Shown here: in pieces, positions 1 through 38,418 of the stretch | How positions within the stretch are numbered: the stretch's first letter is position 1 | How the letters are laid out: each line of letters opens with the position of its first letter | Source of the DNA: Lachnospiraceae bacterium | GTDB taxonomy: Bacteria > Bacillota > Clostridia > Lachnospirales > Lachnospiraceae | Length of the DNA: 38,418 nucleotides | Assembly: GCA_014804795.1 (NCBI GenBank) | Contig: JAAUZC010000028.1 | Coordinates: 1 to 38,418 of the forward strand | Direction: 5' to 3' | Made by a program: the position numbers and the translations under genes | The notes under the pieces: generated by a model | What the model saw: only the letters and a program-made list of their open reading frames with translations | What the model was told of the DNA's origin: nothing | Databases searched by the model: none

Positions 1-136
1 GAATCAGGAATATAAACAGAAAAAAAGCCGTACTTGCAGCAAAGGAACCGATGTTTTTCATTGACATCTGCCTGTTAAAGTTGTAGAAAATCTGATATAT
101 TTTTTTGATCATGGAAAATTTTCCCTGTTTCTTCAA
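1..136 (-). CDS. YihY/BrkB-family membrane protein, N-terminal part (runs off window)
   Basis: An open minus-strand frame enters from the left edge and covers about 45 codons. It reads from a TTG at 136 preceded by a GAGAGGG ribosome-binding site, or from the in-frame ATG at 112. The deduced start is basic and is followed by IGSFAASTAFFLFIFLI, which matches the first transmembrane segment of the YihY/BrkB family (once misnamed ribonuclease BN). These are integral membrane proteins of uncertain function. Only the first of the expected helices is inside the window, so the family call rests on one motif. The start is uncertain because the TTG is very close to its ribosome-binding site. Confidence 0.55.
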   Translation of the reverse strand, partial: MKKQGKFSMIKKIYQIFYNFNRQMSMKNIGSFAASTAFFLFIFLI

Positions 137-197
137 AGTTCCCTCTCCCGGTAATACATTATTACAGAAAATATTCTTATTTTCAGTAGTACACGAT

Positions 198-223
198 TAT
201 GGAAAACGCTCTCATTTTCCATA
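198..223 (-). terminator. Hairpin over the spoIID-like stop codon
   Basis: The arms TATGGAAAA and TTTTCCATA are perfect inverted repeats of 9 bp with an 8-base loop. The hairpin overlaps the stop codon at 212-214. There is no clear U tract, so it may be a weak terminator or only a 3' stabilising stem. Confidence 0.3.
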
Positions 224-1777
224 ATATGTTTCTAAAATCTCCTGATAGGTATTCCCGGCAAGCGCCATATTCTTCGCCCCATTCTGGGACATTCCGACAC
301 CATGCCCAAAACCGCCTCCAACTACAATATATCCTACCATATTTCCTTTCTCGTTACAAATACTTTGCAAAGAAATAAATGCACTGGGCAGTAATTCTGT
401 TGCCGCATATGTGGTATCATTCTGCAGTTTTACCGTTCCTCCCTGTGCCAGTACATAACGGATATTGTATTCTCCCCATACATACACAGTCCCTTTTTCA
501 CAGGAAATTTTTATACAATCTGCCACACCGCCCTCCTGTCTTTCCACTACACTCATCTCTTTAATATTGCCAAGTTCACCTTTACTTATTTCCCGTTCCT
601 CTCCATTTTCTGCGCCTTCCGCCCAGACAAGCCTGCCGTTTATCTGCTGACGTTTCCGGCATCGGTCAAATATATTCTGATCCTTTGTCTCTTCGCATTT
701 ATATTCCCATCGGTAAAATGCTTCTTCCGCTTCCACATGATCATCATATATCTCTCTGATATAATCAAAAAATTCCTGATTCATCAAAACGATATCTTCC
801 GCACTTCCGGAAACTTCCGGCCGTTCTGTCTCCCCGCCATGCCAGACAGATATCTGCGTCCCTCTCCCGCAGGAAGTGGAGTAATAGTAGCATTCCGTAT
901 AGCTGCCGTCTTTCTTCTGCAAAACTTCTCCTGCTGTCTCTGCCACCGCCTGATCTCCCTGCATGGAAGTTTCCAGATTGCGGTAGACCTGACAGGCAGT
1001 ACTGTCATCCACCGCCGCATCATACTGTGGATAAGCCTTATTTTCCTGCTTCATTTTTGCATAGGTTCTGGCACAGACAGCCTGTGCTTTCAAAGCTTCC
1101 AACGGATAGGAAGATGGCATCTCACTGGGAAGCACCCCTTTTACATAGTCTTCCAATGATATTTCATTGATCAGCACGAGTCCTTCTCCTGTCTTCCTGA
1201 CTTCCAGTACACCATCATAAAAAGGATGTCCGCAGGCTCTGTCAAGACTTTTCACCTGTAAAGGGTCGTTTCCTTTGGCGATACGTACTCTGATAATATC
1301 CGTTTTCTCAAAATAGGGGCTGTCCGCCGTAATGGTCAACGTCTCCCCTCCTGCCTCCAATATGATTTCTTTATGAAAAACACCGCCTGTCCCAAGAAGT
1401 ACTACCCGAATTTTTTCTGTATCAGCTTTTTCCACGGTTCCGTTCTCTTCCCCTGCTTTCCCTTTCTCCGAAACCGTTTCCTGTTCTTCTGCCGACTGTT
1501 CTCCGGTCATCTGTTTTTCTTGTTCATTCTCCGGCATTTTTTCTGCCTCTTCAACATCCGTATTATTATCCCTATTGCCCTGGAACAGATATTCTTTCCC
1601 GAAGTTGTCCAAAAATTCATTTTCCTCTGACCCTGGCAATATTTTAAATGCACTCTCGCTCACTGTATGCCCAGCAGCACTACAGGCCTTCTGTACCTGT
1701 CTGTAGCAAAATAAGAGCCATAAAAAAATCACCAGAAAATATGTTATTAAAAAAATATAAGGTTTCCTGTTTTTCAT
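212..1777 (-). CDS. SpoIID/LytB-domain protein (membrane-anchored, long form)
   Basis: This is a SpoIID-family protein of about 521 residues. SpoIID proteins are peptidoglycan lytic transglycosylases that act in engulfment or spore formation. A single membrane segment lies at about residues 8-25 (PYIFLITYFLVIFLWLLF), followed by a Glu-rich linker at about 74-121. The SpoIID domain contains LEDYVKGVLPSEMP, with the conserved glutamate near residue 219, and the closing signature GGGFGHGVGMSQNGA near the C-terminus. The frame is open back to a GTG at 1924. I prefer the ATG at 1777 because it puts the membrane helix at the N-terminus and because the upstream frame runs through a GC-rich stem and a hairpin. 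No strong ribosome-binding site precedes it, so the start is not certain. At about 520 residues it is longer than classical SpoIID (about 340), so it may be a paralogue and not the engulfment protein itself. Confidence 0.85.
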   Translation of the reverse strand: MKNRKPYIFLITYFLVIFLWLLFCYRQVQKACSAAGHTVSESAFKILPGSEENEFLDNFGKEYLFQGNRDNNTDVEEAEKMPENEQEKQMTGEQSAEEQETVSEKGKAGEENGTVEKADTEKIRVVLLGTGGVFHKEIILEAGGETLTITADSPYFEKTDIIRVRIAKGNDPLQVKSLDRACGHPFYDGVLEVRKTGEGLVLINEISLEDYVKGVLPSEMPSSYPLEALKAQAVCARTYAKMKQENKAYPQYDAAVDDSTACQVYRNLETSMQGDQAVAETAGEVLQKKDGSYTECYYYSTSCGRGTQISVWHGGETERPEVSGSAEDIVLMNQEFFDYIREIYDDHVEAEEAFYRWEYKCEETKDQNIFDRCRKRQQINGRLVWAEGAENGEEREISKGELGNIKEMSVVERQEGGVADCIKISCEKGTVYVWGEYNIRYVLAQGGTVKLQNDTTYAATELLPSAFISLQSICNEKGNMVGYIVVGGGFGHGVGMSQNGAKNMALAGNTYQEILETYYGK

Positions 1778-1895
1778 ATTCCATTTTATTCTATCAGGGA
1801 AACTTTCATGCATTGCAATCGAGAGTGGAGGATTTCTTCCTATATTCGCGCGCCGCTTTAGCGGAATACTTTCTTTGCGCGGGTCTGTGCATAAC

Positions 1896-1933
1896 AAAAG
1901 ACGAGTAAAAAGTATCACCTTCACTCGTCTTTT
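1896..1933. terminator. 11-bp perfect hairpin, possible bidirectional terminator
   Basis: AAAAGACGAGT at 1896-1906 and ACTCGTCTTTT at 1923-1933 are perfect inverted repeats around a 16-base loop. The plus strand continues with a T-rich stretch. It lies upstream of the preferred spoIID start and next to the candidate structured RNA, so which transcript it ends is unclear. Confidence 0.45.
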
Positions 1934-1960
1934 CTGTTCTTATTTTTTATATTATTAAAA

Positions 1961-2150
1961 AATCTGAACCCCCAAAATGCGGAATCCTGTAAGTTGACTC
2001 CTAGCGAACGCCAGGTGGGTTACCGCAAACACACTTCTGCCTTCCACTGCTTAGGCTGTCGCCCGGAGGCCTGACATCCATGTGATAATGTAGGTGTCCC
2101 GTTTAAAGTAAATGTAGGTTCAAAATAACAGGAATTCTTTTGCATTTCAG
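1961..2150 (+). ncRNA. ssrS: Candidate structured RNA, possibly 6S RNA
   Basis: This gene-free stretch has the outline of 6S RNA, a long irregular rod of about 190 nt that binds RNA polymerase. The closing helix is AAATGC at 1975-1980 with GCATTT at 2142-2147. It continues as GAATCCTGT at 1982-1990 with ACAGGAATTC at 2128-2137 (one bulged A). Inside, GACTCCTA pairs with TAGGTGTC except for one mismatch, and GCCT pairs with AGGC around an apical loop. A TATATT -10-like box lies at 1948-1953, and a weak stem AGGTTA/TAACCT follows at 2149-2170. Strand and identity are inferred from pairing alone. The minus strand folds similarly and could instead be a leader of the spoIID-like gene. Confidence 0.42.
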
Positions 2151-2212
2151 GTTAATAAGTATTATAACCTCTTTCGATTTGTTTTACAACAGAAATTATT
2201 AAAATTCTTCAG

Positions 2213-2249
2213 AAAAAAATTCCAGAGATTAATCTCTCTGGAATTTTTT
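2213..2249. terminator. Strong bidirectional terminator
   Basis: The stem AATTCCAGAGA pairs with TCTCTGGAATT around a 6-base loop. It is flanked by an A run on the left and a T run on the right, so it works in either direction. It lies 22 bases beyond the stop of the secreted-protein gene on the minus strand. It could also stop transcription leaving the candidate RNA on the plus strand. Confidence 0.8.
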
Positions 2250-2270
2250 CAGCTTATTCTATTTTGCTCA

Positions 2271-2855
2271 TTATTCAATCGGAGTTACTACAGCTGTATC
2301 AAAGAACTTAGCATACAGATACAGAGGTCCGCACCAGGGAACATCTTCCTCAACGGGAGCCATTCCTGCAGGGATTGTGATCACATAGTGATTTCCATCA
2401 TAATCGTATGTAATTACTGCATCAACATTAGCATCATTCAGTTTCTGCATAACATCGCTGGAGAAAGTGGAAATGCCGAGTTCCACGCCGTCAATTTCAA
2501 CCACGCCAGCCTCATCGCCTGCTGCAACAGCTGCCTCAACTGCCTGATCAATCTTCAGGCTGATCGCTTTTTCAACTGCTTCCAGAGCTGCAAATGAATT
2601 AGTGGAACAAGGGGAACAAGGAGTACAAGAACCGCCACCAACTGATGTGCTCGGTGTCTGAGTTACTGTTGAGCCCGGTGTCTGAGACGGAGTTGTTGTC
2701 TCAGTCCCATCTCCTGGTGTGCTCGGTGTCTCAACCTGTCCTGAAAGAGTCGCAATACCATCATTATCGCCTGCTGCTGCAAAGGACATCATTCCCATGC
2801 TGACTAATAACGCTACTGCTAAAGCCAATGCACCTAATTTTTTGATTTTTTTCAT
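2271..2855 (-). CDS. Small secreted Thr/Pro-rich protein
   Basis: This is a 194-residue exported protein with no firm family. The start at 2855 is chosen because AAAGGAAAGGA lies upstream at good spacing and because it begins a clean signal peptide (KKIKKLGALALAVALLVSMG, cleavage probably after SFA). Next comes a low-complexity Thr/Ser/Pro segment built from repeats of TPSTPGDG- and TPSQTPGS-like units. A Gly/Cys segment (SCTPCSPCST) follows, then a C-terminal domain of about 100 residues ending in an ITYDYDGNHYVITIPAG strand pattern. I recall similar YxVTIPAG-type ends on other Lachnospiraceae surface proteins, but I know of no function. There is no LPXTG motif or membrane anchor, so it is probably released or held non-covalently. 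It is monocistronic, with its own strong promoter and terminator. Confidence 0.7.
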   Translation of the reverse strand: MKKIKKLGALALAVALLVSMGMMSFAAAGDNDGIATLSGQVETPSTPGDGTETTTPSQTPGSTVTQTPSTSVGGGSCTPCSPCSTNSFAALEAVEKAISLKIDQAVEAAVAAGDEAGVVEIDGVELGISTFSSDVMQKLNDANVDAVITYDYDGNHYVITIPAGMAPVEEDVPWCGPLYLYAKFFDTAVVTPIE

Positions 2856-2894
2856 AATAGTAATCCTTTCCTTTATATTTTGAAATTTTTTATC

Positions 2895-2923
2895 ATTATA
2901 GAAAATCCCCCCCAATATGTCAA
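2895..2923 (-). promoter_or_regulatory. Consensus promoter with a G7 tract in the spacer
   Basis: The -35 TTGACA is at 2923-2918 and the -10 TATAAT at 2900-2895. The spacer is exactly 17 bp and contains seven consecutive G on the minus strand (2907-2913). Transcription would start near 2888 and serve the small secreted protein. Both hexamers are perfect, and slippage of the G tract would change the spacer length. Confidence 0.75.
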
Positions 2924-2941
2924 GCGGATTTTTTCTAAATT

Positions 2942-4591
2942 CTATCTCTTCAAGCGGAATTTCCTCGTCTTCTCCTCCAGCAGATGCACCTGTTCAAACA
3001 ACTCATTGCTGACTGCCGCAGACTCCTCACTGTTTGCAGAATTATTCTGCACCACGGAGTTTATCTGTCCGATACCGACAGAGACCTGAGATAACGCTTC
3101 AGCTTCCTGATGAATTGCTTCCGTAATGGAACTGATCGCCTCATCGGAACGCATCACAAGTTCGTGTGCCTGTCTCAAAGATTGGGATACTTCCTCTACG
3201 ATCCGGCTGCCCCGGTCAGTCGCCTGCACAGAGTTTTCAATCAGCTGTCTGGTTGCTTTCACGGCTTCATCGGACTTTGATGCCAGAACCTGTACTTCAC
3301 TTGCAACAACGGCAAATCCCTTACCGAGTTCTCCGACGCGGGCGGCCTCCACTGCCGCATTTAACGCCAGAAGGTTGGTCTGGGAAGCGATATCCTCAAT
3401 CGTATTGATGATCTTACTGATCTGGCTGGAAGCCTCCGTAATATCTCCCATAGCAGCTACCATCTTCTCCATCTGTCTGCTGCTGATCGTAACCTGTTCA
3501 CTGGTAAGCTGGGCACTGCGGCTGGCATCCGCGATCGCTTTCACATTCCTGGCAGCGCTTCCGGATAATTCATCCATTGTGGCATACAGTTCCTGTACCG
3601 CGCTTGCCTGCTCCGTAACCCCCTGTGCCAGAGACTGGGAGCCGCCGGAAAGCTGCCCCGCATAAGAAGCCACTTGCTGCTCCGCCTGAACGATCCCCCG
3701 TATTGTATCCGAAACAGAACCCGTAAAACGTCCCAGTGCCTCTTCAATGGACTGAAAATCACCGATATACCGCGCAGAAACAGAAACATCAAAATTGCCC
3801 TGTGCCAGTTCGCTCATAATACGGTCTATATCCGCCACATACTCCTGAATACGGCTCATGGCCTCCTCCAGTGTCTGTGCCAGTTCGCCCAGCTCGTTTT
3901 CAGAATGATAGTCCAGATGCAGAGAAAGATTGCCATCATGCAAAGGACGGGTCTTCTCGGTAATACCGATCAACGGCCCGACTACGTGCCGTTTTACATA
4001 CATCACCAGACTGATCAGGCCGCCAAGCGCCAATACCAGACATACACAGGTGGAAATATGCATGAAAATAATCGTTTTGCTTATTCTGGCAGCATATTCG
4101 TCAGTGAGCGTTTCACTCCGCTCCACCACTTCCCCTAAAAGCCCCACCAATGTACTCAAATTCGGGAGAATCGTCTCCTGATAATACTGTCCTGCCTGCT
4201 CTTTGTCATTCCCGTATATTTCTAACACAGTGCCCGCAGAGGCATGAAGTTCTTTATGCAACGGCTCAATCCGGTCGCGCAATTTCTTAATCTCCGCATC
4301 TTCCAATTCCATATCTCCGTACACCCACTGTCCCAGTACACAGGCCGTATGATCCAGGCTGCCTGTAAATTCCGTGTCGGCATACAGTGCATTACTCAGG
4401 TTGGCCGCCCATTTATAATGAGCCGTTTCAGCGCTTTGGATCCGATTTAATGTGGCGGAAGCACTGACACTATTCTTCTGCAGTGATTCGATACGCAATA
4501 TATTGAATGTTGTTATGCAGCTGAAAAGAACGATCATAATAACAGCATAGGCAACACGGATGTTGATCGATCTTTTAATACTGTTTCCCAT
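2942..4591 (-). CDS. Methyl-accepting chemotaxis protein with CZB-like sensor
   Basis: This is a 549-residue transmembrane chemoreceptor that would signal to CheA through CheW. TM1 is at about 13-33 and TM2 at about 173-198. Between them is a sensor with the pattern of a chemoreceptor zinc-binding (CZB) domain: H58 in AHYKW, then [13 protein letters not shown] with C84, then LHKELH with H112 and H116. A HAMP domain follows at about 196-250. The signalling hairpin contains [20 protein letters not shown] and [15 protein letters not shown] near 403-437. The C-terminus lacks a CheR-binding pentapeptide. The start has a strong AAGGAGGA site. The gene is alone, with its own promoter, and no chemotaxis or flagellar operon is in view. 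Confidence 0.93.
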
Positions 4592-4623
4592 AAATTCTGA
4601 AATCCTCCTTTTTATTTTTCTTC

Positions 4624-4652
4624 ATTATATAATAAAGTTACTATAATTGCAA
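4624..4652 (-). promoter_or_regulatory. Sigma-A promoter of the chemoreceptor gene
   Basis: TTGCAA at 4652-4647 and TATAAT at 4629-4624 are separated by 17 bp. They lie about 30 bases upstream of the chemoreceptor start codon. Confidence 0.7.
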
Positions 4653-4690
4653 TCAATCTCAAAAACACAGAAAATTTTAGATGATTTTTA

Positions 4691-4718
4691 TTGATTTTAT
4701 CCTTTAATTATGTATAAT
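4691..4718 (+). promoter_or_regulatory. Promoter of pckA
   Basis: TTGATT at 4691-4696 and TATAAT at 4713-4718 are separated by 16 bp. The leader of about 85 nt contains an A/T-rich stem (GGAAAAA with TTTTTCTCC at about 4750-4771). Confidence 0.6.
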
Positions 4719-4810
4719 ATGATATTGGTATTCAATATGTCCATTATGTGGAAAAATTTCATTTTTCTCCATAAACAGACAAATATTAAAGAAAAGAGGT
4801 TAAATGTAAA

Positions 4811-6415
4811 ATGGCAGAAATCAATTTAAGCAAGTATGGCATTACCGGAACCACAGAAATTGTTTACAATCCTTCTTTTGAAATGTTGTTTGAGGAAGAG
4901 ACAAAATCTGATCTGACCGGTTATGAAAAGGGACAGGTGAGTGAACTCGGCGCTGTAAACGTAATGACCGGTATCTATACAGGCCGTTCCCCCAAAGATA
5001 AGTTTATCGTAATGGATGAAAATTCAAAAGATACCGTATGGTGGACTTCCGACGAATACAAGAACGATAACCATCCGGCTTCAGAAGAAACCTGGAATGC
5101 CGTAAAGGAACTGGCTCTCAATGAGCTTTCCAACAAGAGACTCTTTGTTGTAGATGCGTTCTGCGGTGCAAACCATGACACACGTATGGCTATCCGTTTC
5201 ATCATGGAAGTGGCCTGGCAGGCTCATTTCGTAAAAAATATGTTCATCATCCCTTCCGACGAAGAGCTTGAGAACTTTGAGCCCGATTTCGTTGTTTACA
5301 ACGCTTCCAAGGCAAAAGTAGAAAATTATAAAGAGTTAGGTCTGAATTCCGAAACTGCTGTTGTGTTCAATATCACAAGCCGCGAGCAGGTTATCTTAAA
5401 TACATGGTACGGCGGAGAAATGAAGAAAGGTATGTTCTCCATGATGAATTACTATCTGCCGTTAAAGGGCATCGCTTCCATGCACTGCTCTGCCAACACA
5501 GATATGAACGGTGAGAATACCGCTATCTTCTTCGGTCTTTCCGGTACAGGTAAAACTACTCTGTCCACAGATCCCAAGCGTCTCCTGATCGGTGATGACG
5601 AGCACGGCTGGGATGACAACGGCGTATTCAACTTTGAAGGCGGCTGCTATGCAAAAGTTATTGATCTCGACAAAGAATCCGAGCCCGATATTTACAATGC
5701 AATTAAGCGCAACGCACTTCTTGAGAACGTAACTCTGGATGAAGAGGGCAAGATCGATTTCAAAGATAAGAGCGTAACGGAAAACACACGTGTATCTTAT
5801 CCGATCGACCACATTGAAAATATTGTACGTCCTGTATCCACAGCACCGGCAGCTAAGAACGTGATTTTCCTGTCCGCAGATGCTTTCGGCGTACTTCCTC
5901 CTGTATCTATTCTGACACCGGAACAGACACAGTACTACTTCCTGTCCGGCTTCACAGCAAAACTTGCCGGTACAGAGCGCGGCATCACAGAGCCTACACC
6001 TACTTTCTCCGCTTGCTTCGGTCAGGCATTCTTAGAGCTTCACCCGACAAAATACGGCGAAGAGCTTGTTAAGAAGATGGAACAGAACGGTGCGAAAGCA
6101 TATCTGGTAAATACAGGCTGGAACGGCACAGGCAAACGTATCACCATCAAAGATACCCGTGGTATCATCGATGCGATCCTGAACGGCGACATTCTGAACG
6201 CTCCTACAAAGAAGATTCCTTACTTCAACTTTGAAGTACCGACAGAGCTTCCGGGTGTAGATACAAATATTCTTGATCCTCGTGATACTTATGCAGATGC
6301 TTCCGAATGGGAGACAAAAGCAAAAGATCTGGCACAGAGATTTGTAAAGAACTTTGCGAAATATGAAGGCAATGATGCAGGTAAAGCTTTAGTTGCAGCG
6401 GGTCCTCAGTTATAA
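4811..6415 (+). CDS. pckA: Phosphoenolpyruvate carboxykinase (ATP)
   Basis: This cytoplasmic enzyme interconverts oxaloacetate + ATP and phosphoenolpyruvate + CO2 + ADP. In fermentative Clostridia it often runs in the carboxylating direction and conserves ATP. The 534-residue length is typical. The substrate-binding motif [10 protein letters not shown] is near residue 56. The P-loop GLSGTGKTT is at 242-250, the metal-binding LIGDDEHGW near 259-267, and [12 protein letters not shown] follows later in the mobile-lid half. The start is preceded by AGAGG at slightly long spacing. The gene is monocistronic, with its own promoter and a shared terminator downstream. All key motifs are intact. Confidence 0.97.
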
Positions 6416-6455
6416 AAAACAATGTCTGTAAGTTTATAAGTGATCAGTAACGAAT

Positions 6456-6502
6456 AACAGGTATGTAACGGTTCCATGATAAAGACCATTACATACCTGT
6501 TT
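6456..6502. terminator. Bidirectional terminator between pckA and the aminopeptidase gene
   Basis: AACAGGTATGTAA pairs with TTACATACCTGTT, followed by TTTGTT. It lies in the 114-base gap between two convergent genes. Confidence 0.8.
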
Positions 6503-6529
6503 TGTTCCTGTTCTTTTACGAAAATAGAG

Positions 6530-8335
6530 TTAAAGTTCCCTCGTCGCCTCAAGCAGCCATTCCTGCTCCTCTTTGTCAAGAAACGGTGTTATCCGCTCTC
6601 TCACTTCCTTATGGTAAGCATTGATCCTCTCCACATCCCGGACTGTAAGGAAACGTTTGTCAAGCGCCTCTCTGTCTATGGGCACCCAGGTTAAATGCCT
6701 GAAACCAAGGAACGTCCCATATTCATTTTCTTCTTCTTTTACAACTTCCAGTATATTCTCAGTGCGAACGCCGAATTTCCCCGCAAAATACATGCCGGGC
6801 TCGTCACTGGTCAACATCCCTTCCCGCAGCGCATATTCTTTTGCATCTTTCCGGTACTGCCAGGCGATCCGGTGGGGTCCTTCATGGACATTCAAAATAT
6901 ATCCTATGCCATGTCCTGTTCCGTGTTTGTAATCCAGATGCTCTTTCCACAGATTCTGTCTTGCCATAATATCCAGATTCCGCCCTGTAGCCCCCTCCAG
7001 GAATACGGCGTCAGCAAGCTGCAGCATAGCGGCGGCTACAAGAGAAAATATTTTCTTCTCTTCTTCGCTTGTTTCACCGAGCACGATCGTTCTTGTCACA
7101 TCCGTTGTGCCGCCCATGTATTGACCTCCAGAGTCAACAAGCACCATTCCCTTTGCCTCCAGTCTGCGATCTGTTTCCTCTGTAGCCGAATAATGAACAA
7201 TGGCGCCGTTATCCGCATAACCGCAGATCGTTGTAAACGAAATATCCAGAAAACCCGGAACCTTTCGACGAAATTCTTCCAGTTTTTCCGCCGCGGAGAT
7301 TTCTGTGATCTCCTCTCCCTCCACATGGTTTTTTAACCAGTAAATAAACTTACACAGTGCTGCGCTGTCCTTCAGATAGGCCTCTCTGCTGCATGTGAGT
7401 TCTTTCTCGTTTTTGATGGCTTTTAACAGTTCTGTAGGCGATTCCTGCAAAACCAGCTTGCTCTTTCCGGAGAGAACTTTCATCAGACGGTAACTTAAAT
7501 ATTCTCCCGAAGATGAAATTTTTAGAGCGTTTTCTTCTTTTGTCCCGAGCTTCTTTTCAAGCCACGTAAAAAGTGTTTCATACTCTTCAATGGTTACGCC
7601 AAAGCGCTCCAGAGAAAGTCCGTGGGCCGCTTTTTTCTGTAAAAACAAAGTACAGTCTTCTTTTCCCACAAAAGCATAGGAAAGCGCCACCGGATTGCAG
7701 GCAATATCCGCTCCCCGCAGATTAAACAGCCACATAATATCATCGAGACTGCTCAAAAACAGGCAATCCATCCCCTCTTTTTCCAACACACACCTTACTT
7801 CTTTCAGCTTATCTCCACAGGACATCCCGGCATATTCCTCGGAAAGTTCCCAGATGGGTTCTGCGGGCAGCAAAGGTCTGTCTTTCCAGGCAAGATCAGA
7901 AAGGTCTTTCTCATAATAAATTGCCGCCTTTTTTTCCTGACATACTTTTTCTAACCTTTCTCCCTGTTCTGCACTGACACAGTTGCCGTCGAATCCCAAT
8001 ACTTCTCCTGCCTGCAGGTTTTCCTTTAAATATGCTTCGATCGTGGGAACGCCCTTTTCCTGCATACGCATCAGCTCTATGCCCGTTCCTGCAAGCTGCT
8101 CACCTGCCTGAAGGAAATAACGCCCGTCTGTCCAGAGCGCCGCACTCTTTTCCCCGACAAGCAGCGTACCGTTTGAACCGGTAAAACCGCTGAAATACGC
8201 TCTCGCCCGGAAATGCTCATGGACATACTCTGAACCATGACAATCCGCCGATGTGATCATATAATAATTGATCCCATTCTCTTTCATTGCGCCTCTAAGC
8301 GCCGAAAGCCTTTCTAAAACCACTTTATTTTCCAT
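6530..8335 (-). CDS. Aminopeptidase P family protein (Xaa-Pro aminopeptidase, M24B)
   Basis: This is a 601-residue metallopeptidase of the long, three-domain form. It would remove the N-terminal residue from peptides with proline second, in the cytoplasm. The first two thirds hold two creatinase-N-like domains (for example AYFSGFTGSNGTLLV near 46-60). The M24 catalytic domain carries the five metal ligands D401 (VDSGG), D412 (TTDVTRT), H475 (HGTGHGIGY), E512 (SDEPGMY) and E526 (RTENILEV). A C-terminal M24C-like extension of about 60 residues closes the protein. The start at 8335 is set by AGGAGG seven bases upstream. An upstream in-frame ATG at 8380 has no such site. Confidence 0.93.
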   Translation of the reverse strand: MENKVVLERLSALRGAMKENGINYYMITSADCHGSEYVHEHFRARAYFSGFTGSNGTLLVGEKSAALWTDGRYFLQAGEQLAGTGIELMRMQEKGVPTIEAYLKENLQAGEVLGFDGNCVSAEQGERLEKVCQEKKAAIYYEKDLSDLAWKDRPLLPAEPIWELSEEYAGMSCGDKLKEVRCVLEKEGMDCLFLSSLDDIMWLFNLRGADIACNPVALSYAFVGKEDCTLFLQKKAAHGLSLERFGVTIEEYETLFTWLEKKLGTKEENALKISSSGEYLSYRLMKVLSGKSKLVLQESPTELLKAIKNEKELTCSREAYLKDSAALCKFIYWLKNHVEGEEITEISAAEKLEEFRRKVPGFLDISFTTICGYADNGAIVHYSATEETDRRLEAKGMVLVDSGGQYMGGTTDVTRTIVLGETSEEEKKIFSLVAAAMLQLADAVFLEGATGRNLDIMARQNLWKEHLDYKHGTGHGIGYILNVHEGPHRIAWQYRKDAKEYALREGMLTSDEPGMYFAGKFGVRTENILEVVKEEENEYGTFLGFRHLTWVPIDREALDKRFLTVRDVERINAYHKEVRERITPFLDKEEQEWLLEATREL

Positions 8336-8418
8336 TTTAATCCTCCTATTCGTCTCTTCTGAATTTTTTAGTGTTCCCATTATCTACTTCATAACCCGGA
8401 AGTTGTTTATATATCTAT

Positions 8419-8679
8419 TCACTGAATAAAAGCTGTTTTATCAGTGCTGTTATATCCTTTTCCCCTGTAGTCTTTATGTGTAACAACATTTTCTATGAAT
8501 GCGTATGGTCTTACATTCATTTTTATTGCTTCTCGAACCAACTTACTACCTCCACAACCAGAGCTCCGGTAAAATAAATAACAAAAGGGGTGACTGTAAC
8601 CACGCGGAACCCCGTTGTTATTTATTTTACCGGAGCTCGTCCTTTTGCAACAGTCTTTTGCAAAACAGTCTTTATCCAT
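8419..8679 (-). pseudogene. GNAT acetyltransferase remnant interrupted by an inverted repeat
   Basis: The open frame encodes 86 residues. The segment KLVREAIKMNVRPYAFIENV followed by VTHKDYRGKGY is the typical acetyl-CoA-binding region of a GNAT N-acetyltransferase (R/Q-x-x-G-x-G/A). The N-terminal half of the fold is missing and the frame diverges right after RGKGY. The middle of the frame, about 26 codons, is the translated 78-bp inverted repeat at 8561-8638. I infer a decayed acetyltransferase gene; no original substrate can be given. Confidence 0.6.
8561..8638. repeat. Long perfect inverted repeat (23-bp arms, nested stem)
   Basis: The arms at 8561-8583 and 8616-8638 are exact reverse complements, beginning GAGCTCCGGTAAAAT and ending with the mirror of that. 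Inside, GGGGT pairs with ACCCC, so the whole 78 bp folds as one hairpin. There is no T tract outside the arms as expected of an ordinary terminator. No second copy is in this window. It resembles a small palindromic, MITE-like element. Confidence 0.8.
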
Positions 8680-8744
8680 TATACATAAAAAACCAAATTT
8701 TTCCTATATCATTTGTAAATTTTTTATGAATTGACAGAATAAAC

Positions 8745-8774
8745 TTGTATTCAACATTTTTTTTATGTTATGAT
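8745..8774 (+). promoter_or_regulatory. Candidate promoter of the citrate synthase gene
   Basis: TTGTAT at 8745-8750 and TATGAT at 8769-8774 are 18 bp apart. A TTGACA at 8731-8736 is too far upstream for this -10. The leader to the start codon is about 200 nt. The stretch 8680-8979 holds no gene that I can support. Confidence 0.45.
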
Positions 8775-8979
8775 ATAAATACATTTCGACTTATTATTGA
8801 TTCTGATCTTATTTGGATTATATCTATTTTATAGTATTGTCGCAGCTAGTCTTAGCATAATTTGCCACTTACATTTTCAACGGATTTGATCAATTCCTGG
8901 CAACACATAATTTGATGCTGCTCATTTACACAGGTAAGATATATGCTTTAGTACACTACTCAAAGAAAGGAGTTTTTAT

Positions 8980-10353
8980 ATGGAACATCAGAATTTTTCA
9001 GAAATCACACCGGAACTGATCCGACTCGCAAAACTCAGTGAAGAATCCAACATTATTGATTCCTCCCTTTTTACAAGATATGACGTAAAACGGGGACTTC
9101 GTGACTTAAACGGTAAAGGTGTTCTTGCGGGACTGACAACCATTTCCGATGTAAGAGCCACCGAAATTATCAATGGAGAATCCGTTCCTGCCCACGGCCG
9201 CCTGTTTTACAGAGGCTATGATGTCGAAGACTTAGTACATGGATTTAGCAAAGAAAATCGTTTTGGTTTTGAAGAAGTGACTTATCTTCTTCTTTTCAAC
9301 AAGCTGCCCAACAAACAGGAACTTGCTGAATTTCAGGAACTGCTCTCCGCTTATAGGACCCTCCCTACAAGCTTTGTACGCGACATTATTATGAAAGCTC
9401 CCAGCAGAGATATGATGAATACACTGGCAAGAAGCGTACTCACCATGTACTCTTATGATGACAGGGCGGATGATACTTCTCTGCCGAATGTCTTAAGACA
9501 GTGCCTGCAGTTGATCAGTATTTTCCCGCTGTTATCCATTTATGGCTATCAGGCGTACAGTCACTATCATGACGGCAATAGTCTCTATATCCATCAGCCG
9601 CAGCCCCATCTTTCCACTGCGGAAAACATATTACATATTCTGCGCCCCGACAGCCATTATACGGAGCTTGAAGCAAGGATTCTTGATGTTGCGCTTGTAC
9701 TGCATATGGAGCACGGCGGTGGTAATAACTCCACCTTTACGACTCATGTCGTGACTTCCTCTCTCGCGGACACCTATTCTGTTATTGCGGCGGCTATCGG
9801 TTCCTTAAAAGGGCCTCGTCACGGCGGTGCCAATATTAAAGTTGTGCAGATGTTTGATGAAATGATGAAAGTCTTAAACGACTGGAACGATGAAGAGGAA
9901 GTCGCTGTTTATCTGAAAAAGTTACTACATAAAGAAGCTTTTGACCACGCAGGACTGATTTACGGTGTAGGACATGCGGTATATTCCAAATCCGACCCGA
10001 GAGCTGTAATCTTCAAAAACTTCGTAGAAAAACTTTCCGTGGAGAAAGGACTGGAAAAAGAATTTAATTTATATTCTTTAGTAGAGAAACTTGCCCCGCA
10101 GGTTATTGCAGAAGAACGCCAGATTTACAAGGGCGTCAGCGTCAATGTTGACTTCTACTCCGGCTTTGTATATAAGATGTTGGGACTGCCCCAGGAGCTG
10201 TTTACCCCGATCTTTGCGATCGCACGTATCGTCGGATGGAGCGCTCACCGGATGGAAGAACTTGCCAATAACGGAAAGATTATCCGTCCTGCTTATAAAC
10301 CGGTCGGATATGATAAAAAATATACGAATATCGCAGACAGAAAGAAAAAATAA
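8980..10353 (+). CDS. Citrate synthase
   Basis: This 457-residue enzyme condenses acetyl-CoA and oxaloacetate to citrate and CoA. It would feed an incomplete TCA branch toward glutamate. The conserved regions are present: HMEHGGGNNSTF (H245), KGPRHGGANIKV with the substrate histidine H281, GVGHAVYSKSDPRA with H332, the catalytic aspartate in VNVDFYSGF, and the closing ARIVGWSAHRMEE. It carries an N-terminal extension of about 40 residues and a basic tail. The start is set by AAAGGAG eight bases upstream. No aconitase or isocitrate dehydrogenase neighbours it here. A 2-methylcitrate synthase activity cannot be excluded from sequence alone. Confidence 0.95.
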   Translation: MEHQNFSEITPELIRLAKLSEESNIIDSSLFTRYDVKRGLRDLNGKGVLAGLTTISDVRATEIINGESVPAHGRLFYRGYDVEDLVHGFSKENRFGFEEVTYLLLFNKLPNKQELAEFQELLSAYRTLPTSFVRDIIMKAPSRDMMNTLARSVLTMYSYDDRADDTSLPNVLRQCLQLISIFPLLSIYGYQAYSHYHDGNSLYIHQPQPHLSTAENILHILRPDSHYTELEARILDVALVLHMEHGGGNNSTFTTHVVTSSLADTYSVIAAAIGSLKGPRHGGANIKVVQMFDEMMKVLNDWNDEEEVAVYLKKLLHKEAFDHAGLIYGVGHAVYSKSDPRAVIFKNFVEKLSVEKGLEKEFNLYSLVEKLAPQVIAEERQIYKGVSVNVDFYSGFVYKMLGLPQELFTPIFAIARIVGWSAHRMEELANNGKIIRPAYKPVGYDKKYTNIADRKKK

Positions 10354-10375
10354 CAAAAATGATATTCCCAAATTC

Positions 10376-10397
10376 AGGCGGGCTGCAAAGCCTGCCT
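10376..10397 (+). terminator. Terminator of the citrate synthase gene
   Basis: AGGCGGGCT and AGCCTGCCT pair around a GCAA loop with one mismatch. They are followed by TATTTCTTT. It is 23 bases after the stop codon. Confidence 0.7.
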
Positions 10398-10405
10398 TAT
10401 TTCTT

Positions 10406-11791
10406 TCAGCTTTTTGGCAGTTCTGCGCTCTCTGTGTTCAATTCTTTCAACTCTCTTGCCACCATCACTACAATGATCTGCGTCAGGATAAACGTCAGAA
10501 TATCCGCCACAGGCTGTGCAAGCTGCAGACCTAAAACATCGAACATTCCCGGCAGTATCAATATTGCAGGGACGAAAAACAAGCCCTGTTTCCCGATTGC
10601 CGTAAGCGTAGCGCGGAAACTGTATCCGATAGACTGTACCAACATATTACCGATAATGGAAAAGGCCTGTACAGGCAAAATAACACACTGCATTTTCAGT
10701 GCCTTTGCTCCGATCCTGATCACCTCTGCATCTTCTCTCCGGAACAGACGCATAATCGGCGTAGATACCGCAAACATGATCACTGCCATAACTAACAGGA
10801 ATACAAACGCCACTTTCCTGCAAAAATAATAGGCATCCAGTACACGGTCATATTTTTTTGCGCCAAAATTAAAGCCGCACACCGGCTGAAATCCCTGCCC
10901 GAATCCGATCAATGCCGAGTTGATAAACATCATGATCCTTGTCACAATAGACATAGCCGCCACCGCCGCGTCACCGAACCCTGATGCCGCCACATTCAAT
11001 AGTACCGAAGCGACACTGGCAAGTCCCTGACGCCCTAATGTCGGCATACCTGCAGATAATATTTCTTTATATACCCACCATTTCATCGTGAAAAATCTTG
11101 GATGCGGTTTCAGCACATTTCCGGAACGAATCACCAGAACCAGCAAAATTACAAAGCTGACAAACTGGCTGAATATCGTTGCAATCGCCGCACCGGATAT
11201 TCCCATCTTAAACCCGAAGATCAGAACCGGGTCCAGAATCACATTCAATACACCGCCGGCTGTGATTCCCAGCATGGAAAGCGTTGCGTTCCCCTGCGCC
11301 CGCAGATGATTATTGAATACAAAAGAAACTGTCATATAGGGAGCCGCAATCAGAATATATTTCCCGTAGTCTTTCGCATAAGGTGCAATCGTTTCCGTTG
11401 CCCCAAGCCTCCGAACCAGACTGTCAATGTTCGCAATACCGAATACCGCCAGCAAAAGCCCAAAGACGACTGCTGTATAAACCGCTGTTGAACAGGCTCT
11501 CTGCGCCTTTTCATCTTTCTTTTCTCCCAGCATACGGGACATAAAATTTCCGCTTCCCATCCCCAGCGTAAACCCGATAGCCTGAATCATTGCCATCAGG
11601 GAAAAATTAACGCCTACCGCTCCGGAGGCCGACGTGCTCAACTGACTTACAAAAAAAGTATCAGCCATATTATAGATAGAAGTGATCAGCATACTGATAA
11701 TTGTAGGTACCGCAAGACGCGGTATCAGTTTATTGACCGGCGTTTCTATCATCATCTTATACTTTTCTTCATAAGTCATTTCTCTCTGCAT
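10406..11791 (-). CDS. MATE family efflux transporter
   Basis: This is a 461-residue integral membrane protein of the multidrug and toxic-compound extrusion family. Such proteins export cationic drugs or metabolites in exchange for H+ or Na+. It has the expected pattern of about twelve hydrophobic helices in two halves. Signature stretches include PRLAVPTIISMLITSIYNMA near the N-terminus, and the second-half repeat with FINSALIGFGQGFQPVCGFN. The length is typical. The start has AGGGA upstream and may be partly hidden in a leader stem. Its promoter diverges from that of the GGDEF gene. Substrates cannot be predicted. Confidence 0.93.
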   Translation of the reverse strand: MQREMTYEEKYKMMIETPVNKLIPRLAVPTIISMLITSIYNMADTFFVSQLSTSASGAVGVNFSLMAMIQAIGFTLGMGSGNFMSRMLGEKKDEKAQRACSTAVYTAVVFGLLLAVFGIANIDSLVRRLGATETIAPYAKDYGKYILIAAPYMTVSFVFNNHLRAQGNATLSMLGITAGGVLNVILDPVLIFGFKMGISGAAIATIFSQFVSFVILLVLVIRSGNVLKPHPRFFTMKWWVYKEILSAGMPTLGRQGLASVASVLLNVAASGFGDAAVAAMSIVTRIMMFINSALIGFGQGFQPVCGFNFGAKKYDRVLDAYYFCRKVAFVFLLVMAVIMFAVSTPIMRLFRREDAEVIRIGAKALKMQCVILPVQAFSIIGNMLVQSIGYSFRATLTAIGKQGLFFVPAILILPGMFDVLGLQLAQPVADILTFILTQIIVVMVARELKELNTESAELPKS

Positions 11792-11864
11792 CGCTTTTTC
11801 CCTATCCCGACTCTATATTTGTTTTTAAATAGGGATGTCTCGCAAAACGTGGCATCCGTTGTTC

Positions 11865-11892
11865 ATTATAGTACAAAACATCCATTTTGCAA
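11865..11892 (-). promoter_or_regulatory. Promoter of the first MATE gene
   Basis: TTGCAA at 11892-11887 and TATAAT at 11870-11865 are separated by 16 bp. The leader of about 70 nt contains TCCCTAT/ATAGGGA arms (11829-11835 and 11799-11805), the second of which includes the ribosome-binding site. Confidence 0.6.
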
Positions 11893-11946
11893 AGCACAAT
11901 AAATTTTTATGATTTTTTCACAATTGCATATCACAACAGATTTTTC

Positions 11947-11975
11947 TTGCATATTTCCTCTCAATAAACTACAAT
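11947..11975 (+). promoter_or_regulatory. Promoter of the GGDEF gene
   Basis: TTGCAT at 11947-11952 and TACAAT at 11970-11975 are separated by 17 bp, about 48 bases before the start codon region. Confidence 0.55.
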
Positions 11976-12030
11976 TGTTATAGAAATACCGAGTGAATTT
12001 TATTGTGAAAACTATCTGAGTGGGGGTTTC

Positions 12031-13431
12031 ATGGATACATATAATACAGAATCTAATGAGAAACAGACAAAAAATATCAAAGGCATCCGAATACAGTCAA
12101 TAAGTTATTTTATGATAGTCATATCCTGCGTTTTTTACATCTTTATTCTGTGTATCATCATTCAGATGTCCAACCGTTATGATACCCTGATCCAGAATAT
12201 AAATGCCTACACCGCATGCAATCAGGATGCGAGTACTCTGAAACAGGCCTCGGACTATCTCACGGAACAGGTCCGCCTTTATGTCATAACTACAGATTCC
12301 AAATATATGGATGCCTATATTGATGAACTTTATGTTTCCATGCGCAGAGAACATGCTCTGGAGGATTTACAGAATAGTAATAACAGTATCGAATCTCTGT
12401 CTTACCTGCAGCAGGCGCTTGATAAATCCAATGAACTCGCGGCAACAGAGCTCTATGCCATACGCCTTGTTGGAGAAGCCAAAGGCTATTCTTCCGATGC
12501 ATTTCCTGATTGTGTAAAGAATATAACATTATCAGATGCGGATATTGCTCTCTCTCCTGATGCCAAACTGCAAAAGGCTCAAACTCTGGTATTTGATTCA
12601 GAATATCTGCATATGAAAGAGCTGATCAATTCAGATATTTCTTCCTGCTTGGATTCCATTATATCCGACACTTTAAATGCTCAGGAATTAAGTGTTGACG
12701 CTATGCACCAGTCCCTTTCCAAGCAGCGCATTTATATCAGTATTTTATTTTTTCTCAATATTATCACTTTTATTATGATAATTATATTAATTGTCAAGCC
12801 TCTGAAAATATATGTAAATTGTATGAAAGAGGAAAAAATGCTATCTATTATGGGGGCATATGAATTTAAATATCTTGCCCTTACTTACAATGATATCTAT
12901 AATCTTAAAAAGGTCAATGAATCTGTACTGCAGCAGAAAGCAGAGCAGGATCCCTTAACCGGTCTCGCCAATCGTGCGGCCTTTGAAAAATTGCAGCATG
13001 TTTTAAAAAGCGATGTTTCCTTAGTCCTGTTTTTAATGGATGTAGACAACTTCAAATCTGTCAATGATACTTACGGACATAAAGTTGGTGATCAGGTACT
13101 GCAAAAAGTCGCTGAAGCACTACAAAAAAGTTTTCGTTCTGAGGACTTCGTCATGAGAATAGGCGGAGATGAATTTTCTGCTGTTGTCACACACATTACG
13201 CCGGAGCAAAGTTCTGCTCTCGAACAAAAAATAACTTCTATTAATGAATTTCTTTCCAACTCCGATGACGGCTTACCTGTTGTGACACTCAGTATCGGTG
13301 CCGCCTTTTCTGACCAGGGCTTTACAGACGACCTTTATGTTCTGGCTGACAAAGCACTTTATTATGTAAAAGAGCATGGGCGTAACGGATATGCAGTCTA
13401 TCAGGATATTTGTGACAGTTTATCAAAATGA
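12031..13431 (+). CDS. Membrane diguanylate cyclase (GGDEF) with extracellular helical sensor
   Basis: This 466-residue protein would make cyclic di-GMP from two GTP. TM1 is at about 26-46 and TM2 at about 236-256. The roughly 190 residues between them are predicted helical and extracellular, without a domain I can name. The GGDEF domain starts at DPLTGLANR (about 307). The catalytic motif GGDEF is intact at 378-382, and an inhibitory I-site RSED at 369-372 sits exactly five residues before it. Product inhibition is therefore likely. No EAL or HD-GYP partner is nearby. The start is preceded by GTGGGGG. The neighbours face away (MATE) or converge (LysM protein), so it is probably transcribed alone. 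Confidence 0.92.
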   Translation: MDTYNTESNEKQTKNIKGIRIQSISYFMIVISCVFYIFILCIIIQMSNRYDTLIQNINAYTACNQDASTLKQASDYLTEQVRLYVITTDSKYMDAYIDELYVSMRREHALEDLQNSNNSIESLSYLQQALDKSNELAATELYAIRLVGEAKGYSSDAFPDCVKNITLSDADIALSPDAKLQKAQTLVFDSEYLHMKELINSDISSCLDSIISDTLNAQELSVDAMHQSLSKQRIYISILFFLNIITFIMIIILIVKPLKIYVNCMKEEKMLSIMGAYEFKYLALTYNDIYNLKKVNESVLQQKAEQDPLTGLANRAAFEKLQHVLKSDVSLVLFLMDVDNFKSVNDTYGHKVGDQVLQKVAEALQKSFRSEDFVMRIGGDEFSAVVTHITPEQSSALEQKITSINEFLSNSDDGLPVVTLSIGAAFSDQGFTDDLYVLADKALYYVKEHGRNGYAVYQDICDSLSK

Positions 13432-13447
13432 TTTTGGTAAACTGCCG

Positions 13448-13858
13448 CTATAACAATTCATTGGAATAATAAGGAATGATCAGGCAGTAGCCGGCACAGA
13501 TATCGTCTGCATTTTTCAAATGATTCATATATACTACTTCCCGTATATATGAATCAAGCGTTTCATAATGTGCTTCATCTGCATAGATTCTGGCGATGGA
13601 AGTCAATGTCTCTCCCTGTTCCACACAAATATTTTTATAATATTTAAAGGAGAACTCCTCTTCTTTTGCATCTCCGGCTTTGGAGATCATACCGTTTATG
13701 TAAAAAAGAACAATGCAAATGAATACCAATGCGAAAATCAACAGAAAAATATGCTTTCTTATTTCTGCATTTCTTCTTCTCTTATTATCACGGATTCTCA
13801 TATCCCATTTGCTGACCGGCAATGTACTGTAGTTATTATTTGCTGTCATACTCTTCAT
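13448..13858 (-). CDS. LysM-domain membrane protein, YneA-like (probable SOS cell-division inhibitor)
   Basis: This 136-residue protein has a basic N-terminal tail, one membrane helix at about 37-57 (IFLLIFALVFICIVLFYING), and an extracellular C-terminal domain. That domain reads YKNICVEQGETLTSIARIYA and later AGYCLIIPYY, which is a LysM fold with an insertion. The size, topology and divergent position next to lexA match YneA of Bacillus subtilis, which delays division during the SOS response. The upstream promoter has a LexA box in its spacer, so LexA control is well supported by sequence. The start has GAGAGGG upstream. Similarity to YneA is in architecture and context, so functional equivalence is inferred. 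Confidence 0.8.
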   Translation of the reverse strand: MKSMTANNNYSTLPVSKWDMRIRDNKRRRNAEIRKHIFLLIFALVFICIVLFYINGMISKAGDAKEEEFSFKYYKNICVEQGETLTSIARIYADEAHYETLDSYIREVVYMNHLKNADDICAGYCLIIPYYSNELL

Positions 13859-14070
13859 AAATATGTCCCTCTCTTCTGTAATAATTTTTTCGGATACTCA
13901 CATGCCCTGTGCTGTGTTTTCGCTCAGGAACCTGTGATGAGCTTAGTATATCCCATATAGTGTCCCTTAAAATGGACAGCTTTCCTGAATTCCAATTTAT
14001 TTGCTGTAAAAAAATTTGATGCCGGAAATGGTTTGATCTTACTGTTATCTTTCCATTCTGATATTTTACA

Positions 14071-14172
14071 GAACATATATTCTGAACAAATGTTCTTATT
14101 TTATTTATAATAGCATTCCGAACAAATGTTTGTCAATATATTTTCAAACATTTGTTCGGAATATATGTTTGC
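14071..14172. promoter_or_regulatory. Array of about five LexA (SOS) boxes
   Basis: The sites match the Gram-positive GAAC-N4-GTTC pattern. They are GAACATATATTC (14071-14082), GAACAAATGTTC (14084-14095, both half-sites perfect), CGAACAAATGTTTG (14119-14132), its exact inverted copy (14145-14158), and GAATATATGTTT (14159-14170, overlapping the previous site). Sites three and four form an 18-bp perfect inverted repeat. They cover both divergent promoters. Confidence 0.88.
14107..14136 (-). promoter_or_regulatory. SOS promoter of the LysM gene
   Basis: TTGACA at 14136-14131 and TATTAT at 14112-14107 are separated by 18 bp. A LexA box fills the spacer. The leader is about 240 nt and carries two more boxes and a ten-codon open frame. 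Confidence 0.75.
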
Positions 14173-14197
14173 TTTTTGGGATAAGGTATGGTATAAT
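14169..14197 (+). promoter_or_regulatory. Promoter of lexA
   Basis: TTGCTT at 14169-14174 and TATAAT at 14192-14197 are separated by 17 bp. The -35 overlaps the last LexA box, which fits autorepression. Confidence 0.75.
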
Positions 14198-14303
14198 ATC
14201 GACAGATATTATACCAGCGCCGAGCGAAGCCCGTGAGCGAGATGTCGCAAAGCGGAATCGGGCGGCACTGCTGACATAAAATACACACAGAAACGAGGAC
14301 AAT

Positions 14304-14918
14304 ATGGCAAAAGGAAAAATCACCGCAAAACAGCAGGAAATTCTGGAATATATGAAAGAAGAAATTTTAAAGAAAGGTTATCCGCCCACTGTGCGGGAAA
14401 TTTGTCAGGCTGTGAATTTAAAATCAACCTCTTCTGTCCATGCTCATCTGGAGTCTCTCGAAAAGCTCGGTTATATCGAACGTGACCCGACAAAGCCCCG
14501 CGCTATTGAGATCTGCGATGACAGTTTCCAGATGGTTCGAAAAGAGATGGTCAGCCTCCCGGTAGTCGGCACTGTTGCTGCCGGTCAGCCTCTCCTCGCC
14601 CAGCAGAATATCGACAGCTATTTCCCGGTTCCCGCCGAGTTTGTACCGGGCGGTGAATCCTTTGTGTTAAGGGTGAAGGGAGATTCCATGATAAATGCCG
14701 GAATCTTTGACGGAGATCAGATTTTTGTGAAATGTTGTAATACCGCTTCAAACGGTGATATTGTAGTCGCTCTGGTGGATGACTCTGCCACCGTCAAGAC
14801 TTTTTATAAAGAGAAAGATCATATCAGACTGCAGCCGGAAAATGATTCCATGGAACCTATTCTTGTCACAGACTGTACGATTCTGGGGAAAGTGTTCGGT
14901 GTATTCCGAATCCTTTGA
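14304..14918 (+). CDS. lexA: LexA repressor
   Basis: This is the SOS-response repressor, 204 residues, of normal length. The N-terminal winged helix-turn-helix covers about 1-65, with [20 protein letters not shown] as the recognition region. The self-cleavage site is A93-G94 in VAAGQP. The catalytic pair is S128 in VKGDSMI and K165 in ATVKTFYK. RecA filaments trigger cleavage and derepress the regulon. The start has CGAGGA upstream. The leader (about 14216-14275) includes a GC-rich stretch of GAGCGA-like units. The LexA boxes upstream show control of itself and of the divergent LysM gene. Confidence 0.97.
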
Positions 14919-14991
14919 CAAGCTATTTTTATAGCTGTCGCAAAACTTATCTTTTGTTATCTCGGTTTCACGTAAGTATTACATGAAAAAC

Positions 14992-15023
14992 GGGATAGAA
15001 ATCTGTTTAAAGACTTCTATCCC
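14992..15023. terminator. Bidirectional terminator between lexA and rsfS
   Basis: GGGATAGAA and TTCTATCCC pair around a 14-base loop. CTTTTC follows on the plus strand and GTTTTTC on the minus strand. It can end both lexA and the ribosome-biogenesis operon. Confidence 0.75.
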
Positions 15024-15069
15024 CTTTTCATGCCATAGGAAAGTGCTCCGGATTTTCGAGCTCGCTTTT

Positions 15070-15417
15070 TTACAGTTCGTTCGCTTCTATTTCTTTTCCG
15101 TCCCGCCAGATTCTTTCCAGATCATAAAACAGCCTGTTTTCCGTATCAAAGATATGCACGATGATATCGCCGTAATCCATCAGAATCCAGTTGGCACTTT
15201 TATAACCTTCCGTCTGCTTCATTGTAACACCGGCTCTTCCAAGCATCTCATCCACATTGTCGCACATCGCCTGGATCTGGCTGTGATTTTTTCCGCTTGC
15301 AATAATAAAATAATCGGCAATTGTAGAAATATCACTGATATCGATCACTTTTACGTCCTCGGCCTTTTTATCTTCCAAAGCCTGAATTGCCAGTTTTGCC
15401 ATCTCTTTCGCTTCCAT
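15070..15417 (-). CDS. rsfS: Ribosomal silencing factor RsfS
   Basis: This 115-residue protein of the RsfS/YbeB/Iojap family binds ribosomal protein L14 (uL14) and blocks subunit joining when nutrients are low. The family core is clear: VIDISDISTIADYFIIASG, then SQIQAMCDNV and WILMDYGDIIVHIFD. The start at 15417 follows AAAGGAG at seven bases. An upstream in-frame ATG at 15447 lacks this. It is the last gene of the rplU-to-rsfS operon and directly follows yqeK. Confidence 0.95.
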   Translation of the reverse strand: MEAKEMAKLAIQALEDKKAEDVKVIDISDISTIADYFIIASGKNHSQIQAMCDNVDEMLGRAGVTMKQTEGYKSANWILMDYGDIIVHIFDTENRLFYDLERIWRDGKEIEANEL

Positions 15418-15465
15418 AAGTCTTCTCCTTTCTACAGCAGAGTACAAGCTGCTGTCCGTATGTAG

Positions 15466-16071
15466 TCAGTCCGTATGCTGCTCATTTTGCATCTTCCTGT
15501 AATAATCATAAGTTTTCTGTGTCATCGGGTCAATATCATTTTGTGCCCCATCCAAATAAGAGAGTGTATCTTTTAAAATCTCTATCAGCGCTTTATCAAG
15601 ATCCTGAAAGGCTAACTTTCTCAGTTCCGGCAATCTCGCAGAATGCGTCCTTCCCGGCTCAATATAATCTGCAATAAATACAATCTTCTCAAGGGTACTC
15701 ATCCCGGGCCGTCCGGTAGTATGATACCTGACGGCATTTAAAATGTCCTCATCTCTGATACCGTATTTGTGCTCTGCCAGATAAGCACCTGCTTTTGCAT
15801 GGAGCAAAAACGGATTTTTTGCCTCTGTCATATTGATCTCAATAGACTGCTTTTTACAGAGAGAGACCTTTTTGTCATTACTCAGACATTTTGCACAGTC
15901 ATGCAAAAGTCCTGCTGTTTCCGCCCGTTCTGTATCAATATCATAACACATCGCCAGACAGGCTGCTGTATAAGTGACACCAAGCGTATGCTCAAAACGT
16001 TTTTTGTCCTGTGTTTTCTTGACCCTTGCCTGTAATTCTGCAATATCCGTTCTCGCCATACCAATAACCAT
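15466..16071 (-). CDS. yqeK: YqeK, HD-domain bis(5'-nucleosyl)-tetraphosphatase
   Basis: This is a 201-residue HD-domain phosphohydrolase. Characterised YqeK proteins split diadenosine tetraphosphate symmetrically into two ADP. Metal-binding residues are visible in RFEHTLGV (H28) and GLLHDCAK (H57-D58). More conserved histidines follow in LLHAKAGAYLAEHKYGI and NAVRYHTTG. The position between nadD and rsfS is standard for Firmicutes. The start is uncertain. The ATG at 16071 sits almost on its GGAAAGG site, and the ATG at 16059 (MARTDI) may be the real one. Confidence 0.93.
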   Translation of the reverse strand: MVIGMARTDIAELQARVKKTQDKKRFEHTLGVTYTAACLAMCYDIDTERAETAGLLHDCAKCLSNDKKVSLCKKQSIEINMTEAKNPFLLHAKAGAYLAEHKYGIRDEDILNAVRYHTTGRPGMSTLEKIVFIADYIEPGRTHSARLPELRKLAFQDLDKALIEILKDTLSYLDGAQNDIDPMTQKTYDYYRKMQNEQHTD

Positions 16072-16107
16072 GCCCTTTCCAAAGCCTGTAACCTTTTATG
16101 TGTGACT

Positions 16108-16722
16108 TCACTCTTCTTTCTTTTCATAAAGATGATTTTTGATGATATACTCCCTTACCTTTTCCGGCAGCATATAGCGGATAGAGCGGCCTTTCGCGAT
16201 CTTTTCCCTGATCATGGAGGAGGAAATATCTACATGCCGGACGTTGAGAAGTGTGATATCCGCATCATATTTTTCTTTTAATTCCGCAATTTTCTCTTCC
16301 ATATCAGCGCGCTTTTTACTGCCCCGCACTGCCGCCAGGATTTTTGCATTTTGAAAGATTACTTCCGGATTTTTCCATTCTTCCATCGTAAAAAGATTAT
16401 CAGCCCCTACGATCAGATAGTATTCCTGATTGGGATAACGCTCTTTCAACTCCATCAGTGTATCACAGGTATAGGAATTTCCACCCCTGTCTATCTCGGC
16501 CGTGGAAAGTGCAAAATGAGGATTGTCCTCAATCGCGAGTCCTGTCATATTGATCCGGTCTTTTGCCGGAACAATTTCTGAAGAATCCTTCAAATAGGAA
16601 TATCCCGAGGGAACAAACAAAATATCATCAAGCCCGGCGTCCTCCCTTGCCGCCTCGGCAATGATCAGATGCGCCGTATGAACGGGATTAAAAGTACCTC
16701 CAAGAATACCTATTTTTTTCAT
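16108..16722 (-). CDS. nadD: Nicotinate-nucleotide adenylyltransferase
   Basis: NadD converts nicotinate mononucleotide and ATP to nicotinate adenine dinucleotide in NAD synthesis. The 204 residues include the nucleotidyltransferase signature ILGGTFNPVHTAHL at the N-terminus. They also include YYLIVGADNLFTMEEW in the middle and the ISSSMIREKI motif near the C-terminus. Length and motifs are normal. The start has GAGGGGA upstream. It lies 26 bases from yhbY and 36 from yqeK in the same operon. Confidence 0.97.
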   Translation of the reverse strand: MKKIGILGGTFNPVHTAHLIIAEAAREDAGLDDILFVPSGYSYLKDSSEIVPAKDRINMTGLAIEDNPHFALSTAEIDRGGNSYTCDTLMELKERYPNQEYYLIVGADNLFTMEEWKNPEVIFQNAKILAAVRGSKKRADMEEKIAELKEKYDADITLLNVRHVDISSSMIREKIAKGRSIRYMLPEKVREYIIKNHLYEKKEE

Positions 16723-16748
16723 AATACAATTCCCCTCACTCTAATTTT

Positions 16749-17039
16749 CTATTTCGGTAATTCAATCTTTTTATGATCCTTATTTTCCTTATATAATACA
16801 ATTTTTTTGCCGATGACCTGCACAACCTGAGAATGTGTACGCTCTGCCAGCATATCCGCAATCTCCCGCGGATCATCCATGCAGTTTTTCAGTACACTGA
16901 TCTTGAGCAGTTCCTTTTTATGAAAACCCTCTGCAATACTTTCCGTAAATTCCGGTGTCAGAGAAGCCTTCCCCACCTGAAATGTGGGCTCTAAATCCAT
17001 AGCAAGCCCTTTTAAATAGGCTCTTTGTTTACTCGTCAT
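16749..17039 (-). CDS. yhbY: YhbY-family RNA-binding protein (CRM domain)
   Basis: This 96-residue single CRM-domain protein associates with the pre-50S ribosomal subunit in characterised relatives. The N-terminal TSKQRAYLKGLAMDLEPTFQ and the GxxG-like QVGKASLTPEF loop are recognisable. A helix with KISVLKNCMDDPREIADML and the closing strand VVQVIGKKIVLYK follow. The start is preceded by AAAGGGAG. It lies directly downstream of obgE with a 15-base gap. Confidence 0.93.
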   Translation of the reverse strand: MTSKQRAYLKGLAMDLEPTFQVGKASLTPEFTESIAEGFHKKELLKISVLKNCMDDPREIADMLAERTHSQVVQVIGKKIVLYKENKDHKKIELPK

Positions 17040-17054
17040 AATTTCTCCCTTTCA

Positions 17055-18341
17055 TCATTCCGGATAATAGTCAAACGACAGACCGTACAATCTGACCGTA
17101 TCGCCTTCTTTGATCCCCAATGCTTTGAGCTCGTCCAAAATACCATTTTCCCGCAAAAACCGTTGGAAGAAAGCAAATCCCTTTTCCGATTCCAGATTCG
17201 TATAGCCAAGCATTTTCTCAATTCTGGGACCTTCTACCACATACTCATCCTCCTCGGCATCGTAAGTAACCGTATGCGGCTCCTGTTCCTGATAGAGCGC
17301 TGTCTCCGGGTCATATTCCTGCTCAAAAATAACCGGTTTATCCTCAATCTCGGAAAGTTTTCTTTTCACGGCGTAAAGCAATTCCTTTACTCCTTCGCCT
17401 GTCACGGCAGAAATAGCAAACACAGGGATACCTTCCGGCTCAAACTCCGCACGGATCCTGCCCACCGGGTCATCATCTCCGAAAATGCAGTCTATTTTAT
17501 TTGCGGCGATCACCTGCGGACGCATTGCGATATCTTTTTGATAGTTTTCCAGCTCTTTCCGGATTGCATAGATGTCCTCAATCGGATCTCTCCCCTCGGT
17601 AGATGCGGCATCCACGATGTGGATCAGCATCTTTGTCCGCTCAATATGACGTAAGAACTCATGTCCCAGTCCCACGCCCTCCGATGCACCCTCAATGAGT
17701 CCCGGAATATCCGCAATCACAAACCCGTCATCATCCAGATCAACAACACCGAGATTGGGATTTAAAGTTGTAAAATGATAGTTGGCAATCTTTGGTTTCG
17801 CATTCGTCACTCTGGATAAAAAGGTAGATTTTCCCACATTCGGAAAACCCACAAGCCCGACGTCCGCAATCACCTTAAGCTCCAATACCAGTTCCAGCTC
17901 CCTTGCCGGCTGCCCCGGCTGGGCATACTTGGGTGCCTGCATGGTGGAGGTGGCATAGTGCTGGTTTCCGTTGCCTCCTCTGCCGCCTGTAAGCAGCACA
18001 AAACGGGTATTTTCACCGGACATGTCGGTGATCACTTTCCCGCTCTCCGCATCCCTAATAACCGTCCCTGCCGGCACTTTGATCACGATATCCTTCCCGT
18101 TTTTTCCGTGGCAGTTTTTCTTGCCGCCCTCCTCACCGTTTTCGGCCTGGTACTTCCGGATATGTCTGAAATCCGTCAGCGTATTTAAGCCCTCATCTAC
18201 CACAAAGATCACGCTGCCGCCATTACCGCCGTCTCCGCCGTCCGGTCCGCCGTTCGGCACATATTTTTCGCGCCGAAAGGAAACATGTCCATCGCCGCCT
18301 TTACCGCTTTTTACATAAATTTTTGCTCTGTCTGCAAACAT
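17055..18341 (-). CDS. obgE: GTPase ObgE/CgtA
   Basis: Obg is an essential GTPase that acts on the 50S subunit and links ribosome assembly to stress and sporulation. From the chosen start it has 428 residues. The glycine-rich Obg fold covers about 1-158 (SGKGGDGHVSFRREKYVPNG). The G domain carries GFPNVGKS, the switch region through TTLNPNLG, DIPGLIEGAS and NKID. A C-terminal OCT domain follows, ending in GDTVRLYGLSFDYY. I use the ATG at 18341 because it begins the conserved MFADRAKIYVK and has AGGAAAA upstream. The frame stays open to 18392. Confidence 0.97.
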   Translation of the reverse strand: MFADRAKIYVKSGKGGDGHVSFRREKYVPNGGPDGGDGGNGGSVIFVVDEGLNTLTDFRHIRKYQAENGEEGGKKNCHGKNGKDIVIKVPAGTVIRDAESGKVITDMSGENTRFVLLTGGRGGNGNQHYATSTMQAPKYAQPGQPARELELVLELKVIADVGLVGFPNVGKSTFLSRVTNAKPKIANYHFTTLNPNLGVVDLDDDGFVIADIPGLIEGASEGVGLGHEFLRHIERTKMLIHIVDAASTEGRDPIEDIYAIRKELENYQKDIAMRPQVIAANKIDCIFGDDDPVGRIRAEFEPEGIPVFAISAVTGEGVKELLYAVKRKLSEIEDKPVIFEQEYDPETALYQEQEPHTVTYDAEEDEYVVEGPRIEKMLGYTNLESEKGFAFFQRFLRENGILDELKALGIKEGDTVRLYGLSFDYYPE

Positions 18342-18383
18342 ATATTTTCCTGCCCATATTTTCTTTTTCAATAAAATGGAACA

Positions 18384-18409
18384 GGGCTTCAAACCATCGT
18401 TTGAAGCCC
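18384..18409 (-). terminator. 11-bp hairpin between rpmA and obgE
   Basis: GGGCTTCAAAC and GTTTGAAGCCC form a perfect stem with a 4-base loop. The minus-strand 3' side is only moderately T-rich, so it may be an attenuating or RNA-processing stem that lowers obgE relative to the ribosomal protein genes. Confidence 0.5.
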
Positions 18410-18485
18410 CGGATAATTCCTATTTGCCTGCAAGGCTCAAGCGAATATACTATATATCCATTAAGCCGCACACTCTGAGAGAAGA

Positions 18486-18779
18486 TTAATCCTCTTTTCT
18501 TTCTACCGGATAAACGGAAGCCTGCTTTTTGTCTCTTCCTTTTCTCTCAAATCTCAGAACACCGTCCACCAGTGCAAATAATGTATCATCTCCCCCGATT
18601 CCTACGTTATTACCGGGATGAATCTTCGTTCCACGCTGTCTGTATAAAATATTGCCAGCTTTTACAAACTGTCCGTCTGCTCTTTTTGCGCCTAATCTCT
18701 TCGACTCGGAATCTCTGCCGTTCTTCGTGGAGCCGACACCCTTCTTATGCGCAAAAAACTGAAGGTTTAACTTCATCAT
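18486..18779 (-). CDS. rpmA: 50S ribosomal protein L27 with cleavable N-terminal extension
   Basis: This 97-residue bL27 extends toward the peptidyl-transferase centre. The start at 18779 follows GAGGAGG, which lies inside the end of prp. The N-terminus reads [14 protein letters not shown], which has the LNLQFF extension seen in Firmicutes that use Prp processing. By analogy with Staphylococcus, cleavage would fall after the second F, leaving AHKKG. The rest ([19 protein letters not shown], then [15 protein letters not shown]) is canonical. Confidence 0.97.
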
Positions 18780-18783
18780 GGTC

Positions 18784-19113
18784 TTACACCTCCTCAAATT
18801 TTACTTTACAATACTTTTTGCCGTACTGTTTTTCAATACTCACACAGCCCAGAGCCAGGGAATCTAACAATAAAACCGCTTTTTCATCCATACCTTCCGG
18901 AAAATCACAGGCAATGAACCCGCTCTCTTCATCGGTATCCGGTTTTATCGCAATCCTGCAAAGTTCTTCCAGAGAATTGAGCGTGTTAATCACAAGAACG
19001 GACAATGCCGCACAGACAATATCGCTGCCCTGCTCTGCATACTCTGCATGTCCGCTGCATTTTAATCCTCTGTATTCTCCCTGCCTGGTTTTGCGAAAAA
19101 TCACTGTCGTCAT
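18784..19113 (-). CDS. prp: Ribosomal-processing cysteine protease Prp
   Basis: Prp removes the N-terminal extension of L27. The protein has 109 residues and the family's His/Cys pair: H22 in SGHAEYA and C34 in [10 protein letters not shown]. It sits between rplU and rpmA, the usual place, and its substrate L27 with an intact LNLQFF motif is the next gene. It starts seven bases after rplU with no strong ribosome-binding site, so translation is probably coupled to rplU. Confidence 0.95.
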
Positions 19114-19119
19114 AAAACG

Positions 19120-19425
19120 TTAGCCGTTGATCTTGTCAATCTTAACCTGTGTGTATGCTTGTCTGTGACCGTTTTTCTTGTGGTAGCCGGATTTTCTCTT
19201 ATACTTGTAAACGATGATCTTTTTACCTTTGCCCTGTTTTTCAACAGTGCCGGTTACAGTTGCGCCTGCTACATCCGCGCCGACTTTCAGACCGTTATCG
19301 CTTACTGCTACTACCTGGTCAAATGTTACAGAGCTTCCTTCTTCCACATCCAGCTTTTCCACGCGGATGACATCACCTTCGGAAACTTTGTACTGCTTTC
19401 CACCTGTTGCAATAATTGCGTACAT
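19120..19425 (-). CDS. rplU: 50S ribosomal protein L21
   Basis: This 101-residue bL21 is a 23S-binding protein of the large subunit. The N-terminus [18 protein letters not shown] and the C-terminal [20 protein letters not shown] are canonical. The start at 19425 follows AGGAGG at seven bases. A frame extension to 19443 is not needed. It is the first gene of the ribosome-biogenesis operon. Confidence 0.98.
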
Positions 19426-19520
19426 ACCGTACCTCCTGTTCAATTACTCGCTGGCTTCGGCGGCATTATCATGCATCTTTTCAGGGGAATTTCCCTTTTC
19501 TGCCTCGCCATGCGGCATAC
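19426..19520 (-). promoter_or_regulatory. Probable r-protein L21 leader
   Basis: The transcript upstream of rplU is about 95 nt and can form several stems, including GCCGCATGGC near its 5' end and GGGAAATTCCC in the middle. Firmicutes carry a conserved L21 leader thought to bind the protein for feedback control. Position and size fit. I could not test it against the covariance model. Confidence 0.45.
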
Positions 19521-19526
19521 GTTGAT

Positions 19527-19555
19527 ATAATAACATTCGACAGGAAAACTGTCAA
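19527..19555 (-). promoter_or_regulatory. Strong promoter of the rplU operon
   Basis: TTGACA at 19555-19550 and TATTAT at 19532-19527 are separated by 17 bp. The -35 overlaps the stop codon of the upstream MATE gene. Confidence 0.85.
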
Positions 19556-20970
19556 GAAAATTTTTGGTTTTCTGACTGCATACCGTTTAACTGTCTGTAT
19601 GTCAATATGATAATAAGGGCCGAGATGATAAATGTCAATACATCCGATACCGGCATCGAATATAAAACCCCGTCCAACCCGTAAAACAAAGGCAGAAGAA
19701 GCGCAAAACCGACACCGAACACAATCTCCCTGACCATGGATAGCATTGTCGATGTCGCCGCTTTTCCCATGGCCTGTAAAAAGATGAACGTCGCTTTATT
19801 CACACAGGCGAAAATCACCATGCACAAATAGACTCTGAATGCCCTGATTGCAAACTCCGTATAGTAAACACTCTCGTTGGCAGCTCCGAAAATGCCGATG
19901 AGCTGTTTCGGAAGAAATTCAACAATCAACAGTGATACCGCACCGACACAGGCTTCCGCTATCAGAAGCTTTGCAAATATCTCTTTTACCCTTCCGCTTT
20001 GACCGGCGCCCATGTTATATCCGACGATTGGAATGCATCCCGCCGCCATGCCTACTACGATAGAAATCACGATCTGAAAGAACTTCATAACGATACCTAC
20101 AACCGCCATCGGTATCTGGGCATACTGCACCCGGCTGAATATTTCATCCAGCGCACCGTATTTTCTTACCATGTTATTGATCGCCGCCATAGATGCCACG
20201 AGAGATATCTGGGATAAAAAGCTGCAGATACCGAGAACCAGCGTCCGCCCCACAATTTCTTTCACAAGTTTAAAATCTTTTCCTGTTAAATGGATGATCT
20301 TTGTATGCATAAGATACCAGATCGCCAATGCCGCTGTCGCAATCTGTCCGATCACCGTGGCCACTGCCGCTCCCATCATGCCCCAGCCAAACAGAAAAAT
20401 AAAGACCGGATCAAGAATCATATTGATGACTGCGCCTGCCAGTGTGGATATCATTGCAAACTTCGGACTTCCGTCCGCCCTGATCACCGGATTCATGGCC
20501 TGCCCGAACATATAGAACGGAATGCCCAGGGATATCCAGAAAAAGTACTCTTTTGAGTAACGGAAGGTTTCTTCGTTCACAGTCCCTCCGAACATTGCAA
20601 TGATCCGATTGCTGAAAATAAGGTATATTGCGCACAGCACCAGACTGAACAGCACTGTCAGCGTAATGGCATTTCCCATGCTCTTGCCAGCCTCCTCCGG
20701 CTTATTTTTACCGAGTGAAAGGCTTACAAAGGCACAGCATCCGTCCCCTACCATAACCGCGATCGCCAGTGCGATCACAGTCAGCGGAAATACCACAGTA
20801 TTGGCCGCATTTCCGTAAGAACCAAGATACGTTGCGTTGGCGATGAATATCTGATCCACGATATTATACAAAGCAGCTACAAGCAGAGAGATGATACAGG
20901 GAACGGCATATTTCCGCATCAGCTTCCCCACCGGTTCTTCCATTAAAAAAGCATTATTATTTGATTCCAT
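19552..20970 (-). CDS. MATE family efflux transporter (second copy)
   Basis: This 472-residue MATE transporter differs from the first one in the window. The N-terminal half carries MRKYAVPCIISLLVAALYNI and FIANATYLGSYGNAAN. The second half has GIVMKFFQIVISIVVGMAAG and PIVGYNMGAGQSGRVKE. About twelve membrane helices are expected. The start has AGGGGGG upstream. The gene directly follows a promoter and an intrinsic-terminator-like hairpin, so expression may depend on readthrough. It is followed without a gap by the rplU promoter. The substrate is unknown. Confidence 0.93.
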   Translation of the reverse strand: MESNNNAFLMEEPVGKLMRKYAVPCIISLLVAALYNIVDQIFIANATYLGSYGNAANTVVFPLTVIALAIAVMVGDGCCAFVSLSLGKNKPEEAGKSMGNAITLTVLFSLVLCAIYLIFSNRIIAMFGGTVNEETFRYSKEYFFWISLGIPFYMFGQAMNPVIRADGSPKFAMISTLAGAVINMILDPVFIFLFGWGMMGAAVATVIGQIATAALAIWYLMHTKIIHLTGKDFKLVKEIVGRTLVLGICSFLSQISLVASMAAINNMVRKYGALDEIFSRVQYAQIPMAVVGIVMKFFQIVISIVVGMAAGCIPIVGYNMGAGQSGRVKEIFAKLLIAEACVGAVSLLIVEFLPKQLIGIFGAANESVYYTEFAIRAFRVYLCMVIFACVNKATFIFLQAMGKAATSTMLSMVREIVFGVGFALLLPLFYGLDGVLYSMPVSDVLTFIISALIIILTYRQLNGMQSENQKFS

Positions 20971-20989
20971 TTCTTACCCCCCTTAAACA

Positions 20990-21042
20990 AAAAAACGCCT
21001 TGCAGATAACTGGATTTACGCAGTATCTGCAACACGTTTTTT
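20990..21042 (-). terminator. Strong terminator between the GPH symporter and the second MATE gene
   Basis: Outer arms AAAAAACG/CGTTTTTT and inner arms TTGCAGATA/TATCTGCAA form one long hairpin. On the minus strand it ends in seven T. It terminates the dehydrogenase-symporter transcript, but it also lies just downstream of the candidate MATE start site. Confidence 0.85.
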
Positions 21043-21044
21043 AT

Positions 21045-21073
21045 ATTATAAAGCATTTTGCACAATATTTCAA
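21045..21073 (-). promoter_or_regulatory. Promoter pointing into the terminator before the second MATE gene
   Basis: TTGAAA at 21073-21068 and TATAAT at 21050-21045 are separated by 17 bp. The expected start is near 21038, so the hairpin would form the extreme 5' end of the mRNA. Confidence 0.65.
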
Positions 21074-21131
21074 ATGTCTTTTTATACAAAATTTCTATAC
21101 TATTATTTATAAAGACTGCACAAACATATCT

Positions 21132-22507
21132 CTATACTGTACCTTTTTGTTCCTTTTTCTCCTGTATCTCCTTTACGATCTGATTATATACTTTCTTATT
21201 CAGGCGGTAAAAATATAAAACAACTGCTGTTACGATCCACAATATCCCCGGCACAGTCGTGAAAGAATGTTTGATCACTGCAAGGACAGCCGGATTCTGC
21301 TGCACGTTTGCCACATAGCCGAATGCACCGAGTATTCCTGCCAGAACGGAAGTTCCGATGGCCATCCCGATCTTATTTCCCAATGAGATAAAGGCATACT
21401 GGAAGCCGTCGTTGCGCAGACCCGTTTTCCATTCTCCGTATTCCACACAGTCCGGCACGATTGCATAGATTGCTGTATTAAAACCGGAGAAGAAGAACTG
21501 TGACAGACAGGAAAACAGGTAAAATGGAACTGCCGATTCACCTACTGTGAAGAAGTACATACAGAACATGCTGATTCCCGTCAACAGTGCAAATATGGAG
21601 GCTGCCCGCCCTTTATTATTGGTCAGCCTGAACACTACCGGAAAGCAGGCCGCACCTATGATGGACGGAATGATGATGAAAAGTGAATATGTACTGAATA
21701 ATGCTTTATTTCCCTCTACATAAGTAAAATAATACAATGCATCCGCATTTCTCCCGTAAAGTGTCACTCCGAACAGAAACTGCCCTGCCACAGCGATCAT
21801 ATACGGTCTGTTCTTTGCCACGGAAGTCAGCTGCACTTTCAAGCTGGTCTTCTCTTTTTCCGGTACATCAACCACTTCTTTTGTTTTTGCAAAACAGAAA
21901 ATGTGACATGCCGCAAAAATACCTCCATATAAAACAGCGATCAACAGATATCCCCGCTTGTCGTTTCCGTTACCGAGAGCCGTGATCAGAGGAACCGTCA
22001 CAATATTGATGATACCGATTGCGATCATGGCGCTGACCGAACGGAAGGTATTGATTTTTGCCCTTTCCTCAATATTCTGGGTCATTGCACCGCACAAAGT
22101 CCCGTACGGGATATTAACACAGGTATACCCAAGCACCAGGATACAATAGGTAACTGCCATATAAACAATTTTTACGCCGGATGACCAGTCAGGATGTGCC
22201 CAAAAAGTCAGCATCAGTACAATTGCTGTAAGCGGCGCCGCAATTAACAGCCAGGGACGGTATCTTCCCCAACGTGTGTGCGTTTTATCTGTCAAACTGC
22301 CAATGATCGGATCATTCACCGCATCCCAGAACCGGGAAAAAAGCATCAGCCCCGCCACAGCTCCCATTCCGATTCCAAATACATCCGTATAAAATATCAT
22401 CAGAAAATTTCCGACAAACATCCAACTGAAATTACATCCCACATCCCCATGCCGTAAGCGATCTTGCTGATCAACGGCACCTTTACATCTGTTTTTTTCT
22501 GCTCCAT
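21132..22507 (-). CDS. GPH-family sugar:cation symporter (MFS) with apparent one-base frameshift
   Basis: This transporter of the glycoside-pentoside-hexuronide:cation symporter family has about twelve membrane helices. Family signatures are NDPIIGSLTDKTHTRWGRYR and the early GCNFSWMFVGNFLMIFYTDV. A good start exists at 22507 (ATG after AGGAGGG) encoding MEQKKTDVKVPLISKIAYGM. That frame then needs one extra G in the G4 tract at 22445-22448 to read GDVGCNFS. As given, translation from the true start shifts out of frame after about 20 codons. The downstream open frame begins only at a GTG at 22442 without a usable ribosome-binding site. It follows the dehydrogenase gene in one operon. The shift may be a sequencing error, a recent mutation or slippage. 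Confidence 0.8.
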
Positions 22508-22564
22508 GATACCCTCCTGTATATACCGGCTATTTCCTTTTTATACTGTTCTTATATATTCCTT

Positions 22565-23608
22565 TCAGATGCGGATCACCGCTTTCACAATATCCGCCTT
22601 GTTGTTTACACTGTGATCCATCGCTTTCTGGACATCATCAAGATCAAATATATCCGTTACGATTCCTTTTAAATTAACCTTTCCGGCTGCAACCGCATCG
22701 ATTGCCATCGGATAAATATGGCGATAACGGAATACGGTTTTAAATGTCAGCTCCTTATCCAACGCAAGGCTCATCGGCAGCGTCATCTCACCGCTTTTAC
22801 TGTATCCTACCAGTACAATAGTCGCCCCTTTCTTTGTCATATGTATCGTCTGCACTGTTGTAACCTGTGTTCCTGCGGTTTCTATCGCCAGATCACAGCC
22901 CCGTCCATCCGTCAGTTTCTTCACTTCTTCCACCGCATCGGTTTGTGCCCCATTGATCACACCATCGGCCCCGAGTTCCATTGCTTTTTCCAGACGTTTT
23001 TCCATAATGTCAACCACATACACTCTGGAAACTCCCATCGCCTTTAACGCCATCATCGTCACCAGGCCGATACATCCGGCTCCCATCACTACCGCTGTCT
23101 GTCCCGCTTTTGCGCCACCCTGCATCGCTGCATGGAATCCCACAGCCAGAGGCTCGATCAGCGCCCCTTCCATTGTGTCCACATTGTCCGGCAGTTTAAA
23201 ACACAGATCCGCTTCATGCGCTACATACTCCTGAAATACTCCGTCTACCGGCGGTGTTGCAAAAAATACCACATCCGGGCAGAGATTATAACGTCCGGTC
23301 TTACAAAATTCACAATGTCCACAGGTCTTTCCGGGCTCCAATGCCACCCTGTCCCCCACTTTCAGGTGTTTCACGTTTTTTCCGATTTCAACGACCGTAC
23401 CCCCCGGTTCATGCCCCAGAACAAAGGGCGGCTTTACCACATAATCTCCGATCGCTCCTGTCTCATAATAATGCAGATCACTGCCGCAGATCCCCACATA
23501 TTCCAGTTTTACAAGCACCTCGTCATCCTTCGGCACAGGAATCTCACGCTCCTCAAATCCCATCTTTCCAATTCCCAGCATAACCGCTGTTTTCATGGTT
23601 CCTTTCAT
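22565..23608 (-). CDS. Zinc-dependent alcohol dehydrogenase, sorbitol/xylitol dehydrogenase-like
   Basis: This 347-residue medium-chain dehydrogenase would oxidise a polyol to a ketose with NAD+. Catalytic zinc ligands are C41 (GICGSDLHYYETGAIGD), H66 and E67 (VLGHEPGG). Structural zinc cysteines are C96, C99, C102 and C110. The Rossmann motif is VMGAGCIGLV, followed by VVDIMEKRL. The YYETGAIGD and VFRYRHIYPMAID segments are typical of the sorbitol/L-iditol dehydrogenase group. The start has GGAAGG upstream. It is co-transcribed with the GPH symporter, which suggests uptake and oxidation of a sugar alcohol or related pentitol. The exact substrate is not determined. Confidence 0.9.
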   Translation of the reverse strand: MKGTMKTAVMLGIGKMGFEEREIPVPKDDEVLVKLEYVGICGSDLHYYETGAIGDYVVKPPFVLGHEPGGTVVEIGKNVKHLKVGDRVALEPGKTCGHCEFCKTGRYNLCPDVVFFATPPVDGVFQEYVAHEADLCFKLPDNVDTMEGALIEPLAVGFHAAMQGGAKAGQTAVVMGAGCIGLVTMMALKAMGVSRVYVVDIMEKRLEKAMELGADGVINGAQTDAVEEVKKLTDGRGCDLAIETAGTQVTTVQTIHMTKKGATIVLVGYSKSGEMTLPMSLALDKELTFKTVFRYRHIYPMAIDAVAAGKVNLKGIVTDIFDLDDVQKAMDHSVNNKADIVKAVIRI

Positions 23609-23634
23609 GATAAATACCTTCCCTTTCTTTATTT

Positions 23635-23696
23635 TATACTTTATTAAATAGTTTTATTATGTATTTTATTTTATTAACAACACAGTATTTTGTCAA
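23635..23696 (-). promoter_or_regulatory. Promoter and candidate ROK operator of the dehydrogenase operon
   Basis: TTGACA at 23696-23691 and TAAAAT at 23673-23668 are separated by 17 bp. Just downstream of the expected start, 23635-23651 reads TATACTTTATTAAATAG on the plus strand. Fourteen bases of this recur in the ROK gene's own promoter at 24958-24971. Confidence 0.6.
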
Positions 23697-23770
23697 TACA
23701 AAATCAGGAACATCAATGCTTTTCGTCACTTCATCCAAAAACCACATACCTTTTTTAGTAAAACTGCATC

Positions 23771-23803
23771 AAAAAAGGAGACCTCTTCTTTGAGATCTCC
23801 TGT
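23771..23803 (-). terminator. Terminator of the ROK gene
   Basis: On the minus strand AGGAGATCTC pairs with GAGGTCTCCT (one mismatch) and is followed by TTTTTTG. It lies about 20 bases after the ROK stop codon. Confidence 0.85.
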
Positions 23804-23820
23804 TCATAAGCTCTTTATCC

Positions 23821-24948
23821 TTATACCTGCTCCATAAACGTCTCTATTACTTTCAGAGACGCCCCTAACGCTGCCGCCTCTGTCTTATGCCCGCAAAGCT
23901 TTATAAATGCACTTTCCTCCCCGAACGTATTTCTTTCAGATACCTTATCTCGAACATCCCGGATACGCTCTCCCATACAACTTCCTACATATCCGCCTAA
24001 AACGATATCGCAGTCCAGCACCATGTGAATATTATTGACCGCTGTCGCCAGACAGGAGGTATAGCTGTCCCAAATATTAACGGCTTCTTTTTCCCACTGC
24101 TCCAGTTTTTTGAAAAAACTTTCCAGTTTCCCGTCTGCCGCATCGGCCAGACGTTTTGCACAGCAATAGGCATCCAGACATCCCCGTTTGCCGCAATAGC
24201 ATTTCTCTCCATCTGGAACAATGGTCATATGTCCAACTTCTCCACAGCGGAAATTTTTTCCCTGTTCCAGTTCGCCGTTTCTGTAAAATGCTCCTCCAAC
24301 CGTATTACTTAAAGACAGATAAAAAAAGCGTTCCGGGCTTTCAGGCCGTCTCCCTTCCGCATAAGCTCCTGCATTTGCGTCATTCAAAAAATGACAGGGG
24401 TAAGAAAAAAAACGGCTTACATACGCGAATGGAAGAGACTTTACTCCGAGTATATGTGAATCGGCGATCATTTTTTCTTTTAAATCGATGATCCCCGGAA
24501 AAGATACACCGATTCCCAGAATATTTTCCCGCTTGAATCCGCCTTCTTCCAGAAAATGCTCCAGCTTCCGATTCACCTCAACATAGTAATTATCTTCCAC
24601 AGCGAAAGGATGATAAATGCGTTTGTATTTTAAAATGCTGCCCCCCAGATCGGTAAGCACCAGACTGATATGATTTTTGGTGATGTCCAGTCCCACTGCC
24701 TGCCCTGCACTGTCAGATACCGCCAATGCCTTCGCCCGTCTTCCTCCGGTTGACTGTAATTCCCCCTTTTCTTCCACCAGCCCTTTCTCTATCAGCTCCT
24801 TCGTTATCTGTGTTGCTGTCGGCAGGCTCAGTTTCAGGGCATAAGAAATATCCGGATTTGATACCGTCCCCTGCCTGCATATATAGCGGAATACATCATT
24901 CCTGTTTTTCCGCTTCACTTCCATGTTGGTAATTTTCTTTTTATCCAT
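23821..24948 (-). CDS. ROK-family transcriptional repressor
   Basis: This 375-residue regulator joins an N-terminal winged helix-turn-helix (about 15-75, with DISYALKLSLPTATQITKEL) to a ROK sugar-kinase-like domain. The ROK zinc site is intact: H240 in GEVGHMTIV, then C250, C252 and C257 in KCYCGKRGCLDAYC. XylR/NagC-type members bind a sugar effector and release DNA. The start has AGGAGCC upstream. It has its own promoter, with a palindromic site over the -10 and start region that is partly repeated at the dehydrogenase promoter. This supports autoregulation and control of that operon. Confidence 0.92.
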   Translation of the reverse strand: MDKKKITNMEVKRKNRNDVFRYICRQGTVSNPDISYALKLSLPTATQITKELIEKGLVEEKGELQSTGGRRAKALAVSDSAGQAVGLDITKNHISLVLTDLGGSILKYKRIYHPFAVEDNYYVEVNRKLEHFLEEGGFKRENILGIGVSFPGIIDLKEKMIADSHILGVKSLPFAYVSRFFSYPCHFLNDANAGAYAEGRRPESPERFFYLSLSNTVGGAFYRNGELEQGKNFRCGEVGHMTIVPDGEKCYCGKRGCLDAYCCAKRLADAADGKLESFFKKLEQWEKEAVNIWDSYTSCLATAVNNIHMVLDCDIVLGGYVGSCMGERIRDVRDKVSERNTFGEESAFIKLCGHKTEAAALGASLKVIETFMEQV

Positions 24949-24957
24949 ATCGGCTCC

Positions 24958-25011
24958 TATACTTTATTAAAGTACTTTTTCAAGTATAGCATTTAAATTA
25001 CCGGAAAGCAA
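24958..25011 (-). promoter_or_regulatory. Promoter and operator of the ROK gene
   Basis: TTGCTT at 25011-25006 and TATACT at 24988-24983 are 17 bp apart, with TGC before the -10. Arms CTATACTT and AAGTATAG surround an inner palindrome ACTTTATTAAAGT (24961-24973). The repressor would cover the -10 and the start site. Confidence 0.65.
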
Positions 25012-25117
25012 TGTAGATTTCTGTCAGATCGACTGACTATCCATCAAGATAAAATTACAGGCACTTACGTTATTATCCTGCCCGATCGTATAAATTCCTC
25101 CGTAAATTCCAGTATTC

Positions 25118-25684
25118 TCACAGATCATCGAACCCGCCAACAGAGAAAAACCAGGCTGCGATCTGCGCTCTCGAGCTGAACTGCTCTGTTTCCAGCAGAT
25201 GTGCCATCTCTTCCTTTGTATAAAAGGCTGCCTGAATCCATTCGTTCTCCGACATGTGAGTGTCGTTGATTTCTCCTTCCGCCTCCACAAATGCTACCTG
25301 ATTCAAAATATCGCAGATCGAGACTGCGGCAAAAGCAGGATTTAAAATTTTGTGTATCTTTTTTAAAGACAGGCCGGTTTCCTCGTAGAGTTCCCGCCTG
25401 ATGCATTCCTCTAACGTCTCTTCCTCCTCTTTCATCCCGGCGCAAAGATTGTAGACAAATCGGTTCACTCCCATCCGAAACTCCCGCAGAAGAAGCATCT
25501 TTCCCTGATGAATCGCCACAATAGAAACTCCGCTGACCTTACTGCCCAGTTCAGAAACACCGGCAATCTCATGATGGCTTACAATCTCATACTTTTTCTC
25601 GCGGCCGGCTCTGTTTTCGTATACAAGCTCGTAATTTTTTAAATATTTTCCTTCCCGGACTTTTTTTATTTCCTGTAGTTTCAT
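25118..25684 (-). CDS. NUDIX hydrolase, ADP-ribose pyrophosphatase type
   Basis: This 188-residue enzyme would hydrolyse a nucleoside diphosphate linked to another moiety, probably ADP-ribose or a related sugar nucleotide. The full Nudix box is present near residues 83-105: GMKEEEETLEECIRREL followed by YEETGL, with G, E, REL and EExG all in place. The pattern before it (SIVAIHQGKMLLLREFRMGV) is that of the ADP-ribose pyrophosphatase group. It starts 18 bases after rng with AAAGGG upstream (ATG at 25684, or GTG at 25687). A 34-codon open frame overlaps its stop but is not convincing. Confidence 0.9.
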   Translation of the reverse strand: MKLQEIKKVREGKYLKNYELVYENRAGREKKYEIVSHHEIAGVSELGSKVSGVSIVAIHQGKMLLLREFRMGVNRFVYNLCAGMKEEEETLEECIRRELYEETGLSLKKIHKILNPAFAAVSICDILNQVAFVEAEGEINDTHMSENEWIQAAFYTKEEMAHLLETEQFSSRAQIAAWFFSVGGFDDL

Positions 25685-25705
25685 CACAATAGCCGTACCC
25701 TTTCC

Positions 25706-27010
25706 TCAGAGATTTTTCCACTCCCAGTCCCGCAGCATATATTGCAGCGTACGTGAAGTTTTCTTTCTGGTGATCTCGCCGATTCCCAACCTTGTCAGAT
25801 CAATAAAGCGCGTCGGCACCTGATCTTTCGCAGTCTCTTTTTTCAGCGTCTCAATCAGCGCTCTTTCATGCTCTTTTTCTTTCATATTGATAAAGTCCAC
25901 CAGGATCATACCGCTTAAATTCCGCGCCGACATCTGATAACAGACTTCCTTTACCGCTTCCAGATTTGTCCTGAAATAAAACTCTTCCGACTCCGTTTTC
26001 TTTTCCGCCTTGCCGGAATTTACATCCACCGCAATGAAAGCCTCCGTAGGCTCTATCATCAGATAAGCGCCGGATTTCATGTATACTTTCGGCGATAAAA
26101 GCTCTTTCAGGTGCGTATCCAGAGCATAGATGCTCGCCAGAGAAATACGCCCGTCTTCATAAAATCTCACCGGAAGAGAGCGCGTATATGCGTGCCCCAT
26201 CAGCGTTTCATATACATCCTTTTCGTCCGTCACGATCTCCGTAGTGGTGTCTATCCTTTGATCTTTGATAAAATCCAGATAAAAAGCTTCCGGTTCATAC
26301 AGTTTACTGTAGACTGTTCTGGTCCGACTCAGTTGGTCAATGTCTTCCAGTTGACTGACTAGGTCAAGGAGTTCGTCCCGCCATACTTCAGCTTTTACGG
26401 ACGGCGCATTGGTGCGAAACGTAATATCAACTCCCGCAAAACAAGAGGTTTTTGAGGGATTTTCCGATAACAGTTTTTCTTTCCACTGTTCAAAGTTCTC
26501 TTCAAGCTGCCCCTTATCTGCTTCCGCCAGTTTAGCCGAATAAACGACTTTGCCTCTTCCTCTTTTCACAACAACAAACTGTCCCGCAAGAGAATATTCT
26601 GTGGTGAGCCCCGGCGGTTTTGTTCCCTTTGCCTGCTTGATGATCTGCACCGGCATCTCATCACCGCATAAGATCCGCCCGTCTGCTTCCCGGTTTACGG
26701 GTTTATAACAGGCATGATCCTTTATCTGCAAAAAACCGGTCTTTCCTTTTCCGCCTTTCACTGCATCCAGAGAGAAAAAGGCTCCCTGAAACTGCTTTGC
26801 CACATTAAGCACTTTTCCGAGCAAAACAGTCCCGATCGGAAACTCTTCCTTTTCTTCTCTTGCCGCCTTATAAATCCGGCCATCCCGGATCAGAAAGCTG
26901 TATAGGATTCCTCTGTTCCGCAGAATCAGTATTTTATTAGAATGCGAACTCTTCTGATAAAGTTCATCCTCTTTATCCAGATGAGCGGCTCCCTGTATAT
27001 ATCTGCTCAC
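25706..27010 (-). CDS. rng: Ribonuclease E/G family protein (RNase G-like), lacking zinc-link
   Basis: This 434-residue endoribonuclease would process rRNA and mRNA. An S1-like RNA-binding region lies at about 58-150 (IGTVLLGKVLNVAKQFQGAF). The catalytic DNase-I-like subdomain has metal-binding aspartates D329 in AVDVNSGK and D372 in LVDFINMK. The protein ends in LGIGEITRKKTSRTLQYMLR with a short tail. The CPxC zinc-link that normally follows is absent. The start is GTG with AAAGGAG six bases upstream. In many Clostridia rng lies between the TIGR03960/TIGR03936 genes and rplU. Here extra genes separate them. Confidence 0.92.
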   Translation of the reverse strand: MSRYIQGAAHLDKEDELYQKSSHSNKILILRNRGILYSFLIRDGRIYKAAREEKEEFPIGTVLLGKVLNVAKQFQGAFFSLDAVKGGKGKTGFLQIKDHACYKPVNREADGRILCGDEMPVQIIKQAKGTKPPGLTTEYSLAGQFVVVKRGRGKVVYSAKLAEADKGQLEENFEQWKEKLLSENPSKTSCFAGVDITFRTNAPSVKAEVWRDELLDLVSQLEDIDQLSRTRTVYSKLYEPEAFYLDFIKDQRIDTTTEIVTDEKDVYETLMGHAYTRSLPVRFYEDGRISLASIYALDTHLKELLSPKVYMKSGAYLMIEPTEAFIAVDVNSGKAEKKTESEEFYFRTNLEAVKEVCYQMSARNLSGMILVDFINMKEKEHERALIETLKKETAKDQVPTRFIDLTRLGIGEITRKKTSRTLQYMLRDWEWKNL

Positions 27011-27065
27011 GCTAGCTCCTTTGTTATCCCTCTTTTCATCTCATACACTTTTCCGGAAGAATCAT

Positions 27066-27845
27066 TTACTCTCCCAAAATCCTTGCCCAATCTGCCTGCC
27101 AGTTGTTCATGCTCATCAGGTTATACTGAATGCCATTCACTACAATATTCTGGTATGTGATCACATGCGGCGCTCTCCTTGCGATCTCTTCCACCGCCTC
27201 CAGACAGATTGTCTGTGCATCTCTCTGTTCGCCCATCAGAGAGTTTTCAAATCCCCCGTACTCTTTTTTGGTAAAAGGATTCTTCACACCGGCTTTCTTT
27301 GTATCCGCTCTTGAGATGACCCACAGACCCTCTCTGTAGCCGCCGATTCCCGGAATCTGGGCGGAATGGAACACGGCAACAATGTCATCCAGTTTTACAA
27401 GATAACATCCCTTCACCGGCCATACCGACAGAAAATAGTGTTCCGTGATCATAAACAGAAGTTCTGCCTTCGCCCTGTTTGTTCTTCCGACAACGCACAC
27501 TGCATCAGGACTCATCAGTTCCCTGTCCGCCTGCTGCAGTTCTTCTGCACTGTATCCGGTTTCTTTCTGATAGTAATCAAGATAAGTCCGTATCCGTTTT
27601 TTATGCATACCACGTCCGCCTAAAACCATCAAAAGCCCCGGTACAGCCATAAATGCCCCAATCAGCAGTCCCCGGGAACCCAGCGCCAGTACACAGATCA
27701 ATCCAAGAAAAACACCAAATATGAGCAATACCCAGCCTCCTGCCGCTAATCCCGCACCGCCGCCGCCCTGTGACCTGTATGCCTTTAGCACGCCGCCATG
27801 CTTGTTCACCAGTTTCTGCACATCCTTTGTCATTCCTGTTTTCAT
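27066..27845 (-). CDS. Uncharacterised membrane protein
   Basis: I do not recognise this family. The 259-residue protein starts at 27845 with AGAGGAAAG upstream; the frame stays open to 27896. After about 30 residues comes a glycine-rich segment (SQGGGGAGLAAGG), then two close hydrophobic stretches at about 37-56 and 60-80. The remaining 175 residues are soluble and mixed alpha/beta (VVGRTNRAKAELLFMITEHY, later KLDDIVAVFHSAQIPG). This C-terminal part looks like a PH-like or sensor fold facing the cytoplasm, but that is a guess. It lies between the leucine-rich-repeat protein and rng in the same direction and is probably co-transcribed. Confidence 0.7.
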   Translation of the reverse strand: MKTGMTKDVQKLVNKHGGVLKAYRSQGGGGAGLAAGGWVLLIFGVFLGLICVLALGSRGLLIGAFMAVPGLLMVLGGRGMHKKRIRTYLDYYQKETGYSAEELQQADRELMSPDAVCVVGRTNRAKAELLFMITEHYFLSVWPVKGCYLVKLDDIVAVFHSAQIPGIGGYREGLWVISRADTKKAGVKNPFTKKEYGGFENSLMGEQRDAQTICLEAVEEIARRAPHVITYQNIVVNGIQYNLMSMNNWQADWARILGE

Positions 27846-27911
27846 ATTCTTTCCTCTTTTCTGCACACATTTTTGGCCCGGTGTGCGCAGGCACATCTCA
27901 TATATTACTTT

Positions 27912-29786
27912 CTAGTCGCTTATGATAATGACCTTATCATCCAAAGCCTGCAGATTGCCAATCGGATTTCCCTTGCAGTTCACCAGCCGCAGAGACGGAA
28001 TCGCCGCAAGCGGCCGAAGCTCCGTCACATAGTTATCCGAAAAATCCATCTCTTCCAGTTTTCCGAGGTTCTCCGCAAAATCAACATCCTTTATCTCATT
28101 ACCGGCTATATTTAAATGCTTTAAATTCGGAAACGCTGTCAGAAAATCCAGATGGTCCGACAGAAACACGTCATCCTGCTGCACATATAAAATGCCGCCA
28201 CCGCCGGATACTCTCACATTTTCATAGAGCGTCATCCCTGCCATTTCCAAAGATTCCAAAGACGGATTTTCTGTCACTTTATCAAAGTCTATCTCGCACT
28301 CTGCACCGCTGATATCAAGCTTCTCTAAATTCGGCAGCATAAATATCCCCGAGATATCCTCATAAGTTGTTATGCCTTTCATATTCACCGATTCTAACGA
28401 TGTTATGCCGCTGATAAAAGCAAAGGAACCCTTGTCCAGCGAGGAGGTACATTGAAACTCCTTGAGCTGTGTCAGCCCCGACAGATCAATCCCCTCCGGC
28501 AGACCGCAGCTTTGCAGAGAAAGCTTTTTTAAGTTTGTCATATTCTGCAAAAAATCGCAGGAACGGAAACTCTTTAACGACAGACTTTCCAGACCTGTCA
28601 GCCCTGCAAGAGACGGTTCCTCACAGTCGTAAGGCCGCTCTAACGTCAGTTCCTTTAATCCGGTAAGGCTCTCCACTGCTTTCATATCTTTCAATTCGCC
28701 GCAGTCTGTCACAGAAAGCTTCTCCAGTTTTTCCAACACCTCTATTCCATTTAGATCAAGCAGTTTTGCGTCCGAAATCCCCAGGCTTTTTAACTGCGGC
28801 ATCCGGTTTAAAAAGTTCAGCACTTTTATATTTTCGGACTCAATGATAAGCTCTTCCAGATTCTCAATGGAACCGAATACGGCAAAATCATTTAAGGCAT
28901 CTGCATCTTCCAACGTCAGGCTTTTCAGATGCGCTATCGCCGTCACTGCACTGACATCGTTTAGCGAGGAAGCCGATACGGAAAGTTTTTCCACATTTGG
29001 AAACAGTTCGATTCCCTCCAGACTCTGAATATTGTTGCGGATTCCGAGCTCACAGATCAAGGACGGATCATCCACCGCCGCTGCCGCCGCTTCCGGAGAA
29101 GAAACGGACGCGGTAAGACTCTCCAGTTTCAGTCCCTCCAGATTGCATTCAGAGATGGAATTTATCGTCTCAAACTTCTTAAGCCCCTCCAACATGTTCA
29201 GTCTTTCATAACCGTTCTCATAGCGGATACCAATCCCCTTCGGATATGTAAGCCATGTGATTTCGGCATCAGGATTTTCAAGAGGATCGTCAAAACTGTA
29301 TCCGATATAAGTATAGTCAAAATCAGCTTTATCGGCAACCCACTTGATCTGCGAAAGTTCCTGCGCCGTTACGTCTTCCGCATCTTTGCCAAAGGCAGCC
29401 GAAATCAACTCGCCCAGCAGACCGGGAAATTTTTCCTCCGCCCCATCGCTCTGCCCGTACCCGGCATAAGTATTCTGTTCAATCGCCGTGTAGAGTTCCT
29501 GCTTTTCCGCCTCCTCTTTCTTCGATTTTTCAGAAGACACTATATACCATATGCCGGCCGCAAACAGCACTATCACCAGACAGCGATAGAATATTGTGGT
29601 GGCTTTGGATACTTCCTGTTCTTTCGGTTTCACCACCGGCGCAGGCTTCCAGTCCGGTGTCTTTCTTGGAACAGTGCTTCCCTGCACCCCTTCTATGGCA
29701 TACTCGCCGCCGCAGTACTCACATTTCACAAATCTGCCCCCGTCGGATGGCATTTTCAGCGTGCTGCCGCAGCCGGGACATTTCAT
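27912..29786 (-). CDS. Membrane-anchored protein with zinc ribbon and leucine-rich repeats
   Basis: This 624-residue protein joins three parts. A zinc ribbon at the N-terminus carries C3, C6, C22 and C25 (KCPGCGSTL and KCEYCGGEY). A single membrane helix is at about 65-83 (IFYRCLVIVLFAAGIWYIV). A C-terminal region from about 220 to the end holds irregular leucine-rich repeats, such as LKSLTLEDADALNDF and LEKLDISGAE. The topology suggests a cytoplasmic ribbon and an exported repeat domain suited to protein binding. The ATG at 29786 has a poor ribosome-binding site. A perfect GGAGG lies instead before an ATA codon at 29813 in the same frame. It sits downstream of the DUF2344 gene, probably in one transcript. 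Function unknown. Confidence 0.85.
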   Translation of the reverse strand: MKCPGCGSTLKMPSDGGRFVKCEYCGGEYAIEGVQGSTVPRKTPDWKPAPVVKPKEQEVSKATTIFYRCLVIVLFAAGIWYIVSSEKSKKEEAEKQELYTAIEQNTYAGYGQSDGAEEKFPGLLGELISAAFGKDAEDVTAQELSQIKWVADKADFDYTYIGYSFDDPLENPDAEITWLTYPKGIGIRYENGYERLNMLEGLKKFETINSISECNLEGLKLESLTASVSSPEAAAAAVDDPSLICELGIRNNIQSLEGIELFPNVEKLSVSASSLNDVSAVTAIAHLKSLTLEDADALNDFAVFGSIENLEELIIESENIKVLNFLNRMPQLKSLGISDAKLLDLNGIEVLEKLEKLSVTDCGELKDMKAVESLTGLKELTLERPYDCEEPSLAGLTGLESLSLKSFRSCDFLQNMTNLKKLSLQSCGLPEGIDLSGLTQLKEFQCTSSLDKGSFAFISGITSLESVNMKGITTYEDISGIFMLPNLEKLDISGAECEIDFDKVTENPSLESLEMAGMTLYENVRVSGGGGILYVQQDDVFLSDHLDFLTAFPNLKHLNIAGNEIKDVDFAENLGKLEEMDFSDNYVTELRPLAAIPSLRLVNCKGNPIGNLQALDDKVIIISD

Positions 29787-29895
29787 TTCCGTAATCTTAA
29801 TCTTGTTATCTATGGTGCACCTCCATACTTCCGTTCCGCAGATATCCGAAGTTCCTCAATATCTGAGAAAAAGTTTTCACCAACTATACAGATTC

Positions 29896-30606
29896 TCACT
29901 CATCCATCGGCACAAACACCGGACTTTCTTCCGTCCCCCGATTCAAATACGTGTCCTCTCTGGTGATCATCAAAGCAGATGCATCATACGGCAGCTTAAG
30001 CCTGTCACAAAGCGCCTCTATCACCATAGCAGGTTTAATATTCCCGGAACTTGACGCATTTACCATCAGATACAAGCAGTCCTTTCCCTGATAGGAGGAA
30101 ACTCTGAAATCATAGATGGCAGGCTTTAAATCGATTTCCAGAATGCTTTTTTTCGTCTGTTTTTCCACCAGAATCTGCTCTTCGGAAAGAAAAGCTTCGA
30201 TTGCACTCCTCCATCCCTGAGGGGGCACAAACTCATTTTTAAAAGCAATATAATAGCCTGCTGCGGCCACAGCTGCCATTGCGCTGCCCGATTTCTCCGG
30301 CAGTACGGTCACGGAAAGCACTTCCATACCCTCCGCCATCTGTTCATTCAGTCTCGCTTTGATGTCTTCTGTACTATCTAAAGAATTAAGTTCCACATCC
30401 ATATATTCCCCGTCGCTCTCAAGCCCGATGCCGAGCGGTGCCGCAAAAGACATGACCTGATGAGGCGAAAATCCTCCGGTATAGGCAATGTCGATACCGG
30501 ATCTGCGGAACACTTTCTGGAAATACCGCATAATGTCCAGATGTCCGATAAATTTTAACGCGCCGTGTTTCGAAAATTTGATGCGCACTTTGATCCGTTC
30601 ACTCAT
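29896..30606 (-). CDS. TIGR03936 family radical SAM-associated protein (DUF2344)
   Basis: This 236-residue protein is the regular partner of the TIGR03960 radical SAM protein. The family N-terminus is clear: KVRIKFSKHGALKFIGHLDI, then FRRSGIDIAYTGGFSPHQVM and APLGIGLESDGEYMD. In many Firmicutes the two are adjacent genes and elsewhere fused. A role in RNA modification has been suggested, but I know of no proof. The ATG overlaps the upstream stop by four bases (ATGA), so translation is coupled. Confidence 0.92.
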   Translation of the reverse strand: MSERIKVRIKFSKHGALKFIGHLDIMRYFQKVFRRSGIDIAYTGGFSPHQVMSFAAPLGIGLESDGEYMDVELNSLDSTEDIKARLNEQMAEGMEVLSVTVLPEKSGSAMAAVAAAGYYIAFKNEFVPPQGWRSAIEAFLSEEQILVEKQTKKSILEIDLKPAIYDFRVSSYQGKDCLYLMVNASSSGNIKPAMVIEALCDRLKLPYDASALMITREDTYLNRGTEESPVFVPMDE

Positions 30607-32471
30607 ACTCTCTCCTCCACGCAGACTCCGCAGCCGTATTTTGCCGCCCCGCAGCCGTTGCAGGCTTTTTTACAGTTAGGCGAAACGATCTCTTCCTGCG
30701 CCTTCTCCCATTCTTTCCATAAATGTTCTCTGGAAACGCCGCAGTCCAAAATATCCCACGGGAATATCTCATCTTTTTCCCGCTTTCTTGTATTATAAAA
30801 ATCAATGGAAACACCACACTCCGCAAATGCTTCCAGCCAAAGGTCATTCTTGTAGTATTCGCTCCATGCATCAAACATACAGCCTTTTTCATAGGCTTTC
30901 CTGATCACCTGCGCGATCTTCCGGTCTCCTCTTGCAAACACGCCCTCCAACACGCTGACATCCGCCTCATGCCAGTTGTATTTGATCCGCTTCTGATTAA
31001 GCTGGGACATGATTCCTTTCTTAGTCTCATGAGCCTTGTCCAGAAATTCCTCCGCGCTGCACATGGGCGCCCATTGAAAAGGCGTAAACGGCTTCGGTAT
31101 AAAGAAAGAAGTGCTCGCCACAATCTGCACCGGCTCTCTCCTTTTTTCTTTCGGCACCGTCTCAAAAAACTCCGCCGCGATCTTGTTCGCAAGATCTCCG
31201 ATTCCCTGCACATCCTCCTTTGTCTCCGTGGGCAGTCCCAGCATAAAGTACAGTTTCACCCTTGTCCAACCGCCCTCGAAAGCAAGTTTTGCGCCCCGCA
31301 AAATATCTTCTTCTGTAAGGCCCTTATTGATCACGTTTCGAAGCCTCTGGGAACCGGCCTCCGGTGCAAAGGTTAAGGAACTTTTCTTCACATCCTGCAC
31401 CTTGCTCATGACATCCAATGCAAAAGAATCAATACGCAGACTCGGCAGGGAAATATTCACTTTTTTCTCATTGCAGTCCCTGATCAGAAAATCTACCAGT
31501 TCTTTCAACCCGGAATAATCGCTGGAACTCAGAGAACTTAAAGAAATCTCCTCATGGCCGGTATTTTTTAACATTTCCACCGCATACTGTTTCAGCCTGT
31601 CCACGTTCTTCTCCCGCACAGGTCTGTAAAGCTGTCCCGCCTGACAAAACCGGCAGCCTCTGATGCAGCCCCGCTGGATCTCCAGCACTACCCTGTCCTG
31701 CGTACACTTGATAAACGGCACCACCGGCTTCACCGGATACGGCACGCCGTCAAAATCAGTGACTATATTTTTTGTGATGTGTTCAGGCGCTTCGGGAATA
31801 TTCGGCCTCATCGAAGCGATCCTGCCGTCCTCATAATAGGAAACATCATAAAACTGCGGCACATAGATACCCTGTAAACAGCAGATCTTCTGCAAAAACT
31901 CCCTGCGGCTTCCCCCTGCCCTTTTGTTTTCCTTATAAATATCCAAAATCTCCCGGTATCTCGTCTCTCCCTCCCCGATATAAAAGAAGTCAAAAAAGTC
32001 CGCTATCGGTTCCGGATTGTAGGAACAGGGTCCTCCTCCTATCACGATCGGATCACTCTCTGAACGGTCTTTCGCCGAAAGAGGGATCTGTGCCAGGTCA
32101 AGCACCTGCAAAATATTGGTATAACACATCTCATACTGTAATGTGATCCCCAGAAAATCCAGATATTTTACCGGTTCCTGACTCTCTAAACCAAATAACG
32201 GAATTTCTTTTTCCCGCATGATCTTATCGAGATCCGGCCACGGGGAGTAAACTCTCTCGCACCACACATCTTCGTAGCCGTTGAACATATCATATAAAAT
32301 CTGCAGCCCCAGATGGGACATGCCGATCTCATACACGTCGGGAAAGCACATTGCCATGCGGATATCCACATCCTCCGGGCGCTTTACTATACTGTTTATT
32401 TCTTTTCCGATATACCTTGCCGGTTTTTCCACCTGCATCAATATCTCATCTGAAAGCATTAATTCACTCAA
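30603..32471 (-). CDS. TIGR03960 family B12-binding radical SAM protein
   Basis: This 622-residue enzyme has an N-terminal B12-binding-like region (about 30-170, MAMCFPDVYEIGMSHLGLQI and VIGGGPCSYNPEP). The radical SAM core has the CxxxCxxC cluster at C269, C273 and C276 (RGCIRGCRFCQAGQ). The C-terminal tail is Cys-rich (CKKACNGCGAAKYGCGVC) and could hold a second cluster. The start is TTG at 32471, seven bases after AGGAG, and overlaps the end of the upstream gene. The first in-frame ATG is four codons later and has no such site. The substrate is unknown; it acts with the DUF2344 protein encoded next. Confidence 0.94.
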   Translation of the reverse strand: MSELMLSDEILMQVEKPARYIGKEINSIVKRPEDVDIRMAMCFPDVYEIGMSHLGLQILYDMFNGYEDVWCERVYSPWPDLDKIMREKEIPLFGLESQEPVKYLDFLGITLQYEMCYTNILQVLDLAQIPLSAKDRSESDPIVIGGGPCSYNPEPIADFFDFFYIGEGETRYREILDIYKENKRAGGSRREFLQKICCLQGIYVPQFYDVSYYEDGRIASMRPNIPEAPEHITKNIVTDFDGVPYPVKPVVPFIKCTQDRVVLEIQRGCIRGCRFCQAGQLYRPVREKNVDRLKQYAVEMLKNTGHEEISLSSLSSSDYSGLKELVDFLIRDCNEKKVNISLPSLRIDSFALDVMSKVQDVKKSSLTFAPEAGSQRLRNVINKGLTEEDILRGAKLAFEGGWTRVKLYFMLGLPTETKEDVQGIGDLANKIAAEFFETVPKEKRREPVQIVASTSFFIPKPFTPFQWAPMCSAEEFLDKAHETKKGIMSQLNQKRIKYNWHEADVSVLEGVFARGDRKIAQVIRKAYEKGCMFDAWSEYYKNDLWLEAFAECGVSIDFYNTRKREKDEIFPWDILDCGVSREHLWKEWEKAQEEIVSPNCKKACNGCGAAKYGCGVCVEERV

Positions 32472-33222
32472 GGTTTTCTCCTAAGCCGTCTGATTTATCA
32501 CCGGTATTCACAGCGTTGTCATCCTCTGCAGAGGGCACTGTATCTTTCTCCGGCGATACCTGCTCACTATCAGTATACGGGATTAACTCTTCAAAATCAA
32601 TTCCATTTATAAACTCTTCACTGCTTAAAGAATCCACCACATTCTGATAATCTACGCTGCCGATTTTTAATCCGGCAAACCGCATCAAAAGCACGATCAT
32701 AAATAAAAGTGCAGAAAGAAAGCTGCGTGCCACAAAAGATGCCCTGTTTTTTTTCTGCATCTTCTGCCACGCGGCTTCCGCTTCTGCCTCTTCATTCTCC
32801 GCTGCCTGCAGCATGGATGTCCTCCCATAGCCGCTTTTCAGCGTATCGTTATATCTCTTCTTTTTTCCTCTGACTGCAGATCTCCCGTAAACCAACATCT
32901 CCCGTTTGTCCATCTGCAGCCTGTTGTAATCTTCTTCCTGTCTGAGCATATGGGACAGTTCTAACTTCTGTTCCACCGAAAGCCCCTGTCTCTCCTGTCC
33001 CCTGCCTGAGCTTTTTGCGTATAAATCCTCCATCTTTCCCCTCCATTCCAGTTCTGCACTCGCCCTCCCAGCACCTGATACCGGCAGAGAAAATCTTGTC
33101 TGCTTCGCATCCAATATTTTCTCTGAGGCACTGTCCGGGCTCCTGCCGTTTCCAGTTCTGGCTTTGTCCTTTTTAACAGGATATGAGAAAGCATCTTTTT
33201 TTAGAAGCATAACAGTATTCAA
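32464..33222 (-). CDS. Uncharacterised single-pass membrane protein
   Basis: I do not recognise this protein. The likely start is a TTG at 33222 that overlaps the blaR1 stop (TTGA), with GAAGGA five bases upstream. An ATG four codons later has no site. The 252 residues begin with a long charged, low-complexity half (many K, R, E, S and G). One membrane helix follows at about 170-190 (SFLSALLFMIVLLMRFAGL), then an acidic tail of about 60 residues (SLSSEEFINGIDFEELIPY and onward). The charge distribution places the basic half inside and the acidic tail outside. Its stop overlaps the next gene's start. It may be a regulator or accessory protein of the BlaR1-like sensor, but that is inferred only from position. 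Confidence 0.75.
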   Translation of the reverse strand: MNTVMLLKKDAFSYPVKKDKARTGNGRSPDSASEKILDAKQTRFSLPVSGAGRASAELEWRGKMEDLYAKSSGRGQERQGLSVEQKLELSHMLRQEEDYNRLQMDKREMLVYGRSAVRGKKKRYNDTLKSGYGRTSMLQAAENEEAEAEAAWQKMQKKNRASFVARSFLSALLFMIVLLMRFAGLKIGSVDYQNVVDSLSSEEFINGIDFEELIPYTDSEQVSPEKDTVPSAEDDNAVNTGDKSDGLGENLE

Positions 33223-35042
33223 AGCTGTCCTTCCCGCCAGGCTTTCCACACTTCCAGTGCACCGTAATATTTGCCGGACAGAGATTTATCCTGCGTAAAG
33301 GGAGCCACGTCTCTGGGACTGTAGCGCAACAGAAAATATTCCATATCATGCAGTATTTCATGAGCCTGCATCACATAACTCACTTCATGGGTATCCTTCG
33401 CCTGCTGCAGGGTACTGCAGAATTTTTCAACATCTGACCGAAAAGTTTCGTTTTCCGCGGAAGCAGTGAGCTCTTTTATTCTCTGTATTACGGTTTCTGC
33501 TCCGTACCGGCTTTCTTCATAGTAAGGCTCTCCGTATTTTTCCCTCAACTCCTCCAGGGATACTGTTCCATACTCCGGATATTTTTCCTGCAGATAATTC
33601 AACTCCTCTTCCTCTACTCTCACAAAAGAATCCGGATCCTCTTCCAGTCTGAAGCCGGCCTGCACCACTCCCGTCCGGTCGATAAAATTCCATGCCACAT
33701 TGTTCTGATCGGAAAGCTTTCTCTCCCAGTTATCATACAGCAGACGCGCTTCCAGCCAGTTATGATAATCCTTTACATAAGTAGTGAGCCTGTCAATTTC
33801 CTCTTCATCCATACCTGTAAGTGCTGTTTTTCTGACCTCCTCCACTTCCTCTTCAAGGGGGTAAAAAGTTTCCTCCGACTCTTCATCCTGTGAAGCAGAT
33901 TGTGTTATTATCACTTCCCCCTGCTCCGTCTCATTTCCCGTCAATATTTTCCGGAAAAGGCTATCCTGTTCTGTCCTTCCGGTAAACAGATAAGCGAATG
34001 CCGTCAGACCAAGAAGCAATGTGGACATCGCAACCGCGACGGCTCTTTTATCCGGCATTGCGGCCAGCTTTCTGATACGCCTCTCCATATGCTTCTTTGT
34101 ATCTGCCATTTCCGTATTACAGAATCCTGCATGCCTCAGAACATCCGACAATTCTCCGAAATGCCCCTCTTTCGTTGTCATCTTAAGAAGTGTCCTGCCA
34201 TACTCATAGCGGTTTTCTTCCCCCAGTTCCCGCACCGTACCGGCATCACAAAACAGTTCCGCATCCTGTTTGCTGGCAAGCGCCGCTGCCCAGGCAAGGG
34301 GATTATACCAATGTATGATCAGGCAGAGCAGCCGCAGAAAGCTCCAGAGTTGATCCCCATGCCGGTAATGCACATTCTCATGACAAAGCATCGTTTTCAG
34401 CTCCCTGTTATTTTTTTCGCTGCCGGATCCGCTCTCTGTATTTTCCCTCCAGATCTGCAGCGGAATATAGACCGCCGGCGTCCTTAATCCCGCCAGACAG
34501 GGCGTTGTCACAAATTTTGAAACATAAACCGGGACTTTGGAAAACAATTCTCTCTTTTCCAGTTCCTCATCTACTTCTTCCCTGTCACTGTAAATACGGA
34601 TGCGGAAAAATAAATTTGACAACAGGAAAACCCCGCCCGTCACCGCCATACCGATGATCCATACCACATAAAAATACGTAAAATTACCGAAATACGATCT
34701 TTCAGCACCATATTCCCTTTCATCCGTGGCATCAGTGTAATCTGCTGTCATTCCTGCATCTGTCGGTATAACTTTTATATATTCTGCATCCTCCGACGCG
34801 CTATCCTCCGTATATATTCCGTCTTCTTCAGTTTCCGTTTCCTTCGTCCATTCGATCACTTTATCCGCTAATGCCGGCAGCGAATAGCTGCTGTTCCAGA
34901 AGCTTACGGGAATTGAAAGCCGTACAACCACAAGAAGCCAGAGCCCGTACTGCAGACCGGGCACCAGCTTTTCTCCGAACAGTTTTCGTATCAGCAGTAT
35001 TACAATGATCAATGCGGAAGATGTCAAAATCCAGTTACTCAT
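33219..35042 (-). CDS. BlaR1/MecR1-family M56 metallopeptidase sensor
   Basis: This 607-residue membrane zinc peptidase of the BlaR1 family would sense a signal and cleave the BlaI-type repressor encoded just upstream. Helices are visible at about 5-20, 30-47 and 125-145, with another near 335-354. The zinc site is HENVH at 221-225 (LCHENVHYRHGD), with a third ligand in KQDAELFCDAG near 258-267. The C-terminal extracellular part (355-607) has none of the penicillin-binding motifs (SxxK, KTG) that I would expect of a beta-lactam sensor. The signal is therefore unknown. The start overlaps blaI by eight bases. Confidence 0.9.
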   Translation of the reverse strand: MSNWILTSSALIIVILLIRKLFGEKLVPGLQYGLWLLVVVRLSIPVSFWNSSYSLPALADKVIEWTKETETEEDGIYTEDSASEDAEYIKVIPTDAGMTADYTDATDEREYGAERSYFGNFTYFYVVWIIGMAVTGGVFLLSNLFFRIRIYSDREEVDEELEKRELFSKVPVYVSKFVTTPCLAGLRTPAVYIPLQIWRENTESGSGSEKNNRELKTMLCHENVHYRHGDQLWSFLRLLCLIIHWYNPLAWAAALASKQDAELFCDAGTVRELGEENRYEYGRTLLKMTTKEGHFGELSDVLRHAGFCNTEMADTKKHMERRIRKLAAMPDKRAVAVAMSTLLLGLTAFAYLFTGRTEQDSLFRKILTGNETEQGEVIITQSASQDEESEETFYPLEEEVEEVRKTALTGMDEEEIDRLTTYVKDYHNWLEARLLYDNWERKLSDQNNVAWNFIDRTGVVQAGFRLEEDPDSFVRVEEEELNYLQEKYPEYGTVSLEELREKYGEPYYEESRYGAETVIQRIKELTASAENETFRSDVEKFCSTLQQAKDTHEVSYVMQAHEILHDMEYFLLRYSPRDVAPFTQDKSLSGKYYGALEVWKAWREGQL

Positions 35043-35418
35043 GCTCCTCCTCCGCTTTTTTCAGTATTTCATATAAACTGTTTATTTCCTCTCTGGAAAG
35101 CTTCTGTCTTTCCGTAAAAGTACTGACCAACAGAGAAAGGCTCCCGTGATATACCCTGTTCAGGAAATGATCCGTCTCCTGACATACGGCTTCCTGCCTG
35201 TCGATCAGCGGACAGTATGTTTTGATACCTTTTTCATCTTCCGCACATTCCAGATACCCTTTCTTTGTCATCCTTGAGAGCATTGTCAGCGTGGTACTCC
35301 TGCTGTATCCCGCAATCTCCTTCACATCCGCTACGATTTCACTTCCAATCTTCGGTGCCTTTTTCCAGAGGCTTTCCATAATATTCCACTCTGCCTGTGT
35401 CAATATGATCTGCTGCAT
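35035..35418 (-). CDS. BlaI/MecI/CopY family transcriptional repressor
   Basis: This 127-residue winged-helix repressor represses the operon that it begins. The DNA-binding half shows LTQAEWNIMESLWKKAPKIG and then GYSRSTTLTMLSRMTKKGYL. The C-terminal dimerisation helix is the site where BlaR1-type proteases cut (between helices, near the middle of the protein). The start at 35418 follows GTGGGGA. The frame extends to 35448 without a better site. Two TACAATGTA operators flank the promoter upstream. Confidence 0.95.
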   Translation of the reverse strand: MQQIILTQAEWNIMESLWKKAPKIGSEIVADVKEIAGYSRSTTLTMLSRMTKKGYLECAEDEKGIKTYCPLIDRQEAVCQETDHFLNRVYHGSLSLLVSTFTERQKLSREEINSLYEILKKAEEEHE

Positions 35419-35496
35419 GTTAATCCCCACTCCTTCCACGACCTGCAAACTTTTTCACACAACCCGCCGCACAGCCTTCAAATCTTTTATAACGCA

Positions 35497-35551
35497 AAAC
35501 AGTTTACAATGTAGATAGTATAGCATACTGTGTCTACATTGTAAACTGTTT
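35497..35551 (-). promoter_or_regulatory. BlaI-type operators around the blaI promoter
   Basis: Two 19-bp arms, AAACAGTTTACAATGTAGA (35497-35515) and its exact reverse complement (35533-35551), contain the 9-bp palindromes at 35505-35513 and 35535-35543. The promoter is TTTACA (35545-35540), 17 bp, then TATACT (35522-35517) with a TGC extension. One operator covers the -35 and the other the start site. Confidence 0.85.
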
Positions 35552-35575
35552 ATCATTTCCATACGGACGGCCTCT

Positions 35576-35884
35576 TCAACAATCCCACCCGCATTTCTTC
35601 ATATCCACATGATCATTATCCTTAAATTTCACACCCTCCTCCAGGAGCAGCCCTCTTTGCTCATAAAAGAACGGCGCTAATCGTCCCGCATGATTCACAA
35701 CACGGTGGCAGGGATATTTCCCGTAGTACTCCGCCATACTGAGGACTTTTCCCACAAGCCTTGCGTTCTTATCCCTGCCGATCAGCTTCGCAATCTGTCC
35801 GTAGGAAGCAACTTTTCCCGCCGGTATCTCTTCTACCACCGATAATATTTCATAAATCAAATCTTCCGTAAGGATTCCTGACAT
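35576..35884 (-). CDS. MGMT-family DNA alkyltransferase-like protein
   Basis: This 102-residue protein is the C-terminal, DNA-binding domain of O6-alkylguanine-DNA alkyltransferase without the N-terminal half. IPAGKVASYGQIAKLIG and the active-site PCHRV are present, with the acceptor C59 retained. Alkyltransferase-like (ATL) proteins have tryptophan there. It may therefore still accept an alkyl group or flag lesions for repair. The start at 35884 follows AAAGGGGGA; an upstream ATG at 35968 lacks this. It lies 80 bases after the DUF2812 gene in the same direction. Confidence 0.88.
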   Translation of the reverse strand: MSGILTEDLIYEILSVVEEIPAGKVASYGQIAKLIGRDKNARLVGKVLSMAEYYGKYPCHRVVNHAGRLAPFFYEQRGLLLEEGVKFKDNDHVDMKKCGWDC

Positions 35885-35964
35885 AGATATCCCCCTTTCG
35901 TTCCGTCCAAGGCCTAAAAACCGCAAAATTTCAGCCTTTCCCGCTCCGTTGTTATTCACAAAAA

Positions 35965-36522
35965 TCATCTGTTTGCTTTCTTTTTAAAGGCATAATATTT
36001 CAGTGCAAAACGGATAAGCAAAACGGCATACACTGCAAACAAAACAATCCACATCACCAAAATACCACCCCTGCTCGGCTTGCCGGATACAAAATCCGTA
36101 AATATCATGATTAAATTGGGCATAACAGTAATGAAAAATATGATAAGAAGCCATAGTATTCTCCCTTTGAACACACGCTGCAGCATATTCAGACGCGACT
36201 CGTCATCACAGAAAATCTCCTCATCTCCCTCCATTTGGGCTGCCGGCTTCCGAAAATAGTGGTAGTCCATAAAATCAAACAGATACTCCCAGCCGCAGTC
36301 CTGAAACATTTTAAGATACTCTTCCCTCTGGAATTTACCTTCCTGATAATAATCCAGCTGATAGACCATATCCTCAGGACTGCAGGCCTTAAAATGATAA
36401 AAACAGGGCAGACCGACATGGATGATCTCCCACCCCGTCTGATGCATCTGCCTTAAATATTCCTGCTCCGCTTCATGGTCTGCCACACTAAAAAAACGAA
36501 TTTCTGTCTTTGTATTTTTCAT
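35965..36522 (-). CDS. DUF2812 domain-containing membrane protein
   Basis: This 185-residue protein is a common partner of PadR regulators. The N-terminal DUF2812 part has the family pattern: EQEYLRQMHQTGWEIIHVGL, the phrase DMVYQLDYY, and GWEYLFDFMDYHYFRK. Two membrane helices follow at about 121-142 and 153-175, with a basic end. PadR-DUF2812 pairs occur in many Firmicutes; by analogy with other PadR-linked membrane proteins it may sense envelope stress, but its role is unproven. The ATG overlaps the padR stop (ATGA). Confidence 0.9.
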   Translation of the reverse strand: MKNTKTEIRFFSVADHEAEQEYLRQMHQTGWEIIHVGLPCFYHFKACSPEDMVYQLDYYQEGKFQREEYLKMFQDCGWEYLFDFMDYHYFRKPAAQMEGDEEIFCDDESRLNMLQRVFKGRILWLLIIFFITVMPNLIMIFTDFVSGKPSRGGILVMWIVLFAVYAVLLIRFALKYYAFKKKANR

Positions 36523-36836
36523 AATGTCATCTCCTTTGCGTTTTGATAAAGCCGCTCAATCCTTTTCAGCTCCAGATTCAAAATCTCAAGTCCGAGTTCC
36601 GTGATATGATAAATCTTACGTTTTTCCTCTTCACGGATAAACATGATCAGCCCGTCTTTCTCCATTTTGGAAAGACTGCCGTACATCGTTCCCGGGCTCA
36701 GAACGATCTCATGATTCGTCAGTTCTTTTACCGTTTGAACAATTCCATATCCATGATTCGGTTTGCGCAGACACAGAAGTATGTAAAATCCTGTCTCTGT
36801 CATAGGTACATAAACCTTTTTAATGTGGGCATCCAT
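36519..36836 (-). CDS. PadR family transcriptional regulator
   Basis: This 105-residue winged-helix regulator has the PadR pattern: TETGFYILLCLRKPNHGYGI, then LSPGTMYGSLSKMEKDGLI and a wing with KRKIYHITELG. A short C-terminal helix allows dimerisation. The start follows GGAGGTGG. It leads a two-gene operon with the DUF2812 protein, and its own promoter carries a palindrome in the spacer that is the likely binding site. Confidence 0.95.
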   Translation of the reverse strand: MDAHIKKVYVPMTETGFYILLCLRKPNHGYGIVQTVKELTNHEIVLSPGTMYGSLSKMEKDGLIMFIREEEKRKIYHITELGLEILNLELKRIERLYQNAKEMTL

Positions 36837-36865
36837 ACATCCACCTCCAATCTATTGCACCGCGT

Positions 36866-36914
36866 TATATCGCAGTACAATATATAATATATCGCACTGC
36901 GATGGTTTTGTCAA
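36866..36914 (-). promoter_or_regulatory. padR promoter with operator in the spacer
   Basis: TTGACA (36914-36909), 17 bp, TATATT (36891-36886). The spacer contains the palindrome ATCGCACTGCGAT (36891-36903). The 9-mer TATATCGCA occurs twice, at 36866 and 36888, 22 bp apart, which places two sites on one face of the helix. Confidence 0.65.
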
Positions 36915-37069
36915 GTTATATTACGATTTTTCAAAATATTACAGGAAGTTATAAAAAGCGCTCTGTTGTGCGTCTGCTAAACAATCCGTTGCTTTTCAGA
37001 TATGCCAATGCCTGATAAAATAAACGAAAACAAATACCTAAAAATAATAGATAAGGAGCTGAAAACAGT

Positions 37070-37810
37070 ATGAAAGAAAACATTGGAGAATTAATCTGCC
37101 AGTATAGGCAGAACAGGAAAATGACGCAGGAAGAATTTGCCTTCCGGCTGGGAGTAACACCGCAAGCGGTAAGCAAGTGGGAGCGTGGAAATGGGCTGCC
37201 GGATATATCGCTTGTAAAGGGCATCTGCCAAATACTGGATATCAGTGCCAACTCACTGCTTGGAATTGCTGCCAGCGAAGTGGTTGAAAATGATAATGCG
37301 GCTATGGAGCAGGAAATTAAAAACAATATGTTTGCTGAGCCGTTTTTGCTGGAGTTGGGGGAAGGACTGATTGATTATGTGAAAGCTGGTCTGGAAACGG
37401 GTTATATAAATCAACAGAGAAAAAGACTGGCTGAGAGCACAGGCATTCTGATGCCGGTTTTGCGTATAAAAGATAATTTAGAACTTGAAAAAAACACTTA
37501 CCGGATACTTTCCTACGATAAAGTGCTATATGAGGAAAAACTGAATGAAGGGGATGAAGATGCCTACAGGAAAATGATTGACAACGTTTCGGCTAAATGT
37601 CAGGAAAATTATGCCGACATTTTAAATAAGCAGATTGTGAAAATCATGATCGATAATATTAAAGAATTTTTTCCCGGTGCGGTAGTTGGACTAATACCGG
37701 AGAAAATCGGTTATCTTCAAGTGCAGCGCAAATTACAGGAAATGCTGCGGCAGGGGAAATCCATCCGGGATATGCTGCATATTCTGGAAGAATTAGAGGA
37801 GGCGCTGTAG
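37070..37810 (+). CDS. XRE helix-turn-helix protein fused to an FlhA C-terminal-like domain
   Basis: This 246-residue protein joins two recognisable parts. Residues 6-60 are an XRE/Cro helix-turn-helix (MTQEEFAFRLGVTPQAVSKW). Residues 88-244 follow the cytoplasmic domain of FlhA/FHIPEP, the flagellar type III export gate. They show ESTGILMPVLRIKDNLELEK with the R-I-x-D-N motif and NTYRI. They end in GLIPEKIGYLQVQRKLQEML and KSIRDMLHILEEL, which align with the FlhA motif of QxVLQNLLxExVxIRDxxTILExL type. The FlhA membrane half is absent. No flagellar gene is in the window. The start has AAGGAG at long spacing. It could be a DNA-binding protein that uses the FlhA-like fold for ligand or protein binding; this is inferred. 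Confidence 0.85.
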   Translation: MKENIGELICQYRQNRKMTQEEFAFRLGVTPQAVSKWERGNGLPDISLVKGICQILDISANSLLGIAASEVVENDNAAMEQEIKNNMFAEPFLLELGEGLIDYVKAGLETGYINQQRKRLAESTGILMPVLRIKDNLELEKNTYRILSYDKVLYEEKLNEGDEDAYRKMIDNVSAKCQENYADILNKQIVKIMIDNIKEFFPGAVVGLIPEKIGYLQVQRKLQEMLRQGKSIRDMLHILEELEEAL

Positions 37811-37822
37811 GGTGCCTCTTTT
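37799..37822 (+). terminator. Terminator overlapping the XRE gene stop
   Basis: GAGGCGC pairs with GGTGCCTC-type bases (one G-T) around a short loop and is followed by TTTT. The stem includes the stop codon. Confidence 0.5.
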
Positions 37823-37869
37823 ACCTTCATTGTTTACAAACATATGTAAACCCCCATCACGATTCTTCC

Positions 37870-38117
37870 CTATGAAGCAATATCACTGATCAGACGCGCG
37901 TAGATCACATAGGAAATCACCACATTGACAGCGTCCGCTAACTCAGGAACATAAAGGGTGTGGCAAAGCAGCGCGATTGGAGAAACCTCGTCCCAAACCG
38001 CACTGTGTCCGCCACTTTATAGATGAGCGTTATGAGCCGGCTTACAATGGTCGGAATCGCCATCTTCGCCAGTTCGCGGGGAACCGGTCTGGTCTCAAAA
38101 ATCTCTTTTGTCTCTTC
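37870..38117 (-). pseudogene. MATE transporter remnant (N-terminal fragment, frameshifted)
   Basis: On the minus strand from 38117 the frame reads EETKEIFETRPVPRELAKMA then IPTIVSRLITLIYKVADT. This is the start of a MATE protein, ending near 38006. It has no start codon. The frame then shifts, and only an unassigned open stretch (PIALLCHTLYVPELADAVNV and on) runs to a stop at 37870. It is a decayed gene. Nothing else in 37823-38115 looks coding. An 11-bp inverted repeat (TGTTTGTAAAC) flanks the segment at 37832 and 38137. Confidence 0.6.
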
Positions 38118-38418
38118 AGAGAAATGTTGTCAAGTGTGTTTGTAAACTTTTCTCATATCTGCCGTCTTCTTTTATCTGCATGATCCAGTTCATAAAAGTA
38201 TCAAAAGTCAGTTTTACATTCCCGCAGTTACAATGGTTGCAGGCATCTTCCTTATCCGTGAATAAACGGAAGGTAAGGGAACGGACATTTTTCAGGGCGT
38301 TAATCTCTTCTCCGACCATCGTATAGGGAATGAAATGGTCTTTGTTTGCCCCCACAATCAGAACATCTTGCGTGATTTTATCCGCAATGTTCATCATCTG
38401 AAACTGGTTCATTTTCTA
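38116..38418 (-). pseudogene. Alpha/beta hydrolase C-terminal fragment
   Basis: The 98 codons read DVLIVGANKDHFIPYTMVGE, then NVRSLTFRLFTDKEDACNHC. This is the C-terminal region of an alpha/beta hydrolase, with the catalytic Asp region (GANKDHFI) and a histidine region (NHCNCGN). An in-frame TAG lies at 38418-38416, two codons before the first ATG at 38412. No ribosome-binding site or fold start is present, so the gene seems broken by a stop or truncated. The N-terminal part would lie beyond the window. The last residues look non-native because the end runs into the MATE remnant. Confidence 0.6.

What the first reader, a model, noticed from the sequence alone, without database searches (positions are those of the whole stretch)
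37070..37810. DNA-binding domain fused to a flagellar export (FlhA C-terminal) fold
The sequence shows an XRE helix-turn-helix at 6-60 joined to a region (88-244) carrying the FlhA cytoplasmic signatures RIKDNLELEKNTYRI and QRKLQEMLRQGKSIRDM, without the membrane part. FlhA-C normally docks export substrates and chaperones. An orphan regulator using that fold could read flagellar or chaperone status, or could be a new ligand-binding transcription factor. No flagellar genes are nearby. I know of no characterised member.
Basis: partly seen in the sequence, partly recalled or inferred. Interest (0 to 1): 0.75.

Follow-up and report, generated by a model that had tools for sequence, protein, structure and literature searches.

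The report
Self-regulating regulator built from flagellar FlhA
In gut Lachnospiraceae, part of the flagellar export-gate protein FlhA has been cut loose, joined to a DNA-binding domain and placed under a promoter with a conserved control site, giving what looks like a self-regulated gene switch tied to flagella whose job has not been tested.

Summary
The 246-aa ORF at 37070-37810 joins an XRE helix-turn-helix (Pfam 7e-14) to a real FlhA-derived domain (PF00771 1.7e-18; profile-profile 99.8%, E 1e-28). It is not a whole FlhA-C: linker end, D1 and most of D3 are kept; D2 (with most of the chaperone-docking dimple), D4 and the membrane part are absent.

It is a selected family: 22 full-length relatives in named records, carriers in 16 of 397 family genomes (16 genera), dN/dS 0.09-0.23 in the FlhA part. 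Two relatives still hold D2 or part of it. Fourteen of 16 carriers encode true FlhA (209 of 397 overall; p=0.003); of the others, one has FlhB ending at a contig edge and one only a broken copy.

New here: a promoter element, AAC-N5-GTTG beside the -35 box, 17-bp spacer, extended -10, anchored in 33 of 36 upstream regions. In carrier genomes all 8 matches with at most one mismatch lie at the gene; regions around flhA hold no more sites than shuffled sequence. Best reading: an autoregulated protein whose D1-D3 part self-assembles or binds a flagellar export partner. No structure model was obtained; no binding was tested.

The parts
37070..37810 (+). CDS, 246 aa: XRE helix-turn-helix fused to an FlhA-derived D1-D3 domain
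   Evidence: ORF; Pfam, NCBIfam and PDB matches; 22 full-length relatives in named records
37100..37249 (+). helix-turn-helix, residues 11-60
   Evidence: HTH_3 E 7e-14; recognition region nearly invariant in 23 aligned members
37286..37333 (+). connector, residues 73-88; its second half aligns with the C-terminal end of the FlhA linker
   Evidence: alignment of the family with 21 FlhA proteins
37334..37513 (+). FlhA D1, first part, residues 89-148; GxxLI in place of the GYXLI motif; RIKDN
   Evidence: alignment to FlhA-C 6ai2 chain 37-99; 15 of 27 shared majority positions lie here
37514..37612 (+). short bridge, residues 149-181, where FlhA has D2; about 46 FlhA columns have no counterpart here
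   Evidence: profile-profile alignment; A4 profile against PDB FlhA
37613..37807 (+). FlhA D3 (most of it), residues 182-246; D4 absent
   Evidence: alignment to FlhA-C 3mix chain 177-248; the family profile ends at residue 577 of the 692-aa FlhA chain 36hw
36980..36991 (+). putative operator, imperfect inverted repeat AACAATCCGTTG (family form AAC-N5-GTTG)
   Evidence: anchor in 33 of 36 upstream regions; this site scores 25.8 bits, family median 24.0; one match in G000, here
36993..36998 (+). predicted -35 box TTTTCA (family consensus TTTACA)
   Evidence: fixed spacing in 31 aligned promoters
37013..37021 (+). predicted extended -10, TG-A-TAAAAT, 17-bp spacer from the -35 box
   Evidence: positions 25-33 of the promoter alignment; T and A of the first two -10 positions each in 30 of 31

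Best explanation
A single-gene, autoregulated DNA-binding protein of flagellated Lachnospiraceae. Shown here by sequence: an XRE HTH is joined to an FlhA-derived module (linker end, D1, most of D3) that has lost D2, D4 and the membrane part, is under purifying selection, and co-occurs with true FlhA; its own promoter carries a conserved inverted repeat abutting the -35 box. Inferred: the protein binds that repeat as a dimer and controls its own synthesis, more likely as a repressor because the promoter is near consensus. Inferred further: the D1-D3 module is a protein-contact module that either self-assembles or pairs with the linker or ring of the resident FlhA, so that occupancy by the flagellar export apparatus changes DNA binding or the free amount of the protein.
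For: HTH and FlhA homology. Both halves constrained: dN/dS 0-0.08 for the HTH (7 of 9 pairs) and 0.09-0.23 for the FlhA part (8 of 9 pairs); the other pairs had saturated dS, and several counted pairs have dS above 1, so the ratios are rough. Promoter anchor in 33 of 36 upstream regions; letters outside the anchor are also conserved (AAC complete in 26 of 31; T and A of the -10 each in 30 of 31). In 16 carrier genomes the full pattern with up to 2 mismatches has 21 sites, 10 at the gene, and all 8 with 0-1 mismatch are at the gene; in 58 fusion-free FlhA-positive genomes 24 sites against 19 for the reversed pattern, 4 with one mismatch, none exact. FlhA in 14 of 16 carriers against 209 of 397, hypergeometric p=0.0034; of the two exceptions G279 has FlhB running to a contig end and G182 has only a broken copy. 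Among 23 genomes behind named loci 22 have FlhA; the one without has an interrupted copy. D1 and D3 are the domains that the FlhA linker of the neighbouring subunit binds.
Against: No binding, oligomerisation or expression was measured. No conserved gene neighbourhood. No excess of operator-like sites in about 273 kb around flhA of four carriers (19 against 15 in one shuffle each, best 14.3 bits against a median of 24.0 at own sites). The fixed pattern misses the gene's own promoter in 6 of 16 carriers. The fusion is in only 14 of 209 FlhA-positive family genomes, and damaged copies occur in genomes that keep FlhA (G356, G053, G558, L035/G1116), so it is dispensable for flagella. Long branches in the tree mean heavy divergence from FlhA, so contact with FlhA may be lost. 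No structure model could be made.
Confidence: 0.5

Rival explanations
1. An ordinary XRE regulator that borrowed FlhA D1-D3 only as a homo-oligomerisation or small-molecule module; its signal and targets have nothing to do with flagella.
For: Orphan position; no operators near flhA; strong divergence from FlhA; most of the chaperone dimple gone.
Against: Carriers are FlhA-positive more often than the family at large, in 16 different genera. The carriers in which no FlhA was found, apart from G279 with its contig break, are G182 and G1114, and both hold broken copies.
Confidence: 0.27
2. A soluble FlhA mimic that acts mainly after translation, for example by occupying the FlhA linker or ring and damping export; the HTH serves only for autorepression, as in many antitoxins.
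For: In carriers the gene itself is the only place with a close match to the promoter pattern; the retained domains are the linker-accepting ones.
Against: No partner shown; nothing in the sequence separates this from a regulator with weak extra targets.
Confidence: 0.18
3. A non-functional fusion remnant or assembly artefact.
For: Some copies are clearly broken or partial (G182, G356, L025, L035, G558), and G116 keeps only the promoter.
Against: Full length in 22 named records and in 13 of 16 family-sample carriers, with constrained evolution and a conserved promoter.
Confidence: 0.02

Closest known systems
FlhA (PF00771 FHIPEP, TIGR01398), cytoplasmic domain
   Same: D1 and most of D3 recognisable, 27 majority residues shared; GxxLI in place of the GYXLI switch
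   Different: No membrane part, no D2 dimple, no D4, HTH in front; TIGR01398 score 72.3 against a cut-off of 772.1
XRE / HTH_3 family regulators (PF01381)
   Same: Typical Cro/CI-type HTH; putative operator abutting its own promoter
   Different: The second domain is FlhA-derived; no such architecture in the listings of the paper searches made; InterPro architectures not searched
FlgS-FlgR checkpoint of Campylobacter (PMC7064773, passages read)
   Same: Couples the state of the flagellar export core and ring to transcription
   Different: A two-component kinase that contacts FliF and FliG; here a one-component regulator would carry a piece of the export gate itself. Likeness in idea only
SctV relatives of injectisomes (LcrD, InvA, MxiA)
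   Same: Same superfamily, weakly matched
   Different: Scores clearly below flagellar FlhA; origin is flagellar

Membership tests
XRE-type (HTH_3) DNA-binding proteins | HTH_3 domain above the curated cut-off | tested here: met
   52.1 bits against 23
XRE-type (HTH_3) DNA-binding proteins | Binds DNA at an operator | not testable with these tools
   Only a conserved inverted repeat at its own promoter was found
FlhA (flagellar export gate) | N-terminal membrane domain | tested here: not met
   Matches begin at profile positions 315 of 657 and 327 of 678; an HTH precedes them
FlhA (flagellar export gate) | D1 and D3 of the cytoplasmic part | tested here: met
   by sequence only; D3 not quite to its end in the window's protein
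FlhA (flagellar export gate) | D2 with the chaperone-docking dimple | tested here: not met
   About 46 columns missing; retained in relative L168 and, shortened, in L068
FlhA (flagellar export gate) | D4 | tested here: not met
   Profile of the family ends at residue 577 of FlhA 36hw, 692 aa
FlhA (flagellar export gate) | Curated equivalog score | tested here: not met
   72.3 bits against 772.1
FlhA-C fold | Predicted or solved structure superposes on FlhA-C | not tested
Autoregulated regulators | Conserved site at its own promoter, specific to the gene | tested here: met
   sequence evidence only
Flagellar-cluster regulators | Operators at flagellar gene clusters | tested here: not met
   19 hits against 15 shuffled in regions around flhA of four carriers; other flagellar loci and weak sites not tested

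The most novel reading that the evidence does not exclude
A soluble, DNA-binding decoy of the export-gate ring: the D1-D3 module accepts the linker of the resident FlhA, or joins its ring, so a one-component regulator physically reports the switching state of the flagellar gate, a checkpoint without a kinase.
Probability: 0.2. Interest if true: 0.85.

Novelty: new variant of a known kind. Interest (0 to 1): 0.6.

Why it matters
It is a case of a core secretion-machine domain re-used as part of a DNA-binding protein, with forms that still hold D2 beside forms that have lost it. If it contacts FlhA it would give flagellated gut Lachnospiraceae a direct link between export-gate state and gene control, and a simple reporter for FlhA ring and linker exchange, which is hard to study in cells. 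It also separates FlhA D1-D3 from chaperone docking in a natural protein.

Tried and rejected
Chance similarity: rejected. Recent duplicate of the resident FlhA: rejected; 29 fusion rows lie on one side of a branch (98/99) from 48 FlhA rows (the script's filter had skipped 11 further FlhA rows). The tree carries long-branch warnings. L168 (D2 kept) lies next to the FlhA side, but so does L080, which lacks most of D2, and L068 lies deepest among the rest, so the tree supports 'D2 lost later' only in part.

Phage or plasmid gene: 2 phage and 9 plasmid records matched the FlhA-like part; the 7 rows shown have 24.5-26.9% identity, one annotated flhA, the others with no annotation shown. I take them for FlhA; I did not open them.

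Neighbourhood: one search was cut, so I saw the neighbours of 29 of 36 loci in full there; the rest were printed. L017 and L083 in that set are one contig. Only 24 of 595 pairs of 35 loci share anything within 3 kb, the strongest being close relatives (L004-L006, L012/L014, L018/L021, L022-L024). The PadR-DUF2812 pair beside the fusion in the window also stands beside it in L020, and in no other of 41 loci. A tblastn of 626 neighbour ORFs against regions around flhA of four genomes gave matches that look like general families (response regulators, dehydrogenases and the like); one near L073 is a sigma-70-type factor. Those regions were taken as flagellar because they surround flhA; I did not annotate them.

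Flagellar regulon by the operator: none seen. The 11 non-self sites in 16 carriers all have 2 mismatches (0.7 a genome, against 0.25 for the reversed pattern there and 0.4 in fusion-free genomes), and I saw no shared downstream gene. Five of 24 fusion-free sites were opened; G116 is an orphan promoter.

Other short frames that matched: G1069, G1087, G873, G890, G987 and G501 are pieces of FlhA without an HTH; G365 and G318 have FlhA-level PF00771 E-values. The order-wide list was cut, so weaker D2-type fusions may be missed; a second order-wide search with divergent and D2-type members (295 genomes, E up to 1e-32) showed G616, the own genome and G657 as the only fusions.

Full report
The gene. 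ORF 37070-37810 (+), 246 aa, has a ribosome-binding site and stands divergent from a PadR-type gene. Residues 11-60 are HTH_3 (7e-14). Residues 72-160 and about 182-244 match FHIPEP (1.7e-18) and FlhA (2.6e-20), flagellar rather than virulence type (1e-7). The C-terminal part alone finds solved FlhA-C chains.

Which part of FlhA. Profile-profile comparison of 23 family members with 21 FlhA proteins aligns 185 columns, residues 369-599 of the own genome's 710-aa FlhA frame, with about 46 columns missing in the middle. Against a 692-aa FlhA chain the family profile spans 359-577. PMC8166844 (Introduction read) gives the FlhA linker as 328-361 and FlhA-C as four domains; PMC10965912 (passages read) places the chaperone dimple (Leu-438, Ile-440, Pro-442, Asp-456, Phe-459, Leu-461, Val-482, Val-487, Thr-490) at the D1-D2 interface. 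The missing stretch holds most of the dimple. The exact limits that I use for D1 to D4 (D2 about 435-483, D3 about 504-583) are recalled, not from a call. So this protein keeps linker end, D1 and most of D3, and lacks D2, D4 and the membrane part. The GYXLI switch appears as GxxLI. Twenty-seven positions share the same majority residue (60% or more) in both families.

The family. One scan of genome contigs gave 35 loci: 22 hold a full-length HTH-FlhA protein, one an interrupted copy (L025), one a remnant (L035), and 11 matched only in or near the HTH. Of the 22 record titles 21 name Lachnospiraceae or Roseburia, Agathobacter or Acetatifactor (placed in that family from general knowledge); one says Clostridia. 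In 397 family genomes 16 have a fusion-size match, in 16 genera. Of these 13 are full length, G053 has an internal deletion, G356 is a remnant behind an intact promoter and G182 is broken. In an order-wide sample of 392, six carriers were seen (list cut): five of the own family (G000, G657, G104, G693 and a 106-aa piece without HTH in G558) and G616 of another family. In 391 class genomes only the own genome is a carrier at E 1e-11. G616's protein (L168; genome 5% contaminated, so its placement is unsure) matches FHIPEP in one unbroken stretch 323-530, so D2 is kept, and G181's (L068) keeps a shortened D2-like segment. This suggests fusion first and loss of D2 later; the tree supports that only in part. 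dN/dS is 0.09-0.23 in the FlhA part and 0-0.08 in the HTH over the pairs with unsaturated dS.

Tie to flagella. In the 397 family genomes 211 match PF00771; two of those (G279, G182) only through the fusion, leaving 209 with FlhA. Carriers with FlhA: 14 of 16, hypergeometric p 0.0034. G279 has FlhB whose frame runs to the contig end; G182, 76% complete, has neither FlhA nor FlhB. Outside that sample G657, G558 and G616 have FlhA and G693 has FlhB. Among 23 genomes behind named loci 22 have FlhA, in two of them in pieces; the one without is the genome of the interrupted L025. Against a strict need: G356, G053, G558 and the L035 genome keep FlhA with damaged copies, and most FlhA-positive genomes lack the fusion. 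All eight other genomes of the own genus have FlhA and no fusion detected by PF00771. Genomes are related, so the p-value is a guide.

The promoter. Of 36 upstream regions (one of them of the interrupted L025) 33 hold (A/G)TTG(T/C)T(T/A); L010, L013 and L077 do not. Aligned on it, 31 promoters, near-duplicates L014 and L021 dropped, show AAC eight to six bases upstream (each letter in 28-29, complete in 26), TTTACA as -35, 17 bp, then TGnTATAAT. The anchor letters are conserved by selection of the hits; the others are not. Operator scores run from -2.4 (L080) to 28.7, the window's being 25.8. The repeat's centre is near -43 if the start site lies seven bases past the -10, a place used by activators such as lambda CI at PRM (recalled) and also by repressors that block the -35 box. 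The near-consensus promoter favours repression; this is inference. The full pattern with up to 2 mismatches has 21 sites in the 16 carriers, 10 of them at the gene itself (own promoter missed in 6 genomes); reversed control 4. All 8 sites with 0-1 mismatch are at the gene, one of them at the G356 remnant. In 58 of the FlhA-positive genomes without fusion: 24 sites, reversed control 19, four with 1 mismatch and none exact. Scanning about 273 kb around flhA in four carriers with the operator matrix gave 19 hits against 15 in shuffled sequence.

Reading. The best-supported picture is a self-controlled protein whose FlhA-derived half is the working part. D1 and D3 are what the linker of the next FlhA subunit binds in the ring, and the fusion keeps the linker end as well. 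Self-assembly or pairing with FlhA is therefore the natural guess, while chaperone docking is unlikely. None of this contact is shown. No characterised member appeared in the paper listings (in one search only 12 of 576 papers were listed); subscription papers and InterPro architectures were not searched.

Limits. No structure model could be obtained. Genome completeness values are the tool's.

Noticed in passing
window 36519-36836, 35965-36522, 35576-35968 (-): PadR regulator, DUF2812 protein and an MGMT-type DNA-binding domain protein in overlapping order, divergent from the fusion; PadR (81% identity) and DUF2812 also sit beside the fusion in L020. ATCGCACTGCGAT, a perfect 6-bp inverted repeat at 36891-36903, may be the PadR operator.
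   Followed up: partly
window 33219-35448 (-): M56 peptidase (BlaR1 type) next to a penicillinase-repressor-type regulator.
   Followed up: no
window 2942-4591 (-): Methyl-accepting chemotaxis protein with a zinc-binding CZB domain; the clearest motility-related gene among the 22 other window proteins scanned, 32 kb away. A GGDEF protein is at 12031-13431.
   Followed up: no
L187 (G116:C15) 2181-2260: One-mismatch copy of the fusion promoter with a ribosome site, a 7-codon ORF and a hairpin (by eye) but no fusion gene; a relative in the same genus (G693) has the gene. Looks like a scar of its loss.
   Followed up: partly
L193 (G1099:C70) 2631-5093: Second fusion copy in the genome of L009: it lacks the start of the HTH and begins just behind a serine-recombinase gene (Resolvase and Recombinase domains); the insertion may have cut into it.
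   Followed up: partly
G000:C15:72011, G279:C64:13994, G693:C75:81110, G616:C4:4538: Each of the four genomes with FlhB also has a short separate frame (98-137 aa) matching only the FlhB C-terminal domain.
   Followed up: no
window 37811-38418: The contig ends 600 bases behind the fusion; the last ORF (38116-38412, -) has no Pfam match at 0.001 and lies at the contig end.
   Followed up: no
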